Source: Archaeoglobales archaeon (lineage in GTDB: Archaea; Halobacteriota; Archaeoglobi; Archaeoglobales; Archaeoglobaceae). Taken from it: a stretch of 64,000 nt of DNA. The stretch spans positions 1 through 64,000 of the forward strand of contig JASFYJ010000002.1 in assembly GCA_030055525.1 (NCBI GenBank), in the 5' to 3' direction. The position numbers and the translations under genes are program-made. This document shows, in pieces, positions 1 to 64,000 of this stretch. Every line of letters begins with the position of its first letter. The first letter of the stretch is position 1. Under the pieces are notes generated by a model that was not told the DNA's origin, did no database searches, and saw only the letters and a list, made by a program, of their open reading frames with translations.

Positions 1-127
1 TGACAACTGGGAAGCCTATTTGCCTCGCGGCACTAACTGCTTTCTCTTCGCTCTCAGCGAAGATGCACCTTGCAGTCCTTATCCCGTACTTTTCAAGGAT
101 CTCCTTAGCTTCATGTTCAAGTAGCAT
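1..127 (-). CDS. Acyl-CoA synthetase (ADP-forming) ATP-grasp subunit, N-terminus only
   Basis: The complement of the first bases reads from an ATG at 127 off the left edge as MLLEHEAKEILEKYGIRTAR and on to a GFPVV-like strand. This is the usual N-terminus of the ATP-grasp (beta-type) part of ADP-forming acetyl-CoA/acyl-CoA synthetases, which make ATP from an acyl-CoA, ADP and phosphate; succinyl-CoA synthetase beta subunits begin similarly. Only about 42 residues are visible, so the substrate and whether the alpha domain is fused cannot be judged. Confidence 0.7.
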   Translation of the reverse strand, partial: MLLEHEAKEILEKYGIRTARCIFAESEEKAVSAARQIGFPVV

Positions 128-202
128 AACGAAAAGTAATTGAAGAATTTATAAGGTTAGTGAAAAAGACCACGTTTTGCCATTAGATAACTAATAAAAA
201 AT

Positions 203-1561
203 TTATCTAATTTTCGGTTTTATTTTCCTCCAGTCGCTTGTGTCTTGGTACGCTTTGCAGACTCTTAAAAGCTCGACTTCGCTATGATGTCTTCCAACTA
301 TCTGCATTCCAACGGGTAGATCTTTCACAAATCCTGCAGGAATTGAAGCTGCTGGCTGACCAGTAAAATTGAAAGGATAGGTAAAAGGCATCCATCCTAT
401 TGGAGTAGTGGGTTTTCCCGCTATCTCATAGACCCCTATTTCCCCGATATCGAACGGTAAAACTGCTACGGTGGGTGTTACGAGAAAATCGTATTTTTCA
501 AATATCTTCGATGCTAGTTTCCAGAATTCAATTTTTGCATACTCTATTTTTATATAATCTCTGAAAGTCATAGAGTCGGCTAAACTTAGAAAACCCAGAT
601 ATGGTGGATATGCCACCTTCTTCCACTCACCAATTTTTTCACCAAGAAATACGCTCACCTCGAGGACGACCTTTTTAATTAATTCAGTTTCTAGGCTTTG
701 AAGCTTTATCTCAACCTCTTCTACGCTTCCTATTTTGTTTAACTTGTTTGCAGCACTTCTAACGACTTTTTCAACATCTGGATCAACTTTTGCATACCCT
801 AAATCAATCGATAACGCAAATTTTGCCTCTCTCGGCTCCTCTTTTATTGCATCGTAGTAACTGATATCTGACGGTAAAGAAGTCGGATCCCTCACGTCGT
901 AACCTTTAACAAAGTCGAGTAAAAATGCTGTATCTTCAACACAGCTCGTTAGAAACCCTTCGCAATGCAGACCGTTAAAAATAGGAAACCTCGGATACAC
1001 TGGAACTCTTCCGAAAGTTGGTTTTAAGCCAAAGAGATTACAGAAGGATGCTGGAATTCTTATACTTCCACCACCGTCGTTTCCTGTTGCTGCCGGTACC
1101 ATTCCGGATATGACGGCTGCGGCGCTTCCTCCACTGCTCCCTCCGACGGTTTTATTTAGATCGTAGGGGTTTCTAGTGGGGCCAACAACTAAATTGTCTG
1201 TGTAAGCTATTAATCCGAATTCGGGCATGTTAGTTTTTCCTAATATAACAGCTCCCGCCTTTTTCAGCCTTTCAACAATCACTGAATCTTCTTGTGGTAT
1301 ATAATTTTCGAAAAACTTTGATCCATAGGTAGTTCGTAGCCCTTTCGTTTCTACGTTATCTTTGACAGCTATTGGTAATCCTGCAAGTGGCTTTTTTGTT
1401 GCACTCTTTGCATCTTCAATCGCCTTCTGGTTTAAAGTTATAAAAGCATTTATTTTAGGATTCAACTCTTTTATTCTTTCGAAACAGTATTCTACAACTT
1501 CTAACGCCTTAACTTCTCCACCTTTAAGTTCTTCAACAAGTTCAACCGCACTCTCCCACAT
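203..1561 (-). CDS. Amidase signature family hydrolase
   Basis: A 452-residue amidase-signature enzyme that hydrolyses a carboxamide bond in the cytoplasm. The Ser-Ser-Lys triad is visible: Lys67 in AVKDNV, the serine-rich GGSSGGS loop near residues 140-146, and the likely nucleophile Ser166 in DGGGSIRIP. The C-terminus has the family block PVGMQIVG. Length is normal. GatA of the tRNA amidotransferase is a close relative, but the GNDGGGS loop (GatA usually has GSDTGGS) and the absence of gatC or gatB nearby favour a stand-alone amidase of unknown substrate. It is divergent from pheS across about 70 bases. Confidence 0.85.
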
Positions 1562-1633
1562 TTAATCAACCTCCAAATAAATAGTTACTTTTAGTTAGGA
1601 AAGCATTTAAAAACGTTTCTCATCTCTACAACT

Positions 1634-3052
1634 ATGCTTTCACCAATTGAAATTAGGCTGCTCAATAAACTCGAAACTGGAAAAAGATATCCTCTACAGG
1701 AGGTCGCAAGGATCTCTAATCTTAATCCAGACGCCGCTATGAAAGCCGCAATGCTTCTTAGCCAGAGGGGATTCGTTAATATTTACGAAGTTAAAAGAAA
1801 AAAATTTAGCCTAACTGAGGAAGGTGAGAGGTATTTAGTTGAAGGTTTACCTGAAGAAAAGCTGATACGCCTTTTAAGAGAAACAAATGATATAGAGGAA
1901 CTCCGAAAGAAGATGGGGAATGAATTCCAGATAGCTCTAGGATGGTTGAAAAAGAAAGGTTTTGTTAATATAGAAGGAAGTCGAGTGATACTGAAATCCG
2001 AACCGACTTTTCAAGAAAAAGAGGCTCTCGAAGCTATAAAAAAGGGTGAAGAAATTGACGCGAGAATCCTAGATCTGCTTAAAAAGAGAAAATTGGTAAA
2101 AGTGGAGGAAGTAAAAAGCTATGAAATAGAAGTCAAGGAGAAGTTGACTTTAGAGTTAACTGAGGTTGTAGCAGATTTAACTCCAGAAATGATAGTAAGT
2201 GGAAACTGGAGAGGAAAGAAGTTTCTGGCTTACGACGTTTCTATCCCATCTAAAGAATATTATGGAGGGAAGATTCATCCATACGAAAGGATAATTAGAG
2301 AGTGCAGAAAAATCTTCATCGAAATGGGTTTTAAAGAGATCAAAGGTCACTACGTTCAACCGGCTTTCTGGAACTTCGATGCTCTTTTTCAGCCACAAGA
2401 TCATCCTGCAAGAGAAATGCAGGACACATTTTATCTAGAAAGACTTGCTGATCTTAAAGATGAACCTGTAGAAAAAGTAAAGGCTACTCATGAAAACGGT
2501 TGGATTACAGGATCCAGCGGTTGGGGGGGAACTTGGAGCTTGAACAAGGCAAGACAACTAGTTTTAAGAACACATACAACAGCTATAACGATTCACTACC
2601 TTGCGAAAAATCCTAATCCCCCACAAAAGGCTTTTTGTATAGATAGAGTTTATAGAAGAGAAGCTATAGATGCTACACATCTACCGGAATTCGATCAGCT
2701 TGAAGGGGTTGTTTTAGATGAAAATGTTGGTTTTAAACATCTTCTAGGGTTACTAAAAGAGTTCTTCGAAAAAATGGGGTTTGAAGAGGTTAGATTCAGG
2801 CCAGGATATTTCCCGTATACTGAACCAAGTGTAGAACCAGAGGTATATGTAGATGGTTTAGGCTGGATTGAACTTGGAGGAGCTGGTGTTTTTAGAAAAG
2901 AGGTTACCGAGCCTTTAGGTATAAAAGGGAAGGTTCTTGCATGGGGTATTGGGATTGGCAGACTCGCAATGCTTAAAATGGGGTTAAAAGATTTAAGGAG
3001 ACTTTATCTTCCAGATATAGAATGGCTTAGGAAGATGCCATCGAGGTGGTAG
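1634..3052 (+). CDS. pheS: Phenylalanyl-tRNA synthetase alpha subunit
   Basis: A 472-residue class II synthetase subunit that charges tRNA-Phe together with PheT, which is not in the window. Residues 1-160 are winged-helix domains typical of the archaeal alpha subunit. The catalytic core contains the PheS motif 2/3 blocks [14 protein letters not shown] and [15 protein letters not shown]-like stretch sits about 25-30 bases ahead of the ATG, so the message is probably leaderless or nearly so. The stop overlaps the region of the valS start, so pheS and valS form one operon. Confidence 0.97.
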
Positions 3053-3054
3053 AG

Positions 3055-5631
3055 ATGTACAATGCAAAGGAAGTTGAGGAGAAATGGCTGAAATGTTGGA
3101 AGGAAGACATGTACAGCTTTGACTGGAATTCAAAGAAGCCTCATTACATAATAGATACTCCCCCTCCTTATCCTACGGGTTCTTTTCACCTCGGTCATGC
3201 CTTGAATTGGTGTATAATAGATTTCATAGCAAGATACAAGCGGATGAACGGTTATGAAGTGATGTTTCCACAGGGCTGGGATTGTCATGGGTTACCGACT
3301 GAAGTTAAGGTGGAAGAAAAGTATAGAATAAAGAAAAACGATGTTCCTAGGGATGAGTTCAGAAAACTCTGTGTTGATTTTACAATGCAGAATATAAAGC
3401 TGATGCGTGAGACTGCAAAAAGGCTTGGATTTAGTATAGACTGGAGTAAGGAGTACATAACGATGAAGCCAGAGTACTTCTCCAAAACGCAACTATCTTT
3501 TATTAGAATGTACAAGAAAGGGTTAATATATAAAGGCTACCATCCGGTTGTTCTGTGCCCAAGGTGCGAAACCACGATTGCATTGGCGGAGATAGAGTAT
3601 AGGAAAACAAAAACATTTTTAAATTATATTAAATTCTCTGATGATGTAGTTATCGCCACAACTCGGCCAGAATTGATCCCAGCATGTGTTGCAATAGCTG
3701 TGCATCCCAAGGATGAGAGATACAAGCACTTAGTTGGTAAAAAAGTAAAAGTACCGACAACAAACTATGAAGTTCAGATAATAGCGGATGAAGATGTAGA
3801 TCCAAGCTTTGGAACGGGTATAGTGATGATATGCACCTTTGGAGATAGGCAAGACGTTAAATGGTGGAAAAGACACAAGCTCGAGCTTAGGAACATCCTC
3901 GACAGGAATGGAAAACTAAACGAATTTGCTGGAAAATATGCAGGACTTACTACAAAAGAAGCGAGGAAGAGAATACTAGAAGATCTAGCGCTGGAAGGGA
4001 GGTTGATCAAACAGGAAGAGATTGAACAGAACGTTGGAATCTGCTGGAGATGTAAAACGCCGGTTGAGATAATTCCAGCTGAACAATGGTTTGTCAAAGT
4101 TGAGAAGGAGAAGATACTTGAAGCTGCAAGAAGGATCAAATGGGTACCGCAGCACATGTTTTCGAGACTTGAAAGCTGGGTGGAGGCGATGGAATGGGAC
4201 TGGGTGATAAGTAGACAGCGTGTTTTTGCAACTCCGATTCCTGTTTGGTATTGCAAGAAATGTGGTGAAATTTTGGTAGCAAAAGAGGAATGGTTACCTG
4301 TAGATCCTACTTTAACTAGTCCTTCGGAAAATTGTCCAAGATGTGGTTCCAACGAATTTAGAGGTGAAACCGATGTGCTTGACACTTGGATGGATTCAAG
4401 TATAACCCCCCTCGTTATCACAGGATGGCCAAACGTTAAGGAATATCCAACACATCTAAGACCGCAAGGGCACGACATCATAAGAACTTGGGCCTTCTAC
4501 ACTATTCTTAGGTCCTTAGCCCTCCAGAATGAAATTCCATGGTATGAAATTGTAATAAATGGGATGGTCTTTGGAGAAGATGGAAGAAAGATGAGCAAAA
4601 GCTTGGGAAATGTAATAGCTCCTGAAGAGATCGTAGAAAAATACGGTGCTGATGCACTGAGAATGTGGGCTGCAAGTGGTGTGATTGGAGATGATATAAT
4701 TTTCAGCTGGAAAGAAGTGGTAGCAGCCTCCCGCTTCCAGCAGAAGTTCTGGAGTATAACCAACTTTACAGCTATGAACACGAAAGATTACAGAATGAGT
4801 GAAGAAGATAGAAGACACCTTAGAGATGCTGATAGGTGGATACTGTCAAAGCTTAACAAACTTGTAGCGGAAGTTAGAGATCATATGGAAAATTACAGAT
4901 TCAACGAAGCTTTGAAAGCGATAAGAACATTTACCTGGTATGAGTATGCTGACAACTATCTTGAAATAGTAAAAAACAGGATATACTCGGGAAGCGAGGA
5001 AGAAAGAAGAGCTGCAAAATATACCATATGCTACGTCTTAAGCGTTTTGACAAGATTGATAGCTCCTTTTGCTCCATTCATGGCAGAAGAGTGTTGGAAT
5101 CAAATATTCGATGGCAGTGTACATTTGCAGAAGTATCCAGAAGTGGATAAAGAACTTTTGAGTGAAGAGTTTGAGAAGAAGGGAGAAGAGGTCAAAGAAA
5201 TAGTAGCTTCGATCAGAAAATACAAACATGATAGGAACCTAGCCCTCAATGCTCCGCTTAAAAGAATTATCATATTCACAAAATTTGATTCGCTCGATAC
5301 AAAAGACATCTCAGGAGCAACAAATTCAAAAGTTGAGCTCGTTAAGGAGGAGCCAAATGTAGAAATAAGCGTAAAATCTTTAAAACCAAAATTTGCGATA
5401 ATTGGGCCCATGTTCAAGGACAAGGCCAAAAAGATCCTTGGAAAAATATCTCAACTCGAAAAGGAAGATCTAAAGAAGCTTTACAGCGAGAGAGAGTTGG
5501 ATATAGAAGTTGAAAACGAAAAAATAAGAATTCGATCTGATTGGTTCGAATTTGAGCTGGAGAGAAAGATCGAAGGCAAAAAAGTCGTGCTTATAGAAAC
5601 AAAAAATAGCTTGATTTTTATAGAAGAATGA
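3055..5631 (+). CDS. valS: Valyl-tRNA synthetase
   Basis: A class I synthetase of about 858 residues that charges tRNA-Val. The HIGH-type motif is HLGH in [10 protein letters not shown] near residue 45 and the second motif is KMSKSLGN near 525. The insertion between them holds zinc-type cysteine pairs (CPRCETT, CRRC-like CWRC, CKKC, CPRC) and the CP1 editing region. A GTG at 3046 is also in frame, but the ATG at 3055 has a GAGGTGG ribosome site 4 bases before it and gives the usual N-terminus [11 protein letters not shown]. The site overlaps the pheS stop. Confidence 0.96.
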
Positions 5632-5682
5632 AAATTTTTTAAATTAAATTTTGCTATCTTTTGCCGAATCCTTTTGTATAAG

Positions 5683-5693
5683 TTTTTAAATAT
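5683..5693 (+). promoter_or_regulatory. TATA-type promoter of the mmp operon
   Basis: An AT-rich TTTTTAAATAT element is centred about 27 bases before the mmp3 ATG at 5715. This spacing is the archaeal TATA-to-start distance for a leaderless transcript. It is the only such element before the closely packed mmp genes that follow. Confidence 0.5.
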
Positions 5694-5714
5694 CACGCTA
5701 TCTACTCCCTTAAT

Positions 5715-7211
5715 ATGATGGTCAAGCTCGATGGTGAAACGCTTGAAATCCCTGAAGGTGCAACTTTCGGTGATTTGCTTAAAATTCGCCAATTATCCAC
5801 GGATCATGTTTCAGCAATCGTAAGAGGAAAAATGGAGCTCGAAACTTTACCCGAAAAGTACCAGATATACACTACGAGAGGTAAGATCACTATAAGGGTC
5901 GAAAATCAAGAACTTTGGAAGTTGGTAATGGAGAAACTAATTGGCTTAGAAGTTGCTTGGAGAACCAAAAGAGCCTTAGCTTTCGGTCCTTTTAATTTAG
6001 ATCTGAAGAATTTTTTAGTCACTCAAACCTACGAGCCTGGACAGTTTTTAATCAGCTTCGCAGGAGGCAGCTCGGAAAGCGTTTATATCATAGCTACGAT
6101 AACAAAGTACTCCGCGAAGCATAACACCACAGATGGCGGCGTTGTTGCCAAAATCGTAGGTGGGATCAAAGTTCTCAGATCTCTTGAGATCGGGGATAAG
6201 TTTTTAAGGATAGAACCTGTTGTAGAAACAAGGTTTTTGGAAGGAAAGATTTTAAGAGCTGAATTGGAAGAGAAACTTAAAGATGGTGACGAGATATACA
6301 CGAAAATGGTATTAGAACTCGATTGCAATCTTTCAGAGGCTGCCGAATATGTTATGAGTGTTTTTGAAGAAAAAAATATAGTTGAGGAGGTTACAAACAC
6401 ATACGTTCGTATAAAAGGACTGAAGGGTTTAGAATTCAGAGATGAAAATGTAGAAAAGCGCGAAAGAGGTGTTGTGAGTATAAGAACGACAGGAAAAAAC
6501 AAGGGAGACGTTTATATCTACAGAAAAAGCCGCATGCCGAACAAAGACCATTTAATTGCTGGGCGCATCGTTCAGGGCATGGAGATCATGGAAGTTGTTA
6601 AAAAAGGAGACAGCTTAAGAGTGGAAACGATCCCTGCAAGAATAAATACAGTAGGATTAAAACAGTCCGAAGCTCAATCTCTCTTAGAAAAAATTGGAAT
6701 CAGACAAATAAGAGAAGGCGATAAAAGCGATGAGGCAGTAGTGGTTTCTCAGTATCCATTAAATACTGCTGAAATACTAGCAAAAAGAGAGGTAAAGACT
6801 GTGGGAGTAGAAAAATCTAAAATTGTCAGATTGAAACTTTACTACGATCTAGCACCAAGAACCACCGAGTACTTCAAATTGGTAGCAGGAATGGTAGGTA
6901 GAAGAGTTGGAAAACTTGAAGTTTACTTCAAAACTAACGATCTGATAATTTTCAGACCAAAATCATCTTATAAAGATCCTTTAATTCCAGAAAATACTCC
7001 TAAAGAGATTGTCAAAGCTGGTGAAATTGGTGTAACAAACATGTCAAGAAGACATGCTGGATTGATAGGTGTCCGATTTAGCGACAGCAAGGAATATGGT
7101 CCAACTGCTGAAAGATTTGAATCTACGAACATAATAGGCGTGGTTGTTGAAAATTTTGAAGCTTTAAAGGATGCCAAGGAAGGTAGTGAAGTTTACTTCA
7201 TGGAGGTGTAA
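5715..7211 (+). CDS. mmp3: Methanogenesis marker protein 3 (MCR activation complex component)
   Basis: A 498-residue protein matching methanogenesis marker 3 (UPF0288) in length and in its long alternating beta-rich build. The family is found in organisms with methyl-coenzyme M reductase. It was reported to copurify with McrC, Mmp7, Mmp17 and component A2 as the ATP-dependent complex that reduces nickel in F430. The C-terminal part (from about residue 370) has cyclophilin-like blocks such as GEIGVTNMSRRHAGLIGVRF. It is the first gene of an operon with mmp6-5, mmp15, mmp17 and mmp7. The start is one of two adjacent ATGs at 5715 and 5718. Confidence 0.88.
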   Translation: MMVKLDGETLEIPEGATFGDLLKIRQLSTDHVSAIVRGKMELETLPEKYQIYTTRGKITIRVENQELWKLVMEKLIGLEVAWRTKRALAFGPFNLDLKNFLVTQTYEPGQFLISFAGGSSESVYIIATITKYSAKHNTTDGGVVAKIVGGIKVLRSLEIGDKFLRIEPVVETRFLEGKILRAELEEKLKDGDEIYTKMVLELDCNLSEAAEYVMSVFEEKNIVEEVTNTYVRIKGLKGLEFRDENVEKRERGVVSIRTTGKNKGDVYIYRKSRMPNKDHLIAGRIVQGMEIMEVVKKGDSLRVETIPARINTVGLKQSEAQSLLEKIGIRQIREGDKSDEAVVVSQYPLNTAEILAKREVKTVGVEKSKIVRLKLYYDLAPRTTEYFKLVAGMVGRRVGKLEVYFKTNDLIIFRPKSSYKDPLIPENTPKEIVKAGEIGVTNMSRRHAGLIGVRFSDSKEYGPTAERFESTNIIGVVVENFEALKDAKEGSEVYFMEV

Positions 7212-7212
7212 G

Positions 7213-7998
7213 ATGAAGACGAGAATTTTCGTTATATCTCCCGATTCAGGAATCAATTCTGAGGAGTTGATTTTTAAAATTTTAGGCCATGGGTTCAATG
7301 GAACTGTTAAAGAAACCTGTTTTGGAGCTATGGTTGAAGGGGAGGAGAAGGAGGTGGAGAAGATTGTGGATTTCATAAGGAGAGAATATTACCACGAGGT
7401 TTTTACGAAGGATAGAGGATATCCGATAGGTGATAAGAGAATTTGTAGAGCTGAAAGGGGTGGAGGAGCAAGGTCGGGGCTTTATCAGATCGAGTACGAG
7501 GCTGGATTTTTGCCTTTTATCTCTCAGGCGCTAAGAGATTTTGAAATTTTTAAAGTTAAGAATCCCAAAAAGATAATTGTACACCCTATAAACAGTCTCA
7601 TACTTGCAGATCTTGTAGAAAGAGCAGGACATTATCCAGTTACTATGATGGAAAAAATTGGAAACCTTGTAAGAAACCCGGAGATAGACTCCCCTCCAAG
7701 GAACATTACTACGGAAGATGTAGTTAGGGGGTTAAAGTACGCTTCAGTTGAGATGCCTTCAGGGATAAGAGGGCGTTTAGGAGTTTGGGATTCTTTGATT
7801 GAACAAGCGGAGGCTGCTTTGATTGCGAATTATGATTATGCATTTGGTTGCGCAGGCTGCACGCACAACGACATATTAATATACTTGATAAAGGCAAGGA
7901 AAATCCCTTACCTTAGATTAAATCTGCCTCGGAATTATGAAGAAGGAAAAGAATTTGTCAAAAAGATTTTTGAATTTTTGAAGAATGTTGGTGATTGA
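7213..7998 (+). CDS. mmp6-mmp5: Fused methanogenesis marker protein 6 - marker protein 5
   Basis: A 261-residue protein that joins two families normally encoded separately. Residues 1 to about 115 look like Mmp6 (VKETCFGAMVEG, FTKDRGYPIGDKRICRA, then a GGGAR turn). Residues from about 120 look like Mmp5 (IIVHPINSLILADLVERAGH, SPPRNIT, SGIRGR, and the FGCAGCTHND cysteine pair). The combined length equals Mmp6 plus Mmp5. The ATG at 7213 follows a GGAGGT site that overlaps the mmp3 end; an earlier ATG at 7171 lacks such support. No stop or second ribosome site is visible at the junction, so one polypeptide is expected. Functions of both halves are unknown. Confidence 0.85.
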   Translation: MKTRIFVISPDSGINSEELIFKILGHGFNGTVKETCFGAMVEGEEKEVEKIVDFIRREYYHEVFTKDRGYPIGDKRICRAERGGGARSGLYQIEYEAGFLPFISQALRDFEIFKVKNPKKIIVHPINSLILADLVERAGHYPVTMMEKIGNLVRNPEIDSPPRNITTEDVVRGLKYASVEMPSGIRGRLGVWDSLIEQAEAALIANYDYAFGCAGCTHNDILIYLIKARKIPYLRLNLPRNYEEGKEFVKKIFEFLKNVGD

Positions 7999-7999
7999 A

Positions 8000-9256
8000 A
8001 TGGTGAGAGTTGCACTTCTAACGTGCGGAGCTGAATACAGCGGTGTTTACAACGAAATTCAGAAGGCTGCAAAGATGGTTGGTGCTGAGATAGTGATTCC
8101 GGAGGTTGATTTTGATGTTATAAGAGATGTTGAAGATGATTTTGGAATCAGTGTAAAAGGCGGAGATCTAAAACTGATGATGGCTAGAGCTAAATCTATA
8201 TCAGAAGGCTGGAGCGACGTAGATGCCGCATTCATAGCTACGTGCTTCAGATGCGCGGATGGAGCTTTGGTAAGAAACGCTGTAAGGAAATATCTTCAGG
8301 ATGCAAAAATACCCGTTGTGGCGTACTCATTTACAGAAAAAAGCAAGGCTGGAAACTTTTTGCTCAGAATGGAAGCTTTAGTAAATATAGTGGAAAGAAA
8401 GAACCTACTTGCAAGGACAAAACATTCTGGACTTACTGTCGGCTTAGATTCCGGTTCAACAACAACTAAGGCAGTGATAATGAGAGATAACGAGATAATT
8501 GGTGCAGCGTGGAGACATACTGTCGATATAATAGATACGGCCGAAAAGGTTTTGAATGAAGCGTTACAGATGGCCGGAGTTAAGCTCTCTGAAGTAGAAG
8601 CCTTAGGTACAACCGGTTATGGGAGATTTTTAATCGCAAAACATTTCAATGCTGACATAATTCAGGATGAAATTACGGTAGGAGCGAAAGGTGCTACTTT
8701 TTTGGCAGATACGCAGAAAGGGGATGCCACTATAATAGATATTGGAGGGATGGATAACAAAGCCATAACGGTCCATGACAGCATTCCAGACACATTCACC
8801 TTAGGCGGAATCTGCGCCGGATCTTCTGGAAGATTTTTAGAAACTACTGCAAGAAGGCTTGGAGTTGATATAAAAGAGTTCGGTGAGATGGCGGCTAGAG
8901 GGGATTATAGAAAGGTAATGATGAACTCTTACTGTATTGTATTCGGAATGCAGGATCTAACAACGGCCCTTGCTGCCGGTGCGAAGGCTGAGGATGTTGC
9001 AGCCGCTGCATGCAGGAGCGTAGTTGATCAAATTATGGAGCAGCAGCTTCAGGAGATCACGCTGAGACAGCCAATAATAGAAGTTGGTGGCACTTCATTA
9101 CTTAAAGGACTTGTAAAAGCTGTAAGAGAAGCTTTGGGAATGGATGTTATAGTTCCTAAGTACTCCCAATTTGCAGTAGCAACAGGAATGGCTTTTGTAG
9201 CTTCTGGAGTTAGAGAGGAGGAGGTTTATGAGGTTAGTAATAGAATCTCCAGATGA
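8000..9256 (+). CDS. mmp15: Methanogenesis marker protein 15, activase-type ATPase
   Basis: A 418-residue member of the BadF/BcrA activase family (ASKHA ATPases), like activators of 2-hydroxyacyl-CoA dehydratase. Such proteins couple ATP hydrolysis to low-potential electron transfer through a [4Fe-4S] cluster. The first 145 residues are a marker-15 specific domain with CFRCADG. The ATPase follows, with phosphate loops GLDSGSTTTKAV and DIGGMDNKA, and the cluster cysteine in GGICAGSSGRF. The ATG at 8000 gives the family N-terminus MVRVALLTCG; an upstream ATG at 7985 would overlap mmp6-5. It lies in the mmp operon, which suits a reductive activation role, but its exact partner is unknown. Confidence 0.88.
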   Translation: MVRVALLTCGAEYSGVYNEIQKAAKMVGAEIVIPEVDFDVIRDVEDDFGISVKGGDLKLMMARAKSISEGWSDVDAAFIATCFRCADGALVRNAVRKYLQDAKIPVVAYSFTEKSKAGNFLLRMEALVNIVERKNLLARTKHSGLTVGLDSGSTTTKAVIMRDNEIIGAAWRHTVDIIDTAEKVLNEALQMAGVKLSEVEALGTTGYGRFLIAKHFNADIIQDEITVGAKGATFLADTQKGDATIIDIGGMDNKAITVHDSIPDTFTLGGICAGSSGRFLETTARRLGVDIKEFGEMAARGDYRKVMMNSYCIVFGMQDLTTALAAGAKAEDVAAAACRSVVDQIMEQQLQEITLRQPIIEVGGTSLLKGLVKAVREALGMDVIVPKYSQFAVATGMAFVASGVREEEVYEVSNRISR

Positions 9257-9800
9257 AGAAGGAAAGGAAGCTTATTACAGAACTGTTTCAACAATTCTAT
9301 CTGAAAGTACTGTGAGAGGATCTATTAGAGAATTTTACATCTATGCTGATCCGAAAGAGCCGCTTGTGATATTAGCTATAACCTTCTCAAAATCTGGAGA
9401 AGTTTTAAAGTTCTCTGACGTTGTAACATTGAAAGCTGCTAAGGAAGGAGTTATAGCCGTTTGTGAGAACGACAAACTTATGCCAGAAGTTCTCAGAATT
9501 CTCTGGGAAAAAGTTGGGAGTGATAAAGTTGAGCAACTGAGCAGATATGAGGTTATGGTTAAAGAAAACCTAAGCGAAGAAATACTGAATGCCGTAGTTT
9601 ACGATCCATCAAAAGAACTGATGACTGGGCTTATAGATATAATTGTGAGGACTATTCCTGAAGGTTTCAGAATTCGAAAGTATATGCAAGTGGAAGGAAA
9701 GATAGTAATCGTAGCTTCTGAGGATCTAATAAAAGAGGAATGGATAAAAATGGCTGAAAAAATTTTGAGGGGAGATTATGTTCGTACCGCTGATTTTTAA
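9228..9800 (+). CDS. mmp17: Methanogenesis marker protein 17 (MCR activation complex component)
   Basis: A 190-residue protein matching marker 17 by length, by the N-terminal VIESPDEEGKEAYYR block and by its place between mmp15 and mmp7. Known work puts Mmp17 in the McrC-Mmp3-Mmp7-A2 complex that activates methyl-coenzyme M reductase. The ATG at 9228 overlaps the mmp15 end by 29 bases and is preceded by GAGGAGGT, a strong ribosome site, so the pair is translationally coupled. Confidence 0.83.
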   Translation: MRLVIESPDEEGKEAYYRTVSTILSESTVRGSIREFYIYADPKEPLVILAITFSKSGEVLKFSDVVTLKAAKEGVIAVCENDKLMPEVLRILWEKVGSDKVEQLSRYEVMVKENLSEEILNAVVYDPSKELMTGLIDIIVRTIPEGFRIRKYMQVEGKIVIVASEDLIKEEWIKMAEKILRGDYVRTADF

Positions 9801-10656
9801 CGGTGGAGTTTATCGTCATGAGGAACTGGAAAATTTGGTAGAAGATCTGGGTGGCTATGTAATCCTCAAGAACTTTGCACAGACTGAGGTTACAATGTTC
9901 ATCATAGTTCCTGAAGAGGATGTAGATAGGGTTAGAGAGATGGTAGAAGTTCTTAAAGGTGAGCTAAAAGAAGCTCCACTCGCTGGAAGTGAGATTGCTG
10001 TTGTTGTTCCGACGATATCCATACATCATCTACCTCATCCATCCTGCGATGTTGCTGAGTATCTACGCAGGAAGGGTGCAAAATCGAACATGGTTGGCTT
10101 ATCTAGGGGGGTTGGAAAAAGACTTGCAAGGCTTACGGGATTTGAGAAAGAGCTGATAAACGAACATGATGTTGCTGTATTTATGTTTGGTAACTTCAAG
10201 CATTGCATTCTTGAGAAATTGAAGATCATTAAAGATATCACCGTGCCAGTAGTTGTTACTGGGTATCCCAGGATCGAAGTTGAGGGAATGAGGTATGTAT
10301 CAAACTTTGGCAGGTTCGTGGGGAAGTTCAGTAGAGAGAGCGAAATAGAACTGCTAGAAAAGGTTGCAAAAGCGGTAGAGAAGTGTGTAGAGGAAAAAAA
10401 GAGGGAATTGGGAGAAATAGAAATACCCCCATACTACATCAAGGCCGAAATAGAGAGGCAGATACCTGAGGTCTCTGAAGCCCTATCTCCAGCACCGATA
10501 ACCGTGAAGCTGGATGGGGTTAGAGTAAAATTACCATACGAAAAGTATGGAGAGAAGATTAGAAAGGTAAAAATTCTTGATTCTAGGATAGAAGAGTTTT
10601 GCGACGTCTATCCCTCTGTGGTCGAGGGGCAAACGATTGTAAAGTTAGTAACTTAG
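9778..10656 (+). CDS. mmp7: Methanogenesis marker protein 7 (MCR activation complex component)
   Basis: A 292-residue protein matching marker 7 in length and in the block LPHPSCDVAEYLRRKGAK followed by GLSRGVGKR. Cysteines at SCDV, KHCI, KCVE and FCDV could hold a metal cluster. Mmp7 is part of the reported ATP-driven MCR activation complex containing nitrogenase-like iron-sulfur clusters. The start overlaps mmp17 by 23 bases after a GAGGGGAG site. It is the last gene of the mmp operon, and 180 bases later the mtr operon begins. Confidence 0.87.
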   Translation: MFVPLIFNGGVYRHEELENLVEDLGGYVILKNFAQTEVTMFIIVPEEDVDRVREMVEVLKGELKEAPLAGSEIAVVVPTISIHHLPHPSCDVAEYLRRKGAKSNMVGLSRGVGKRLARLTGFEKELINEHDVAVFMFGNFKHCILEKLKIIKDITVPVVVTGYPRIEVEGMRYVSNFGRFVGKFSRESEIELLEKVAKAVEKCVEEKKRELGEIEIPPYYIKAEIERQIPEVSEALSPAPITVKLDGVRVKLPYEKYGEKIRKVKILDSRIEEFCDVYPSVVEGQTIVKLVT

Positions 10657-10742
10657 TAAAATTTATTTTATTTTGTATCAACAAATATTTATTTGAGATC
10701 TGTAATTTAAGAAAATACAAGATAGGTTGCAAAAAAAGAAAA

Positions 10743-10754
10743 AACATAAATATG
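10743..10754 (+). promoter_or_regulatory. Probable promoter of the mtr operon
   Basis: The 180-base gap between mmp7 and mtrE is AT-rich. The best TATA-like element is ACATAAATAT near 10744, preceded by a purine-rich BRE-like stretch. It would start a transcript near 10775 with a leader of about 60 bases ending in the GAGAAGGTGG ribosome site before mtrE. A small CGAACTTCG symmetry at 10756-10764 lies at the expected start. Confidence 0.4.
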
Positions 10755-10835
10755 TCGAACTTCGGCTGAGTTTTGGACATTTAGTTAAGGTTGCTTGGAT
10801 AAGGGAATTGATTAACACTTGAGAAGGTGGTGGAA

Positions 10836-11723
10836 ATGGACATAAATACGGGTTTAGGGCTTGTAGCTCTGATGGGTGCAGCAGCTACGATTGCGGGGGC
10901 TGCAGAAGACCTTGAATCGGACATTGGCTCACAAAGCAATCCAAATTCTCAGGTACAACTCGCTCCACAGGTTGGAGTTTTGCATAGAATTTTCAACAAA
11001 GCTATTTCTGGAGAACCACCAGCTTACGCCTTCTATTCAAGTATCGCAGCAACCGTTGCTTGGATACTGATGAGCTTGAACTTCAACATCTTTGCCGCAT
11101 TCGCCATTGGTGCATTTGTAGCTTCGATATTCCATGGGATATACGCAAGTACTGCGCATATCGGAAGAATTGCAAGTGCAAGAAGATACGGCCAGCCGAT
11201 ATATCTTGATGTGATGCTCAACCATCTTCCGGGAATAATGTCACACGGATTCGTGGCTACCTTCTGTGTCCTTGTACTTTCTTATGTTCTGCATGCATAC
11301 TTCGAACATCCATTCCCGTTCGTAATGCTTGCCTTCATATGGGGTATAACGGTTGGAGCGATCGGTTCTTCAACTGGCGATGTTCACTACGGATCTGAAA
11401 GGGAGTTCCAGAACCAGCCTTTTGGGTGTGGATTGAATGCAGCATTTTCTGGAAAGATAGTTACAAAGGCTGAGGTTGGTACTAGAAGCAACATAGATAA
11501 CGCATGGTTCTGTGCAAAGTTTGGGGGTCCAGCGACAGGTATAACTTTTGGACTTATAGTCTTCCTTGATAACTGGAGATCTCTGCTGTTTACACCAGAG
11601 ATGTCGATCGTTGTTGGAGCTGTAATGATAATTCTGCTGGTAGTTGCAAACAGAGTACTCGAGCTCTGGGCTAGAAAGAATTATGGACCATATCCGGAAA
11701 AGTTAGCCTTGTTGGAGGGGTGA
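10836..11723 (+). CDS. mtrE: Tetrahydromethanopterin S-methyltransferase subunit E
   Basis: A 295-residue membrane subunit of the sodium-pumping Mtr complex, which moves a methyl group between methyl-H4MPT and coenzyme M. The N-terminus MDINTGLGLVALMGAAATIA followed by EDLESDIGSQSNPNSQ is diagnostic. Six or so hydrophobic helices follow. The ATG at 10836 has a GAAGGTGG site 4 bases upstream; in-frame GTGs at 10827 and 10830 are less likely. First gene of a complete mtrEDCBAFGH operon in standard order. Confidence 0.96.
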   Translation: MDINTGLGLVALMGAAATIAGAAEDLESDIGSQSNPNSQVQLAPQVGVLHRIFNKAISGEPPAYAFYSSIAATVAWILMSLNFNIFAAFAIGAFVASIFHGIYASTAHIGRIASARRYGQPIYLDVMLNHLPGIMSHGFVATFCVLVLSYVLHAYFEHPFPFVMLAFIWGITVGAIGSSTGDVHYGSEREFQNQPFGCGLNAAFSGKIVTKAEVGTRSNIDNAWFCAKFGGPATGITFGLIVFLDNWRSLLFTPEMSIVVGAVMIILLVVANRVLELWARKNYGPYPEKLALLEG

Positions 11724-12406
11724 TCAGATTGGATCCGATAACTGCGATCGTTCTGTTAATAATCGCTGGAATTTTGATAGTTATTGCCGTTCATCATATC
11801 CCAGTCGGCGGCGCTCCAGCTGCGATGGCTATGGCTACTGGCGTTGGGACTGGAACGGTTCAACTTGCAACCGGAGCCGGTTTGACGGGGCTTGTAAGTG
11901 CTGGCTACATGTACCATTTTGCAGGTGTTGATCCTTACATAGTCTTGCTCAGCGGAGGAATAGGTAGCACATTGATGATAGGAATAACGATGCTTATAGG
12001 CAACGTGATTTACATCTTTGGCGTTGGGGTTCCGCCTGTTTCTGCAAAGGTGAAATTTGATCCAATTACGAAGGATAGGCAGGATATATATGTGTCTCCC
12101 GGTACCGAAGGACACGGCATTCCGACGGTTTCTTTTGTTAGTGGTATAATTGGAGGATTTATAGGTGGAGTCGGTGGTTCGCTTACATACGTCGTTCTGA
12201 ACGAAGTTGGCATAAACCCAGCGATCTCAGCCTTCATAGCAATCGGATTCTTCATAGCAAATGCGGTTATTGCGGCTTACAACATAGCGGGGACCATTGA
12301 GGGTTTCCACGATCCAAAGTTCAAAAGATTGCCTAAAGCGATACTTTCGAGTCTTATAGTCTCAGGATTTATTGCAGCCGTTGTAATTGGAGGTGTATTT
12401 CTATGA
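11720..12406 (+). CDS. mtrD: Tetrahydromethanopterin S-methyltransferase subunit D
   Basis: A 228-residue integral membrane Mtr subunit, with the family block HHIPVGGAPAAMAMATGVGT near the N-terminus and glycine-rich helices to the C-terminus. With MtrC and MtrE it forms the membrane part thought to carry sodium ions. The GTG at 11720 overlaps the mtrE stop (GTGA) after a GGAGGGG site. A TTG at 11729 would give the shorter LDPITA start and cannot be excluded. Confidence 0.95.
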   Translation: MIRLDPITAIVLLIIAGILIVIAVHHIPVGGAPAAMAMATGVGTGTVQLATGAGLTGLVSAGYMYHFAGVDPYIVLLSGGIGSTLMIGITMLIGNVIYIFGVGVPPVSAKVKFDPITKDRQDIYVSPGTEGHGIPTVSFVSGIIGGFIGGVGGSLTYVVLNEVGINPAISAFIAIGFFIANAVIAAYNIAGTIEGFHDPKFKRLPKAILSSLIVSGFIAAVVIGGVFL

Positions 12407-13215
12407 CGGTTTCCTGTGCTGCTGGAAAAGAGGTTAAAGAGGAGAAGAAGATAAACAACAATCTAATTGCTGCTATAGGTGTAATAGTCTCATTTATTGC
12501 AATCTACATAGCTTCAATAAGCGTATTTTTAGCATTCCTCGGTGCAGCTGGGATACTTGCCGCAAACCTATGGGGAGCAAACGGTGTTAGAACCGTCGCA
12601 AAGTATGGTATAGGAACGGGAGTGCCTTCAGTAGGTATGCTTGCACTCGGTGGCGCTGTTGGTGCTGTTTTTGCAGGGCTATACATCGGAAAGATGCTTG
12701 GAATAGAAGTTGCAGCTCCAATACTGGCTTTCATCTTGTCTATGATCACAGGCCTGCTGATAGGTATATGTGCAAGGTATATACTGAAGATGAACATCCC
12801 TGTTATGGTAAGATGCATGACAGAGATCTGTGGCGCTGGAGCACTTTTATTCATGTCTCAATTTGTTACAATAACAGGTTCCTACGGGTATGCAGCACTC
12901 GAAAAACTCGCTGAAGTTGGTGTAGTTCTGTTTATATTCATAATCGGAGCTCTTGGAATGTTACATCCATACAACGCATGCCTTGGGGCCGATGAGAGGC
13001 ATGGAAGAACTCTAAAATTAGCTTTAGCTACAGGAAGCGCACAGATAATTCTCGCGGGCATAGTTTCGATATACTTCCTAGGTTCAGTAAGTATTTTAAC
13101 TCTGTTAATCGGCGCTGTTGCGTGGGTGGTTACATACAGAGATTTCGTGAAAACGTCCTTCAAAGAGGGGATTGTTGTAAGTACTGGACTGATACCGGAG
13201 GTTGAGAAGAAATGA
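12403..13215 (+). CDS. mtrC: Tetrahydromethanopterin S-methyltransferase subunit C
   Basis: A 270-residue integral membrane subunit of Mtr with about seven hydrophobic helices and the family feature GANGVRTVAKYGIGTGVPSV. The start overlaps the mtrD stop as ATGA, with GGAGGTG upstream. It partners MtrD and MtrE in the membrane. Confidence 0.95.
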   Translation: MTVSCAAGKEVKEEKKINNNLIAAIGVIVSFIAIYIASISVFLAFLGAAGILAANLWGANGVRTVAKYGIGTGVPSVGMLALGGAVGAVFAGLYIGKMLGIEVAAPILAFILSMITGLLIGICARYILKMNIPVMVRCMTEICGAGALLFMSQFVTITGSYGYAALEKLAEVGVVLFIFIIGALGMLHPYNACLGADERHGRTLKLALATGSAQIILAGIVSIYFLGSVSILTLLIGAVAWVVTYRDFVKTSFKEGIVVSTGLIPEVEKK

Positions 13216-13514
13216 CGTTCGCTAAGATATCCTCTGAACCTGGATTGGTTTTGGATGCTGTTAAGGGAATCGTTGGCGAAGAAAGAGATGATTTGATTCT
13301 CTATTCACTTTCGGAAATTGAAGAAAAAATCAGATTACTTGACGAAATAGCGGACGATTTGGTAAACTCTCTAGATCCCCTCAAAAACTTTAGATCCTCA
13401 TATCCTGGAAGAGAGAAGTCTATGTACTATGCAGGAATGACTACGGGTGTTTTTTACGGGCTTGTAGTAGGCTTGATTATTGCATTCCTTATCTCGCTTG
13501 CAATGGTGATATAA
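13212..13514 (+). CDS. mtrB: Tetrahydromethanopterin S-methyltransferase subunit B
   Basis: A 100-residue small Mtr subunit: a soluble helical N-terminal part, then a single C-terminal membrane helix at about residues 75-98 (TTGVFYGLVVGLIIAF). The start overlaps the mtrC stop as ATGA after GAGGTTGAG. Placement and length fit MtrB. Confidence 0.92.
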   Translation: MTFAKISSEPGLVLDAVKGIVGEERDDLILYSLSEIEEKIRLLDEIADDLVNSLDPLKNFRSSYPGREKSMYYAGMTTGVFYGLVVGLIIAFLISLAMVI

Positions 13515-13515
13515 T

Positions 13516-14244
13516 ATGCCGGAAAAAGTTGAACCAGCGGCTGGATGGCCAAAAATTAAAGGAGAGTACATGGTTGGCGATCCAAAAAGTTGCGTCGCTG
13601 TAGTTACTCTTGGAAGCCATCTTGATGAAAAAAAGCTCATTGAAGCTGGAGCTGCAATAGCTGGAATCTGTAAGACTGAAAACATTGGTATTGAGAAGGT
13701 TGTAGCTAACGTAATTGCGAATCCGAATATCAGATATCTAATACTCTGCGGAGCAGAAGTAACAGGGCATCTAACTGGGGACGCAATTATATGTCTTCAC
13801 AAGCATGGTATAAAGAACAACAGGATAGTAAACGCTAAAGGTGCAATTCCTTACATCGAGAATCTACCACTTTCAGCTATCGAACGCTTCCAGAAACAGG
13901 TTGAGATAGTAGATATAATGGGAGTGGAAGATCTAAACACAATAATTGCAAAAATAAAAGAGTGCATCTCAAAAGATCCAGGCGCTTATCCAGAACCACC
14001 GATGGTTGTGGAGATCAAAGAAGAAGGAGCTGAAGAGATAGAAGCTGGAGAAAGTTATCCGATGCCTGGAGAAATAGCTAATATAGAGTCTTGGGTTAGA
14101 GATTTAGAGCTGAGAGTTAAGGAAGCAGGTTTAATGAACAAGTATGCTGCAGGTGTTTATGCAGGAAGATTTCAGGGATTTTGGATGGGTTTCACTTTAG
14201 CCATGACTGTACTAGGAATTTTGATGTGGATGGTGGGATTATGA
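13516..14244 (+). CDS. mtrA: Tetrahydromethanopterin S-methyltransferase subunit A (corrinoid protein)
   Basis: A 242-residue corrinoid-carrying Mtr subunit. The cobamide-binding region contains GAEVTGHLTGDA, where His85 corresponds to the axial cobalt ligand known from methanogen MtrA. The C-terminus keeps a membrane anchor at about residues 218-240. Its cobalt accepts the methyl group from MtrH and passes it to coenzyme M while sodium is moved. It starts one base after the mtrB stop. The neighbouring cbiX and the cobalt/nickel transporter at 32-34 kb fit its cobamide need. Confidence 0.97.
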   Translation: MPEKVEPAAGWPKIKGEYMVGDPKSCVAVVTLGSHLDEKKLIEAGAAIAGICKTENIGIEKVVANVIANPNIRYLILCGAEVTGHLTGDAIICLHKHGIKNNRIVNAKGAIPYIENLPLSAIERFQKQVEIVDIMGVEDLNTIIAKIKECISKDPGAYPEPPMVVEIKEEGAEEIEAGESYPMPGEIANIESWVRDLELRVKEAGLMNKYAAGVYAGRFQGFWMGFTLAMTVLGILMWMVGL

Positions 14245-14441
14245 ATGGCTTTCCTAAAATTTTGAAACCCAAAACATCTAGGATTGGAGAGATTGTTAGT
14301 GAAGTCGAATACAGTGCGCAGTTGATTTCGAGAACTCATAAACTTGAAGCAGGCATAAACATGGCAGGTATTTATGGCTTCGTGATTGGGCTTCTATTTG
14401 CATTCGTTCTAATACTGGTTCCAATGCTGCTTGTGGGGTGA
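14241..14441 (+). CDS. mtrF: Tetrahydromethanopterin S-methyltransferase subunit F
   Basis: A 66-residue subunit with a C-terminal membrane helix (IYGFVIGLLFAFVLILVPML). The ATG at 14241 overlaps the mtrA stop as ATGA. An earlier in-frame ATG at 14181 lies inside mtrA and would add residues foreign to the family. Its soluble part resembles the C-terminal part of MtrA, a known feature of MtrF. Confidence 0.9.
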   Translation: MNGFPKILKPKTSRIGEIVSEVEYSAQLISRTHKLEAGINMAGIYGFVIGLLFAFVLILVPMLLVG

Positions 14442-14447
14442 TGACAG

Positions 14448-14666
14448 ATGGAGGGTAAGACTCCTCAGGCCTATGTTGACACTGTAGAATACGTAGAACT
14501 TGCAAAGAAGTTGCAGAAGATCGAAGAAAAAATTGAGTTCTTCCAAGCTGAGCTTGCGCAACAAACAGGAAAGAAAGTAGGTAGAGATATTGGAATACTT
14601 TATGGGCTTGTTTTTGGCCTTTTCTTGGTGTTGGTGTACCTCATAATAAAGATTTCGTGGGGGTGA
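14448..14666 (+). CDS. mtrG: Tetrahydromethanopterin S-methyltransferase subunit G
   Basis: A 72-residue subunit: helical, coiled-coil-prone N-terminus (ELAKKLQKIEEKIEFFQAEL) and one membrane helix at the C-terminus (GILYGLVFGLFLVLVYLIIK). It starts 6 bases after mtrF, and its length and order match MtrG. Confidence 0.92.
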   Translation: MEGKTPQAYVDTVEYVELAKKLQKIEEKIEFFQAELAQQTGKKVGRDIGILYGLVFGLFLVLVYLIIKISWG

Positions 14667-14670
14667 TGGA

Positions 14671-15606
14671 ATGTTTAAATACGAAAAAGAACAAAAGGTT
14701 TATGAATTCGGAAAGGTCAAAGTTGGCGGACAGCCTGGCGAATATCCACCAGCGTATGTTGGTACAATATTTTATAAAGGGCATAAGATAGTATCTGACG
14801 AAAGAACCGGTAAATTCGACAAAGAGAAGGCTGAACAGCTTTGGAAAACACAGGAGGAGTTTTCTGAGTTAACGGGAATACCCTGTATGCTTCAGATAGT
14901 TGCCGAACATGATGAAGCGATGGAGAAATACATAGAGTGGTTTACTGGAATTTCGGATGCTCCTTTCCTGATAGACTCTACAGATCCAAAAGTCAGAATC
15001 GCTGGAGCTAAGTATGTAACCGAAGTTGGTGTTCACGATAGAGCTATTTACAATTCGATAAATCCAAGTATAACCCAGCAAGAAATCGAAGCTTTAAAGA
15101 ATAGTAAACTTGAAGCCGCAATAGTTTTAGCGTTCAACCCTACAGACAATACTGTAAAAGGTAGGTTGGATATCCTTGAAAAAGGCGGAGCTGGACTAAC
15201 TAAGGGTTTGCTTCAGATCGCTGCTGAATGCGGGATCAAGAAGTATCTGATAGATGTTGCGGCAACACCGCTTGGCGCTGGAGCTGGTGCTACATTTAAG
15301 TCAGTAATGGCAGTTAAAGCCAAACTTGGCTTACCAGCTGGTGGCGCTCCGCATAACATTCCATCTGCATGGCCTTGGATCAAACCTTTGAAGAAAGAGA
15401 GAAAGGAAGTTTGGTACCCAGCAGATATAGGTTCAAATCTGGTAATGCAAATACTCGGCGCAGATTTTCTACTCTATGGTCCAATTGAAAACGCTCCAAT
15501 GGTGTTTCCAAGTGCGGCCATGGTAAGTATAATAGTCGCTGAAGCAGTTAACGAGCTCGGAATAAGCCCACAAGCAGACTGGCATCCAATAAAGAAACTT
15601 GTATAA
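14671..15606 (+). CDS. mtrH: Tetrahydromethanopterin S-methyltransferase subunit H
   Basis: A 311-residue soluble TIM-barrel methyltransferase subunit. It transfers the methyl group between methyl-tetrahydromethanopterin and the corrinoid of MtrA. Family features include the N-terminal FKYEKEQKVYEFGKVKVGGQ, DSTDPKVRIAG and INPSIT segments. It starts 4 bases after mtrG with GGGGGTGATGG upstream, and is the last mtr gene. The complete eight-subunit set means the sodium-coupled complex can be assembled. Confidence 0.97.
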   Translation: MFKYEKEQKVYEFGKVKVGGQPGEYPPAYVGTIFYKGHKIVSDERTGKFDKEKAEQLWKTQEEFSELTGIPCMLQIVAEHDEAMEKYIEWFTGISDAPFLIDSTDPKVRIAGAKYVTEVGVHDRAIYNSINPSITQQEIEALKNSKLEAAIVLAFNPTDNTVKGRLDILEKGGAGLTKGLLQIAAECGIKKYLIDVAATPLGAGAGATFKSVMAVKAKLGLPAGGAPHNIPSAWPWIKPLKKERKEVWYPADIGSNLVMQILGADFLLYGPIENAPMVFPSAAMVSIIVAEAVNELGISPQADWHPIKKLV

Positions 15607-15623
15607 ACCTGGGGGTGTAAAAA

Positions 15624-16025
15624 CTGAAGGAAGTAGCTGCATTATTGATAGGTCATGGCAGCAAGCTGGAAGAACAGAGGAAGATGGTGGAACAGATAGC
15701 TTTATCTATCAAAAGTAAAAATATTTTTGCAGATGTTTTTTATGCATTCATGAACGTAAACCGACCCAGCGTGCAGGAATCGATGTCTGAAATTGTGAAG
15801 AAAGGTTACAAAAAGATAGTTGCAATTCCAATTTTTCTTTCGGATGGCATACACACAACTGAAGATATTCCAAAAGTTCTTGGACTTCCAAAAGGTGTTA
15901 AGAAAGGTTTCGTAGATGTCGATGGCAAAAAAGTTGAAGTTTTTTATGCAAGAACCATAGGGTTCGATGAGAGGATAGTCGAGATACTCATAGAGAGAGG
16001 TAAAGAAGCGATTGATATTTCCTAA
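15624..16025 (+). CDS. cfbA: Sirohydrochlorin cobalto/nickelochelatase, small CbiX/CfbA type
   Basis: A chelatase of about 133 residues that inserts cobalt (cobamide) or nickel (coenzyme F430) into sirohydrochlorin. The two metal-binding histidines are His11 in LIGHGS and His77 in SDGIHTTEDIP. The start is unusual: the reading frame opens after a TAA at 15618, and its first usable codon is CTG at 15624, 6 bases after a GGGGGTG site. The only other start, TTG at 15645, would remove the first beta strand of the fold and has no ribosome site. It sits directly after mtrH. The small homodimeric form is usual in archaea. Confidence 0.88.
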   Translation: MKEVAALLIGHGSKLEEQRKMVEQIALSIKSKNIFADVFYAFMNVNRPSVQESMSEIVKKGYKKIVAIPIFLSDGIHTTEDIPKVLGLPKGVKKGFVDVDGKKVEVFYARTIGFDERIVEILIERGKEAIDIS

Positions 16026-16076
16026 ATTTTTTTATACTCTTGTTGTCGTTTTTGCAAAACAGAGGAGGTGGTACTT

Positions 16077-17369
16077 GTGGGAGATATTCCAAAATCTGAT
16101 TGGAAGGTGCAGAGGTATCTTTATACAAGAGATATCTCAAGTGCACCGCTGATAACGTTACTCCTAAAGTATGTAGACGAGATCTATCAGCCAAGAAACG
16201 AAGAAGAAGTGATGGAAATTCTGAAAATGGCCAAACAAGAGGGTGCAACAGTTATACCAAGAGGCGCAGGAACCTCTGGCTACGGAGGGGTTTTGCCTGT
16301 AAAGGATATAGCCCTGTTTAGATTCTCAAGCAGAAAAACGATAATGATCGATACAACAAGGATGGACAGTTTTGAAATTAATGAGGATGAGCAAATAGTA
16401 GAATGCTCCCCTGGAGCTGTTTGGTGGGATATAGAAAAGAAGCTGAACAAGAAGGGACTTACCCTTAGAATTTATCCAACAAGCGCTCCATCATCTACTG
16501 TCGCAGGTTGGATAGCTCAAAACGGTACCGGTGTTGGTAGCTTGAAGTATGGTGGAATTGCCGAGAACGTTACGAAGATAAGGGTTGCTGACTTCAATGG
16601 TGTTAAAGAGGTTGAAGGTAAGGATCTGAAGTACTACGTTGGAATGTGTGGAACAACTGGTATAATCACAAAAGCTTGGGTTAAAGTCAAAGAAGTTGAA
16701 GATATGCACTACTATGCTTTCCATCTCCCACCACACAAAGCCGGAAAGCTTGTTTATGAAGGAGAACACTATGCAGCGTTGTACTTAGATGAAGGTTACG
16801 TAAAACTGAAGAATCAATCTTTCGGAACGAATTTACCCGAAAAAGATACACTGATGATCGCTACAACAGAGAAGATGAGCGAAGGTGATGAGGAGCTTGG
16901 AGAAGAGATATGGGAAACAAGATTTTACCCAATGAGAGTTAGAAAACTTGGTCCAGGTCTTGTGGCTGCTGAAAACGTTTTACCGGTAGACTCAATTCCA
17001 GCTTATTTGAATGCTTTGCATAGAATGGTCAAACAACCAAACGGAAGCGAAATTTGGTATGTAAAGGGCAAGAAGGGCGCTGTATTAACATTCATACCGT
17101 CCGATGAAAGGAAATTCTTAAATTACGCTTTGACGTGGAGACAGAGCCTTAGAGCTTTAAGGACGGCAAAAAAGATGAGAGGTGTACCGTATTCTTTAGG
17201 GCTCTATCTCAGCTGTGAATCTAAACTGCTTTTAAAGCAGGATTATGAAGAGATAAGGGAATTCAAGAAAAAGATCGATCCTGAAGACCTTTTAAACCCT
17301 GGAAAAGTATTCCCGAAGGGTGTTTTTCCGCTTATAATCGGAATTGGACAGAAGGTGGTGATATTATGA
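16077..17369 (+). CDS. GlcD-type FAD-linked oxidase
   Basis: A flavoprotein of about 430 residues of the FAD-binding-4/glycolate-lactate oxidase type. The FAD PP-loop region is IPRGAGTSGYGG, with later GGSLKYGG-like and GMCGTTGIITKAW blocks; the C-terminus has IDPEDLLNPGKVFP, as in GlcD. It probably oxidises a 2-hydroxy acid or related substrate, which is not identifiable. GTG at 16077 follows GAGGAGGTGG at good spacing; an in-frame GTG at 16068 lies within that site. It overlaps the next gene as ATGA, so electrons likely pass to that HdrD-like protein. A TATA-like element lies near 16029-16038. Confidence 0.85.
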   Translation: MGDIPKSDWKVQRYLYTRDISSAPLITLLLKYVDEIYQPRNEEEVMEILKMAKQEGATVIPRGAGTSGYGGVLPVKDIALFRFSSRKTIMIDTTRMDSFEINEDEQIVECSPGAVWWDIEKKLNKKGLTLRIYPTSAPSSTVAGWIAQNGTGVGSLKYGGIAENVTKIRVADFNGVKEVEGKDLKYYVGMCGTTGIITKAWVKVKEVEDMHYYAFHLPPHKAGKLVYEGEHYAALYLDEGYVKLKNQSFGTNLPEKDTLMIATTEKMSEGDEELGEEIWETRFYPMRVRKLGPGLVAAENVLPVDSIPAYLNALHRMVKQPNGSEIWYVKGKKGAVLTFIPSDERKFLNYALTWRQSLRALRTAKKMRGVPYSLGLYLSCESKLLLKQDYEEIREFKKKIDPEDLLNPGKVFPKGVFPLIIGIGQKVVIL

Positions 17370-18532
17370 GGGTTGAGAAGGAAATAAACGACTTAGTTAC
17401 AGCTTGCGCTCAATGTTTCTATTGCAGAGTCTGTCCAGCATTTCAGACGATAAAGTGGGAGAGTGTATCTCCAAGGGGTAGAGTGTACACGATAAAAGGA
17501 TTGATAAGGAGGAAAATAGAGCTGGAACCTCAGCTGGTTGAAGATTTCTATAAATGCACAACCTGTGGTGCATGCGAAGAGCAATGTCAAACTACCTTGC
17601 CTTTAGTTGATATCTGGGAGCATGTAAGAGCTGAATTTGTCAAGGAAAAGGTCGCTCCACTTCCAGCACATAAAAAGATACGTGAACTGGCAGAAAAATC
17701 TGGAAATCCCTATGGAGAACCTCAAGAGAAAAAGATAGAGTGGATAAAGGGATACAAGTACAACGAAAGTGGCGAGCTTTTATACTTCGCTGGATGTACA
17801 GCAAGCTTTAGAGCAGTAGAACTGGCGAAAAATACTGTAGAACTTTTCAACAAAGCTGGCGTTGAATTTACGTTTGCTGGAAAAGACGAATATTGTTGTG
17901 GATCCCCCTTCTTAAGGACTGGTCAGAGAGATATAGCTTATGAGTTCTTCAAGAAGAACTACAACGAATGGAAAAAGAGGGGCGTAAAGACGATAGTCTC
18001 ATCGTGTGCTGGATGTTACAGAACGATCCTAATAGATTATCCAAAGATTGCAAAAGAACTCGGCTTGGACTGGGATTTCAAAGTTATGCATACATCTCAA
18101 CTTGTTAACAAGCTTATAAAAGAAGGTAAGCTTACACCGAAGAAGTTCGAAGCTAAGGTAACGTATCATGATCCGTGCCACCTCGGTAGACACACCAAAG
18201 TCTACGAAGAGCCTAGAGAAGTAATAAAGGCCATCGGGGCCGAACTTATAGAGATGGACAGAAATAGAGGAGAATCATTCTGTTGTGGTTCAGGAGGAGG
18301 TGTAAAGTCCCAATTCAAAGATCTTGCTGGAGCTATAGGTAAAAACAGAATTCAGGAAGCCAAAGAGACTGGAGCTGAGTACCTTATATCTTGCTGCCCA
18401 TTCTGCAAGTATCACCTTAAGCAGATGGCTGAAGAGTCGGGGGTAAATATAAAAGTTGCTGACCTAGTTGAGATAGTTAACAACCTTGTCGGTTCAAGCG
18501 ATATTAAGGCGGAAGATATAAAGTGCGGTTAA
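17366..18532 (+). CDS. HdrD/GlcF-like iron-sulfur oxidoreductase
   Basis: A 388-residue protein with an N-terminal pair of [4Fe-4S] motifs (CAQCFYCRVCP near residue 12 and CTTCGACEEQC near 60), then two CCG domains. The first CCG domain has AGCTAS, YCCGSP and SCAGC; the second has DPCHLG, FCCGSGGG and SCCPFC. HdrD, which reduces the CoM-CoB heterodisulfide, and GlcF share this build. It is translationally coupled to the GlcD-like flavoprotein and close to mtr. That suggests a membrane-free couple linking a substrate oxidation to CoM/CoB thiols, but no hdrE cytochrome is nearby. The electron partner is inferred. Confidence 0.83.
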   Translation: MRVEKEINDLVTACAQCFYCRVCPAFQTIKWESVSPRGRVYTIKGLIRRKIELEPQLVEDFYKCTTCGACEEQCQTTLPLVDIWEHVRAEFVKEKVAPLPAHKKIRELAEKSGNPYGEPQEKKIEWIKGYKYNESGELLYFAGCTASFRAVELAKNTVELFNKAGVEFTFAGKDEYCCGSPFLRTGQRDIAYEFFKKNYNEWKKRGVKTIVSSCAGCYRTILIDYPKIAKELGLDWDFKVMHTSQLVNKLIKEGKLTPKKFEAKVTYHDPCHLGRHTKVYEEPREVIKAIGAELIEMDRNRGESFCCGSGGGVKSQFKDLAGAIGKNRIQEAKETGAEYLISCCPFCKYHLKQMAEESGVNIKVADLVEIVNNLVGSSDIKAEDIKCG

Positions 18533-18563
18533 ATTTATTTTTTTAGACAGCGTAGGTGAGTTC

Positions 18564-19298
18564 ATGGAAATTGAAAATGTTAGAAGGAAAGCGAGGGAGC
18601 TTAGAGAAGTTTTGAGTCTGAAGACTTTTCCTGTTGGCGTAAAATTGCTTAAAGAACCTTCGAAACTTGATGCGAAGAGACTGAAAGGTTATAGATACTG
18701 TCAAGCTCTGATGAGGGCTCGACATGGAGAACACGTTTTAATTGGTAGAGAAGATCTCAGCTGTGCTGCAGCTTCTGCCGTTTTTGGATTCAAACCAATG
18801 CCCGAGAGTTTTAAGACAGGAGAACAGTCTGTGAATATTGGTATAGCCAAGGATAAGGAAGTAGGAGCTAAAATTTACGAGGAAGTACTTTCTTTTGCTC
18901 CAGGTGAGATATCAGAGATATACCTCTTTCCTCTCGAAACAGCTATCCTTGAGCCAGATGTCGTGATAGTTGAAGATAAGGTCGAAAGACTGATGTGGAT
19001 AGTTCTAGCATATATAAATGCGATCGGTGGAGAGAGAGTTCAGCCAAACACAGCAGTTATGCGTGCTACATGTTTAGATTGCACCGCAATTCCATTCAAG
19101 ACACAAAAGATCAACATAAGTTTGGGTTGCTATGGATGCAGAAGTGCAACAGATATCGAAGATGATGAGGCTCTAGTTGGGTTTCCATTCAAGTACTTTG
19201 AAAGCGTGGTTGATTACGTGAAGTTGTTCAGCGAAAAAGCCATACCTAATGCTAGATCAAAGAAGGTGTTTAAAGCTTTGCAGGAGAAAGGTGTTTAA
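18564..19298 (+). CDS. DUF169 family protein
   Basis: A 244-residue member of the DUF169 family, function unknown. Conserved-looking cysteines are in RYCQAL (near 52), LSCAAAS, TCLDCTA and LGCYGCR, enough to hold an iron-sulfur cluster. It starts after GGTGAG and its stop is immediately followed by the nifB ATG, with nifB followed immediately by mmp14. That tight operon next to mtr and mmp genes suggests a part in cofactor or cluster assembly for methane metabolism; this is inference. Confidence 0.75.
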   Translation: MEIENVRRKARELREVLSLKTFPVGVKLLKEPSKLDAKRLKGYRYCQALMRARHGEHVLIGREDLSCAAASAVFGFKPMPESFKTGEQSVNIGIAKDKEVGAKIYEEVLSFAPGEISEIYLFPLETAILEPDVVIVEDKVERLMWIVLAYINAIGGERVQPNTAVMRATCLDCTAIPFKTQKINISLGCYGCRSATDIEDDEALVGFPFKYFESVVDYVKLFSEKAIPNARSKKVFKALQEKGV

Positions 19299-20165
19299 AT
19301 GAAAGAGGAAACATGGAAAGATGTTGGTAGCAAGTTTGCCCATCTAACCTCGGCGCATCCATGCTACAGCCACGAGGCACATTTTAAATATGCCAGAATT
19401 CACCTACCAGTTGCACCGAAGTGCAACATCCAATGTGGATACTGCACGAGAAAGATAGATAAATGCGAGTATCGTCCCGGTGTTGCGGCATGCATTTTAA
19501 ACGCTGAAGATGCGTTGAAAAGAGTGGAAGAAGCACGAAAAAAATATCCGCTAAAGGTTGTTGGAATCGCTGGCCCAGGGGAAGTTTTAGCTAATGAGGA
19601 ATCTTTCAAAACTTTGAAACTCGTAAATGAAAAGTATCCAGAGCTTATATTGTGCATCGCAACCAACGGTCTCTTGCTTGCAGATTATATAGAGCTACTG
19701 AAAAAATTAAATGTCAAAACTGTAACAGTTACAGTTAACGCCATAGACCCAGAAGTTGGAGCGAAAATTTACGAATGGATAGATTACAATGGAAAAACAC
19801 TTAAGGGTTTTGAAGGGGCGAAATTGTTGATAGAAAAGCAGCTCGAAGGTATAAAAGCAGCTTCAGATGCAGGAATGGCTGTTAAAGTTAATACAGTTCT
19901 TGTACCGGAGATAAACGATGGAGAGGTCGAAAAAATTGCTGTAGAGGCGAAAAGGAGGGGAGCTTTTATCATGAACGTAATTCCGCTAATTCCACTTTAC
20001 AGCTTCAAAAACTGGAGAAAACCAACTTGTGAGGAGCTTAATAAAGCTAGAGAAGTTGCTGCGAAACATTTAAGGGTTTTCAAACTCTGCAAACAATGCA
20101 GAGCCGATGCAGTTGGAATCCCAGGAAAAGAACTTGCAACAGATAGTACATACTTCCACGGCTAA
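19299..20165 (+). CDS. nifB: NifB, FeMo-cofactor core (L-cluster) synthase
   Basis: A 288-residue radical SAM protein with NifB hallmarks: HPCYS at residues 20-24, ARIHLPVAPKCNIQCGYC with cluster cysteines 42, 46 and 49, RKIDKCEYRPG, and the C-terminal KLCKQCRADAVG. It lacks the C-terminal NifX-like domain, as is usual in methanogens. NifB builds the carbide-containing [8Fe-9S-C] cluster. No nifHDKEN is in the window. Since the MCR activation complex (Mmp3, Mmp7, Mmp17) carries L-cluster-like centres, this NifB may serve that complex. It begins on the base after the DUF169 stop codon. Confidence 0.92.
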   Translation: MKEETWKDVGSKFAHLTSAHPCYSHEAHFKYARIHLPVAPKCNIQCGYCTRKIDKCEYRPGVAACILNAEDALKRVEEARKKYPLKVVGIAGPGEVLANEESFKTLKLVNEKYPELILCIATNGLLLADYIELLKKLNVKTVTVTVNAIDPEVGAKIYEWIDYNGKTLKGFEGAKLLIEKQLEGIKAASDAGMAVKVNTVLVPEINDGEVEKIAVEAKRRGAFIMNVIPLIPLYSFKNWRKPTCEELNKAREVAAKHLRVFKLCKQCRADAVGIPGKELATDSTYFHG

Positions 20166-21614
20166 ATGATACGAAAAATATTTTCTCCAAAACCAAGAAT
20201 TGCTGAGAGTAAATACATATCGGCAAATTTAAAATCACATAGTGCTTTTGTTGAAAGTTCAGAGGAGAACGTTTACTATCTTGTAGCTTCAGTTGAGGTT
20301 GGAAATACAACTACCAAGTGCATTCTTACAGCAACGAACCTTAACACTGGTCGCACGTACCTTGTAAACAAGGTTGTAAAACTTACAAGAGATGTTAGAA
20401 AACCGAAAGCTGGGGAAGAAATTTTTGGTTCAACTATTTTTGGTGTTAAACTCACAAGGCAATCTATTGCTGAGCTTGTAAGAGATACCATAATTGAATC
20501 TTGCACAAAGGCAAACATCAATGTTTCAGATTTGGATTTTGTTGTGCGTTCTACAGGAGTTGTCGCTCATTTCACAACTCCCGACGAGATAGGAGTATTT
20601 ATTCAGGCTTTAGCCGATGGTTGTTTATTAGCAGGTGTTCCACCATCTAAAATGGTTCCTGCAATATCAAAAGACAGTTTACCAGAGAAAATCAAAAAGT
20701 ACAGTTTACTAGACAAGATCTACTTTGATGGTGCTGTAGCAGGGATTTTACCACCAAGAGGATCAACGGGAGCTGAAATAGTAGCAAACGAAATGGAGGG
20801 CGAACTTTCAACTGCTGGAATTAAAGAGGGAGCAAAGTGGACAGACGTCGATTTTAGAAATCCATGCATATCCATGGATTTTGGAACAACCTTCAAAGGC
20901 AGAATTGTCAACGATGATCTCCCGTATGCAAAAACTATTGGAAATTTTTGCGGGCTTGGAGGGGCTATTGCCGATGCAATAGTGAAAGGATTCTTGAAAA
21001 AAGAGAACGCGGCCACTATTGATATTGCGATGAAGAATTCCTACAGAATTGGAGAGGAGGCATACCAGTTAGCTGAAGAGATTTGCAAGTACATAAGAGT
21101 TGAGAGGGTACACAGCAACTGTAAAAAGTTTGGTATGATACCTGTAAACGCAAAAGCTGCAGAGGAGGCAGGAATTGTGCTTATAGGTTGTGATGTGGGT
21201 ACTAACGGAGATAAGATTCAAAAGTTGGAAAAAATTGGAGGAAATATAGAGAAGGAGAGTTTACTATTTTCGACCATAGACGTTACAATGAGCAAGGTTT
21301 TTAGAAGAGTTGTCGAGTTGATCGTCGAGGAAGGGATATTTAGCGAGAATATGGCAATTGGAGTAACAGGAAGGGCCGGTATAACGGGAGAAAAGCCTCA
21401 GCTTTTTTTGAAAGAGTTGATGGAGCTTGGGTTATATAAAAAGCCGGAAAAAAATATAGTTTTCGTCGACGATGGATTGGCAAGAGGTGCAGCGGTTATG
21501 GCAAGGTGTATGAATGCTCTTGGAAACCCAAAAAACCCCATAGGTGGTTTAAGATATGGAAAGTGTGTCCTAAAAAAGAGAGTTGAATATCAAAGCGCTA
21601 GGATGTCGTTCTGA
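20166..21614 (+). CDS. mmp14: Methanogenesis marker protein 14
   Basis: A 482-residue protein assigned to methanogenesis marker 14. It has an actin/Hsp70-like ATPase phosphate loop, VEVGNTTTKC at about residues 42-51, a second acidic-glycine loop SMDFGTTFKGR, and the DDGLARGAAVMARCM segment near the C-terminus. It begins on the base after the nifB stop, so DUF169, nifB and mmp14 are one transcript. The family function is unknown; the ATPase fold resembles that of reductive activators. Alternative assignment as a DUF1464-like sugar-kinase-fold protein is less likely. Confidence 0.82.
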   Translation: MIRKIFSPKPRIAESKYISANLKSHSAFVESSEENVYYLVASVEVGNTTTKCILTATNLNTGRTYLVNKVVKLTRDVRKPKAGEEIFGSTIFGVKLTRQSIAELVRDTIIESCTKANINVSDLDFVVRSTGVVAHFTTPDEIGVFIQALADGCLLAGVPPSKMVPAISKDSLPEKIKKYSLLDKIYFDGAVAGILPPRGSTGAEIVANEMEGELSTAGIKEGAKWTDVDFRNPCISMDFGTTFKGRIVNDDLPYAKTIGNFCGLGGAIADAIVKGFLKKENAATIDIAMKNSYRIGEEAYQLAEEICKYIRVERVHSNCKKFGMIPVNAKAAEEAGIVLIGCDVGTNGDKIQKLEKIGGNIEKESLLFSTIDVTMSKVFRRVVELIVEEGIFSENMAIGVTGRAGITGEKPQLFLKELMELGLYKKPEKNIVFVDDGLARGAAVMARCMNALGNPKNPIGGLRYGKCVLKKRVEYQSARMSF

Positions 21615-22360
21615 CGATGCAGCCTAAACATTTTTTTAGCGTAACTTTAGGATTTTGAACTTTCTCATCCTTGGAAAGGTGATCCAAGTCCTTGCAATCG
21701 TCTCCTTATGAAATAGGGAATTTTTCGAGCTCATATCAGAAATCCAGCAGGACTTAGAAATGTTTGGACAGCATTTTTTCCCCGAGTCGGTTAAGTCTTT
21801 GATCATCGATGGCGGAGATTTTGCGAAAGCAATCACAAAGAAAATTCCAAGAATAGAGAGGAGATACCATTTTGCTTCTCGTGCCGTTGAATGTGGGTTT
21901 TTTAGAGGCTATCGTCAAGGAGTTGCCCGCTGGACAAAAGTATGCAGGGTCTACGTACGAACTCAGATGGAAGTATCAAAGCAATCTACAGTCCACACAG
22001 ATTACTGACAAAGACAAAAAATCAGTACCAGCAGGGTATCTATAATCTTCTATCCATTGCTGGGCACAACGGGGATGGACTTTTGATATACTTTTTGCAG
22101 CTTCTGAGAATGAAGGTTTACATCTTAGTTCGAGAGGTCATCTTAATTTGACCAAAGAGTTTATCAAATGAGTTTGCTTTACAATTCGCTAAAAAATGAA
22201 AGTGGTTTTCAGATCACTGAATCTCTCTCGAAGTTTTTAGAATAATTTTGACTTCAGCGAATTCTATGAGCATCTCTAAAGCTTCAATGCTCTATTCCTT
22301 TCTCCCGCTTAAAAAAGACGTTACTTATTGGAATTTATTTTTCGGTTATTATTTACGAAG
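21615..22360. other. Gene-poor 745-base stretch with a possible decayed gene
   Basis: No intact gene. On the plus strand, coding-like fragments appear in different frames: IIDGGDFAKAITKKIPRIE from about 21793, LNVGFLEAIVKELPAGQKYA from about 21890, and FDILFAASENEGLHLSSRGH from about 22082. They are split by frame changes and stops. The pattern suggests a frameshifted gene remnant, but no family is recognised. Confidence 0.35.
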
Positions 22361-22951
22361 CTACTGATTGCCATTTTCGATCTTTCTGATTGTGTGCAAA
22401 ATTCTCTGGAAAGTCGTGAAAAATCCGAGTATGCAGAGAAGCCAGAGTGAAGCTAAAATTCCTCCAAAATCCTTTAGAAGGATTCCAAGCATTATTATTA
22501 GAATTCTCGTATCTCTACCAGCAATTCCAACTTTACACTCTATGCCCTCTTTTTCCGCCATAAGCCGTGTCATGGAAACGCTGAGAGTTGCAAAAAGGGC
22601 GAGAAAACTCTCAATCCAAAGCTGAGAATAAATTGCGATTGCAAAAATTAGAGCGAAATCAACAAAACGATCGAACAATCTGTCAAGATACGCTCCTTTT
22701 GCCGAAACTCTACCAGTAATTCTTGCGAGATCGCCATCAACGCAATCCAAGATTTGTGATATTAGAATTAGAGTCACAGAAACGAAGGGATTGTAAAACA
22801 AAACAATTGCAGATATGAGGCCAACTATAAAAGCTAAAATCGTTATAAAATTTGGAGAGATTTGCTTTTTGCTTATTTTCACAGCTATGGGCATTGAAAT
22901 CCTCCTGTAGATGAGATCTGTCAAAATATATTCCCAATTTATACTTAACAC
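22361..22951 (-). CDS. CDP-alcohol phosphatidyltransferase, probable di-inositol-phosphate-phosphate synthase
   Basis: A 196-residue integral membrane enzyme. The active-site motif D-x2-DG-x2-AR-x8-G-x3-D-x3-D is complete in DCVDGDLARITGR, AKGAYLDRLFDR. Several hydrophobic helices follow. Divergent from it, 44 bases away, is a nucleotidyltransferase that fits IPCT. In Archaeoglobus the two activities are fused in one protein making di-myo-inositol-phosphate, so this is probably the DIPPS half. Archaetidylinositol-phosphate synthase is the alternative. The start may be the later ATG giving MPIAVKISKKQ. Confidence 0.8.
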   Translation of the reverse strand: MLSINWEYILTDLIYRRISMPIAVKISKKQISPNFITILAFIVGLISAIVLFYNPFVSVTLILISQILDCVDGDLARITGRVSAKGAYLDRLFDRFVDFALIFAIAIYSQLWIESFLALFATLSVSMTRLMAEKEGIECKVGIAGRDTRILIIMLGILLKDFGGILASLWLLCILGFFTTFQRILHTIRKIENGNQ

Positions 22952-22995
22952 CTCCAGGCAGTAAATTTTAAATATTTGGGAATATAAGTGTTTCT

Positions 22996-23718
22996 ATGAA
23001 GGCAGTTATCCTTGCCGCGGGAATGGGGAGCAGATTGGGGCATTATACCGAGCAGATTCCAAAGTGTATGCTAAAGGTGGGTCAGAAAACGATAATAGAG
23101 CATGCCATAGAAGTTCTTTCAGGCTTTGGAATTAAGAGATTCGTGATAGTTACTGGACACAAGGGGAGGAAACTTCGAAAATTTTTGACAACAAATTTCG
23201 ATCTCGATTTTACTTTTGTCCATAACCATGTGTATCGCGAGACAAACAACATATACAGCTTTTATCTTGGCATAAAAGACGTATGGGAAGACGTTATTCT
23301 TCTGAACTCTGACGTTTACTTCCATCCCGGGATCTTCGAAAGGCTATATTTAGCCCCAATTAACAGATTTTTGCTCGTTGTCGACGATCAAAAGCCTTTG
23401 GGAGAAGAAGAAATGAAGGTTGTGATTGAGAACTCAAAGATCTTAAGGATAAGCAAGCGAATTCCGCCGAAGGAAGCGAATGGTGAATACATCGGAATGG
23501 CAAAGATTCCAGAGAAGTATCTCGGGTTGTTAAAAGAGTGTGCAGAGCAGATTATGGAAGAAATTGGTGCAGGGGTTTTTTACGAAGAAGCGATCCAGCG
23601 AATTATCGACATGGGAAATGAAGTTTATTACGTTTCAACACAAAAAATGCCATGGGTTGAAGTGGATTTTCCACACGAGCTAACGTTTGCGAGAAGAATT
23701 TACAGGAACCTCGTATAA
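22996..23718 (+). CDS. CTP:inositol-1-phosphate cytidylyltransferase-like nucleotidyltransferase
   Basis: A 240-residue sugar nucleotidyltransferase fold. The N-terminal nucleotide loop is LAAGMGSRLG, followed by the lysine in QIPKCML, the metal aspartate in LLNSDVYFHP and EVDFPHEL near the C-terminus. Next to a divergent CDP-alcohol transferase, it is best read as IPCT, which supplies CDP-inositol for di-myo-inositol-phosphate, a solute of hyperthermophiles. A TTTAAATATTTGGG element about 25 bases before the ATG suggests a leaderless message. Confidence 0.78.
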   Translation: MKAVILAAGMGSRLGHYTEQIPKCMLKVGQKTIIEHAIEVLSGFGIKRFVIVTGHKGRKLRKFLTTNFDLDFTFVHNHVYRETNNIYSFYLGIKDVWEDVILLNSDVYFHPGIFERLYLAPINRFLLVVDDQKPLGEEEMKVVIENSKILRISKRIPPKEANGEYIGMAKIPEKYLGLLKECAEQIMEEIGAGVFYEEAIQRIIDMGNEVYYVSTQKMPWVEVDFPHELTFARRIYRNLV

Positions 23719-23835
23719 ATTTATACTAAGATTCATATTAAATCTAAAAAATAAAAATTAATTTTTCTTCTGAGTAGATAATGTGCCGCTAAAGCTCGGA
23801 GATTGCAAAGATTGCTTTAAAGCTTTAGAATGAAG

Positions 23836-24326
23836 TTCTCAGTAACCGCTTCATAGTAATTGCAGTTCCCATCACGGTTCAGGAACTTGTAGGCAGTTCG
23901 ATCTATTCTTTGCGGTTCTACTTAGTAAAACTACAACAAAAGCGTTTGGATTAAAGTTTTGCGCCTTTATCTCTTCAATCGAGATATCAAGGCAGATTGC
24001 TGAGCACTTAAGACTACAGTCGTTTCGACGTTTCCCTGTAAACTAGATCAAGAAAATCGTATTACTTGTCCTTCTTCTCTATTATGCTTGCTGCGATCGG
24101 TTTTTGGTCTCTTTTGGTACGGAATCGAACAGCATACTTACACCACTGTTAGTAACTTACACCGGTGTAAGTTATGAATTTTTCCATGGTTGCAGAAATC
24201 CGATACGTCAATCGTCTGCAGGCATTACGGAATAAAGAAATGGCAACCTTCGACGGGGATTTCAAAAGGACTGATTTTTGCGTTGTTGGAGCTTTAAATT
24301 CTCTATTTTCATTTAATCCGCACTAA
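23836..24326 (+). pseudogene. Traces of a PIN-domain toxin gene
   Basis: Two coding-like fragments in this otherwise gene-free stretch resemble PIN proteins: NRFIVIAVPITVQELVGSSI from about 23846, and RNKEMATFDGDFKR just after 24220, like the C-terminal acidic TFD loop of VapC. Stops and frame changes separate them. The remainder of 23719-24474 shows no gene. Assignment rests on short matches only. Confidence 0.35.
24153..24174. promoter_or_regulatory. Perfect 22-base palindrome
   Basis: The half-site TAACTTACACC is followed directly by its exact reverse complement. A further half-site ACTTACACC lies at 24137-24145. The palindrome ends against an ATG at 24174 that opens the PIN remnant. It looks like a dimeric repressor operator, perhaps of a lost toxin-antitoxin pair. 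Confidence 0.55.
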
Positions 24327-24474
24327 GAAGCTAAGAAGTGCGAAAAAATTGCCACGAAGTAACTGATACCAAATTCCACTATTCGTTTAAGTAAGCTCAA
24401 TGAAGTTTAAGATTTCAAATTTTAGAAGGCGAACCAATCGAAATCTATTTCTATTCACAAATCGAACTAAATTC

Positions 24475-24684
24475 GTGTCTAAAATAATTGAAGCAATCTA
24501 CGAGAATGGTGTGTTTAAACCACTGGAAAAGGTTGATTTAAAAGATGGTGAGAAGGTAAAAATCATCTTGGGTTCCATAGTGGAAAGAACATTTGGTATT
24601 CTGAAGGCAAGCGAAGAAGATATAGAGAGAGCACTAGAGGAATTAGAAAATGAATGGGGGTTTTTGTTGATACGAATGTGTTGA
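24475..24684 (+). CDS. AF2212-like (DUF104) antitoxin
   Basis: A 69-residue protein with the DUF104 antitoxin pattern: [20 protein letters not shown], then DGEKVKI, then an acidic helix that would wrap the toxin. The GTG at 24475 gives the normal length; an ATG at 24400 adds residues unlike the family. It overlaps the start of a PIN gene by about 30 bases, the normal antitoxin-toxin arrangement. Confidence 0.75.
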
Positions 24685-24893
24685 TTAGACATCTCTCAGG
24701 AGACAAAAGAGCTAAAAAAGTTGTTGAGAAAGCTGAAATAGGTGAAGGGACTCTTATATGGCATTTTGCCAACATTAGAGATTTTTTCATTCAATTCACC
24801 TTTTTGTCAAACATTGGTAAATTCTCAATTTATCTGGAGGTGCCCCCTCCCCCTTCGAATTGGGATGTAAAACGGAATATATTTAACCCATGA
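24654..24893 (+). pseudogene. Truncated PIN-domain (VapC-type) toxin
   Basis: The first 33 residues ([20 protein letters not shown] and onward) are a normal PIN N-terminus with the first acidic residue in VDTN. Soon after, the frame enters a repeat-like sequence and continues as a non-PIN tail with PPPPSNW to residue 79. PIN toxins are about 130 residues and need the later acidic residues, so it should be inactive. The breakpoint coincides with a copy of a local repeat. Confidence 0.65.
24788..24882 (+). repeat. Diverged local repeat, copy A
   Basis: The left part, CATTCAATTCA-n5-TTTGTCAAACATT (24788-24815), matches 25652-25679. The right parts, CTCAATTTATCTGGAGGTG from 24824 and TTCGAATTGGGATGTAAAA from 24854, match CTCAATTCACCTAGAAGTG from 26908 and CTCGAATTAAGTTGTAAAG from 26957. 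Differences are mostly transitions. It appears to be a decayed mobile or insertion-derived repeat that replaced the end of the PIN gene. Confidence 0.5.
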
Positions 24894-24968
24894 GATCGGT
24901 TCCACGATCCTCATGAGTAATTAAAAGATTATGGAAAGAGTTTTAAAGACTATAAAAAAAATTCTTTT

Positions 24969-25610
24969 ATGGCGATCAGGATCACGATCAAGGGAAAAGT
25001 TCACGAAGTCGGCTATCGCCTTTTTCTTCTTGAAGAAGCCGACTCGCTTTTCATTCCGTGCTTTGATGCAAGAAACGTCAAAATAAATGGAAAAGAAGCT
25101 TTAATAGTTCTCGTTGACGGAGAAAAGGAGCAGCTGGAGCAGTTCATTGAATTCGTGAAAAGCAATAAACCCGAAAATGCTGTGGTTGAAGAGATAAGCG
25201 TTGAAGAGTTCAAAGGTAGAGTTAGAGACATCGAGAAGTTTAGGGCGAGCTTCAACACTTCGCAGCTTTCAAAGATTGTCCAAGTTGGAGTTAAGATGCT
25301 TGAAAAGCAGGACAAAATGCTTGAAAAACAGGATGAAACGATTAAGAAAATAGAGGAAGTTGGAAGGAAGGTGGAAGAGGTTGGAAGGAAAGTTGATCAG
25401 ACAAGAGAGGAGCTTGGAAGGAAAATAGAAGAAGTAGGAAGGAAAGTGGATCAGACAAAGGAGGAACTCGGAAAGAAGATCGATGAGACAAACGAGAAAC
25501 TTGAAATGCTAAGATCTGATTTCAGGGATTATCTGGAAACGAATCTTAGGGAAATAAATTCGAGGATTTCAAGAATTGAGGATGCTCTGAGAAGGGCCGG
25601 AATAATGTAG
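24969..25610 (+). CDS. Acylphosphatase-like domain fused to a repetitive coiled coil
   Basis: A 213-residue protein. Residues 1-90 resemble acylphosphatase: IKGKVHEVGYRLF keeps the phosphate-binding arginine in GYR, and DARNVKINGKEALIVLVDG matches the RN region. From about residue 110 to 205 is a long coiled coil with near-repeats of EEVGRKVDQTREELGRKI. A second acylphosphatase signature residue appears present (N in ARNVK), but activity is untested. The function is unknown; binding a phosphorylated ligand and reporting it through the coiled coil is one possibility. A TTTTAAAG element lies about 26 bases upstream. Confidence 0.7.
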   Translation: MAIRITIKGKVHEVGYRLFLLEEADSLFIPCFDARNVKINGKEALIVLVDGEKEQLEQFIEFVKSNKPENAVVEEISVEEFKGRVRDIEKFRASFNTSQLSKIVQVGVKMLEKQDKMLEKQDETIKKIEEVGRKVEEVGRKVDQTREELGRKIEEVGRKVDQTKEELGKKIDETNEKLEMLRSDFRDYLETNLREINSRISRIEDALRRAGIM

Positions 25611-25651
25611 TTTTTTATTTCGATTCCCAATTGAGATTTAAACTTACAATT

Positions 25652-25680
25652 CATTCAATTCAGGTCTTTGTCAAACATTA
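25652..25680 (+). repeat. Diverged local repeat, copy B
   Basis: CATTCAATTCAGGTCTTTGTCAAACATTA is matched by copy A at 24788-24816 apart from four or five bases. The two copies flank the acylphosphatase-coiled-coil gene in direct orientation. Confidence 0.45.
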
Positions 25681-25701
25681 GCAAAACAGAGTTCTCCACA
25701 G

Positions 25702-26106
25702 CTATGGCCATTCGTCGAGAGACATGAATCTGTCCATCAATGCCATCTCCTCCTTTATGCTCTCCATGATCCTCCTTGCATTCCTTCTTTTTCTTTCAAT
25801 CCTGTGCCTCATCACTCTGATGTAGCCCTTCCACGCCCCATTTCCCCACTTCTCCCTGAACTCCTCAACACTCATCTCGCCATTCTCGACTTTCCGGTAA
25901 TCTTCGTAGAAGTCCCCCTCTTTTTTCGTGCTCCATTTCTTAAAGAAATCTATTCTCTCCATTCTGCCATTCGCTACAGCCATCCAGTCCTCGATGAACT
26001 CCTTCTCCTTTGCCGTGAGGATCCAGTTCCTTCTCATCTTCTCAACCAGCATGAATTCGTGGACTTTTGAACTCACACTTCTCAAAAATCTTATATACGT
26101 ATACAC
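25702..26106 (-). CDS. Hypothetical protein, basic and helical
   Basis: A 134-residue reading frame with a protein-like composition rich in Lys, Arg, Glu and Trp, all predicted helical, with tryptophans at regular spacing (NWIL, DWMA, KWST, KWGN, AWKG). No family is recognised. Starts at 26106 or the ATG at 26052 (MLVEKMRRNWIL) are possible; the shorter one avoids overlap with the promoter of the divergent antitoxin gene. It lies among toxin-antitoxin genes in the accessory region. Confidence 0.6.
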   Translation of the reverse strand: MYTYIRFLRSVSSKVHEFMLVEKMRRNWILTAKEKEFIEDWMAVANGRMERIDFFKKWSTKKEGDFYEDYRKVENGEMSVEEFREKWGNGAWKGYIRVMRHRIERKRRNARRIMESIKEEMALMDRFMSLDEWP

Positions 26107-26118
26107 GTAAATAAATAC

Positions 26119-26388
26119 GTGAAGATCAAGGTGACTCTCTCCCTAAGAGAGGAACTGGTTAAAAGGGTTAAGAGCAGGCTATCAATGGAAGACAAAACCC
26201 TAAGCGAGCTCGTGGAAGAATATCTGGCCATTTACGATGGTTTTAAAATTCTTGATGCCATCTGCGATAAGTTTGGAATGAGCAAAAGACTTCTTTCGGG
26301 ACTGGAAGTGGAGCTGGACAGGGAGAGAGGCTTAAAAGCTGAAGAAGTTCTGAGAGAGATAAGAAATGAGCGAAAAAGTTTATCTTGA
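26119..26388 (+). CDS. VapB-like antitoxin, ribbon-helix-helix type
   Basis: An 89-residue protein starting with MKIKVTLSLREELVKRVKSR, a ribbon-helix-helix type strand and helix (DUF6364-like), followed by a helical tail that would bind the toxin. It starts at GTG 26119. A CTTATATACGTATAC TATA element about 30 bases upstream contains a symmetric core that could be the operator. It overlaps the PIN toxin gene by 23 bases. Confidence 0.75.
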   Translation: MKIKVTLSLREELVKRVKSRLSMEDKTLSELVEEYLAIYDGFKILDAICDKFGMSKRLLSGLEVELDRERGLKAEEVLREIRNERKSLS

Positions 26389-26800
26389 TACAAGTGCAAT
26401 CGTGAAGAGATACATCGTTGAAGATGGCACGGAAATTGTTGACAGGCTTTATCGGGATGCTCACGCTGGACAGAGAACGATTCTATTTTCAATTTTCAAC
26501 ATCAGTGAGTCCGCGGTGGTTTTCGACAAATATGAAAGAAGAGGAGTGATTAAGAGTGCGAAAAAGGCTTTTGAGAGATTCTTGGGAGAGACCAGACTAC
26601 TGCTAAAACTTGGACAGCTGATAATAGTTCCGATCAACCTCGAAACAGTTCTTGAAGCCATAGAACTCGTTTTCAAACACGGAATTTACATAGTGGATGC
26701 AATTCAGATTTCATCGGCGAAAAAAGCCAAGGCATTTCTAACCTTTGACAGCGAACTTGCGAAGATTGCAAGTAAGGAGGGCTTCGAGCTAATCTGCTGA
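26366..26800 (+). CDS. vapC: VapC-type PIN-domain toxin
   Basis: A 144-residue PIN ribonuclease. Acidic metal ligands are visible at Asp8 in YLDTSAIVK, Glu49 in NISESAV, Asp110 in IVDAIQI and Asp124 in TFDSEL. Full length for the family. It is coupled to the antitoxin upstream and probably cleaves RNA when freed. This is the one intact pair in the accessory region. Confidence 0.85.
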   Translation: MSEKVYLDTSAIVKRYIVEDGTEIVDRLYRDAHAGQRTILFSIFNISESAVVFDKYERRGVIKSAKKAFERFLGETRLLLKLGQLIIVPINLETVLEAIELVFKHGIYIVDAIQISSAKKAKAFLTFDSELAKIASKEGFELIC

Positions 26801-27148
26801 TTTCAATCCAAAAAGGTGAAAATTGGCGCGAAATTTGAAGCTGGAACTTATAAGTTAAAACTTATAACTTATGCATTTTCCAGCATAACCATATCGATCC
26901 TCAACCTCTCAATTCACCTAGAAGTGTCCCTTTACAATTCAACGAAATATACCCCCCTCGAATTAAGTTGTAAAGCATATATGGAGAGCACCTCGTAAAG
27001 GTTATACCCCTCGAATCTGTGAATCACTTCTAGCCCCAAACTTCTCCGGAACCCTCGCTCTTTAGGGTGGGGAGGAGGTCAGATACTCTGACCAGAAAAG
27101 CTCTTAAATACTTACTTAGCATAGAGGTTTGTTGTTAGGTGATCGATC
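26801..27148. other. Gene-free stretch with palindromes and IS605-like end
   Basis: No gene is visible. It contains the palindrome AACTTATAAGTT (26845-26856) followed by AACTTATAACTT, then repeat copy C (26908-26984), then from about 27040 a CTCCGGAACCCTCGCTCTT, TAGGGTGGGGAGGAGGTCAG hairpin. The hairpin resembles the right end and guide-RNA end of IS605/TnpB elements. No tnpB remains. Confidence 0.45.
26908..26984 (+). repeat. Diverged local repeat, copy C
   Basis: CTCAATTCACCTAGAAGTG and, after an extra 26 or so bases, CTCGAATTAAGTTGTAAAG match the right part of copy A at 24824-24882. With copies A and B it brackets the toxin-antitoxin and coiled-coil genes. Confidence 0.45.
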
Positions 27149-27706
27149 ATGGCAATGGAGTTCGTAATAGCGATTGTCGTTGGCATCGTCATAGGGATAT
27201 TGTTTTCTTATTTTTACTTCAGGGCCAAAGTAGAGTCCATTGCGATGAAACTTAGCGAGGAGTACGGGCAGAAGGTATTTGAGTCGAGAAAAGCTGAGCT
27301 TGAAGCCGTCTTCGACGCTAAATACAAGGCCGAGCTGGAAAAGTGGAAGATCGAGGCTGAAAAAGTTATAAGAGAGGATGCCATCCGGCGGTCCGCGGCA
27401 ACTATATTGGGAAAGGTCGGCGAGCACTTGGCACCCATACTGATCTTCTCGAACTACGGCATTAGCCCAAAGGACTTAAGGTTCATAGGTACGCCTATAG
27501 ACTACATAGCTTTCAAGGGGTTGAACGACGGCAAGCCCGAGGAGATATTGTTTATAGAGGTTAAGAGCGGCGAATCTGGAGCTTTAACGACTCGCGAGAA
27601 GGCCGTAAGGGACCTGGTAGAGTCGAAAAAGGTGAGGTGGTTACTCATCCACATGCCCTCAGAGATGGAGAGGGCTTTAGGGGAACAGAAAAATCAAACC
27701 TCCTAA
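27149..27706 (+). CDS. Membrane-anchored Holliday-junction-resolvase-like endonuclease
   Basis: A 185-residue protein: an N-terminal membrane helix (VIAIVVGIVIGILFSYFYF), a helical coiled-coil stalk to about residue 85, then a nuclease-like domain with GEHLAPIL, GTPIDYIAFKG and ILFIEVKSG. The D...ExK pattern matches the PD-(D/E)XK fold of the Endonuc_Holl family. The role is unknown. Its codon choices (AGG, ATA, GGC-rich stretches) look different from neighbours, suggesting transfer. The start is ATG at 27149 or 27155. Confidence 0.75.
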   Translation: MAMEFVIAIVVGIVIGILFSYFYFRAKVESIAMKLSEEYGQKVFESRKAELEAVFDAKYKAELEKWKIEAEKVIREDAIRRSAATILGKVGEHLAPILIFSNYGISPKDLRFIGTPIDYIAFKGLNDGKPEEILFIEVKSGESGALTTREKAVRDLVESKKVRWLLIHMPSEMERALGEQKNQTS

Positions 27707-28016
27707 TTTTCACCATCATGGCATTGGAGTACCTTGAAAACGTAAATCATAGAATCTCATGAAGAGAGTTAAAAGAAGACCGATTAGACGACAAAGGCAA
27801 CCTCAGAAGGCCTCACTTCAGCCTCGTTGTGCACATCTCGTATGTTGATTTAAAGTAGTGGTAGCCCGCACCGCTGTCAACTACAAACTACGGCGCTACG
27901 CCAAGCTTGCCTTTCACCTAGGCATAAAGCCCCTTCGGTGCTCTTTTTCTCCGCATCGAGAATCTTTGAAAGATGAGAATTTATGGAGGGCTGGAAACAA
28001 AGATTAATTAGAAATC
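27707..28016. other. Gene-free stretch, possible remnant
   Basis: About 310 bases with no intact gene. A short coding-like run on the plus strand, VVARTAVNYKLRRYAKLAFH from about 27858, has transposase-like flavour but no flanking continuation. No repeat or RNA was recognised. Confidence 0.3.
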
Positions 28017-28961
28017 TTGTTCTCTATCTTTATTGAAAAACTGATTGCAATCTATATTGCAGTATGTCTGGCTATACAGGATAGCGAAATCCCATCTAAA
28101 AAAGAGGTATTGCATATTCTCTCAGAGTTCGTTGAAGAGCTGGAAAAGATGGGTGTTAGGATTAAAATAACTCTTGAATCTGACAAATTCTTGAAAAAAG
28201 TCCATGTAAAACCTGGGGAGATGACGCCAGAAAAGGCAATTCTGATGGAAGAACTTAAAGGAATTGACCTGGATGAGTGGTATTACGACAAAATCGAAGA
28301 AGACAGGATATACATTGAACCCGACGAAAAGCTTATTGAAGTTCTAAGAAAAATGTGGCCTCTGATATTTGTTGGAGGAACACAGGAAGGGTATAAGGAA
28401 AATTTTAAGTGGATTGAGTCTTACATCGTGGTATCATCGGATTTTGAAAGAGAAAAGGTGAAATGCCCGTTCTGCGAGCACGAGCAGGAATATTTGAGCA
28501 ACTACGAAGGTCTCAGCATTCCATCGCAATGCGAATGCGGAGCCCGGGTGAACGTTCTCACAGAGCTTGATGCCTACGACAAAATAACCTTCAAAGGGGA
28601 CAACTTCATGGCTGAAAGCGATGGAAAAATTCACCTCGGTGTCCGTGTTGGAGATTTTTACTTCGTTTTCACAAAAAAACTGATAGAACTCTCTGCAGAA
28701 GATATCAAAAAAGCATCTGAGGGTTTGCTGATAAAAGGTGCACCTATTAAGGGGAACTTTGAATATAAATTAAAGGAGGCGAAGAGGATGAGCTACAGGA
28801 AGTTCTACAACGTCTTTGAGAAACTGGAAAGGCTCAAGCTAGTCGATGTGGTTTTTGGTGAGAAGGGAAGGGGAAAAACGAGATACGTTTATCCGAGTTT
28901 TAATCGCAAAATTTTGGTGAAAGCAATGGAAATGGATTTGAAAACTCATCTACTTCTATAG
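28017..28961 (+). CDS. Hypothetical protein with zinc ribbon and C-terminal winged helix
   Basis: A 314-residue frame of unknown function. The middle has CPFCEHE (near 151) and CECGA (near 173), a probable zinc ribbon. The last 60 residues (MSYRKFYNVFEKLERLKLV, then GKTRYVYP) look like a winged-helix DNA-binding domain. The start is uncertain: TTG at 28017 has no ribosome site, while an ATG at 27982 lies in another frame and runs into this region, so a frameshift near the start is possible. It may be cargo of the decayed element next to tRNA-Cys. Confidence 0.6.
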   Translation: MFSIFIEKLIAIYIAVCLAIQDSEIPSKKEVLHILSEFVEELEKMGVRIKITLESDKFLKKVHVKPGEMTPEKAILMEELKGIDLDEWYYDKIEEDRIYIEPDEKLIEVLRKMWPLIFVGGTQEGYKENFKWIESYIVVSSDFEREKVKCPFCEHEQEYLSNYEGLSIPSQCECGARVNVLTELDAYDKITFKGDNFMAESDGKIHLGVRVGDFYFVFTKKLIELSAEDIKKASEGLLIKGAPIKGNFEYKLKEAKRMSYRKFYNVFEKLERLKLVDVVFGEKGRGKTRYVYPSFNRKILVKAMEMDLKTHLLL

Positions 28962-28989
28962 TCTTTCCAATGAGTATGGGATTACTTTT

Positions 28990-29465
28990 TATTAGATCTG
29001 CTGGAATGACTGTAAGGTTTTTCTTCTTCCAAAGATACCGAGCTTTTTCACTTTTTGTGTAAAAATTATCATCTTCTTGCTCTTTCCTCGATCACCTTCC
29101 CAAGATCACTATCAATCCCAGCCTCGATCACTTCTGCACAGTCAAACTCTTCAAAAACTCTGCAGGGTTAAGAGCAGCCTTACACTTCCAGCATCTTTCC
29201 CTTTGTGGTTCGTTGAATTCACCGCAAACTCCGCAAACAACAGGCTGAAGTTTTCTTGACTTCAGACTCTCCTTCCTCTTCTTTTATCACTCCAAGCTCT
29301 TTCATATTCCAGTGTGTCTGAACTTGTAAGGACTGAAAACCCTTTTTTTGATCCCAGCCCTCTTCATAAGCCCGTCGATGATCCTCCTGTAAGCAAAATA
29401 GTCCACTGGAGCAATGATCCCTTTCTTGAATTTATTGAGGTCGATCCATGCAGGAGCTTCCCCAT
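28990..29465 (-). pseudogene. Broken archaeal tyrosine integrase
   Basis: The complement encodes APAWIDLNKFKKGI, then YFAYRRIIDGLMKRAGIKK, then SPYKFRHTG, the RH box of tyrosine recombinases, followed by a stop. After a deletion of the region that would hold the second catalytic part and tyrosine, a different frame gives VCGVCGEFNEPQRERCWKCK, the zinc ribbon found at the C-terminus of many archaeal integrases. Catalytic residues are missing, so it is inactive. It ends about 90 bases from the 3' end of tRNA-Cys, the usual place for an integrase gene of a tRNA-integrated element. Confidence 0.6.
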
Positions 29466-29550
29466 TTACTCATGTCCACGTTTTTTACTATGTATCTCCC
29501 GGTATTTAAACAGTTAAAATTTGTTTCCGTACTTATAAACTTAATAATAG

Positions 29551-29622
29551 AGCCAGGGCCCGGATTTGAACCGGGGTAAAGCGGATCTGCAGTCCGCCGC
29601 ATAGCCCCTCTGCCACCCTGGC
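29551..29622 (-). tRNA. tRNA-Cys (GCA)
   Basis: Read on the minus strand: acceptor GCCAGGG pairs with CCCTGGC, anticodon stem GCGGA pairs with TCCGC around loop CTGCAGA (anticodon GCA), and T stem CCCGG pairs with CCGGG around TTCAAAT. The discriminator base is U, as expected for Cys. CCA is not encoded and no intron is seen. A CTTTTTAAACC TATA element lies about 25-30 bases upstream (near 29644-29654). Confidence 0.95.
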
Positions 29623-29754
29623 TTGTTTTAATTTTTGTCTTTAGGTTTAAAAAGTTTTTTGCTATTTGTATCGATTTCACGACGCTAAGGATAGAGTTTT
29701 AAAATTCGAAATTTTCGAGTGCAAAGTATTTATCTTCTCTTGTCGAATTAAAAC

Positions 29755-30324
29755 GTGGAGGAAAAAATTAGAGAATGCATCATTGCAGATAAAATACTAA
29801 AAATAGCCGAGAAAGACATTCAGTTGGCTGAAAAAATTTCTTCTGAGATTAAATACTCATCTGCCAAAGTTCAGGCGTTTTTAAACCTTTATTCATTTTC
29901 TTTGAACGAAAAGTACTTGCAAAAGGCAATCGAAAGCGCTTCATGCGATGAAGACTACTTAAGAATAGTTGAGAAAAGTCTTCGAGAGGACATGGTAGAT
30001 TTAATAAAAGATAAATACAAAAAAGATCTGGCATATTCTTTTCTACTTGAAAAAACAAACAATTTGAACTTTGCAGCAAAGATTAGCGATCGAAGACTGC
30101 TTTCTGCAGCTATGAAGAGACTTTGCGAAAAGATGAATTATCCCGAAAATTTGAAAATAGCCAGAATGATACCGGAAGAGTACTACAGGTGTCTAGCTCT
30201 AGTAGGTATAGAGGAAAAAGAGAAAATAGGATTAGAAAAGGAGATAGAGCAATGTATAAATTCAGTTGAAAATTTAAACATGAGAAAATGGCTCGCGGAT
30301 CTTTGGAAGAGAAAGAAAAACTAA
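29755..30324 (+). CDS. Hypothetical helical-repeat protein
   Basis: A 189-residue protein starting at GTG, all helical in appearance, with repeated A-alpha-hairpin-like units such as YLQKAIESA, YRCLALVGI that resemble TPR/SEL1-type folds. No enzyme motif or membrane segment. Not recognised. It is convergent with the DUF72 gene and overlaps it by 4 bases. Confidence 0.65.
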   Translation: MEEKIRECIIADKILKIAEKDIQLAEKISSEIKYSSAKVQAFLNLYSFSLNEKYLQKAIESASCDEDYLRIVEKSLREDMVDLIKDKYKKDLAYSFLLEKTNNLNFAAKISDRRLLSAAMKRLCEKMNYPENLKIARMIPEEYYRCLALVGIEEKEKIGLEKEIEQCINSVENLNMRKWLADLWKRKKN

Positions 30325-31007
30325 AGATTAAGTTTTAGTAGATTCTTAAACCTCAACGCATCGTTCAACATGCTAAGGTTGTTGAACATAACGTAGGAGT
30401 TCTCCTTACAAGATCTTCTTATTTTCAAAAGTTCTTCATCACTGTAAGCATGCTTGTAATCTATTCCGTGCAGTCTGAAATATGAGACATCTCCATAAAG
30501 CTGATTTTCTATAGTAGGATCAACTACGTGGATCAGATTTAAATCTCTACAAATTTCTTTGATCTTTTCAGCTTTCCAGCCTCTAGGCTCGAAACAGAAA
30601 AGGAAATTTCTCTCCAAAGTGCTAAAAAATTCTTTCATATTTTTTATATTTTCATCGCAATCTTTAAAACTTCTTGGTGTTTGAAATACTATTACCCTAG
30701 CATTTAAAACTTTGGCCACATCTCTTGTGACTTCCCAAGCTTCAAATACCTCCTTTACAGGCTTAAAAAATCCTCCCTCTTTAAAATCTAGCCTTGCTTT
30801 TCTATATGTTGGACTATTTGGAGGGTGAGTTATAACCTGCCAAGCTTTCAACGTAAATTCAAAGTTATCTGGAGCATTTTCTCTCCATTTCTTTGCCACT
30901 TCAATATTAGGTGGTCTGTAAAAGGTTTTCTGCACTTCAACAACATTAAAAAGCTGAAAGTACATCTTCATAGCTGTCGGAAATCCACAACAGCCAACTT
31001 TTATCAT
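30321..31007 (-). CDS. DUF72 family protein
   Basis: A 228-residue TIM-barrel-like protein of the DUF72 (YecE) family. Family blocks include VGCCGFP at the N-terminus, VEVQKTFYRPP, FEFTLKAWQVITHP, FCFEPRGW and SYFRLHG, YSDEEL. The role is unknown. Length is normal. Confidence 0.88.
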   Translation of the reverse strand: MIKVGCCGFPTAMKMYFQLFNVVEVQKTFYRPPNIEVAKKWRENAPDNFEFTLKAWQVITHPPNSPTYRKARLDFKEGGFFKPVKEVFEAWEVTRDVAKVLNARVIVFQTPRSFKDCDENIKNMKEFFSTLERNFLFCFEPRGWKAEKIKEICRDLNLIHVVDPTIENQLYGDVSYFRLHGIDYKHAYSDEELLKIRRSCKENSYVMFNNLSMLNDALRFKNLLKLNL

Positions 31008-31077
31008 AAAATTAAAGCGATTTTTTGCTAGTTTTGTTTTTCGGTAACTTGATATGCATATCTTTGGAGTTAAATCA

Positions 31078-31947
31078 ATGAAAGAAGCAATCGAAAAAAC
31101 TCTAAAGGCTGGAGAAATTTTAAAAAGAGTTGTCTATGAGGCGAAAGATTTGGTAAAAGAAGGTGTGAGGATAATAGAGGTTGCGGAGTTTATTGAGAAA
31201 AAAATTGAGGAGTTTGGAGCTAAACCAGCTTTTCCATGTAACATATCTATAAACTGCGATGCTGCACACTCCACACCTAAGTCCAGTGATGAACGAACGT
31301 TTCAAAAAGGAGATTTAGTCAAGATAGATGCTGGAGCGCATATTGATGGCTATATTGCAGACATGGCTATAAGCGTCGACCTTGGAGATCATAAGGATTT
31401 AATAAAAGCTGCGAAAGATTCTGTTGAAGCAGCAATCGACTTAATAAAAGCTGGAATAAACACAACACAGATCGGCGAGATTATAGAAGATACAATAAAA
31501 AGTTACGGCTATAAGCCAGTAATAAACCTCACAGGGCACGGCCTTTTACCTTACATAGTTCACGCACCACCTAACATTCCAAACTATGCAGCTCCAAAAG
31601 GTGTAACACTTGAAGAGGGTATGGTGATCGCAATAGAACCTTTTGCAACCGATGGGGTTGGCAAGGTTGGAGATAGAAACGAGTGTGAGATATACAGCCT
31701 GATCAACTTAAAACCAGTGAGAATGAAACCAGCAAGAGAACTACTTGCAGAGATCATGGAAAAATACAGAACTCTTCCTTTTGCAAGGAGATGGATAAAG
31801 ACGCAGAACATAGTCATGTCAAAACTTGTAAAAGAGGGGGTCATCAGGAGTTATCCTGTTTTAGCCGAGATCTCAGGAGGAAAAGTCAGCCAATGGGAGC
31901 ATACTGTCATAGTTGAAAAAGATTCGGCTAGGGTTGTTACTAAATGA
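31078..31947 (+). CDS. map: Methionine aminopeptidase, type II
   Basis: A 289-residue enzyme that removes the initiator methionine. Metal ligands are visible: two aspartates in KIDAGAHIDGYIADMA, His in LTGHGLLPY, Glu in IAIEPFA, and Glu in QWEHTVIVE. The insert typical of type II is present. The ATG at 31078 is about 27 bases after a GATATGCATATC TATA-like element, so the message is likely leaderless; an ATG at 31054 lies within that element. Confidence 0.93.
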   Translation: MKEAIEKTLKAGEILKRVVYEAKDLVKEGVRIIEVAEFIEKKIEEFGAKPAFPCNISINCDAAHSTPKSSDERTFQKGDLVKIDAGAHIDGYIADMAISVDLGDHKDLIKAAKDSVEAAIDLIKAGINTTQIGEIIEDTIKSYGYKPVINLTGHGLLPYIVHAPPNIPNYAAPKGVTLEEGMVIAIEPFATDGVGKVGDRNECEIYSLINLKPVRMKPARELLAEIMEKYRTLPFARRWIKTQNIVMSKLVKEGVIRSYPVLAEISGGKVSQWEHTVIVEKDSARVVTK

Positions 31948-32647
31948 CACCAATTTCCTCTAGTAAATCATATTTTTGTAAGATTTCTTTACCCCCAACA
32001 GCTTCTATCTCGTGTTTTCCGTTTATCAAAACAAACTTTTCAGCAATCATTTCAGCTATTTGGATTTCATGAGTTGAAATAACAATAGTACCTTGGTAGT
32101 TTTTCAGGATCTCTATTATCTTCCTTTTTGTCTTCCCATCAACGTTTGCAGTTGGTTCGTCAAGCAAAAGAACTTCAGGTCTGTAAATAAGGACGCTTGC
32201 AATTTCTACCTTCTTTTTTTCACCACCGCTTAGTCTAAATGGGGGTTTTTCCAAAATTTTATCTATCCCAAAGATTTCAGCTATCTCTTTAACTCTCCCT
32301 TCTATCTCCTCTCTACTCCACCTCAACTGTTTTGGAACGTAGGTTAGTTCTTCCATTACTGTGGAGTTGAATAGAAAATCGTCGGGATTCTGAAAAACCA
32401 CGCCAATTTTGCGTCTTATATTCTCAATGTACTTTTTTTCTGGATTTAATCCGAAAATTCTGACTTCACCTCTCGTTGGTTTAAGTAACCCCGCCATCAA
32501 AAGTATTAAAGTCGACTTTCCGCTACCGTTTGAACCCAATATGGCAACTTTTTCATCTTTTGCAACATTAAGGGTAACGCTTTTTATCCCTAAACTTCCA
32601 TCTGGATAGCAATAGCTGACATCGACGAGTTCGATTACGTTATTCAT
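31940..32647 (-). CDS. cbiO: ECF transporter ATPase for cobalt or nickel
   Basis: An ABC ATPase of about 235 residues: Walker A GSNGSGKST, signature LSGGEKKKVE, Walker B VLLLDEPTA, and the switch histidine in VISTHEIQ. It powers uptake of Co or Ni with CbiQ and CbiM encoded just upstream. The ATG at 32647 overlaps the cbiQ stop (ATGA-like); it is convergent with map. The metal cannot be decided from sequence; both are needed for cobamide and F430. Confidence 0.88.
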   Translation of the reverse strand: MNNVIELVDVSYCYPDGSLGIKSVTLNVAKDEKVAILGSNGSGKSTLILLMAGLLKPTRGEVRIFGLNPEKKYIENIRRKIGVVFQNPDDFLFNSTVMEELTYVPKQLRWSREEIEGRVKEIAEIFGIDKILEKPPFRLSGGEKKKVEIASVLIYRPEVLLLDEPTANVDGKTKRKIIEILKNYQGTIVISTHEIQIAEMIAEKFVLINGKHEIEAVGGKEILQKYDLLEEIGVI

Positions 32648-33375
32648 GCAATCCACCACCACAACACAACTGTAAGAGTGATCAAACTACTTAGCAACTC
32701 GTTAGATCCAAAATTCCAATTTCTGCTCCAATCTAAATCTCCTCTCGACTTCATCGCCATTTCTACTCTTTCGGCTCTCTCAAAAGATCTCACGAAAAAG
32801 TTGCCTACAGCTTCTCCACCCTTGCGCCAAACGTCCATATGACTTCCTTTTGAAACCCTTCTACTCTCTCTAGCCAATAGAATTGTTAGAAGATCGTTAA
32901 ACAGTAGTAAGATATAGCGATAGGTCAACCAAACTGAATTTACAAGATTTTGTGGAATTTTAAAGTATCTAAGTACCGCACAGATTTCGCTGAAGGGTGT
33001 TGTGAGAATAAAAAGCTGCATACTTATTATTGCAGCGAATACTCTTAAAGTGAAAGTTGCGACGTACATAGCGTCGTAGAAAACTGCAGGTAAAACGACC
33101 ACAAATGAAAAAACTGTAAAAAGCCAAGCCCTTTTTATTAGTTGACTCAAACTGAGTTTAGATGCTATAGCAATTGCAAAAATTGAAATAACGACAACAG
33201 AGGTTTTTGAGATTGAAAAAGTTGAAACTACAAGCAGAACAAAAACCATAGACATTAAAAATTTGACCCTTGGATCTACGAAATGCAACGCCGATTTTTT
33301 TAAATATTCATGAATAAAAAAATTTTGGAAGTACTTTGAAGCTTCTTTAAGCGTTCTTTCTATTAGTTCGTGCAT
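32644..33375 (-). CDS. cbiQ: ECF transporter transmembrane protein CbiQ
   Basis: A 243-residue membrane protein with about five helices and the arginine-containing coupling segments LAREsRR-like ARESRRVSKG and SFERAERVEMAMKSRG, which contact the ATPases in ECF transporters. It overlaps cbiM by 29 bases and cbiO by 4. Confidence 0.85.
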   Translation of the reverse strand: MHELIERTLKEASKYFQNFFIHEYLKKSALHFVDPRVKFLMSMVFVLLVVSTFSISKTSVVVISIFAIAIASKLSLSQLIKRAWLFTVFSFVVVLPAVFYDAMYVATFTLRVFAAIISMQLFILTTPFSEICAVLRYFKIPQNLVNSVWLTYRYILLLFNDLLTILLARESRRVSKGSHMDVWRKGGEAVGNFFVRSFERAERVEMAMKSRGDLDWSRNWNFGSNELLSSLITLTVVLWWWIA

Positions 33376-34225
33376 TCAGTATGTAGCCAAGTCCAAAGAC
33401 TATAAATGTTCCTAACGTTGCAGAGATCAGTACGCTTAGATACGGATCCAGGTTGGGTACGACATAGTCGGGTAGAACACCACTGTAAAGCGGATTTTCT
33501 TCAAGTCCGAGATTTTCTGCAGCTTTTTCGAGTGGTTCAGTATATCCAACGAGTTCTGCTGAATAGGCAAAGATTGGGGAGACCAATATCATTAAGATGA
33601 TTGCAAGCAAACTTTTCTTTGAGATCTTGGAAACTTCTGTAGAAATCGATGGATAAACCGCTCTGAGAACAGCTGCAGTTATAATACCTTCGATTACACC
33701 GAGTGCAGCATGCCACACTGCCATTATCGGGACTGTTATGAAGACACCGTATATGAAGTTCGCTGATAAACCGATTTCCAAGCCGGCAAATATCGCCGCT
33801 AAAGTTATACCAAGCCATCCTGCAAGGAAAGCTGCAAGCTCTTTTCCATATTTTTCAAAAGATTTGTAGACAAAATAGCCAACAAATACATTGACAACCG
33901 CCATGTTCCAAATGTTAGCTCCAAGTGCTGTTATTCCGCCATCGTTGAAGACTAAGCATTGAACTATCAGCACCACGCTCATAGCTACACATCCCGCATA
34001 TGGGCCAAGCAATATTGCCGCCAGTGAACCACCAACGAAGTGTGCCGAAGTACCTCCTGGTATTGGCCAGTTAAGCATTTGTGCGACAAAAATAGCTGCT
34101 GCAACGATTCCGAATTTTTGAGATAGAGTTTTCGTTCTGAAGATCGATAATGCAACAACCGTGGCAGAAAGGAGGTACATTGTTAAAACTAAATAGATAT
34201 CCAGATATCCGTCTGGTATGTGCAT
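33347..34225 (-). CDS. cbiM: CbiM-CbiN fusion, metal-binding component of Co/Ni ECF transporter
   Basis: A 292-residue membrane protein. The N-terminus MHIPDGYLD is the metal-binding loop of CbiM/NikM, where the amino group and His2 bind the metal. Residues 1-200 are the CbiM core with HFVGGSLAAILLGPYAG. After about residue 210 a CbiN/PDGLE-like part follows: membrane helix, an outside loop with LPDYVVPNLDP, and a last helix. CbiN is often a separate gene. First gene of cbiM-cbiQ-cbiO. The gap before it has no recognisable riboswitch. Confidence 0.88.
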   Translation of the reverse strand: MHIPDGYLDIYLVLTMYLLSATVVALSIFRTKTLSQKFGIVAAAIFVAQMLNWPIPGGTSAHFVGGSLAAILLGPYAGCVAMSVVLIVQCLVFNDGGITALGANIWNMAVVNVFVGYFVYKSFEKYGKELAAFLAGWLGITLAAIFAGLEIGLSANFIYGVFITVPIMAVWHAALGVIEGIITAAVLRAVYPSISTEVSKISKKSLLAIILMILVSPIFAYSAELVGYTEPLEKAAENLGLEENPLYSGVLPDYVVPNLDPYLSVLISATLGTFIVFGLGYILNARTNRKNA

Positions 34226-34285
34226 AGTAGCACTTTTTTGTATTAGTTAATAAGGTTTTCTATTTCTGGTATTAAAAAGTTAAAA

Positions 34286-36145
34286 TTAAGCCTCAACAGA
34301 TATTATCTCTTTTATCTTGCTCAAAAGCTGCTGTTTCTTCTTTCCATCCGAAAGCACGTGTTCAAGCACCTCCTCTATCCTAGAGACAGGTATGATTTCT
34401 ATCCTTCCTTCATGTTCTGCATCCAGTAAAACATCATCTATGTTGTCTTTGGGAATTATTACTCTCCTTAACCCCGCCTGAATAGCCGCTTCGATTTTTT
34501 GTGTTACACCTCCAACTGGCAGCACGTCACCCTTTACAGACAGACTTCCCGTCATCGCTACAGACTGGTCGACAGGTATACCCTCTATTGCTGAAATAAC
34601 AGCTGTGGCTATACTGATACTTGCAGAATCTCCTTCGACACCTTCATAGGTTCCTACGAACTGTATATGTACGTCCATATTCGAGATATCCTTTCCAGAG
34701 TATTTCTTTATAATTGCAGAAACGTTTGCTACTGCCTCTCTTGCAATCTCCTGCAACCTACCGGTGGCTATAACTCTTCCCTCGTTCTTACTCATCGAGG
34801 GTGTAACCTCTGCTATTATTGGCAAAACAACACCTGCTGATTCCCCTATAACTGCTAGACCGTTTACTCTTCCAATCTCGTAACCCTCAGTTATAAACAA
34901 CCTGTAATCCTTTCTTCTCTCTATGTACTTATCGGCAAGCTGTTCTTCGATCGTCTTTGCAATCTTTTTAGCCTTTAAAACGTGTTCGAGCTTTACAACG
35001 TTTGAACCTTCACTCCTAGCTATATCTCCCGCTGTTCTAACTAGACCACCAAGTTCTCTGAGCCTCAGAGTTAGATGCCCTCTTCTTCCAGCCCTTCTTC
35101 TTGCCTCTTTTATGATTTCAGCTACTGCGTACTTGTCGAAGTGAGGAATTTTTCCATCCTTTAAAACTTCCTGAGCTACAAACCTTACGAGCTTCTTTCT
35201 ATTTTCAGGTGTGTCTGGCATTGTATCGTTCATGTAGACTTCGTAACCGTAACCTTCAATTCTGCTTCTTAAAGCTGGATGCATGCCCATCAAAGCATCA
35301 AGGTTCCCTGCTGCTACAAGTATGAAATCGCAGGGTACGGGTTCTGTCCTTACCATTGCTCCGCTGCTTCTTTCACTTTGACCTGTTATAGGGAACTTTT
35401 TTTCCTGCATCGCTGTGAGTATTTTCTGCTGAGATTCTATGGTTAGAGTGTTTATTTCGTCTATATACAGAACACCCTTATGAGCTCTGTGTATCGCTCC
35501 AGCTTCGACTCTTTCATGAGCTGGTGTTTCAAGCCCCCCGCTTTGGAAAGGATCATGACGGACATCACCAAACAATGCTCCAGCATGAGCTCCAGTTGCA
35601 TCTTCAAATGGAGCTGTCTTCTTTTCGGAATTATCTACAAGAAGCTTTGGAATGTCTCTGTCTTCTCTTGGCATGAAATATCTTGCAATCAAGATTAAAA
35701 GGAGCGCTGCAATGAGCCCCCAAATTATGCTTTCTCCAGATATTATCACGTAGCCAACGATAAGAAATATAAGGGTGAAGAGTAGCAGATTTCTTGTCTG
35801 CATCCTCTTAATTGCTTCTTGTTTGTAAGCTTCTACGATCTCCTTTCCTTTTCCTGCTGGAACAGTTCTGACTTTTGGCTGATTTGGATCCTGTGGATTG
35901 GGATATACTAAGATATCTTCAAGTTCTTCTCTTGGCAAAAGTTCTGCCATAGCTTTTGCAAGCATAGACTTTCCTGTCCCTGGAGAGCCAATGAGCATCA
36001 CATGTCTTTTTTGAATTGCAGCCTTCTTTATGATTTCAACTGCGTGATCTTGTCCGATAACTTGATCTATCAGCTTTTCAGGTACTTTTATCTCAGCTGT
36101 GGTATCAAATTCCATTCCACCAAGCAGATCCTTAACTTCTTCCAT
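34286..36145 (-). CDS. lonB: Archaeal membrane-anchored Lon protease
   Basis: A 619-residue ATP-dependent protease on the inner membrane face. It has Walker A GSPGTGKS near residue 57, Walker B LYIDEIN near 236, two inserted membrane helices at about 130-175 and the C-terminal protease domain. Catalytic Ser is in EGDSASISIA and Lys in SLSVKGDVLPVGGVTQKI. Length and layout match archaeal LonB, the main protease for damaged membrane proteins. Confidence 0.95.
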   Translation of the reverse strand: MEEVKDLLGGMEFDTTAEIKVPEKLIDQVIGQDHAVEIIKKAAIQKRHVMLIGSPGTGKSMLAKAMAELLPREELEDILVYPNPQDPNQPKVRTVPAGKGKEIVEAYKQEAIKRMQTRNLLLFTLIFLIVGYVIISGESIIWGLIAALLLILIARYFMPREDRDIPKLLVDNSEKKTAPFEDATGAHAGALFGDVRHDPFQSGGLETPAHERVEAGAIHRAHKGVLYIDEINTLTIESQQKILTAMQEKKFPITGQSERSSGAMVRTEPVPCDFILVAAGNLDALMGMHPALRSRIEGYGYEVYMNDTMPDTPENRKKLVRFVAQEVLKDGKIPHFDKYAVAEIIKEARRRAGRRGHLTLRLRELGGLVRTAGDIARSEGSNVVKLEHVLKAKKIAKTIEEQLADKYIERRKDYRLFITEGYEIGRVNGLAVIGESAGVVLPIIAEVTPSMSKNEGRVIATGRLQEIAREAVANVSAIIKKYSGKDISNMDVHIQFVGTYEGVEGDSASISIATAVISAIEGIPVDQSVAMTGSLSVKGDVLPVGGVTQKIEAAIQAGLRRVIIPKDNIDDVLLDAEHEGRIEIIPVSRIEEVLEHVLSDGKKKQQLLSKIKEIISVEA

Positions 36146-36179
36146 CTCTGTAGCTTCTTAACCAAACTGTATAAATAAA

Positions 36180-36563
36180 CTATCCCATCCTGCAGTTACG
36201 CAAAAACCATACTTCCAACCTCAAGCAGACTTTGGCCTCACAATCAGTCTCCAAACAGGCGAAACAGGGAGGTAAAGCTGAAATTCCATCTTCCTTCTTA
36301 AGTACTGATTTTAGATCCTCCTCTTTTTTCTCTTCTTTTTCTTCTTCGTACCCAGAGAGGACTATCTTGAATGTTTTAACACCATCAACTACAACTTCTA
36401 CCCTTCTGATGAGCCCTTCCTTTTCTAGTTTCCTAAGTATTCTCGAACATTTACTGCTGTCTATGTTTAACTCCTTCCAAAGATCCTTCTGAAGTACTGC
36501 GCCTCTCTCTTGCAGGATTTTAAGTACTTCTTCTTTAGTGTCTTTTAGCTGAAAGTCAGTCAT
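36180..36563 (-). CDS. Winged-helix regulator with C-terminal cysteine cluster
   Basis: A 127-residue protein: a winged-helix DNA-binding domain (residues 8-70, with QKDLWKELNIDSSKCSRILR), an acidic linker, and a C-terminal CFACLETDCEAKVC motif that could hold zinc or an iron-sulfur cluster. Such a layout suggests a metal or redox-sensing regulator. It overlaps the Sm-protein gene by 4 bases and precedes lonB, but the target is unknown. Confidence 0.78.
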   Translation of the reverse strand: MTDFQLKDTKEEVLKILQERGAVLQKDLWKELNIDSSKCSRILRKLEKEGLIRRVEVVVDGVKTFKIVLSGYEEEKEEKKEEDLKSVLKKEDGISALPPCFACLETDCEAKVCLRLEVWFLRNCRMG

Positions 36564-36781
36564 TCTTCGGGCTGAATAAGCACAACGTTATTTCCTCTCA
36601 GCACTATTTCTCCAAGATTTCTGATCTTTTCATCCTTCTTGTATTCCATAGCATTTGTCAAGTAAAGGTTCATGTAGTCGTCCACTCCTTCAAGCCTGCC
36701 GACCAATTCGTGCTCTTCTCCCTTCATTTCCACTCTAATCACTTTACCCATCAGAGACTTGACCATCTGGTTCGGAAGCAT
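36560..36781 (-). CDS. Sm-like RNA-binding protein
   Basis: A protein of about 73 residues with the Sm1 pattern (MGKVIRVEMKGEEHELVGRLEGVDDYMNL split over LSm strands) and a short Sm2 (IVLRGNNVVLI). Sm proteins form RNA-binding rings. The ATG at 36781 gives MLPNQMVKSL, the usual length; an ATG at 36817 is less likely. It is co-transcribed with the winged-helix gene. Confidence 0.85.
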   Translation of the reverse strand: MLPNQMVKSLMGKVIRVEMKGEEHELVGRLEGVDDYMNLYLTNAMEYKKDEKIRNLGEIVLRGNNVVLIQPEE

Positions 36782-36837
36782 TTCAACCACCTTGACCGCA
36801 AGAAAAGTATATAACATCTCATTTTAAAACCTTTCCT

Positions 36838-37746
36838 ATGATAGTTGTCACTGGTGGTGCAGGTTTTATAGGAAGTCACGTTGTAGATAAACTCGTTGAA
36901 GTCGATGAAGTCATCGTTTTGGATAACCTTTCAAGTGGAAAAATTGAGTATGTAAATGAAGATGCAAGATTCTTGAGGGTAGACCTCTGCAAGGATGATT
37001 TTAACGATCTTTTAAGAGGAGCAGATGAAGTCTGGCACATAGCTGCAAATCCGGATGTAAGGATCGGATCTGAAAATCCAGATACAATTTACAGAAACAA
37101 CGTTCTTGCAACTTATAGATTGCTCGAAGCGATGCGAAAAGCGGATGTGCGCAGGATAATATTTACGTCTACTTCAACAGTTTATGGAGAGGCAAAAGTA
37201 ATTCCAACGCCAGAAGATTATCCGCCACATCCTATAAGTATTTACGGGGCATCAAAACTTGCATGTGAGGCTTTAATAGAATCCTATTGCCATACTTTTG
37301 ACATGCAAGGCTGGATATATCGGTTTGCGAATGTTATAGGGCGAAGGAGCACACATGGTGTTATTTACGATTTTATACTAAAACTAAAAAGAAATCCAGC
37401 CGAGTTGGAGGTACTTGGAAACGGAGAACAGTCAAAGTCCTACGTTTATATAGATGACTGTATCGATGCCATGTTTTTTGGATTGAAAAAAGCTAATGAA
37501 AAAGTAAACATATTTAACATAGGTAGCGAGGATCAGATAAAAGTCAAAAAGATAGCGGAGATAGTGGCTGAAGAGATGGGTCTAAATCCAACACTAAAAT
37601 TTACCGGTGGAGATAGAGGTTGGAGAGGAGATGTACCGGTAATGTTACTTTCCATAGAAAAACTCAAGAAACTTGGATGGAGGCCTAAGTTTAAAAGCGA
37701 AGATGCAGTTAGATTGGCGGTTAGAGATATTTTGAAAGTTGCCTAA
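36838..37746 (+). CDS. NAD-dependent sugar epimerase/dehydratase
   Basis: A 302-residue extended short-chain dehydrogenase. The N-terminal NAD loop is GGAGFIGSH, the catalytic Tyr-x3-Lys is YGASK near residue 141, and a serine/threonine is in TSTSTVYGE. UDP-glucose 4-epimerase (galE-type) is the closest match; the substrate is not provable here. galT lies 20 kb away at 57.5 kb, which may share the pathway. A TTTAAAACC element lies just before the ATG. Confidence 0.85.
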   Translation: MIVVTGGAGFIGSHVVDKLVEVDEVIVLDNLSSGKIEYVNEDARFLRVDLCKDDFNDLLRGADEVWHIAANPDVRIGSENPDTIYRNNVLATYRLLEAMRKADVRRIIFTSTSTVYGEAKVIPTPEDYPPHPISIYGASKLACEALIESYCHTFDMQGWIYRFANVIGRRSTHGVIYDFILKLKRNPAELEVLGNGEQSKSYVYIDDCIDAMFFGLKKANEKVNIFNIGSEDQIKVKKIAEIVAEEMGLNPTLKFTGGDRGWRGDVPVMLLSIEKLKKLGWRPKFKSEDAVRLAVRDILKVA

Positions 37747-37776
37747 AAATTTTTAAGATTAGATAGAACGTTATCT

Positions 37777-38496
37777 ATGCCCTACACTCCACCGCTTATT
37801 GAAAAATCTGAAGTTGTGCCTAAGGGGCCTTGGGAGTATGCGATGAACGTCTTGGCTGTACATGCTTTTGGGGATTCGGAAGAGATATCTAACGAAATAG
37901 GTTTTGAAACAGATGGAGAACTTTGGTTTTATTTTGCGGAGATAATATCAAGGAGCCCCAACTTTCCAGAGCTCAACTACGAAACTCCTCAACTTGTCCA
38001 ATACAACGAAGCTGCAGTATTCGTTAAAGTATTTGTGAAGGATAAAAGTTTTGCGTATTGCCCTTTCATGTACGTTGACAACGATCTTTCATTAGTAAGA
38101 GGTCTACTTGTAGGTTTTCCAAAGAAGATCGCAAACATAGCAATTACTAAAAGGCATCCGTTGATCCAACAAAGTAAGATGGGCGCTAATGCTTGCAGAG
38201 CTGGTTACAGACTTCTAAAAGCCATCGTTGAAGTCGAAAAAGAGTCTAGTTCTGTACCATTCGATAAGTTCGGACCTTGGCTTTTAAGAAGATATTTTGA
38301 ACCTTTGAATATAGATCAACAATTGATTTTCAAGTTTGAAGCTAAATATGGAAGGATTGAATCTGGAAAAGCTGAAATTGAAGTTGTGGGTGGTTTAAAT
38401 GATAAATTGGATGCATTTAAGCCCGAAAAAGTTAAGTCTGGCTACTATTACGAAACACTTCTAAAAGCGAAAGGAGTTGAAACTGCAGACTTTTAA
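37777..38496 (+). CDS. Acetoacetate decarboxylase family protein
   Basis: A 239-residue protein of the ADC fold. Family blocks: YNEAAVFVKVF, YCPFMYVDNDLSLVRGLLVGFPKK, where the lysine pair matches the catalytic Schiff-base region, and GANACRAGYRLL. It may decarboxylate or cyclise a beta-keto acid; the substrate is unknown. A TTTTTAAGATT element 25-30 bases ahead suggests a leaderless message. Confidence 0.78.
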   Translation: MPYTPPLIEKSEVVPKGPWEYAMNVLAVHAFGDSEEISNEIGFETDGELWFYFAEIISRSPNFPELNYETPQLVQYNEAAVFVKVFVKDKSFAYCPFMYVDNDLSLVRGLLVGFPKKIANIAITKRHPLIQQSKMGANACRAGYRLLKAIVEVEKESSSVPFDKFGPWLLRRYFEPLNIDQQLIFKFEAKYGRIESGKAEIEVVGGLNDKLDAFKPEKVKSGYYYETLLKAKGVETADF

Positions 38497-38560
38497 ATTT
38501 TTTATGAAGTTGTAGCCAAAAGCGAGGCGTTTTTAGTCTCAAAAACTGAAATAAAAATTA

Positions 38561-40144
38561 TTATAAATAAACGTACGTCGCGTCAATTATACCATCCAGC
38601 TTGACCATATCTTCGAGCACTTCCTTTGTTGGAGGGTCATCAACAAGCAATAGCATCAACTGTACTCCTCCTGGTTTTTCACCACATCTGCCTACTATCA
38701 TTCCTGCTATGTTTATGTTGTTCTTCCCAAACAAGGTACCGACTCTTCCGATCACTCCTGGCTTATCCTCATGCAGCGAAATTATATAATGCCCCTTTGG
38801 AACAAAATTGACGTTGTAAACATCTATTTTAAGTATCCTGTACTCTTTTCCAAAGCAGGTGCCTGCTAAGTACATTTCCCTTCCATCGCTAATAACATTA
38901 ACTTCGAGGAGGCTTTCATAATGTTCTACTACTTCTATTCTGCTCTCTTCAATCGAAATTCCCCTTTCAATAGCTACGGGTTTTGCAGATATAAGGTTCA
39001 ACTCTTTTCCAACTATGTCTTCTAGTAAACCCTTCAAGAAGGCTCTTGTTATAAATTCAAGGTTTTTATCAGCAAGTTTACCCCTTGCAGTTACTTTAAC
39101 GCGCCTAATAACTCCACCGAGTCTTGCTGCGGCTATTTTACCCATCTTCTCAGCTAATGTGACATAGGGCATTATAAATTCGAACTCTGCCTGTGGGATT
39201 GGGGGCAGATTTACTGCGTTGTTCACAGGATAACCTTTCGCAAATCTTATTATGTCCTCAGCGACAATCATACCAACACTTAGCTGAGCTTCTTCAGTAG
39301 ATGCTGCGATGTGTGGTGTAGTTATAGCGTTTTCGTGCTTTATAAGAGGATTGTCTGGGGATGGCGGCTCTTTTTCATAAACGTCTATGCCTACTGCATA
39401 TACTTTTCCACTCTTTAACGCTTCATACAATGCAACTTCATCGATCAAACCTCCACGAGCTGCGTTAATTATCATCACTTTGTCCTTCATCTTTTCAATT
39501 TCCTTTTTGCCTATCATTCCTGCTGTTTCTTTGGTCTTTGGAACGTGTAAAGTTATTATATCTGACTCCCTCAGTAAAGTTTCAAAATCTACAAGTTTAA
39601 CACCAATCTTTTCAGCTCTCTCTGCTGGAACGTAGGGATCATAAGCTATTACATTCATTTCCAAAGCTTTACAGCGTTTTGCAACTTCAAATCCTATTCT
39701 TCCTAACCCAATTACACCTACAGTTTTACCTCTAAGCTCAATTCCGACGAACTTCTTTCTATCCCATTTTCCTTCTTTTAGACTTCTATCAGCCTGGGGA
39801 ATTTTCCTTGCTGCAGCAAACATGAGAGCTATAGCATGCTCAGCCGTCGAAATGGTGTTCCCTCCCGGAGCGTTTACGACTACTATCCCCTTCTGTGTAG
39901 CGGTTTCAACGTCTATGTTGTCTACTCCAACACCGGCTCTGCCAATTATTTTAAGATTCTTCGCGGCCTCCAAAATCTCTTTATCTACTTTTATCTGGCT
40001 TCTAACGATAAGTCCCTCATAATCTTTTATAATAGAAATTAACTCCTCCTTGCTTAGATCAGTCTTAATATCTACCTCGATGCCCTCTTTCTTCATCAGT
40101 TCTACTGCTTCGTCACTGATGGGTTCTGCGACGAGTACCTTCAT
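38561..40144 (-). CDS. serA: D-3-phosphoglycerate dehydrogenase
   Basis: A 527-residue enzyme for the first step of serine synthesis. NAD-binding GLGRIGFEVAKR is near residue 148, the catalytic Arg in AARGGLID, Glu in YEKEPP and His in TPHIAAST. The long form has an intervening domain and a C-terminal ACT domain (HYIISLHEDKPGVIGRVGTL) for serine feedback. Length matches the family. Confidence 0.95.
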   Translation of the reverse strand: MKVLVAEPISDEAVELMKKEGIEVDIKTDLSKEELISIIKDYEGLIVRSQIKVDKEILEAAKNLKIIGRAGVGVDNIDVETATQKGIVVVNAPGGNTISTAEHAIALMFAAARKIPQADRSLKEGKWDRKKFVGIELRGKTVGVIGLGRIGFEVAKRCKALEMNVIAYDPYVPAERAEKIGVKLVDFETLLRESDIITLHVPKTKETAGMIGKKEIEKMKDKVMIINAARGGLIDEVALYEALKSGKVYAVGIDVYEKEPPSPDNPLIKHENAITTPHIAASTEEAQLSVGMIVAEDIIRFAKGYPVNNAVNLPPIPQAEFEFIMPYVTLAEKMGKIAAARLGGVIRRVKVTARGKLADKNLEFITRAFLKGLLEDIVGKELNLISAKPVAIERGISIEESRIEVVEHYESLLEVNVISDGREMYLAGTCFGKEYRILKIDVYNVNFVPKGHYIISLHEDKPGVIGRVGTLFGKNNINIAGMIVGRCGEKPGGVQLMLLLVDDPPTKEVLEDMVKLDGIIDATYVYL

Positions 40145-40189
40145 CTTTTCAAGTTTGACAATGGATTAAAAAATTTACTCAAAAATAGC

Positions 40190-40759
40190 TCAACTCCATC
40201 TGCATACTCCCTCAATGCATTTGCATGCAAGGTTATATTTTGTTGCATTGTAGCATTCTTTCCATTCGCAGGTCGTTACTATGGGATCTTCGAAAACCGA
40301 TCTACATACCTGTGCAGAACACCCATCAACCACACAATCTAAATCGCTTTTGCATTTTCCATAGCTCGACCAGCCGCAGAAATTCATTGTCGTTTTTTGT
40401 GGTTTTATCTGTTCAACAGCACCATCGATTCTGACAAAGAAGACTTCGAAGTCTTTAGGGACATCTTTTATAGTAACCATCTTTTTGCACATACATCTAC
40501 ATAGCTCTCCAACCTGCTTTTCGTATAAATAGTAACTCTTGCCTGTCTTTTTGACCTCTATATTTATCCCGCAGCAGTTAGTGTCTACGTATATGTTCAA
40601 AGTTTTGGAGTCGCTGTCGTAAAGAATACTACTCACAAACTTTGGCACTCCGCACTCTGAAACCTCGTAGCTTACTTTTTCTTCCGAAAACTCTACTAGA
40701 ACGAAGGCTAGTGCAAGTATCCCTAAAGTTACTAATCCATACAGTACTGCATACTTCAT
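40190..40759 (-). CDS. Membrane-anchored eight-cysteine-cluster protein
   Basis: A 189-residue protein with an N-terminal membrane helix (LYGLVTLGILALAFVLV) and an outside domain. The last 60 residues carry a dense cysteine pattern: NFCGWSSYGKCKSDLDC, DGCSAQVC, then TCEWKECYN and CKCIEGVC. This matches a small eight-cysteine domain seen in archaeal surface proteins. The function is unknown; disulfides would stabilise it outside the cell. Confidence 0.72.
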   Translation of the reverse strand: MKYAVLYGLVTLGILALAFVLVEFSEEKVSYEVSECGVPKFVSSILYDSDSKTLNIYVDTNCCGINIEVKKTGKSYYLYEKQVGELCRCMCKKMVTIKDVPKDFEVFFVRIDGAVEQIKPQKTTMNFCGWSSYGKCKSDLDCVVDGCSAQVCRSVFEDPIVTTCEWKECYNATKYNLACKCIEGVCRWS

Positions 40760-40800
40760 TCACATCACCGAACAAAATTTTGTGTACTAACTAAAAAATT

Positions 40801-41283
40801 CTAGCGAAATCGTTCGGCGAGGGCCGAACGACGTAAAATTAAAGCCAGAATAAGCAGTGAAATGCCAAAAATTAGAAGAAACAACTGCAAACCTACATCT
40901 GTAGTTTCAGCTTCGAGTATTCTGTACTCAACCTTTCTTATGTTTTCATATTTCCACAAAGAATCAAACATCAACAAAACTGATGACCCGATCGAGATTA
41001 CCGATACGACCGCTATCAACTTCCAGATTTCAGATCTTATAAAGTTCAAACCTTTCTCTGTTAGTTCATAGTATACCCACTTTCTACCGGTCTCCTTTCT
41101 TCTTACAAAACCCACCGCTGTTAGCTTTGCTAAATGCTCATATACTGAAGATTTAGACATTCTAAGTTCTTTGCTCAGCTCGCTTATTGTTTTTTTCCTC
41201 TCTTTCAAAGATTCAAGTATTTTAATTCTCGTATCTGATGAGATTGCCTTTAGTTCTTCTCTACCAATTTTTTGCTGTTCCAT
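40801..41283 (-). CDS. ArsR-like winged-helix protein with membrane helices
   Basis: A 160-residue protein. Residues 1-80 are a winged helix (SDTRIKILESLKERKKTISE, SKSSVYEHLAKL) of the ArsR type. Two hydrophobic helices follow at about residues 88-108 and 130-150. A membrane-bound transcription regulator is likely; the signal and targets are unknown. It is divergent from the DUF167 gene over about 70 bases. Confidence 0.78.
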   Translation of the reverse strand: MEQQKIGREELKAISSDTRIKILESLKERKKTISELSKELRMSKSSVYEHLAKLTAVGFVRRKETGRKWVYYELTEKGLNFIRSEIWKLIAVVSVISIGSSVLLMFDSLWKYENIRKVEYRILEAETTDVGLQLFLLIFGISLLILALILRRSALAERFR

Positions 41284-41355
41284 GTTGTAATAAGGAGTTG
41301 GATCATTATCAAGTTTTCCAAAAAGCTTATTGGGGGGTTATATGAAGGTCCAAAG

Positions 41356-41577
41356 ATGAGGATATCTGTTAAGGTTAAAACCAACTCGAAAGTTCGTAAA
41401 GTTGAAAAGATCGGCGAAGAGTACTTGGTCTACCTGAGGTCGCCTCCTATAGAAGGAAGAGCGAATTCAGAGCTGTTTGAAATTCTTTCTGAGTACTTCA
41501 ACGTCCCAAAATCGAGTATAAGGATTATAGCTGGGCAAAAAGCAAGAAAAAAGATTCTAGAGATCTCTGATCTTTAG
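41356..41577 (+). CDS. DUF167 (YggU) family protein
   Basis: A 73-residue protein with the DUF167 pattern VKVKTNSKVRKVEK, RSPPIEGRANSELFEILSEY and IRIIAGQKARKKIL. The family is small, conserved and of unknown role. The ATG at 41356 gives the normal length; an ATG at 41272 would overlap the divergent gene. Confidence 0.85.
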   Translation: MRISVKVKTNSKVRKVEKIGEEYLVYLRSPPIEGRANSELFEILSEYFNVPKSSIRIIAGQKARKKILEISDL

Positions 41578-41616
41578 TTTTTACATTCTCTACAACTTCA
41601 GAAACTTTTATATGGT

Positions 41617-41641
41617 TTGAGAAGTTTCTCATTTTTGAGAA
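41617..41641. promoter_or_regulatory. Probable RbkR operator before ribK
   Basis: Three linked half-sites: TTGAGAA at 41617-41623, TTCTCA at 41626-41631 and TGAGAA at 41636-41641, so the last two form an inverted repeat with a 4-base spacer. It lies between a CTTTTATATGG TATA element (41605-41615) and the ribK ATG at 41643, over the expected start of transcription. RbkR proteins are riboflavin kinases with an HTH domain that repress such genes. Confidence 0.65.
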
Positions 41642-41642
41642 T

Positions 41643-42290
41643 ATGATCGAGGTACTTAAAACTCTTGCCCTGATGAATGCATCAAAGAAAGTCTTGAAGA
41701 TCTCTTCAAAGGAATTGGCAGAAAAAATTGGCCAGAGCTTACAAACTGCAGCGAGAAAACTTAAGGAACTTGAAGAGGCTGGACTAATAGAGAGGCAGAT
41801 AACAAAAGATGGTCAACACATCGTTATAACTGAAAGAGGGATGCAGCTTTTATACAAAGAGTATTTAGATTACAAAAAGATATTCGAAGAGTTGGAGAGT
41901 CTAAAACTTGTTGGAAAAGTTTTTAGCGGAATTGGAGAAGGAGGATACTACGTTTCTCTTGAAGGTTACAAAAAACAATTTAAAGAGAAGGTGGGCTTTG
42001 AACCGTATCCGGGAACTTTAAATGTCAAAATTTTAAAAGAGTATCTGTTTTTCAGGAGAAGATTAGATGAGGAGGAAGGAATAGTTATTGAAGGTTTTAG
42101 CACTCCTGATCGAACTTTTGGGAATGTAAAGGCCTTCAAATGTAAAATTGGCGGGATAGATGGCGCAATCGTTATGCCAAAAAGAACTCACTATCCGGCA
42201 GATGTTGTAGAGATAATAGCTCCAAAAAAGTTGAGGGAAGCTCTGAAATTGAAGGATGGAGATCTTATTGAAGTGGAGGTGTTTCTATGA
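41643..42290 (+). CDS. ribK: CTP-dependent riboflavin kinase with HTH domain (RbkR)
   Basis: A 215-residue bifunctional protein. The N-terminal 80 residues are a winged helix (SSKELAEKIGQSLQTAARKL). The rest is the archaeal riboflavin kinase, with IGEGGYYVSLEGYKKQF, GFEPYPGTLNVK and the C-terminal KLREALKLKDGDLIEVEV. It makes FMN from riboflavin with CTP and probably represses its own operon. The stop overlaps the ribB start as ATGA. Confidence 0.92.
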   Translation: MIEVLKTLALMNASKKVLKISSKELAEKIGQSLQTAARKLKELEEAGLIERQITKDGQHIVITERGMQLLYKEYLDYKKIFEELESLKLVGKVFSGIGEGGYYVSLEGYKKQFKEKVGFEPYPGTLNVKILKEYLFFRRRLDEEEGIVIEGFSTPDRTFGNVKAFKCKIGGIDGAIVMPKRTHYPADVVEIIAPKKLREALKLKDGDLIEVEVFL

Positions 42291-43000
42291 TCGACTTCGA
42301 GGAAGCTTTGAAAAAATTTAGAAGAGGTAAGTTTGTTTTAATATATGACTTCGAGGAGAGAGAAGGTGAAACCGATTTTGCAATTCCTGCAATCCACGTA
42401 ACACCTAAAGAAGTTGCCAAGATGAGAATAGATGGTGGTGGATTGATCTGTGTTGCCATCCATCCTAAAGCTGCTAATAAGCTCGGCTTGCCATTTATGC
42501 ATGATATTTTAAGAGTAGCATCAGAAAAGATGCCAGAGATTAAGAAAATAGCTAAAGCCGATGATATAAAATATGATAGTAGAAGTTCTTTCTCGTTGTG
42601 GGTGAATCACAGAAGAACATTTACAGGCATAACAGATAACGATAGGGCAATGACAATAAAAAGAATTGGAGAAGCTGTGGATGCAGTTATGCTAGGAAAG
42701 AACTTTGATTTTGGTAGTGAATTTAGAAGTCCAGGACATGTTGCGATATTAAGGGCCGCTGATAACTTGATTTACGAAAGAGTTGGCCAAACAGAACTTA
42801 GTATAGCTTTAGCTGAAATGGCGGGAATAGCGCCAGCCGTAGCTATATGTGAGATGCTTGATGCTGAAAGTGGTAAAGCTTTATCAAAACAGGATGCAGT
42901 TAGATACGCCGAAGAAAACGACATTCCATTTATCGATGGAAAAACCATCGTTCAAAATTACAGGGAGTTTAGAGAGGTCAACGTTAAGATCTTCTCCTAG
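42287..43000 (+). CDS. ribB: 3,4-dihydroxy-2-butanone 4-phosphate synthase
   Basis: A 237-residue enzyme making the four-carbon precursor of riboflavin from ribulose 5-phosphate. Family blocks: DFEEREGETDFAIPA with the acidic metal-binding residues, RIDGGGLICVAIH, TGITDNDRAMT, and FRSPGHVAILRA. It is coupled to ribK, so the two steps share one operator. Confidence 0.93.
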   Translation: MIDFEEALKKFRRGKFVLIYDFEEREGETDFAIPAIHVTPKEVAKMRIDGGGLICVAIHPKAANKLGLPFMHDILRVASEKMPEIKKIAKADDIKYDSRSSFSLWVNHRRTFTGITDNDRAMTIKRIGEAVDAVMLGKNFDFGSEFRSPGHVAILRAADNLIYERVGQTELSIALAEMAGIAPAVAICEMLDAESGKALSKQDAVRYAEENDIPFIDGKTIVQNYREFREVNVKIFS

Positions 43001-43096
43001 ATGTTTCAAAACATCCACTTTTGAATATTTTCATTAATAAGTGATATTAAGTAGTAAAAAAGAAAGATTTATTAGCATTTTAAGGCACAAAAATCC

Positions 43097-43759
43097 ATGA
43101 ACTTGAAAAACTTGTTATTAAAAGCCAGAGAATTTCATGGACATATATGTCCCTTTGTTGCCTTAGGTGTAAGAACTTCTGCAATAGCTATGGAAGAGCT
43201 TGGGATAAAAAAAGATGAAATTGCAAGCATAAGTGAGGAGATCCTTGCGATCGTTGAATGTAACAATTGTCTAACAGATGGTGTTCAAATTGTGACAGGT
43301 TGCACTCTCGGTAATAACAGCCTGATCTACTTAGATCTTGGCAAGAATGCCCTAACGCTCGTGAGGAGAAGCGACTGGAATGGCGTGAGAATTTACGTTG
43401 ACGCTGAAAAGATTAGAGAGAAATACTTCGACAAAGAAGCTCTGGAACTTTTTGAAAAAGTCATAGTGAAAAGGCAGGGTAGCGTGGAGGATTACAAAAA
43501 GCTTTCTACTCTCTGGGAGCGAATTGGCTGGAAAATGCTTGAAATCCCAAAAGAGGAGTTTAAGATTGAAAGAGTTAAAGTTGAACCAATTGAGAGGGCT
43601 CCTATTTTTGAGAATAGGAGATGCAAAAACTGTGGAGAAAATGCGATGGCAACAAGGGTCAGGGATGGCCTCTGCCTTAAATGCGCTGGAGATTATTATG
43701 CGGTTGTTGGTAGAGGTATTGTAAAGTTTGAAAATGGAAAAATGGGTGAAGTGGTATGA
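43097..43759 (+). CDS. fmdE: FmdE family protein with zinc ribbon
   Basis: A 220-residue protein. Residues 1-130 are an FmdE domain, with the metal-binding FHGHICPFVALGVR and VECNNCLTDGVQIVTGCTLG. A C-terminal zinc ribbon has RRCKNCGENAM and LCLKCAGDYY. The name comes from formylmethanofuran dehydrogenase operons, but its true role is unknown. Here it overlaps the gene for a metal-chelate-binding lipoprotein, suggesting a role in handling a metal, perhaps molybdenum or tungsten. A TATA-like AGATTTATTAG is near 43063. Confidence 0.82.
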   Translation: MNLKNLLLKAREFHGHICPFVALGVRTSAIAMEELGIKKDEIASISEEILAIVECNNCLTDGVQIVTGCTLGNNSLIYLDLGKNALTLVRRSDWNGVRIYVDAEKIREKYFDKEALELFEKVIVKRQGSVEDYKKLSTLWERIGWKMLEIPKEEFKIERVKVEPIERAPIFENRRCKNCGENAMATRVRDGLCLKCAGDYYAVVGRGIVKFENGKMGEVV

Positions 43760-44856
43760 AGAAGTTACTAATCCTGTCTCTGATTTTGCTATGTTCGTTG
43801 ATGTTTGGATGCGTTCAGCAAGATCAAAAGGCGATGGAGGAGAAAAAGATCACTGTGGTTGACCCCGCTGGAAGAACGGTTGAAGTGCCAAAAAATGTGA
43901 GCAAAGTTGTTGCCATAGGCCCAGGAGCTCTAAGATTGGTGGTATATCTGCAGGCGGTCGACAAAGTGATTGGGGTTGAAAATGCAGAAAAGACCTGGGA
44001 AGTCTATACCCGCCCATACAGGCTTGCAAATCCACAGCTCGCAGAATTGCCAACGATTGGTGTTGGCGGGCCTGACGATCCACAGCCAAACGTTGAGGAG
44101 ATCATGAAGTTAAAACCAGATGTGATCTTTGCAACAGTTAATGCTCGCTATGCAGACAATCTGCAGGAAAAAACGGGAATTCCTGTTGTAGTAGTTGATT
44201 ACGGCACTCTCGGCAATTTCCGCACAACCCAGCTCTTTGAGTCGATCAGAGTTATGGGTAAAGTTCTTGGAAAGGAGAAGAGAGCTGAAGAGGTCATAGT
44301 GTTCATTGAAAACGTTGTTAAAGATCTTGAAAGCAGAGCTAAGGATTCTGAAAAGCCATCAAAAGTATATGTTGGAGCTCTTGGTTTTAAAGGACAGCAT
44401 GGCATAACTTCAACGACCTGCAGATTTCCACCGTTTGAAGTGAACAACATAACAAGTGAGAACATTGCTTGCAAGGTTAACATGACTGCACACGTTTTCA
44501 TTGACAAGGAGTTCTTGTTGAAAGAACAGCCCGAAGTCATATTCTTGGATCTTGGCAATCTTTTCCTTGTGAAAGATGACTATAGCAAGGACAGGACCTT
44601 TTATCAATCCCTGAATGCATTTAAGAATGGCAGGGTTTATGGCATTTATTCGTTCAACTTTTACAATACAAACGTTGAACAGGCTTTGGTAAACAGCTAC
44701 TGGGTTGGAAAAGTGCTTTATCCGGAAAAGTTTGCTGACGTGGATATAGCGAAGAAGGCAAATGAAATATACGAATTCTTTGTTGGCAAACCCGTTTACG
44801 AGCAGATATCGGCAAGATACGGTGCACTTGGGGTTATAGATGTCGGTAGCTGGTGA
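43756..44856 (+). CDS. FecB/BtuF-type substrate-binding lipoprotein
   Basis: A 366-residue periplasmic-type binding protein. Signal peptide and lipobox LMFGC end at Cys19, so it is lipid-anchored outside. The fold-III binding domain has VVDPAGRTVEVPKNVSKVV and NVEEIMKLKPDVIF. With the permease and ATPase that follow it forms an importer of iron, cobamide, heme or a related metal chelate. It overlaps fmdE as ATGA. Confidence 0.88.
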   Translation: MKKLLILSLILLCSLMFGCVQQDQKAMEEKKITVVDPAGRTVEVPKNVSKVVAIGPGALRLVVYLQAVDKVIGVENAEKTWEVYTRPYRLANPQLAELPTIGVGGPDDPQPNVEEIMKLKPDVIFATVNARYADNLQEKTGIPVVVVDYGTLGNFRTTQLFESIRVMGKVLGKEKRAEEVIVFIENVVKDLESRAKDSEKPSKVYVGALGFKGQHGITSTTCRFPPFEVNNITSENIACKVNMTAHVFIDKEFLLKEQPEVIFLDLGNLFLVKDDYSKDRTFYQSLNAFKNGRVYGIYSFNFYNTNVEQALVNSYWVGKVLYPEKFADVDIAKKANEIYEFFVGKPVYEQISARYGALGVIDVGSW

Positions 44857-45883
44857 ATACAGAAGGCTGATTTGGAAAAGGATCTCTTTCGGAATTTTTT
44901 TAATTTTTCTTCTTATTCTTCTTTCTGCAATAGCTCTTGGTTTTGGAGCTTATCAGATGTCGATTGGTGACCTCTTCAAGGCAATTTTGGATGGGAATCC
45001 CATTCTTTGGAATGTTCGAATTCCAAGAATTATCACTGCAATTTTTGTTGGTGCAAGCCTCGCAATAGCGGGAGCAGTAATGCAGTGCATTCTCAAAAAT
45101 CCGCTCGCATCGCCTTTCACTCTCGGAATATCGCAGGGAGCAGCTTTTGGAGCTGCGATAGCCATAGTCTACTTCGGCGCAGGGCAGATGCACAGAGTTG
45201 GCGAAGCGTTAACGATCTTTAATCCTTATGCTGTGCCAATATTTGCTTTTCTTGGCTCTTTAATTAGCGCCTTCGTGATCTTGGCAATTGCAAAGCTACG
45301 CGATTTAAGTCCTGAAGCGATAGTGCTTGCAGGAGTTGCGATGTCAGCTTTGTTCCAAGCGGGAGTTATGCTGATTCAGTATTTTGCTACAGATGTTCAG
45401 GTTGCTTCGATCGTTTTCTGGACTTTTGGTGATGTGGCAAGAGCAAGATGGATCGAAATCTATATAATAATAGCAGTCTTCCTGCTATGCTTTATTTACT
45501 TCTTCTATCGCAGATGGGACTACAATTCATTGCTTGCTGGCGATGAAACCGCAATCTCGCTTGGAGTTAAACCGCAAAGGATAAGACTTGAGGGGATGTT
45601 AATCTCCTCTTTTCTAACTGCTGTCTGTGTGTCTTTCACTGGAATCATCGGCTTTATAGGCCTTGTCTCTCCGCACATAGTTAGGTTGGTTATTGGAGGA
45701 GATTACAGATTTCTTGTTCCATTAAGTGCCATTGTTGGAGCTCTGATACTTCTAGCATCTGATACCGTCGGTAGAACGATAATCTCTCCAGTTATTATAC
45801 CTGTGGGCATAATAACATCGATAATTGGAGCACCCATGTTTATTTACCTGCTTTTGAGAGGTGGTAGGAATGTTAGAAGTTGA
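44840..45883 (+). CDS. FecCD/BtuC-type permease
   Basis: A 347-residue membrane protein with about ten helices. Typical blocks: NVRIPRIITAIFVGASLAIA, MQCILKNPLASPFTLGISQG, ISLGVKPQ, and GFIGLVSPHIVRLVIGGDYR. It is the channel of the importer. It overlaps the binding-protein gene by 17 bases. Confidence 0.93.
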   Translation: MSVAGEYRRLIWKRISFGIFLIFLLILLSAIALGFGAYQMSIGDLFKAILDGNPILWNVRIPRIITAIFVGASLAIAGAVMQCILKNPLASPFTLGISQGAAFGAAIAIVYFGAGQMHRVGEALTIFNPYAVPIFAFLGSLISAFVILAIAKLRDLSPEAIVLAGVAMSALFQAGVMLIQYFATDVQVASIVFWTFGDVARARWIEIYIIIAVFLLCFIYFFYRRWDYNSLLAGDETAISLGVKPQRIRLEGMLISSFLTAVCVSFTGIIGFIGLVSPHIVRLVIGGDYRFLVPLSAIVGALILLASDTVGRTIISPVIIPVGIITSIIGAPMFIYLLLRGGRNVRS

Positions 45884-46619
45884 AAGAATTTCTTACTCTT
45901 ATGGAAAAAAGGATGTTTTGAAAGAAATCACGTTTTCCTTGGGTAGAGGAGAGATGATGTTTATCTTAGGTCCAAACGGAAGTGGTAAAACAACGCTTTT
46001 AAAGTGTTTAAACAGAATTTTAAAACCACAAGGAGCTGTATATTTAGAAAAAATAGATTTAAATAAAATTTCTCCTATTGAATTAGCAAAGAAGATCGGC
46101 TACGTACCACAAAGAGGAGAAATCAGTTTTCTTACTGTTTTCGATGCGATATTGCTCGGAAGAAAGCCTTATATAAGGTGGGATGTTACGGAGAGAGATA
46201 TTAAAATAGTAGAAGATACTATAAAAATGCTAAAAATTGAGCATTTAGCTCTTAGAAAACTCAACGAACTTAGCGGTGGAGAATTACAACTTGTTTTGAT
46301 CGCAAGAGCTTTTGCTCAGCAGCCAAAATATCTTTTACTGGATGAGCCAACGAACAATCTTGATATAAAGAACCAGATAGAAGTTATGAGGCTTATAAAG
46401 AATGCTGTAAAAGAGAAAAATATCTCGGCAATTGTAACTATGCACGATATAAACTTGGCTTTGAACTACGCAGAGAAGATCATGCTGCTTAAAGATGGGA
46501 AACTTTTTGCTTTTGGTGGTAGAGAAATCATCAACGAAGAGACTATGGAGGTTGTGTATGGAATAAGAGCTGAGATCGTAAAGTACGATGGTAGATTTGT
46601 GTTGATTCCGGAAATTTAG
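45870..46619 (+). CDS. FecE/BtuD-type ABC ATPase
   Basis: A 249-residue ATPase: Walker A GPNGSGKTT, signature LSGGELQLVLIA, Walker B YLLLDEPTNNLD, and the switch histidine in VTMHDINLA. It powers the importer. The ATG at 45870 follows a GAGGTGGTAGG site and overlaps the permease gene. Confidence 0.92.
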   Translation: MLEVERISYSYGKKDVLKEITFSLGRGEMMFILGPNGSGKTTLLKCLNRILKPQGAVYLEKIDLNKISPIELAKKIGYVPQRGEISFLTVFDAILLGRKPYIRWDVTERDIKIVEDTIKMLKIEHLALRKLNELSGGELQLVLIARAFAQQPKYLLLDEPTNNLDIKNQIEVMRLIKNAVKEKNISAIVTMHDINLALNYAEKIMLLKDGKLFAFGGREIINEETMEVVYGIRAEIVKYDGRFVLIPEI

Positions 46620-46717
46620 TTTTTAAAAGCGTTAAGTATAAATGGATTAGCAGAATTTTAAAATTCGGGAGTTCTCTATTTTTCTAGTATTAAATATCCC
46701 ACTATAAGGTTTAAATT

Positions 46718-47791
46718 TTGGAGTACATCGTAAAAGCGATGCATGCGTATCTGATCAACTTTCTAACTCAAACAGCAACGGCTTCATCACTCTTATTTAT
46801 TCCCATCTTCGCAAAAGAAGTTGGTGCCTCAGATATAGAAGTCGGGCTGATCTCCTCAGCCTACAGCTTTGCAACTTTTTTAGCTTCAAACTTTTTTGGT
46901 AGATTGGCGGATTTTCATGACAGAAAGAAGATAATATTGGTGGGTCTGCTTCTCTCTGCGATATTCTTCTTAGCGCAGGTTTTAGTAGAAACTCCACAAC
47001 AACTACTGATTGTAAGGACTCTCCTCGGTTTCTCCTTGGGGATATTTCCAGCAGCGCTTACGAGCTGGGTGTATGAAAAGAGTGGAAACATTGGACGTTT
47101 TTCGGCTTTTGGAAGCCTTGGTTGGGCCATCGGACAACTTTTGGCAGGTATTATAATGATATACTGGGGAATATTCGTATTAGGCTCAATCTTCGTTTTT
47201 TTGGCATTTCTTATAGCTATACGAGAGAACATAAATGGATCAACACTTAAAAAGGCTAAAAGTCCATTAAGGCTGGTAAAGGATAATCTCTCAGTCTACT
47301 TTTCATTCTTTCTGCGCCATACAGGAGCTGGAGCAGTTTGGCTAGTCTTTCCAATATACCTTAGCGAACTTGGAATATCTAAATTCTGGATAGGTGTGAT
47401 ATACTTCACAAACTCTTTTCTGCAATTTCTAATAATGCCAAGGGTAGAAAGATTTAATCCAAAGTTCCTTATGAATATAGGAACAATCTTCTCGGCAGTT
47501 ACCTTTTACCTGTATTCTGTAGCAACCCATGTAGTCGAATTCTTGTTCGTACAACTAATAATAGCAGTTTCATGGAGTGCAATGTACATAGGAGCTTTAA
47601 GGTTGGTTTTAGATAAAAACCTCGAAAAGAACTCCGTAACAGGGTTTTTGAACTCAACTATAAATCTCTCAACGATCCTCGGTTCTTTAGTCGGTGGTTT
47701 AATAGCGGAAATGTTTGGTTATAAAGCTTGCTTTTATTTTGGTACGATATTCAGTTTGCTGGCTATGCTTATAAGGGTCAAAAGTAAATAA
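46718..47791 (+). CDS. Major facilitator superfamily transporter
   Basis: A 357-residue permease with about 11-12 helices. The loop 2-3 motif is present as GRLADFHDRKKIILVG. The substrate is unknown. Start is TTG at 46718 or ATG at 46739 (MHAYLINF); the ACTATAAGGTTTAAATTT element just before favours a near-leaderless start at one of these. Confidence 0.85.
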   Translation: MEYIVKAMHAYLINFLTQTATASSLLFIPIFAKEVGASDIEVGLISSAYSFATFLASNFFGRLADFHDRKKIILVGLLLSAIFFLAQVLVETPQQLLIVRTLLGFSLGIFPAALTSWVYEKSGNIGRFSAFGSLGWAIGQLLAGIIMIYWGIFVLGSIFVFLAFLIAIRENINGSTLKKAKSPLRLVKDNLSVYFSFFLRHTGAGAVWLVFPIYLSELGISKFWIGVIYFTNSFLQFLIMPRVERFNPKFLMNIGTIFSAVTFYLYSVATHVVEFLFVQLIIAVSWSAMYIGALRLVLDKNLEKNSVTGFLNSTINLSTILGSLVGGLIAEMFGYKACFYFGTIFSLLAMLIRVKSK

Positions 47792-47908
47792 AAATTTTTA
47801 ATAAAAATAATTTTAAATTTTTGCAGTTTAATTAATATTGCTCTCAGTGGTTTTATAAAAGTCGACAAAGTTTATATACTGAAAGTTCTAGGTTGAAGAG
47901 TGATTAGA

Positions 47909-48052
47909 ATGAAGGGAATCAACAAAGATCAGATACTGGACTTAACTTTACGTAAAGAAAGATCTTTATATAATGTTTTATTCTTGAAGAGATATATAAA
48001 AAGTAGAAATCTATTGGGGGATATTTTTGCAGATCGCAGTTCTAGGCTGTAA
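47909..48052 (+). CDS. Possible 47-residue leader protein before ferredoxin
   Basis: ATG at 47909 opens a frame of MKGINKDQILDLTLRKERSL and on to 48052, ending inside the ferredoxin gene in another frame. A GTTTATATACTG element about 30 bases upstream suits it. The peptide is basic and has no known family. It may be a true small protein, a leader peptide, or chance. Two more TATA-like elements within it (CTTTATATAATG and GATATATAAAAAG) could serve the ferredoxin. Confidence 0.35.
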   Translation: MKGINKDQILDLTLRKERSLYNVLFLKRYIKSRNLLGDIFADRSSRL

Positions 48053-48203
48053 AGGTTGCGGAAGCTGTGATAAAGTTTGTCCTGTACCAAGCGCGATAGT
48101 AAGAGAGGGTGGAAAAGTAATGAAGATCGATCCAAAAAAATGCCAGGAATGCTTGCTATGCGTAAAGGTTTGTCCATACCATGCTTTGATTGCAATGGAT
48201 TAA
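48027..48203 (+). CDS. 2[4Fe-4S] ferredoxin
   Basis: A 58-residue protein starting at TTG 48027 after a GGGGG site. Two full cluster motifs: CKGCGSCDKVCP (Cys8, 11, 14, 18) and CQECLLCVKVCP (Cys39, 42, 45, 49). It is an electron carrier and likely serves the Old-Yellow-Enzyme-type reductase encoded just after, or a general pool. TATA-like GATATATAAAAAG at about 47990-48002 is close, so the leader is short. Confidence 0.88.
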   Translation: MQIAVLGCKGCGSCDKVCPVPSAIVREGGKVMKIDPKKCQECLLCVKVCPYHALIAMD

Positions 48204-48256
48204 ATTGCCTAGAGAGCAAAAACTATTTTTGATTTGGTTGCTCATGAAGATGCAAA

Positions 48257-48276
48257 TTTGTTAAATTGTTAACGAA
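48257..48276. promoter_or_regulatory. Inverted-repeat operator, copy 1
   Basis: TTTGTTAA, 4 bases, then TTAACGAA: an 8-base inverted repeat with one mismatch, followed by an AAAATTTAAG TATA-like stretch and the reductase start 45 bases later. Copy 2 lies at 50268-50287 with the same arm, spacer and distance to the start. Confidence 0.65.
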
Positions 48277-48320
48277 AAATTTAAGAAATTTAAATTAGTT
48301 ACAAAAAAGAGGTGAGCTGT

Positions 48321-50246
48321 TTGGAAAGATGGAAACTTTTGGAGCCAATTAAAGTCGGTACGATGCATTTGAAGAATAGAATCGTAATGCCTCCAATGTG
48401 TACTAGACTTGCAAGACCTGACGGTTCTGTAACGGGGAACCTGATAAAATACTATGAAGAGAGAGCCAAAGGGGGAGTTGGGCTGATAGTTGTGGAGTAC
48501 AGTTTTATTGACCAGAAAGAAAGTAGGGCTGCTATTTGTCAGCTGGGTATTCAAAATGACCACATGATTCCCGGACTTAACGAACTTGCAGAAGCTATTA
48601 AGTCCTACGGCGTTGGAGCAGTCTTACAAATAGCTCACGGAGGTAGACAGACCACTCCAGAAATTATGGGGTACCAACCTGTTGCTCCATCAGCGATTCC
48701 ATGCAAGGTCACAAGAGTACAGCCTAGAGAGTTGACGATCTCAGAAATAGAAAATATTCAAGAATCATTTGTAAATGCAGCACAGCGAGCTAAACGAGCG
48801 GGTTTTGATGGTGTAGAGTTACATGGTTCGCATGGTTATTTGATCTGTTCTTTTCTATCCCCATACTCCAACAAAAGGACAGATAAATATGGAGGTTCTA
48901 TAGAAAACAGAGCAAGATTTGCTGTTGAAATTATAGAAAGGATTAGAGAAAGTGTCGGGAAAAAGTTTACCCTTGGAATAAGGATCAGTGGTGATGAGTT
49001 TGTACCAGATGGGCTGAAGTTAGCGGAGACAACTATCGCTGCTAAGATTTTTGAATCAGCTGGTGTAGATTACATCCACGTTTCTGCAGGTAATTACGAA
49101 TCAGTGCACCACTTTGTTAATCCAATGTACTATCCAAAAGGATACCTCCTGCACCTTGCTGAAGCAATAAAGAAGGTCGTAAGCGTACCGGTAATTGCTG
49201 TTGGGTCTCTAGATGTTTATACAGCAGAGAATGCATTAAAAGAGGAAAAAGCTGATTTAGTAGCGTTTGGAAGGGCTCTTATAGCTGATCCGGAGCTCCC
49301 CAAAAAGATTGCAGAGAATCGCATAGAAGATATAGTTCCGTGCATTAGAGGGAACGAAGGTTGTTTATCTAGGTTCTTTACAGGACAGACTATTAGATGT
49401 GAAGTAAATCCCAGGGCAGGTAGAGAAAGAGAATTCTCCTTAAAACCAGCGGAGAAGAAAAAGAAAGTAGTTATAGTAGGTGGGGGGCCAGCTGGAATGG
49501 AGGCAGCAAGAGTTGCGGCCCTTAGAGGTCACGAGGTTGTAATACTGGAGAAGGAAGATACGCTTGGTGGGCATCTTTTAGAAGCTTCGGTTCCAAAATT
49601 CAAGAGGGATGTTAAAAGATTGCTTGATTGGCTAACCCTTCAAGTTAAGAAAAGTGGTGTTACAGTCAAGCTGAATACCGAAGCTACGCCTGAACTAGTT
49701 AGCAAACTGAATCCTGATGTGGTGATTGTAGCTGTAGGTTCCGAATTTTCAACAGATATTAAGGGATCAAATAGACCTAACGTTGCTACTGCACGCGATG
49801 TTTTGCTCGGTAAGAAGACTTTGGGGGAGAAGGTGATAGTGGTCGGAGGAGGATTAGTTGGGTGCGAAACCGCACTTTACATATCAGAGGAGTTGGGTAA
49901 AAAAGTGATAATATTAGAGATGCTTGAAAATGTTTCGTACGGTGTTGAACCTATCAATGCTGCAGCACTAATTGAGAGGATGAGAGCTGCTGGTATTGAG
50001 ATAAAAACTGGTTGTTTTGTCAGAGAGATCACAGAAAAGGGTGTGATTTGCGAAGATAGATCTTGGAAAATTCATGAAATCCAGGCAGATTCAGTTGTAC
50101 TTGCAACAGGATTAAAAGCCAGAAAAGAAACTGTTGAGAAATTTAAGGGAATTAACGCAGAGCTTTATGTTATAGGTGACTGCGTAGAGGCAAGAAGGAT
50201 ATACAATGCATTCGAAGAAGCTTGGAGAGTGGCTATTTCTATCTAA
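48321..50246 (+). CDS. NADH:flavin oxidoreductase / 2,4-dienoyl-CoA reductase-type enzyme
   Basis: A protein of about 641 residues. Residues 1-350 are an Old Yellow Enzyme barrel (GTMHLKNRIVMPPMCTRLA; ELHGSHGYLICSFLSPYSN with active-site His and Tyr). A [4Fe-4S] cluster region follows, CIRGNEGCLSRFFTGQTIRC. Then an FAD/NAD pair with VVIVGGGPAGMEAAR and VIVVGGGLVGCETAL. It reduces a conjugated C=C bond using NAD(P)H; the substrate is unknown. TTG at 48321 follows GAGGTGAG; GTG at 48312 is inside that site. It has copy 1 of the shared operator. Confidence 0.88.
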   Translation: MERWKLLEPIKVGTMHLKNRIVMPPMCTRLARPDGSVTGNLIKYYEERAKGGVGLIVVEYSFIDQKESRAAICQLGIQNDHMIPGLNELAEAIKSYGVGAVLQIAHGGRQTTPEIMGYQPVAPSAIPCKVTRVQPRELTISEIENIQESFVNAAQRAKRAGFDGVELHGSHGYLICSFLSPYSNKRTDKYGGSIENRARFAVEIIERIRESVGKKFTLGIRISGDEFVPDGLKLAETTIAAKIFESAGVDYIHVSAGNYESVHHFVNPMYYPKGYLLHLAEAIKKVVSVPVIAVGSLDVYTAENALKEEKADLVAFGRALIADPELPKKIAENRIEDIVPCIRGNEGCLSRFFTGQTIRCEVNPRAGREREFSLKPAEKKKKVVIVGGGPAGMEAARVAALRGHEVVILEKEDTLGGHLLEASVPKFKRDVKRLLDWLTLQVKKSGVTVKLNTEATPELVSKLNPDVVIVAVGSEFSTDIKGSNRPNVATARDVLLGKKTLGEKVIVVGGGLVGCETALYISEELGKKVIILEMLENVSYGVEPINAAALIERMRAAGIEIKTGCFVREITEKGVICEDRSWKIHEIQADSVVLATGLKARKETVEKFKGINAELYVIGDCVEARRIYNAFEEAWRVAISI

Positions 50247-50267
50247 TTTTTTGAAAACGAAAAACTG

Positions 50268-50287
50268 TTCGTTAATTCTTTAACGAA
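50268..50287. promoter_or_regulatory. Inverted-repeat operator, copy 2
   Basis: TTCGTTAA, TTCT spacer, TTAACGAA: a perfect 8-base inverted repeat, followed by an AATTTAAAATAAAT TATA-like stretch and the start codon 44 bases later. It matches copy 1 before the reductase gene in sequence and geometry. Confidence 0.7.
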
Positions 50288-50330
50288 AATTTAAAATAAA
50301 TACTAATCTACACATACTTGAGGTGAGACG

Positions 50331-51071
50331 TTGAAACTCTACATCTTGGACTTCGGGAGAATAATCGCACCCAAGGCTTGGATATACACTCTAGAAGGAT
50401 TGGAGAAGATAAGCGGTGCAATGATGGGGCATCTGATAGTGCATCCCAAAGATGGTTTGATTTTGTATGAAACAGGTATCCCTCCGAATTATGAAGATCT
50501 TTGGCCAAAAGTTGTGTTGGAAACTTTTCCAATAGGAGAATACAAAAAAGAGAATAGGCTGGATGTAATTTTATCCAAAATAGGATATAAATTAAGCGAT
50601 GTATCTGCTATAATACTTGGGCATGCACATTTAGACCATGCTGGAGGGTTGGAGTTCTTCAGAGGATTAGACGTTCCAATATACATCCACAAAAGAGAAC
50701 TAGAATACGCTTTCTGTTCTGTTGCTACAAAAGAAGATTTTGGTGCTTATTTACCGCACTACCTCGATTTCTCATTTAACTGGAAAGTTATCGACGATGA
50801 TGAAATCGAGCTATTTGACAACGTATTTTTGTATCACACGCCAGGACACACACCTGGTCTTATGAGTATGCGCGTAGAGCTTAAAGAGAAAAACTTCCTA
50901 ATGACGAGCGATCACGCAAGCACTCGAGACAATTTCGAGAAGGAAGTACCGATTGGTTTTGGAATGAGAGATTTTGAAGATTGGAGAAAGAGTACAAGGA
51001 AACTAAAGTACATTGCGAAAAAGTATAAAGCCAATGTAATTCCCTTTCAATCCCATCTTGGTCTGATTTGA
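50331..51071 (+). CDS. Metallo-beta-lactamase fold hydrolase, lactonase-like
   Basis: A 246-residue protein, N-acyl homoserine lactonase/AttM-like. Metal ligands: H-x-H-x-D-H in LGHAHLDHAGG, His in HTPGHTPG and Asp in TSDHAS. The last eight residues, FQSHLGLI, and the stop come from the first CRISPR repeat. The family's last ligand His sits in a GHD motif at the end; here only the repeat-encoded His is available. The TTG start has AGGTGA upstream. It probably shares a regulator with the reductase gene. Substrate unknown. Confidence 0.8.
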   Translation: MKLYILDFGRIIAPKAWIYTLEGLEKISGAMMGHLIVHPKDGLILYETGIPPNYEDLWPKVVLETFPIGEYKKENRLDVILSKIGYKLSDVSAIILGHAHLDHAGGLEFFRGLDVPIYIHKRELEYAFCSVATKEDFGAYLPHYLDFSFNWKVIDDDEIELFDNVFLYHTPGHTPGLMSMRVELKEKNFLMTSDHASTRDNFEKEVPIGFGMRDFEDWRKSTRKLKYIAKKYKANVIPFQSHLGLI

Positions 51072-51276
51072 ACTCTACGTGTACCAGGCTTCAAACATGA
51101 GCAATGTAACCTTTCAATCCCATCTTGGTCTGATTTGAACTATTTTAATCCGTATGGAATACAGATCAAAAATCGAACTTTCAATCCCATCTTGGTCTGA
51201 TTTGAACGTTGATTTTCTCAAGAAAAACCTTTCTATTATCGCTATGCTTTCAATCCCATCTTGGTCTGATTTGAAC
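51044..51276 (-). CRISPR. CRISPR array, 4 repeats and 3 spacers
   Basis: Four identical 30-base repeats at 51044, 51111, 51178 and 51247, beginning CTTTCAATCCCAT and ending CTGATTTGAAC on this strand. Spacers are 37, 37 and 39 bases. On the minus strand the repeat ends in ATTGAAAG, the usual 8-base handle of type I archaeal crRNA, so transcription should run leftward from an AT-rich leader at 51277 onward. From memory the repeat is near-identical to an A. fulgidus repeat. No cas genes are in the window. All four repeats are exact, so there is no degenerate end repeat. Confidence 0.95.
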
Positions 51277-52024
51277 CCTTATGAATTTTTACTTCTTTCT
51301 CAATTTAAAGCTTTCTAATGCCTTCTCTTATTTATATACTCTCGCAAACCTCCAAAGTTGCGAGTCATTTATAAAGGTATGCGACTTTTTTCTTCGCATT
51401 CTTTTTAAATTTTATTGAATTTAAAAAGCTTTTTTTAAAATCGAAGAAATTTCATCAGGGTAGAGCTTAAGAATAAAAATAGAAAAGCCTAGATTTGCGA
51501 GAGGAGGAAGTATAAAAAATAAGTTTTTGTAATAATAAAGGAAAATTTTATCGCGTGCGACTTGCTATTTTGGCTTTGATTTTGATTTAAGGCTTTTAAA
51601 AGGTTTTTTGTTGAGTTTTGGGGGATTTGCTTGGGGATGGGTGATAATTTTTCGGTACTTTTATTTATATCAGAAAATTTATATATTCTTTCACCTGCTC
51701 AGGGTGGATTTAGTTTATTGCGAAGAGCAAGGGGATGAAAAATCTTTGAATTTATCTTTACGATGATCTCTAGGCTTTTGAAGAGATGAGATTTTTCTTA
51801 GCTATTTATATTTTCAGAGATACCTAAAAAGAGGCCGAAATTGGAGTTTTAAAATCTAGATTATTGGTCGACTTGACATTTTTATGAACTATTTCAATGT
51901 GGATTTGAATTTGAATCGGAATTTCTTTATAAACCTTGCAAAGTTCTGTTTTCATTCACATGCATACAATTTACTTTTTTAAACTTTTGTAAAGATTTTT
52001 TAATTCAAACATGCCATATGATCT
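51277..52024 (-). other. CRISPR leader and gene-free stretch
   Basis: About 750 AT-rich bases without a gene. On the minus strand an AGTATATAAATAAG TATA element at about 51330-51342 would start the CRISPR transcript near 51305, about 30 bases before the first repeat. TTGCGAG/GCGACTT words recur at 51341, 51358, 51379, 51494 and 51554, as in conserved leader motifs. Beyond 51600 nothing is recognised except AT-rich sequence leading to the next gene. Confidence 0.6.
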
Positions 52025-53524
52025 GTGGTAATAGGTATAGATGTCGGTGGTACAAACACTGATGCAGCGATAATTGGAGAAAATTTTGCAACTTTTAAGC
52101 TACCAAATGAAGTTGGCATGGCTGAAGTTTTGAAAGAAATTTCGAAAAAAGTGGATTTAGCGAAAGAAAAGGTCGTTGTGAGCACATCTCTTCCACTTAA
52201 TTTAGTAATTTCGAAGTTTAGTGAAATAAAGACACTTCCGATATTGGCTCCAGGACCTGGGCTAAACTACTCAAACTACGGTTTTGTTGTGAGAGGGTTC
52301 GTAAACCATAGGGGAGAGCTAGCTGAAGACATCGACGAGGAGGAGATCGAAGAACTTCTGAAATCCAAGCAATACGAGAACGTAGCTATAGCAGCAAAAT
52401 TTTCTCCAAGAAATTCTATAATTGAAGAAAAAATAAAAAAGATCGCAAGCCGTTACATTGAAGAATCTAGAATTGCATGCAGTTACCATGTAGGATCCCT
52501 AAATTATCCGGCAAGAATAAACACCACCTTAATAAATGCTAAAACAAAACCCATAGTTTACGATCTCACAACTTCGATTAAAAAATTTGTAAAAGAGTTC
52601 TACTACTTCACTGGAGATGGTGGAATCGTTCCTGATATAATTGCAGTGGAAAATCCGTCTTTGTTGTATAACTCGAGTGCTGCAGCGGTAGCTGTCGGCG
52701 CAAGTTTTCTTACAGGAGAAAAGGATGCTTTGATAATTGACATAGGTGGCACTTCGACAGATTTTGTATTACTAAAAGATGGGATGCCAAAAATAACTGA
52801 CTGTGTTGAGATATACGGAAAAAAAACACTTATAAGGTGTGCCGATTCTGTAAGTATCCCTTTCGGTGGCGATTCTTTAATAGATGGGCGCATAAAACCA
52901 GTTAGATTGGACAAACCGATTGCTTTTGGTGGAAAGTATTTCACCTTTACTGATGCTTTAAACTGTCTAGGCTATGAAATCGGCGATTACAGAAAATCTA
53001 GAGACTTTAAAAAAGATTTCAACTGTGAAGCCGTCTTTGATCAGTTTATAAGCGTTGCTTCTGAAGTTGTATCAATGTTCGAAGCAGATAAAATTGTTGC
53101 CGCAGGTTACCTTTCCCCAATTCTTGTTCCAGAGATAGCGAAGAGATGCGGTATAAGATGTATAGTTCCAGAACATTACGGAGTTGTAAATGCCATAGGT
53201 GTTGCAGTGTCAAAGATCAGTCTTCAGATGTATGCAAGATACGATACAGAAAAAGGTATTGCATCTTTTAATGGAAAATTGGAGCGTTGCCCGTTTAGGG
53301 TGGGAAAAATACCAGAAAAGGAGGAGATATTGGATGTTACGATTTCAAAACTTTATGAAATTGCAAGAAACATCGGAGCGGATGAATCTGAATTCGGAAA
53401 TCCGAAAATTCTCTATTTTAATTCCTATACTATAGTTAGGGGAAACATGAGGAGAGGTTTGATTGCAGATGTTGTAGCCCAACTTGAGCCGGGGATAAGG
53501 TATGAACTTAGAAGACTTCTGTGA
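52025..53524 (+). CDS. Hydantoinase/oxoprolinase-type ATPase
   Basis: A 499-residue protein of the hydantoinase A / acetone carboxylase beta type (actin-like ATPase fold). First phosphate loop is GIDVGGTNTDAA near the start; the second is IDIGGTSTDFVLL near residue 240. SIPFGGDS lies between. Hydantoinase A is usually longer (650+), so this is a short archaeal version. No B subunit is next door. The GTG start at 52025 is used. Confidence 0.82.
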   Translation: MVIGIDVGGTNTDAAIIGENFATFKLPNEVGMAEVLKEISKKVDLAKEKVVVSTSLPLNLVISKFSEIKTLPILAPGPGLNYSNYGFVVRGFVNHRGELAEDIDEEEIEELLKSKQYENVAIAAKFSPRNSIIEEKIKKIASRYIEESRIACSYHVGSLNYPARINTTLINAKTKPIVYDLTTSIKKFVKEFYYFTGDGGIVPDIIAVENPSLLYNSSAAAVAVGASFLTGEKDALIIDIGGTSTDFVLLKDGMPKITDCVEIYGKKTLIRCADSVSIPFGGDSLIDGRIKPVRLDKPIAFGGKYFTFTDALNCLGYEIGDYRKSRDFKKDFNCEAVFDQFISVASEVVSMFEADKIVAAGYLSPILVPEIAKRCGIRCIVPEHYGVVNAIGVAVSKISLQMYARYDTEKGIASFNGKLERCPFRVGKIPEKEEILDVTISKLYEIARNIGADESEFGNPKILYFNSYTIVRGNMRRGLIADVVAQLEPGIRYELRRLL

Positions 53525-53888
53525 TTTTTTAAAAACACTTGAGGAGTTGAAATATAAGAGTGAAAACGGTTGGCTTATCCTTGTTGAGGGTAAAAAAGAT
53601 GCCGAATCGCTTAAGTTGCTTGGAATAGGGAATGTTTTTGTTTTCAGTGGGTTGAGAGATGTTGCCGAAAAACTGGAGGACAAAAAGGTAATTGTTCTAA
53701 CGGATGATGATTATAAAGGGTTTATAATTGAATGTAGGCTGAGAGAAATTCTATACGATGCCGATTTTGATATAAAGAAGAAACTTTTTTCGAGGATCAG
53801 GAAAGAGGTTACGAAGGTTGAAGAGTTATACAAATTTGTACAGAAGTATACAGAGGAATTTGAGCGTAAAGAATTTATCTTCGAATGA
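53502..53888 (+). CDS. Small TOPRIM-domain protein
   Basis: A 128-residue protein with a TOPRIM domain: LILVEGKKDAESLKLLG with the catalytic Glu, and VIVLTDDDYKGF with the Asp pair. Small TOPRIM proteins (RNase M5-like, primase-like) cut or copy nucleic acids; the archaeal group here has no settled role. It overlaps the previous gene by 23 bases. Confidence 0.8.
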   Translation: MNLEDFCDFLKTLEELKYKSENGWLILVEGKKDAESLKLLGIGNVFVFSGLRDVAEKLEDKKVIVLTDDDYKGFIIECRLREILYDADFDIKKKLFSRIRKEVTKVEELYKFVQKYTEEFERKEFIFE

Positions 53889-53900
53889 ATAAAAAGAGCT

Positions 53901-54491
53901 ATGGAATTAAAGCAGCTGAAATTCAGTAAACTTTTAGTCCGACTTGTCAAGGGTGATATCACTCAATTTTCTGCAGATGCAATAGTTAACGCTGCAAACA
54001 AGTACCTTGAACATGGTGGAGGAGTTGCAGCAGCCATTGCAAAGGCCTGCGCTGGCAGCATTCAGGAATACACCCGCATAAGTAAGGAAGAAATGATAAA
54101 GCAGGTGGGAAGAGAGTATATCGAGCACGGTGAGGTTGTAGTTACACCAGCAATGAGGCTAGAAGTTAGAGGTGTTAAATACATCATACATACCGTCGGA
54201 CCAATATGCAACGGAAAATGGAACGAAGAGCTAATGAAAAAGCTCTATCTGGCTTTTAAAGCTCCACTTGAAAGGGCTGATGAACTTAAGCTGAGATCGA
54301 TCGCTTTTCCAGCGATAAGTGCAGGGATCTATGGTTGTCCTCTAGAAGAGGTCGTAAAAACCTTTCTGAAAGCTTTGATGGATTTTGATAGAAATTGTAA
54401 GAATCTTGAAGAAGTTTCACTTGTTTTGTACGATGAAGAATCTGTAAAAAGAGCTGAAAAGGTGTTTTCAGGTGGTGAAAATGAATTTTGA
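53901..54491 (+). CDS. Macro domain protein
   Basis: A 196-residue macro-domain protein (binds or hydrolyses ADP-ribose derivatives, like A. fulgidus AF1521). Features: GDITQFSADAIVNAANKYLEH, GGGVAAAIAKA, TPAMRLEVRGVKYIIHTVGP, and FPAISAGIYGCPLE. It is tucked between the TOPRIM and fumarase genes and overlaps the latter by 11 bases. Confidence 0.92.
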   Translation: MELKQLKFSKLLVRLVKGDITQFSADAIVNAANKYLEHGGGVAAAIAKACAGSIQEYTRISKEEMIKQVGREYIEHGEVVVTPAMRLEVRGVKYIIHTVGPICNGKWNEELMKKLYLAFKAPLERADELKLRSIAFPAISAGIYGCPLEEVVKTFLKALMDFDRNCKNLEEVSLVLYDEESVKRAEKVFSGGENEF

Positions 54492-55299
54492 GGATGTTAA
54501 AAATGGTGTTGTGGAAGTTTTAAGAAAAGCACATACAGAATTGCCGGAAGATGTTTTAAAAGCGCTTAAAAAAGCCTACGAGGATGAAGAAAACGAGATA
54601 GCGAAAAAGAATCTGGAGGCTATTTTAAGGAATGTTGAAGCGGCAAAAAAGTTGAACGTGCCAATGTGCCAGGATACTGGGATCCCTGTCTTTTTCGTAG
54701 AAATTGGTCGTGAATTAAAATTGGATTTTGATATTAAGGAAGCTATTGCTGAAGGTGTTAGAGTTGCGACAAAAGAGATTCCACTGCGACCAAATGCTGT
54801 ACATCCTCTTACTAGGGAGAACTCGAATGATAACACTGGTATGAACATACCTCCGGTGGATGTAACCTTAACGGAGGGTGATAAACTCAAAATTACTGTA
54901 CTTCCGAAGGGGGCAGGAAGTGAGAATTTGTCCGTACTTAAAATGATGCTACCAACGGAGGTTAAAAAGATAGAGAGGTTTATAATCGAAACAGTAGCTG
55001 CCGCTGGCGGAAAACCCTGTCCACCGATTATAGTAGCCGTGGGTATTGGTGGAACTTTTGATTTGGCTGCAAAGCTTGCAAAGAAGGCTTTACTTAGAAA
55101 CATACTACAGATGACTAACTTTGAGCTTGAAATTCTTGAAAAGATAAATTCTCTAGGAATAGGTCCAATGGGAATGGGCGGCAAGACTACAGCTTTAGCT
55201 GTATTAACAAACTTCGCTCACTGCCATACAGCTTCCTTACCAGTTGCGATAAATATCCAATGCTGGGCAAACAGAAGGGCGGAAATAGTTTTGAGGTGA
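54481..55299 (+). CDS. fumA: Fumarate hydratase, alpha subunit
   Basis: A 272-residue large subunit of class I (iron-sulfur) fumarase. Cluster cysteines in [15 protein letters not shown] (near 180) and AHCHTA. Also [20 protein letters not shown] and [14 protein letters not shown]. It interconverts fumarate and malate in the partial citric cycle. ATG at 54481 has GGTGGTG upstream. Confidence 0.93.
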
Positions 55300-55303
55300 G
55301 ATT

Positions 55304-55864
55304 ATGGAGTTGAAGACGCCTTTAAAGGTCGAAGAAATTCTAAAGCTTAAGGTTGGTGATGAAGTTTACATTACCGGAACGCTTTATACGGCTAGAGATG
55401 AGGCGCACATGAGGATGATAGAATACTGGGAGCATGGTAAAGAGTTGCCCTTTAAAATAGACTACAGCGTAATTTATCACTGTGGGCCGGTTGTTGAAAA
55501 GAATAGAGTGTTATCCGCTGGCCCAACAACTTCAGCTAGGATGAACAAACTTGCTCCGCATCTGCTAAAGAAGGTACAATGTATAGCTTTCATAGGAAAA
55601 GGCGGGATGAGTGGTGAAGTAAGAGAAGCTATGAAAGGTAAAGCGGTTTATTTGGCATTCACAGGTGGTGCCGGAGCTTTAGCTGCAGAAAGGATAAAGA
55701 GTGTAAAAAAGGTCTACTGGGAGGATCTTGGAATGCCAGAAGCAGTTTGGGAGTTCGAAGTTGAAAAATTTGGACCCTGCATAGTTGGAATCGATGCGCA
55801 TGGTAATGATTTATATAGCGAAGTTGAAAAGAAAGTTAACGCGAGACTAAGGGAACTGCTCTAA
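55304..55864 (+). CDS. fumB: Fumarate hydratase, beta subunit
   Basis: A 186-residue small subunit of class I fumarase: [52 protein letters not shown], and [19 protein letters not shown]. It starts 4 bases after the alpha gene. It is convergent with and overlaps the arfC gene by 29 bases. Confidence 0.93.
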
Positions 55865-56507
55865 CCAGAAAACCATCTCCAAATTTTTCGATTGACACTA
55901 TTTTGAACTTTATTTTTTCTGCAAAAGATTTTCCATCGCATATCGTTGGTGCTTTTTCACCACCTATCATTACGGGGGCGTAGTAGATGTAGAATTCGTC
56001 AACAAGACCCTCGGCCAAAAGTGAGTTTATTAAAGTTCCACCACCCTCTACCATCAGCTTTTTTATACCGTACTCTTTTAGATGAGTCAACAAGCATTTC
56101 AGATCCACCTTTTCATCTCCGCAAACTAACACTTCCGCCTTTTTCTTTACCCCTTCTATCTTCTCTTTGTCTGCAATTTTTGATACAGCCACGATTGTTT
56201 TTGCCCTCTGATCCAACACCCTTGCATTCAGAGGTATTCTGCATCTACTATCCACCACCACTCTCACCGGGTTCTCTTGAAGGCCCAGCAGGATCCTCCT
56301 AGCCCTTAATTTTTCATTTTTTACAGTTAAACTTGGATCGTCGCTCAGTATGGTCCCTATCCCAACCATTATTGCATCACTTTTTGCTCTTAGCTCGTCA
56401 ACTCTATTTAGGTCTTCTTCGCTTGAAATCCTTATCTGTCTTCTCGTTTCATCACTTATCTTTCCATCCAGACTTGCTGCAACATTTACAAAAACGAAAG
56501 GTCTCAT
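55836..56507 (-). CDS. arfC: 2,5-diamino-6-ribosylaminopyrimidinone 5'-phosphate reductase
   Basis: A 223-residue RibD-C type reductase (archaeal second step in riboflavin and F420/FO precursor synthesis). Blocks: [43 protein letters not shown], and [14 protein letters not shown]. The ATG at 56507 overlaps the upstream gene as ATGA; a longer start at 56543 is unlikely. It complements ribK-ribB at 41.6-43 kb. Confidence 0.9.
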
Positions 56508-57511
56508 AAGACTATATTCTGTTCGTAACCGCAGGCTGGGCATCTCTTTCCATCGAGACGAATATTTGTTACATAAAATCCATGTCGCTCGATTAGAAGT
56601 TCACCGCAATTTGGACAGTAGGTGTTCTCGTATCTATGCCCCCAGACGTTTCCTGCATAGACGTACTCAACCCCTACATCTTTAGCTATCTCTATCGCTT
56701 CTTCTATCTTTTCAATTGGTGTTGGAGGAACGTTGAGCATCTTAAAGTCTGGATGAAATCTCGAAAAGTGAACAGGAATCCTTCTGTCGGTCTCAACAAC
56801 CCATTCCGAGAACTCACGGATCTCTTCCCTCTTATCGTTGTAGCCGGGAATTAACAGGTACGTAATTTCTACAAATATACCTTTTGCTACCATATATCTT
56901 ATTGTCTCAAGCACGTGTTCAAGCTTGGCTTTACAGATCTTAGTGTAAAAATCTTGGGTGAAAGCTTTAACGTCAACGTTTGCGGCATCTAAAGCTTTGT
57001 ACTTCACAAACTGATCAACAGCTTCGGGAGTCATGTAACCGTTCGTCACGTAAACAACAAAAAAGCCGTTTTCTTTGACAATTTTTGAAGAATCCAAAGC
57101 GAATTCATGCCATATAGCCGGTTCGTTGTATGTCCAAGCTACCCCGTCTGCTTTTCTTTCTTTGCAAAGTTTTAAAATATCTTGCGGAGTTATCTTTTTT
57201 AAATAGGGATAGGTAAGATCTGCAAAAGATATTTCGAAGTTCTGACAGTGGTCACATTTGAAGTTGCAGCTCACGCTGCCGAAGGATAGTACTGAGGCTG
57301 AGGGCTTAAAGTTATGAAGTGGCTTTTTTTCTATAGGATCCAAAGCTACTGAAGATACCAAACCATAGTTATAAACTTTTAAAATCCCATCTTCGTTCTT
57401 TCTAACTCTGCAGATTCCCCACTTATTACTAGGGATTTTACATCTATGCCAGCAGGTTTTACACCTAACCTCTCCATCGAGTTTATCGTAAATATAAGAT
57501 TCGACTATCAT
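56504..57511 (-). CDS. amrS: AmmeMemoRadiSam-type radical SAM enzyme
   Basis: A 335-residue radical SAM protein. N-terminal cysteine group CKTCWHRCKIPSNKWGICRV, radical SAM CNFKCDHCQN near residue 88, and a C-terminal zinc ribbon YCPNCGELLI, RCPACGYEQN. Resembles AmrS/pyruvate-formate-lyase-activase-like proteins. The role is unknown; the Memo and AMMECR1 partners are not in this window. The ATG at 57511 overlaps the galT stop. Confidence 0.85.
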   Translation of the reverse strand: MIVESYIYDKLDGEVRCKTCWHRCKIPSNKWGICRVRKNEDGILKVYNYGLVSSVALDPIEKKPLHNFKPSASVLSFGSVSCNFKCDHCQNFEISFADLTYPYLKKITPQDILKLCKERKADGVAWTYNEPAIWHEFALDSSKIVKENGFFVVYVTNGYMTPEAVDQFVKYKALDAANVDVKAFTQDFYTKICKAKLEHVLETIRYMVAKGIFVEITYLLIPGYNDKREEIREFSEWVVETDRRIPVHFSRFHPDFKMLNVPPTPIEKIEEAIEIAKDVGVEYVYAGNVWGHRYENTYCPNCGELLIERHGFYVTNIRLDGKRCPACGYEQNIVL

Positions 57512-58500
57512 ATTTCGTTCCAAACTTCTTTTAACTCTTTTGCATATTCCTCTGGAGTAAAAAATGTTATGCTCTCATCCTGAAACATCTTTGGGAAAAA
57601 TACATCACACCAATAGTATTTTCCGAATGGGGATCTAGCAACGATGTTTAAATTCGTCCTGAAATGATCACCAATCCTATCAGCGCAGAACAATATAAAA
57701 TTAAACGAGTTCATTCCCTTCTTTTCATAAAATCTCAAAATCTTTATTAGACCAGTCGCTATTCCGTAAAGCTGTTTTTCCGACATTTTTACAAACTCCC
57801 ACTCTTCAGGAATGCCAATAAAATGGTAAAAACCTTTTGGTGCAAAAGCCGCAAGCCATTCGGTTTTTTCGGTTCTGCCAACGTATCTATCTCCTTCTTT
57901 CTCGAAATTTACAAGATCTGTCCAAAAATCCTTTCCTTTCTGTTCTTTATATTCTAAAGCACTCCATTCAAGTCTGGCAACGTAATCAGTAGAATTTTCA
58001 CTGATCACGATCTGCAGATGTGGATGCATAATACTACTACCAGCTGATTTTAAATAATTCATCCCAATTGTAATGTAAAATTTCCCCTCGGGAAGATCAG
58101 ATATGTAATCTTGTGCAAGTTTGAATGCATCAAAAAAGTGTTGAGCTCTGAATTCAGATAACTTCAAATAGTGTTCATCTGTTAGTCTTGCTATAAGAGA
58201 GTACTTTGCATAAGGCATCAGGTTTGCAAAAAGTATAGTCTCTCCTCGGCGCCACAATTTAGCTTTCATAATCTCCGGATCTCTTGCAGCCATAGCTTCT
58301 ACTTTTTCGCTACAGAAAGGGCACCAACTTTTAGAGCTTGCAATCTCCTCATCGAACTCGCCGAAGTTCATGTTAAGGCTTTTGTTAATTATCCTCGAAG
58401 TCTGCAAAGTTAGAGGATCAAATCTTATCTCTATCCTGCTTTCTATTATCTTGTCAGCGACAAGAATTTTCGCAACTTCAACCTCTTTTCTGAATTCCAT
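57508..58500 (-). CDS. galT: Galactose-1-phosphate uridylyltransferase family protein
   Basis: A 330-residue HIT-superfamily transferase. The catalytic loop is SIMHPHLQIV with the active HPH, and a zinc-type CPFC near residue 58. It exchanges UDP or a nucleotide on sugar-1-phosphates (ApaH-like relatives exist). Start ATG at 58500. Upstream of amrS and arfC in one run of overlapping genes. Confidence 0.83.
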   Translation of the reverse strand: MEFRKEVEVAKILVADKIIESRIEIRFDPLTLQTSRIINKSLNMNFGEFDEEIASSKSWCPFCSEKVEAMAARDPEIMKAKLWRRGETILFANLMPYAKYSLIARLTDEHYLKLSEFRAQHFFDAFKLAQDYISDLPEGKFYITIGMNYLKSAGSSIMHPHLQIVISENSTDYVARLEWSALEYKEQKGKDFWTDLVNFEKEGDRYVGRTEKTEWLAAFAPKGFYHFIGIPEEWEFVKMSEKQLYGIATGLIKILRFYEKKGMNSFNFILFCADRIGDHFRTNLNIVARSPFGKYYWCDVFFPKMFQDESITFFTPEEYAKELKEVWNEI

Positions 58501-58525
58501 AATTGATCTACTTGACTGGAAAAAT

Positions 58526-60199
58526 TTAAGTTTTTTTAATGGATTTGCTGCTAAGGTTCACCAGCTTCATATACTTAACCAGCTCGTAAATGGTAACAAG
58601 TATTATGATCGTTTGGACTGAAAATAAGATCAGCTTATGTACTGGTTCAGACACTTCAAAGTTAGCTAGAAAATCATAAATCAAAAATATCTGAAAACTC
58701 AACGCACCCATTCCAATAACTAGATCTAATATCCTCCCAACTTCTGCCTGGACTATCAAGGACTTTAAAAGATTACTGTACACACTTCTAAGAGCCATTA
58801 TAAAAATTAATAGAACAAAAAGTGTGTGTAGGATGTTCAAAAACAGGGCAAAATAGTGAGGTAAGTTTAGGAATTCGATAAGGTATTTTAGAATGCTGTT
58901 TGAATACGACAAAAGCAATAAAACCGCGGAGAACTTTATGAGCAACGACAAAATAGAGATCATAAAATCTACACGCCTCATATAGATCCTTGAAATCGAA
59001 TCAACGAATTTTGTAAACCTTTCTGGTATCAGATCTTCAATAGGTTTTAGATAGTTTGCCAATCTTACACAGAACCCAAAGATGACGAAGTTAGCACAAA
59101 CAGCAATTGTAAGTGTAGACACGAGATCCTTTGAAATAATATTCGAGTTTGCCAGAGTATCTGCAAAAACGAGCCCCATTTCACTTATCGGCATTAAAAA
59201 AATGGAAAGGGCTAGACTCTTGCTTATTCCTGCCCCTGAAAGTGCAGAACCTAAAAATAAACCAAAAGTCCTTGCAATTACTGCAGCTAGGCCTATCAAA
59301 ACTCCGATTACGAGAATAGAAGCATCTTGAGTTTTTGAAATGTTTAAATATAGTTCAAATCCGATCGAAGTGAAGTACACTAATAACCCGATATCTTTTG
59401 GACCTTTCAAAAGTTCTGTTATATCTTCTATCTTGTGAAATAGAGTAAATGTTGCTCCGCCAATGAAGGCTCCAAAAAGAGGCGGCAAACCGACAGCTGT
59501 CGCTACTGCAGCATATACTATTGCCACAGTAATTGCTAAAAAGAACTTTCCTTCTTTATCTGCTGAAATTGAGCTTAACATTAGTGGTTTCAGAAAGTAC
59601 TTTGAAGAGACCGCAAACAGGAAAGCAAGGGCAGCTATGTTTATAAAAACTTTCAAGGTTCCTAGAGGATCTCCTAAACTACCTAAAGATACCAACGCTG
59701 CGAAAAGTATAAATTGAAGTAGATCCTCAAGGCTTGTCTGAGCAACAGCGTAATTTTTTATTGATTCACTGAAAGGTAGCTTTTCAGACTTTTGTCTTAA
59801 TGCAACTATTGCAGCAGATGAACTGTTTATCAAAAATAACAAAATTAACAACCTCAGAAAGTATTCTCCTTGATAAAGAGCATGAACCAAGAGGCTGCTT
59901 ACGATCCATGCCAGAGCTAAAATTATAAGCTCCACAGCTGCAATCCTATGAGCAGAATTCGTAATCTCTCTAAAACCTATAGATGCTCCAAGTTCGAACG
60001 CAAATAGAGTTAGGCCAAGCCATTTTAGTGGTTCAAGGTAAGAAATAGCTCTTTCTACCTCTAAACCGCTGTAATTGCCAAGAAATGCCACTAAAAAGCC
60101 TCCAAGAATGTAACCAAGTACGTCAGGAAAACGAATTTTACGCATAACCCAAGTAAATAAGATTCCTGCAGCAAGCAGAGCTAGTATTGTAGATTCCAC
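58526..60199 (-). CDS. Cation:proton antiporter (CPA2/Kef type)
   Basis: A 557-residue membrane protein with about 13 helices in the N-terminal transport part, for example PDVLGYILGGFLVAFLG and the acidic TSLEDLLQFILFA and LPPLFGAFIGGATF. A C-terminal hydrophobic region replaces the usual soluble TrkA-N domain, which is missing. It likely exchanges Na+ or K+ for protons. Confidence 0.85.
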   Translation of the reverse strand: MESTILALLAAGILFTWVMRKIRFPDVLGYILGGFLVAFLGNYSGLEVERAISYLEPLKWLGLTLFAFELGASIGFREITNSAHRIAAVELIILALAWIVSSLLVHALYQGEYFLRLLILLFLINSSSAAIVALRQKSEKLPFSESIKNYAVAQTSLEDLLQFILFAALVSLGSLGDPLGTLKVFINIAALAFLFAVSSKYFLKPLMLSSISADKEGKFFLAITVAIVYAAVATAVGLPPLFGAFIGGATFTLFHKIEDITELLKGPKDIGLLVYFTSIGFELYLNISKTQDASILVIGVLIGLAAVIARTFGLFLGSALSGAGISKSLALSIFLMPISEMGLVFADTLANSNIISKDLVSTLTIAVCANFVIFGFCVRLANYLKPIEDLIPERFTKFVDSISRIYMRRVDFMISILSLLIKFSAVLLLLSYSNSILKYLIEFLNLPHYFALFLNILHTLFVLLIFIMALRSVYSNLLKSLIVQAEVGRILDLVIGMGALSFQIFLIYDFLANFEVSEPVHKLILFSVQTIIILVTIYELVKYMKLVNLSSKSIKKT

Positions 60200-60434
60200 A
60201 GATAATGAGGTATCCTCTAAATTTTAAGTTTGTGCATGAGCGTATATTACATCCCTTTGAACTTTGAGGAAGTTCTAGTCTGAAGTTTTAATGTTCTTAA
60301 GCTCAGTAAGATGGGAATTTGATCTTGAGTGACTGCAATAAAGCTTTTTTTAAAAAATTTGTGTATAATAATTAAAATAGTTGAATTTTTAGAGATCATG
60401 TGAATGAACGTAAAGTTTAAATTTATTCCAAAGT

Positions 60435-60698
60435 ATGCCGAACATGGCCGCAAAAATAATTACCTGTCCAAGCTGTGGTGAAGAGATAGAACTTACCGAT
60501 CTGTACGAGGGGATGGAGATAGAATGTAAGCTTTGTGGTGCAATGATGTTGTATCAGGAGAAGAAAATATTGCTTCTGGACACAAACGAAGAGTTTGACA
60601 TAGAAGAGCTCGAAAGAGTCGAAGAAGAAGAGGAGGAAGAAGAAGAGGAGGAAGAGGAGGAGGAAGAAGAATACGACCTCGATTACGACGAATATTAA
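60435..60698 (+). CDS. Zinc-ribbon protein with poly-glutamate tail
   Basis: An 87-residue protein. Residues 1-45 form a LysW-like zinc ribbon, with ITCPSCGEEIELTDLYEG then IECKLCGAMM. The tail has 17 Glu residues in a row (about residues 63-79), then YDLDYDEY. The LysW carrier of lysine synthesis ends in EDWGE, which is absent. Start may be the ATG at 60444. A GTTTAAATTTATT element lies 20-30 bases ahead. Function unknown; a carrier or RNA-polymerase/ribosome-related zinc protein is possible. Confidence 0.7.
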   Translation: MPNMAAKIITCPSCGEEIELTDLYEGMEIECKLCGAMMLYQEKKILLLDTNEEFDIEELERVEEEEEEEEEEEEEEEEEYDLDYDEY

Positions 60699-61330
60699 GT
60701 ACTCTTTATTTGTCTAAGTATATACTGTGGGGGAATTTCTTTTGCAAGGGCAATAGTTTCATTCGCTTTTATTATTCTTATTCCGTTTTCCCTTGCTTTT
60801 TTTGCATCTATTTCGAAAACTATTGGATTTTCAGTTCTTAGAACGGCAACTTCTATGCTTTTTTCAATTGTCGTAGAAAGGTGAACGAAAGTTTGTTTAA
60901 CTGGTTTTATGCCTACTTCGGTTATCCTCTGAGCTTCTTCTTCGCTGGTACCATAGTAAAGAATATCTTCCGTAGCTTCGGGCATGTCTTTTAGTTCAAC
61001 TTCTATACTGTGGCCATATCGAGCTCTTATCCTACCCTCCTTCAGTTCATATCTTTTTTTTGCATCACTATATATTATTGCCTTAACTACCCACCGATTT
61101 GCCCATTTAAATCTCCTCTTTACAGCCTTTAAAAAAGCTTCAAAGTCTACCCAGCCATTTTCGTCAATTTTCAAATCAAACTTTTCTGGAAAATGTCTCA
61201 GAATACCTACCATTAGTCTGCTAAGCTTTTCAACTTTTTCTCCATCGACTATCAATTCACCTTTTCTGCCGCAGCTACATACTTCTCCCCTATAAAATCC
61301 GTGTTCGGCACAAAATCTCACGTCTTCCAT
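60695..61330 (-). CDS. kptA: RNA 2'-phosphotransferase Tpt1/KptA
   Basis: A 211-residue enzyme that removes a 2'-phosphate from RNA using NAD+. N-terminal zinc-type cysteines (FCAEHGF, VCSCGRK), then the KptA fold: LSRLMVGILRHFPEKFDL, RIRARYGHSIEVE, ILYYGTSEEEAQRITEVGIKP split in parts, VHLST, and RTENPIVFEIDA. Overlaps the DUF531 gene. Confidence 0.9.
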   Translation of the reverse strand: MEDVRFCAEHGFYRGEVCSCGRKGELIVDGEKVEKLSRLMVGILRHFPEKFDLKIDENGWVDFEAFLKAVKRRFKWANRWVVKAIIYSDAKKRYELKEGRIRARYGHSIEVELKDMPEATEDILYYGTSEEEAQRITEVGIKPVKQTFVHLSTTIEKSIEVAVLRTENPIVFEIDAKKARENGIRIIKANETIALAKEIPPQYILRQIKST

Positions 61331-61824
61331 GCACCCACCACCTTAACTGCTATAAGCATTCCAATTGCTCCAATAGCAGTACAGGTTTCTAAACTTACAC
61401 CTCTCTGTGTTACATCGAGGTGATACTTGGCACTTTTAAGGACATCTGCCGGTAGACCTCTTCTCCCTAGACCTATTAAAAAGGTTGCTGTTTTCAAACT
61501 AGAAAGTTCACGAGGGTTTATTTTTTTCTTTTCGTCTGGTTTTGAAGTTGTAGCTACTGTAATACCAAAGTGTGCAGGAATTTTTTCAATCAAATGGATT
61601 TTATTTGTTTTCTGCAGTTCTACAATATATCTGCCTTCTCCAATCGTTGTATAATTTGAAACAACTTCTACTAGCTCCGAAGCTCTCTTCCAGAATGGGA
61701 AGTCTAAAAGTGCTAAGTGGAAATCAAAAGCATGGCAAACTGCAGCAGCTCTTGCTATACTTCTAAGATGAATCTCGTGCAACTTAAGTTTGTCGTAGGT
61801 GTTAACCAGGCAGAGGACTATCAT
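61318..61824 (-). CDS. DUF531 family protein, SPOUT-like fold
   Basis: A 168-residue protein of DUF531, an archaeal family thought to have a SPOUT methyltransferase fold. Visible: CLVNTYDKLKLHEIHLRSIA, FLIGLGRRGLPADVL, and the C-terminal GVSLETCTAIGAI loop, which resembles a trefoil-knot cofactor site. Reaction unknown. It overlaps neighbours on both sides, with kptA after it. Confidence 0.8.
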   Translation of the reverse strand: MIVLCLVNTYDKLKLHEIHLRSIARAAAVCHAFDFHLALLDFPFWKRASELVEVVSNYTTIGEGRYIVELQKTNKIHLIEKIPAHFGITVATTSKPDEKKKINPRELSSLKTATFLIGLGRRGLPADVLKSAKYHLDVTQRGVSLETCTAIGAIGMLIAVKVVGAWKT

Positions 61825-62573
61825 CTTCTTAAAACTTTTCTTCCTCTTACACTTACAAATCCTGCCTTTTCCAATGTTTTAAGAATTTCTTCAAAAACTT
61901 CTTCACCGTCAACAACCATGCTACTGCTGAAGTCTATTGCAGTCTTCTTAAGTTCGTCTACCTCTATGTTGTCTGCATTTAGAAGTATGTTGGATACAAG
62001 CAAGGCCATAGCGTTGATAGCCAAATTCTCTTCTCCATCCAAATTGACTTCCGAATTTGTGAGGCTTAAAATGTCAACGTAAATTTCCCATACAGGATAG
62101 AAGCTTATAAAATCCACGATCTCTCCGTCTTCAGCTTCTATGGCTATTTCTGGATCTTCAGCTAAGTTTCCTGTTATATACTCCCCAATCTCAACATCGT
62201 TTATACTCAGAAAATAGTAAATTTCGTTGATTAGGGCAGACATTTTAAAAACCGCTTCAGCAATTGAGCTCAAATCGTCTGAATTTTTAAATTTTTCAAA
62301 CTCCTCAGGCATTGCTTGTGCTAAGAAGCTTCTTTCAAAATCATCAAATTTTAAACTATTTCTTAGCAGCTCTCTAATTATATTTGTATATCTTCTCCAC
62401 TTCTCAGCTTCCTCTCCACTTAACTCGCTAAGCTTTACAATTTTTAGCTTTCTCTCTTCAATTTCCCACTCTATAGCTCCTCTAAATTCAACCTTTACGT
62501 TTGAGTCAATCAATTTGGCAACCATGTTTGCTGCAACATCTTTGTCAAAGTATTTACCTAGCTTAAGCCACAT
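61821..62573 (-). CDS. Hypothetical protein
   Basis: A 250-residue acidic protein without a recognised family, membrane segment or enzyme motif. It is first of the run with DUF531 and kptA, and overlaps DUF531 as ATGA. The C-terminal part (VDGEEVFEEILKTLEKAGFV) looks like a winged-helix-type helix pair. Confidence 0.65.
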   Translation of the reverse strand: MWLKLGKYFDKDVAANMVAKLIDSNVKVEFRGAIEWEIEERKLKIVKLSELSGEEAEKWRRYTNIIRELLRNSLKFDDFERSFLAQAMPEEFEKFKNSDDLSSIAEAVFKMSALINEIYYFLSINDVEIGEYITGNLAEDPEIAIEAEDGEIVDFISFYPVWEIYVDILSLTNSEVNLDGEENLAINAMALLVSNILLNADNIEVDELKKTAIDFSSSMVVDGEEVFEEILKTLEKAGFVSVRGRKVLRR

Positions 62574-62646
62574 TCCTATGTATTGATCTTCACAACTAAA
62601 TTACCTTTTCGGAAGGATTGATAAAGCGCCTTGGAACTTTCAAACT

Positions 62647-63816
62647 ATGTTTGAGCTATCAGAAAGATTGACCAAACTACCCCCCTACCTGTTTGCAGAG
62701 ATAGATTTGATGAAGAAAAAGAAGCTTTCCGAAGGTATGAAAGTAATAGATCTCGGTATAGGTGATCCGGACCTTCCAACACCGAACCATATAGTAGAAG
62801 CAATGAAAAAAGCTGTTGAAAAAGTGGAGAGGCAGAAGTATCCGAGCTACGAAGGTATGTACGAATTCAGACAGGCGGTATCAGAATTCTATATGAGAAG
62901 AAAAAAGGTCAAACTTGATCCAGAAAAAGAAGTGATCTCACTTATAGGTTCAAAAGAGGGTATAGCGCATCTACCATTAGCATTTTTGAATCCTGGTGAC
63001 GTAGTTTTAGTTCCAGATCCCGGATATCCCGTATATCACGCAGGAACAATACTTGCCGGCGGAAGACCTTACCATTTTCCACTGAAGGATGAAAATGAAT
63101 TTCAGCCAGATTTTGAAAGCATTCCGGATGAAATTGTAAAAAAAGCAAAAATTATGTTTCTGAACTATCCGAACAATCCTACAGCTGCTATTATTGAGAA
63201 GGAAAAGATAAAGGAGGCCATAGATTTCTGCATAGATAACAAGATAATTCTTGCACACGATGCAGCATACAGCGAAATAACTTTTGATGACTACAAAGCA
63301 CCAAGTTTTTTAGAGTTTGATAGAGCTTTTGAAGTTACAATTGAGTTCAACTCGTTATCTAAGACTTATAACATGACCGGCTGGCGTATTGGATTCGCTT
63401 GCGGCAACTCAGAAATCTTAAGAGGTTTGCTAAAGGTAAAAACGAACATAGATAGCGGTGTGTTTGAAGCTATCCAAGAAGCTGCAATTGCAGCTTTGAG
63501 GGGTAGTGATGAAGTTATCGAGAAAAACTGCAAGATCTTTGCTGAAAGAAGAGATGTTCTTGTAAAAGGTTTGAAAGAAGCTGGCTTTGAAGTTAAAAAG
63601 CCAAAAGGAACCTTCTACGTTTGGTGCAAGGTGGGTATGAATAGTGTAGAATTTGTAAAGATGATGCTTAACAAAACGGGAGTTCTTTGTACGCCAGGAA
63701 TAGGTTTTGGAGAATATGGAGAAGGTTATGTAAGGTTCGCGTTAACTAAAAGTGTTAGCGAGGTGGAGGAAGCGATTAAAAGAATAAAAGAGTTTGCGAA
63801 AACTTTATCTCGGTAA
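62647..63816 (+). CDS. dapL: LL-diaminopimelate aminotransferase
   Basis: A 389-residue class I aminotransferase. The PLP lysine is in NSLSKTYNMTGWRIGF; NYPNNPTA and HDAAYSEI are the other PLP contacts, and IGSKEGIAHLPLAF is the DapL-type phosphate loop. DapL makes LL-diaminopimelate for lysine without succinylated steps, as in Archaeoglobi and methanogens. ATG at 62647. Another aromatic aminotransferase is less likely. Confidence 0.85.
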   Translation: MFELSERLTKLPPYLFAEIDLMKKKKLSEGMKVIDLGIGDPDLPTPNHIVEAMKKAVEKVERQKYPSYEGMYEFRQAVSEFYMRRKKVKLDPEKEVISLIGSKEGIAHLPLAFLNPGDVVLVPDPGYPVYHAGTILAGGRPYHFPLKDENEFQPDFESIPDEIVKKAKIMFLNYPNNPTAAIIEKEKIKEAIDFCIDNKIILAHDAAYSEITFDDYKAPSFLEFDRAFEVTIEFNSLSKTYNMTGWRIGFACGNSEILRGLLKVKTNIDSGVFEAIQEAAIAALRGSDEVIEKNCKIFAERRDVLVKGLKEAGFEVKKPKGTFYVWCKVGMNSVEFVKMMLNKTGVLCTPGIGFGEYGEGYVRFALTKSVSEVEEAIKRIKEFAKTLSR

Positions 63817-63833
63817 TATTTTTATTATCATTC

Positions 63834-64000
63834 ATGCAATTACAGCCAGAGAGGATATTAAGTTCCGAAGAGGGCTTGGATCGCTCTTGCCAATCGTCAA
63901 AAGGTGATTTAGTAGAGTTTGTAAAAGATGGAAAAATTTATGTGTACTCGTTAGAAAATATTTGCGAATCAATAAGAAACCTATACTCTGAATTTTGGGA
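63834..64000 (+). CDS. Unknown protein, N-terminus only
   Basis: ATG at 63834 opens a frame that runs off the right edge: MQLQPERILSSEEGLDRSC, then GDLVEFVKDGKIYVYSLENI. About 55 residues are visible and no family is recognised. A TATTTTTATTATC stretch just before it could be its promoter. Confidence 0.5.
   Translation, partial: MQLQPERILSSEEGLDRSCQSSKGDLVEFVKDGKIYVYSLENICESIRNLYSEFW

Follow-up and report, generated by a model that had tools for sequence, protein, structure and literature searches.

NifB, long regarded as a nitrogenase gene, was later tied to MCR activation. The MCR activation complex of M. maripaludis contains McrC, Mmp3, Mmp7, Mmp17 and A2 (PMC12176620), and NifB has already been proposed as the cluster source for MCR activation (Nature 2025, PMC12176620). 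In M. marburgensis, nifB follows an mmp cluster (PMC12176620), and it has been suggested that nifB may serve more than nitrogen fixation alone (PMC8809328). Another of the methanogenesis marker proteins, Mmp14, was tied to Mtr in 2014 (PMC4153887), on the grounds that their genes are neighbours and that Methanomassiliicoccales lack Mmp14. In a 2025 Mtr structure paper (PMC12774963), the RACo enzymes meant to activate Mtr reductively are termed 'as-yet uncharacterised'. MtrA has in addition been predicted to feed a core methionine synthase, with MesA reported only in methanogens (PMC7857596).

We compared these systems to a gene block in a window of 64,000 nucleotides, the whole stretch of DNA analysed here, from an Archaeoglobales archaeon (GCA_030055525.1, JASFYJ010000002.1:1-64000). 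As in the M. maripaludis activation complex, mmp3, mmp7 and mmp17 are represented, here together with nifB in one block, and the cluster ligands are conserved. The present block differs from that system (PMC12176620) in that it also contains mtr, cfbA, DUF169 and mmp14, and in that its host is an MCR-bearing member of the Archaeoglobi.

Organization of the gene block

The window comes from a 1.56 Mb genome (98.5% complete) and belongs to an MCR-bearing Archaeoglobi lineage, whose nearest named relatives are the MCR-bearing Archaeoglobi MAGs WYZ-LMO2, JZ-3_D_bin_138 and SKYB18. The initial annotation had described mmp3, mmp15, mmp17 and mmp7, followed by mtr and then by a gapless DUF169-nifB-mmp14 run, and our ORF and family matches agree with these calls. 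It had overlooked a fused mmp6-mmp5 ORF, mtrF, cfbA and an FAD_binding_4/CCG gene pair (Table 1). The stop-to-start distance is 0 nt both between DUF169 and nifB and between nifB and mmp14, and no nifHDKEN gene lies within 5715-21614, as had been noted.

Table 1. Genes of the block in order, with positions counted from the first letter of the window
Gene	Assignment	Position	Strand	Evidence
mmp3	MCR activation complex subunit	5715..7211	+	TIGR03268 478 bits, above cut-off
mmp6-mmp5	fused in one ORF	7171..7998	+	PF09875 residues 20-121, PF09885 residues 134-272; TIGR03271 above cut-off, TIGR03272 just below cut-off
mmp15	BadF/BcrA-type ASKHA activase-like ATPase	7985..9256	+	TIGR03286 639 bits and TIGR00241 301 bits, both above cut-off
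mmp17	MCR activation complex subunit	9228..9800	+	TIGR03291 133 bits, above cut-off
mmp7	cluster-carrying MCR activation complex subunit	9778..10656	+	TIGR03274 352 bits; 8s7v_H match 1.6e-66; H84, C90, C143 kept
mtrE, mtrD, mtrC, mtrB, mtrA		10827..14244	+	PF04206, PF04207, PF04211, PF05440, PF04208
mtrF		14181..14441	+	PF09472 72 bits; NF009776 above cut-off
mtrH		14671..15606	+	PF02007 432 bits
cfbA	sirohydrochlorin nickelochelatase of F430 synthesis	15645..16025	+	NF033198 F430_CfbA 120.8 bits, cut-off 120
FAD_binding_4	GlcD-like oxidoreductase	16068..17369	+	PF01565
CCG/4Fe-4S	TfrB/HdrD-like protein	17366..18532	+	PF02754 x2; top NCBIfam TfrB, below cut-off
DUF169	nifB-linked six-cysteine clade	18564..19298	+	PF02596 188 bits; tree and cysteine comparison
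nifB	radical SAM, short archaeal form without NifX domain	19299..20165	+	TIGR01290 top family; 320 bits against the NifB structures 7jmb/7bi7; cluster-ligand motifs kept
mmp14	DUF2114, predicted ASKHA-fold ATPase	20166..21614	+	PF09887 678 bits, TIGR03285 637; AlphaFold pLDDT 76; Foldseek ASKHA matches including RACo 3zyy

The block order is identical in the relatives that carry mcrA and is thus not a matter of chance; among the nifB carriers of the genus, the genes are spread over contigs in one genome and the block is incomplete in G050. Taking the observed gene content and order together, we consider it probable that the block gathers assembly and activation functions of methane metabolism in this MCR-bearing Archaeoglobi lineage, and that NifB would act for MCR and Mmp14 for Mtr. 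A rival view is that genes of methane metabolism are merely grouped here, and that nifB, DUF169 and mmp14 abut by operon packing rather than because they share a pathway. This would fit with an adjacency that is confined to one genus-level lineage, and with distances between nifB and mmp7 of tens of kb or more in other families (in single-contig genomes for which both positions are listed). Against it, genus members lacking mcrA miss nifB and the block together, and the DUF169 copies linked to nifB are of one clade, carry two extra cysteines (173 and 192) and lie beside nifB in six of six genomes. We thus regard mere packing as unlikely.

NifB and MCR activation in the host genome and its genus

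The best-matching family of the NifB protein is TIGR01290. The score of 296 bits does not reach the family cut-off (344), and the match covers only profile positions 7-283 of 441, because the C-terminal part is absent. The radical SAM domain (PF04055) contains the CX3CX2C motif, and all K-cluster ligands listed for NifB in PMC9692996 are present in our alignments, namely an N-terminal Cys, a His, a Cys preceding the TNG motif and a C-terminal CxxC. The host genome encodes Mmp3, Mmp7, Mmp17 and McrC, with mcrC located outside the block. Residues C12, H49, C55 and H118 of McrC and the three Mmp7 residues given in Table 1 are the ligands reported for M. maripaludis, and all of them are kept.

The whole-genome search located canonical mcrA and mcrB on a different contig. 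The sole protein matching Oxidored_nitro (PF00148) is CfbD, which passes the cut-off of TIGR03282 with 387 bits. The strong match to the NifH family resembles CfbC, and no nifDK(EN), nor any nifH other than CfbC/CfbD, was found in the host genome. A hidden nitrogenase was rejected for this 98.5% complete assembly, as CfbD alone matches Oxidored_nitro. With CfbC and CfbD as the only nitrogenase-like genes, the host offers NifB no nitrogenase as a client. NifB could in principle serve a nitrogenase or nitrogenase-like enzyme encoded elsewhere in the genome, given that nifB adjoins nif or nif-like genes in other Archaeoglobi genera. There, the nifB genes examined outside G021 (40-50% identity) lie within a full nif operon (nifHDKEN) in genus g13, next to two nitrogenase-like genes in g12 and next to an NifH-family gene in g3. 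In the present host, however, CfbD is the one Oxidored_nitro match, and CfbD does not contain an 8Fe cluster (PMC12176620). This reading is therefore highly improbable, and the whole-genome search largely refutes it within the 1.5% incompleteness of the assembly.

Our set for the class Archaeoglobi comprises 59 genomes. Within the genus of the host, nifB (at least 80% identity) is found in all five members that have mcrA and Mmp7/McrC; nifB, mcrA and Mmp7 are all absent from G049 (99% complete), G054, G047 and G048. G050, the sixth nifB carrier of the genus, is 73% complete, and the named relatives above are in part identical to MAGs among these six genomes. The co-variation of nifB and mcrA in the genus, the kept cluster ligands and the lack of a nitrogenase support a role of NifB in MCR activation. 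The initial annotation had arrived at the same idea from the gene layout, and it appears to be right; priority for it belongs to PMC12176620, with which our data agree. NifB would make an [8Fe-9S-C]-type cluster, which may then be loaded onto McrC and Mmp7. These two proteins, together with Mmp3, Mmp17 and A2, would reduce the F430 of MCR, probably assisted by Mmp15 and Mmp5/6, and CfbA from the same block would provide the nickel precursor of F430.

Distribution of NifB, Mmp7 and Mmp14

We tabulated the three proteins in 392 genomes of the phylum, where counts refer to related genomes and not to independent events. NifB and Mmp7 occur together in 239 genomes, Mmp7 only in 5, NifB only in 12, and neither in 136. 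The association of NifB is at least as tight with Mmp14 (phi 0.935) as with Mmp7 (phi 0.908). All six genomes with Mmp14 and without Mmp7 contain NifB, compared with 6 of the 142 genomes that lack both (Fisher p 7e-8, the relatives not being independent). Among Mmp7 carriers, NifB is missing from 3 of 7 where Mmp14 is missing too, versus 2 of 237 where Mmp14 is present.

NifB is missing from G099, G286 and G310, which we ascribe to gaps in these genomes (93-95% complete), since other members of the genus (G099, G310) or of the family (G286) do have the protein. The Archaeoglobi family f2 (G055 and G056) has two divergent mcrA genes per genome. Family f2 carries Mmp7, and in G055 also McrC, with the ligands kept, and has neither NifB nor Mmp14. 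A strict cut-off does not account for this, as a repeated TIGR01290 search gave at most 26 bits in f2. Consequently, a complex of this kind does not strictly require NifB, unless f2 relies on a different cluster or a different source.

The reverse situation is found in G063 (complete, 1,067,436 bp, covered in full) and G079 (about 1.0 Mb, of which 946 kb was covered), which come from two different families. In both, mtrA, mtrH and mmp14 are clustered, and a gene for a core methionine synthase comes after mmp14; the cluster of G079 contains one additional gene. No mcr, mmp3/7/15/17, mtrBCDE or NifDKEN was detected in G063 or in the covered 946 kb of G079, and both genomes contain NifB with its motifs kept. 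The placement of a core methionine synthase beside mtrA-mtrH resembles the MesA type and is consistent with the predicted feeding of such an enzyme by MtrA (PMC7857596); it differs from MesA, reported in methanogens only, in that no MCR was detected in these two genomes. NifB in G063 and G079 is thus without a known client, which counts against an explanation by MCR alone. New in our survey are two families in which NifB occurs apart from both MCR and nitrogenase, and one family with Mmp7 in which NifB is missing.

These distributions raise the question of a second client. NifB might supply McrC/Mmp7 and also provide a complex Fe-S cluster for Mmp14, or for a different protein linked to Mtr; a nitrogenase-type cluster would then be used in the activation of MtrA as well. 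The survey counts, the retention of NifB in G063 and G079 and the gapless nifB/mmp14 junction of the present lineage are in line with this idea, and Cys 234, 262, 448 and 467 of Mmp14 are conserved and represent candidate ligands. On the other hand, Mmp14 has no conserved histidine, the adjacency of nifB and mmp14 is limited to Archaeoglobi, genomes such as G075, G078, G102 and G305 have NifB without Mmp14, and G063 and G079 may hold other NifB clients. We consider a second client of this kind doubtful.

Mmp14 and DUF169

In the initial annotation, Mmp14 and DUF169 were put forward as partners in making or inserting the cluster. For Mmp14, a comparison of gene neighbours does not support this: in fetched flanks of up to 10 kb, nifB accompanies mmp14 at 0 of 77 loci outside Archaeoglobi, and mtr genes do so at 3 of 77. 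In-frame stops in mmp14 at L039 and L073 proved to be merely the natural stop within the tblastn range. Together with the earlier tie to Mtr and the linkage of mmp14 to mtrA-mtrH where MCR is missing, this leaves a role in MCR cluster insertion unsupported. The strongest indication is given by G063 and G079, which have Mmp14 and no detected Mmp7: Mmp14 thus goes with MtrA/MtrH.

The AlphaFold model of Mmp14 (pLDDT 76) has an ASKHA-type fold. A Foldseek search with this model returned 51 matches with E <= 0.001, and the ones listed are mostly ASKHA proteins. RACo ranks second and fourth (4.3e-6 and 1.8e-5), with low TM-scores of about 0.3 and with sugar kinases scoring comparably. No Pfam match other than DUF2114 was found in Mmp14 up to E = 10, including no ferredoxin domain. 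A profile search of PDB sequences with Mmp14 recovered neither RACo nor any other meaningful match. In a profile comparison with the ASKHA ATPase Mmp15, just the phosphate-1 motif aligned, which is not significant. Mmp14 thus resembles the corrinoid activators RACo and RamA in its modelled fold, in having RACo among its top structural matches and in its gene linkage to the corrinoid protein MtrA and to MtrH, and it differs from them in lacking a sequence-level match and an Fe-S domain and in its low TM-scores. We therefore do not class it as a member of the RACo/RamA group, and predict only that it works alike. Mmp14 more likely re-reduces the MtrA cobamide than inserts the MCR cluster, with the RACo-like role suggested mainly by genomic context. 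As an ASKHA-fold ATPase for Mtr, it would restore the cobamide of MtrA after accidental oxidation.

The prediction for Mmp14 could be extended: as an ATP-driven activator acting on the corrinoid of MtrA, Mmp14 might itself carry or use a cluster made by NifB. Some archaea that have neither MCR nor nitrogenase would then keep NifB for this task only, linked to methionine synthesis, and the Archaeoglobi family with divergent Mcr would keep a cluster-binding complex without NifB. We hold this combination to be improbable; if true, NifB would have a client in archaea that is neither nitrogenase nor MCR.

DUF169 is a multi-copy family that is widespread among Archaeoglobi lacking nifB, and it was not found in G063 or in the covered part of G079, both of which carry NifB. 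DUF169 is therefore no general partner of NifB, and the initial proposal holds up, as a plausible one, just for the present lineage. Here, the copies linked to nifB fall into a single supported clade, in which six cysteines are conserved compared with four in almost all paralogues, and lie directly upstream of nifB in all six genomes. An AlphaFold model built on a 4-row alignment (pLDDT 38) was discarded, a PDB sequence search gave no meaningful match, and a scan of viral contigs found no DUF169. The nifB-linked DUF169 is probably a lineage-specific Fe-S helper of NifB.

Our analysis confirms the initial observation and supports its core idea, which was already published, and moves Mmp14 more likely to Mtr activation, making it a named candidate for the reductive activator of Mtr. 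Natural gene losses separate the candidate clients of NifB: NifB is retained in genomes that have Mmp14 and MtrA-MtrH but no MCR or nitrogenase, and is lacking in one family that has Mmp7. The archaeal role of NifB thereby becomes directly testable.

Activation genes without NifB in an Archaeoglobi family

The Archaeoglobi family f2 (genomes G055 and G056, 99% and 95% complete) carries mmp15, mmp5, mmp6, mmp7, mmp17 and mmp3, together with two divergent mcrA copies per genome. Its Mmp7 retains the cluster ligands, and both NifB and Mmp14 are missing from the two genomes. Whereas mmp6 and mmp5 form one fused gene in the window's genus, they are two genes in f2 (locus L133).

Coordinates of the features discussed (L, loci in compared genomes)
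Feature	Position	Genomes
f2 activation gene set	L133 1952-9484; also L135	G055, G056
mmp6-mmp5 fusion	window 7171-7998	
Intact nifB	L199 13150-13944; L265 11393-12229	
mtrA, mtrH, mmp14, core methionine synthase	L168 5216-10295; L257 11676-17042	without MCR
GlcD-like flavoprotein and TfrB/HdrD-like Fe-S protein	window 16068-18532	
Second DUF169 paralogue	G000:C11:105115-105849	

Flavin/Fe-S pair and DUF169

The GlcD-like/TfrB-HdrD-like pair keeps its position between cfbA and DUF169 in the window's relatives too and is possibly an electron donor. The second DUF169 paralogue shares a contig with mcrA and the cfb genes and is ~23 kb away from mcrA.

nifB and mmp14 in genomes without MCR

NifDKEN, MCR and the activation complex were all undetectable in the two genomes with intact nifB at L199 and L265. 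At L265, nifB adjoins a putative sufC and a putative gene for a Suf-type protein. The grouping of mtrA, mtrH and mmp14 with a core methionine synthase, followed in G063 (an MCR-less genome) by a thymidylate synthase gene, may represent a corrinoid route from methyl-pterin to methionine.

Follow-up and report, generated by a model that had tools for sequence, protein, structure and literature searches.

The window, that is, the whole stretch of 64,000 nucleotides analysed here, comes from a thermophilic archaeon and carries on its forward strand an open reading frame of 246 amino acids (50331-51071, TTG start) for a truncated lactonase-like protein of the MBL fold, which runs into a CRISPR array. 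The codons TTT CAA TCC CAT CTT GGT CTG ATT TGA, at 51045-51071, are contained in the 30-nt repeat CTTTCAATCCCATCTTGGTCTGATTTGAAC at 51044-51073, as a first-pass annotation had recognised when it read the final eight codons and the stop of the gene (FQSHLGLI) as CRISPR repeat: residues 1-238 are gene-derived and residues 239-246 repeat-derived. At the junction, between 51043 and 51044, the gene sequence ...AATGTAATTCC gives way to CTTTCAATC....

The array lies on the reverse strand and consists of four identical 30-nt repeats, starting at 51044, 51111 (to 51140), 51178 (to 51207) and 51247 (to 51276), separated by three spacers of 37, 37 and 39 nt (51074-51110, 51141-51177 and 51208-51246, respectively). 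The repeat, read as GTTCAAATCAGACCAAGATGGGATTGAAAG, has at its 3' end the handle AUUGAAAG, typical of archaeal crRNAs; this places the leader on the right (51277-51673, reverse strand), so that the repeat at 51247-51276 is leader-proximal and the one fused to the gene is the oldest. This leader-distal repeat agrees with the genome consensus at 30 of 30 positions and encodes FQSHLGLI-stop on the forward strand. Intergenic DNA (51674-52024) lies beyond the leader.

Throughout the genome the repeat was found in 86 copies, 85 exact and one with a single mismatch, arranged in six arrays, while a reversed-pattern control returned none, which identifies it as a genuine CRISPR repeat. The leader is present in all six arrays, the one in the window being 95-97% identical to the five others over 362-397 aligned bp. 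Past the leader, as right in front of the first repeat, each array is flanked by unrelated DNA, and all six abut the latter flank at a perfect repeat. On contig 10, cas2-cas1-cas4, a CARF regulator and cas11a-cas7a-cas5a-cas3'-cas3''-cas8a are found together; the combination of cas11a, cas7a, cas5a, split cas3 and cas8a points to type I-A, and one cas1 gene was found in the genome. Judged by repeats, leader and cas genes, the locus is classified as a type I-A CRISPR array. It resembles the type I-A systems of Archaeoglobus and Sulfolobales (family I, CC PAM) in its 30-nt repeat of the Archaeoglobaceae kind, its I-A cas cluster, its AT-rich leader of several hundred bp and the occurrence of several arrays with one leader type; it differs from them in that a truncated host gene has the leader-distal repeat as part of its coding sequence.

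Recombination of array DNA in this genome is indicated by several spacers that are present in more than one array. Identical spacers were found in different arrays, and repeated within arrays, in L066, L067, L068, L069 and L070: spacers 34-35 of L066, for example, equal 8-9 of L067, spacer 25 of L066 equals 6 of L070, and spacer 8 of L068 equals 5 of L069, a sign of exchange between arrays. L070 (contig 10, near 140.5-141.5 kb) is a composite array of nine standard repeats, several variant ones (...CCCACCCTGGGTCTGATTTGAAC) and then the usual leader, placed behind this second repeat block, an arrangement which suggests fusion or conversion of arrays.

The hydrolase matches Pfam Lactamase_B at 2.6e-21, and the solved structures nearest to it are those of AiiA-type lactonases. 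The superfamily motif HxHxDH and the later His and Asp are present, as His98, His100, Asp102, His103, His173 and Asp194. Homology to MBL lactonases extends to Pro238, the last residue before the repeat-coded part, so that the overlap of the reading frame with the repeat is not that of a chance ORF. In a search of the phylum (392 genomes), 41 matches at E<=1e-18 were found besides the window's own, and 20 of them (L002, L071, L072 and L073-L089) were aligned. The two closest relatives, 58% identical in the search, match the protein up to Pro238. Where the window has Phe-Gln, all 20 have Gly-His (18 GHD, one GHE, one GHA), always followed by a further tail; in the two closest, 18 residues are present counting from the Gly, GHDPNVF...APEYY(D/S). 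The first-pass annotation was thus right that the last metal-binding His of the family belongs here, and that the repeat-coded His falls two residues from it. It had also proposed an alignment with full-length relatives to see what was lost, which is the GHD and the tail, 18 codons by the two closest relatives, and had named as contrary evidence array-free relatives ending at the same residue with the same tail; none of the 20 ends in this way.

Comparison with relatives supports the view that the 3' end of the gene was cut off and capped by the oldest repeat of the array. The annotation had held that the array either invaded or trimmed the gene. Trimming agrees with the 18 additional codons of the two closest relatives; invasion is doubtful, as leader and growing end lie on the far, right-hand side, the gene is fused to the oldest repeat, and the tail is absent beyond the leader. 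The translated frames of 51674-52024 hold no trace of it, and it was found neither downstream, nor in the whole window, nor at the five other array loci. A genome-wide search with a degenerate GHDPNVF pattern, allowing up to 3 mismatches, did not find it either: the pattern, which diverged tail codons may escape, gave 5 matches, all at 3 mismatches, against 11 for the reversed-pattern control. These results bear on a possible relocation, in which a unit of leader and repeat(s), moving between loci, would have landed in the gene, with the tail lost later. Six arrays with the same repeat and the same leader, embedded in unrelated DNA on both sides, are what such a unit would produce. A simple insertion, however, would have left the tail beyond the leader, and inspection by eye revealed no target-site duplication; we consider relocation unlikely.

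The first-pass annotation had further suggested that the repeat replaced a metal ligand, and that the site be modelled with the repeat-encoded His. Structure prediction by AlphaFold2, from the window protein and 19 of the 20 relatives (L081 was omitted because of its odd start), gave a model with a mean pLDDT of 90.5, which superimposes on lactonases of the AiiA/GcL type with Z of 30-33 and rmsd of 1.7-2.1. Residues 242-246, the first of which is the repeat-encoded His242, have pLDDT below 50. The equivalent of the lost GHD His in AiiA, His235, is a metal-2 ligand, according to the part of PMC3722983 considered here. That the repeat-encoded tail functionally replaces it, as a new metal ligand, is compatible with the open reading frame, with the retention of HxHxDH, His173 and Asp194 and with the presence of a His nearby. 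Yet this His is off register, two residues downstream of where the ligand should be, and within the poorly predicted end, the part behind GHD is gone too, two residues of the body shared by all 20 relatives are altered (Leu99Ala and Leu211Gly), and the position of the catalytic Tyr is occupied by Ser, so that a functional tail is hardly credible. The proposed replacement of a ligand is therefore not borne out, and there is no sign of a rescued metal site. Most likely, the enzyme lost a metal-binding site instead of gaining a new one: its second metal site is probably broken, making the protein inactive or altered, and we conclude that the window encodes a damaged or altered enzyme.

The two substitutions at invariant positions have no counterpart in L002 and L071, where the same test found none, while eleven such positions are altered in L072. 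The Ala replaces the Leu of HLHLDH; an N-terminal loop of L002 and L071 is, moreover, shorter by about ten residues in the window protein. Of the sites at which the two closest relatives have the same residue and the window another, 14 are window-derived and 5 pair-derived when polarised by L072, and 8 and 4, respectively, when polarised by the haloarchaeal majority. This weakly suggests faster change on the branch of the window hydrolase, a comparison which is not decisive, as it mixes the time before and after truncation.

The conserved lactonase Tyr (Tyr194 in AiiA, whose role is treated in the parts of PMC3722983 and PMC6062542 considered) corresponds to Ser197 in the window, to Phe in the two closest relatives, to His in L072 and to Tyr in the 17 haloarchaeal proteins. 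With Ser here and Phe in the two closest relatives, even the subfamily may not be one of AHL lactonases. By NCBIfam curated scores the hydrolase does not qualify as an AHL lactonase equivalog: it scores 113.8 bits on the AiiA model, against a cut-off of 375, and falls under the cut-offs of all the AHL lactonase models shown (AiiA/AttM/AhlS equivalogs). It is thus like AiiA/GcL-type lactonases in fold, HxHxDH and two further ligands, and unlike them in lacking the last His, the tail and the conserved Tyr, and in staying below these cut-offs.

The surroundings of the array are discontinuous. Of the 6 genomes from the genus that are shown to carry the gene following the array in the window, 5 have upstream of it a neighbour that we take to be Trm1-like, from the full reading frame in L123 and from 400 bases in the others; in L121 another gene, not Trm1-like, is found there. 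The array of the window lies at this synteny break. As the nine further genomes of the genus that were searched gave no match to the hydrolase at E<=1e-20, the DNA on the left of the array may be foreign. Near another array of the genome, L068 (contig 10, about 28.8-29.6 kb), a Mrp-like gene is 98.5% identical over 858 bp to that of G008, a genome of the same genus, compared with only 53% protein identity for the gene at window position 52025; we read this similarity as a probable recent gene exchange within the genus. The Mrp-like gene was considered as a second gene truncated by an array and rejected: its stop looks natural in comparison with G004 and L184, and the array begins about 40 nt past it.

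Three marks characterize the junction: homology reaches the repeat edge with no filler, the repeat is complete and perfect, and the base triplet right after the corresponding position in the three closest relatives is TGG, TGG and AGG, respectively. L071 reads ...GTAATTCC|TGGACATGAT at this place, the window GTAATTCC|CTTTC. NGG here corresponds to CCN on the crRNA strand, and so sits where the PAM of a protospacer ending at the junction would be. NGG follows 4.9-6.5% of the positions in the hydrolase genes of these relatives, and, because the one at the junction belongs to a conserved Gly codon, its fit counts as a single event, for which the odds are about 1 in 15 to 1 in 20. The junction coincides both with the repeat edge and with the PAM position, as far as a PAM resting on one protospacer can tell.

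All three marks would be explained at once by recombination of a self-spacer with its source gene, with deletion of the tail of the gene and of the old end of the array, a reading which we favour, though tentatively. A spacer would have been acquired from the hydrolase gene, from a protospacer ending ...GTAATTCC, whose PAM, CCN, is read on the opposite strand; the approximately 37 bp common to spacer and gene would then have recombined, so that the gene tail and its PAM, whatever DNA lay between, and the old array end were deleted. Occurring at the leader-distal end of the type I-A array, such a rearrangement would have cut 18 codons from the hydrolase and fused it in frame to what is now the oldest repeat, with the last stretch of the gene taking the place of the terminal spacer, no longer as a PAM-flanked target. 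Removal of the PAM would end self-targeting, and the deletion was possibly an escape from it. A perfect terminal repeat is also to be expected if it was recently internal, and the I-A cas cluster and the spacers shared between arrays speak for this reading too. We infer the presence of a self-spacer in the lost DNA and a role of self-targeting in driving, or selecting, the deletion; the truncation itself is probably a scar of recombination between array and gene. Against the reading stand the clean edges of all six arrays, each of which borders unrelated DNA with an intact repeat, so that the edge in the window could reflect a more general process, and the PAM fit, which is a single event. In the part of PMC3025118 considered here, a CC PAM is required for targeting in Sulfolobus family I, and survivors carry CRISPR deletions.

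An illegitimate deletion, in which end joining removed the DNA from the gene to the interior of the array, homology between spacer and gene played no part and the array edge is a coincidence, would require no self-spacer; it would suit the synteny break, and some other arrays of the family are clipped at their leader-distal ends. But the breakpoint would then have had to coincide with a repeat edge, which is about 1 in 67 positions within one array period, and also to lie next to an NGG in the gene, leaving the repeat untouched, which makes such an event somewhat improbable. An assembly artefact, joining a hydrolase contig wrongly to a repeat, might be suspected in a genome in 16 pieces, in which the array on contig 9 near 127 kb contains an N gap. 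A misjoin needs shared sequence, however, and the uncut relative and the repeat have no common run of bases at the junction; no N is present here, and the contig continues into a full leader and genes. We regard this explanation as very improbable.

Direct traces of a self-spacer were sought among 535 distinct spacers, 70 of them from the genome of the window, in about 0.86 Mb of DNA, corresponding to about a third of this genome and pieces of relatives. Spacer 39 of array L143 in G008 matches window positions 29205-29241 at 32 of 37 bases, with CCT just upstream; the five mismatches fall on every third base, from position 21. On the reverse strand, 29205-29406 reads, by eye, like the remnant of a tyrosine integrase, and the match and its CCT PAM indicate that it is probably the leftover of a targeted mobile element. 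This is the only convincing protospacer found for the repeat family, so that the PAM derives from one case, in a sister species. No other convincing match and no self-match was found in this search, and self-acquisition was thus not seen directly. Phage records gave no protospacers for one array of this genome and one of G013, and viral contigs scanned with the repeat and two spacers gave none, which says little, hot-spring viruses being thinly sampled. No intact hydrolase allele or empty site of the same species was found, and the predicted lost spacer was not seen.

Among 15 arrays with a visible leader-distal flank (6 from this genome and 9 from relatives, excluding L148, whose flank runs off the contig), only that of the window has its first repeat inside a gene with known homologues. 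In three arrays of relatives, L139, L142 and L147, the leader-distal repeat is clipped on its outer side, and is followed by one spacer length and the first full repeat.

In the portions of the literature considered, deletions caused by CRISPR targeting of self or selected DNA (PMC3630108, PMC6990116, PMC3025118), including deletion as an escape from self-targeting (PMC6990116), are similar in that target or spacer is lost; those in PMC6990116 and PMC3025118 lie in the target or between repeats, while in the window the target is joined to the array. Terminal repeats that are degenerate or truncated, found at the trailer end according to the part of PMC8047081 considered, likewise alter the leader-distal end of an array; in the window, in contrast, the terminal repeat is perfect and the neighbouring gene is cut. 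A limited search by title or abstract found no case of spacer-gene fusion.

The main interest of the locus is the junction, not the enzyme. A more speculative extension, which we think rather unlikely, is that the array captured its own target: a self-spacer would have recombined with its source gene, leaving the 3' part of the gene in place of the last spacer. Since reading of the array proceeds from the right, a readthrough transcript would contain antisense of the hydrolase gene; cut at the terminal repeat, it would start with the 5' handle AUUGAAAG and go on with this antisense. Provided that the cell has a type III effector, such a built-in crRNA-like RNA could silence the hydrolase mRNA. 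Should spacer-gene recombination not hold, the locus would be a plain case of array rearrangement damaging a gene. If it is true, the locus would preserve, as a fossil, an episode of CRISPR autoimmunity that was repaired with the array itself as partner; this would explain the clean, perfect leader-distal ends of arrays and the position of the array at a synteny break, and would predict a mark, made of gene, PAM position and perfect repeat, that can be searched for in all genomes.
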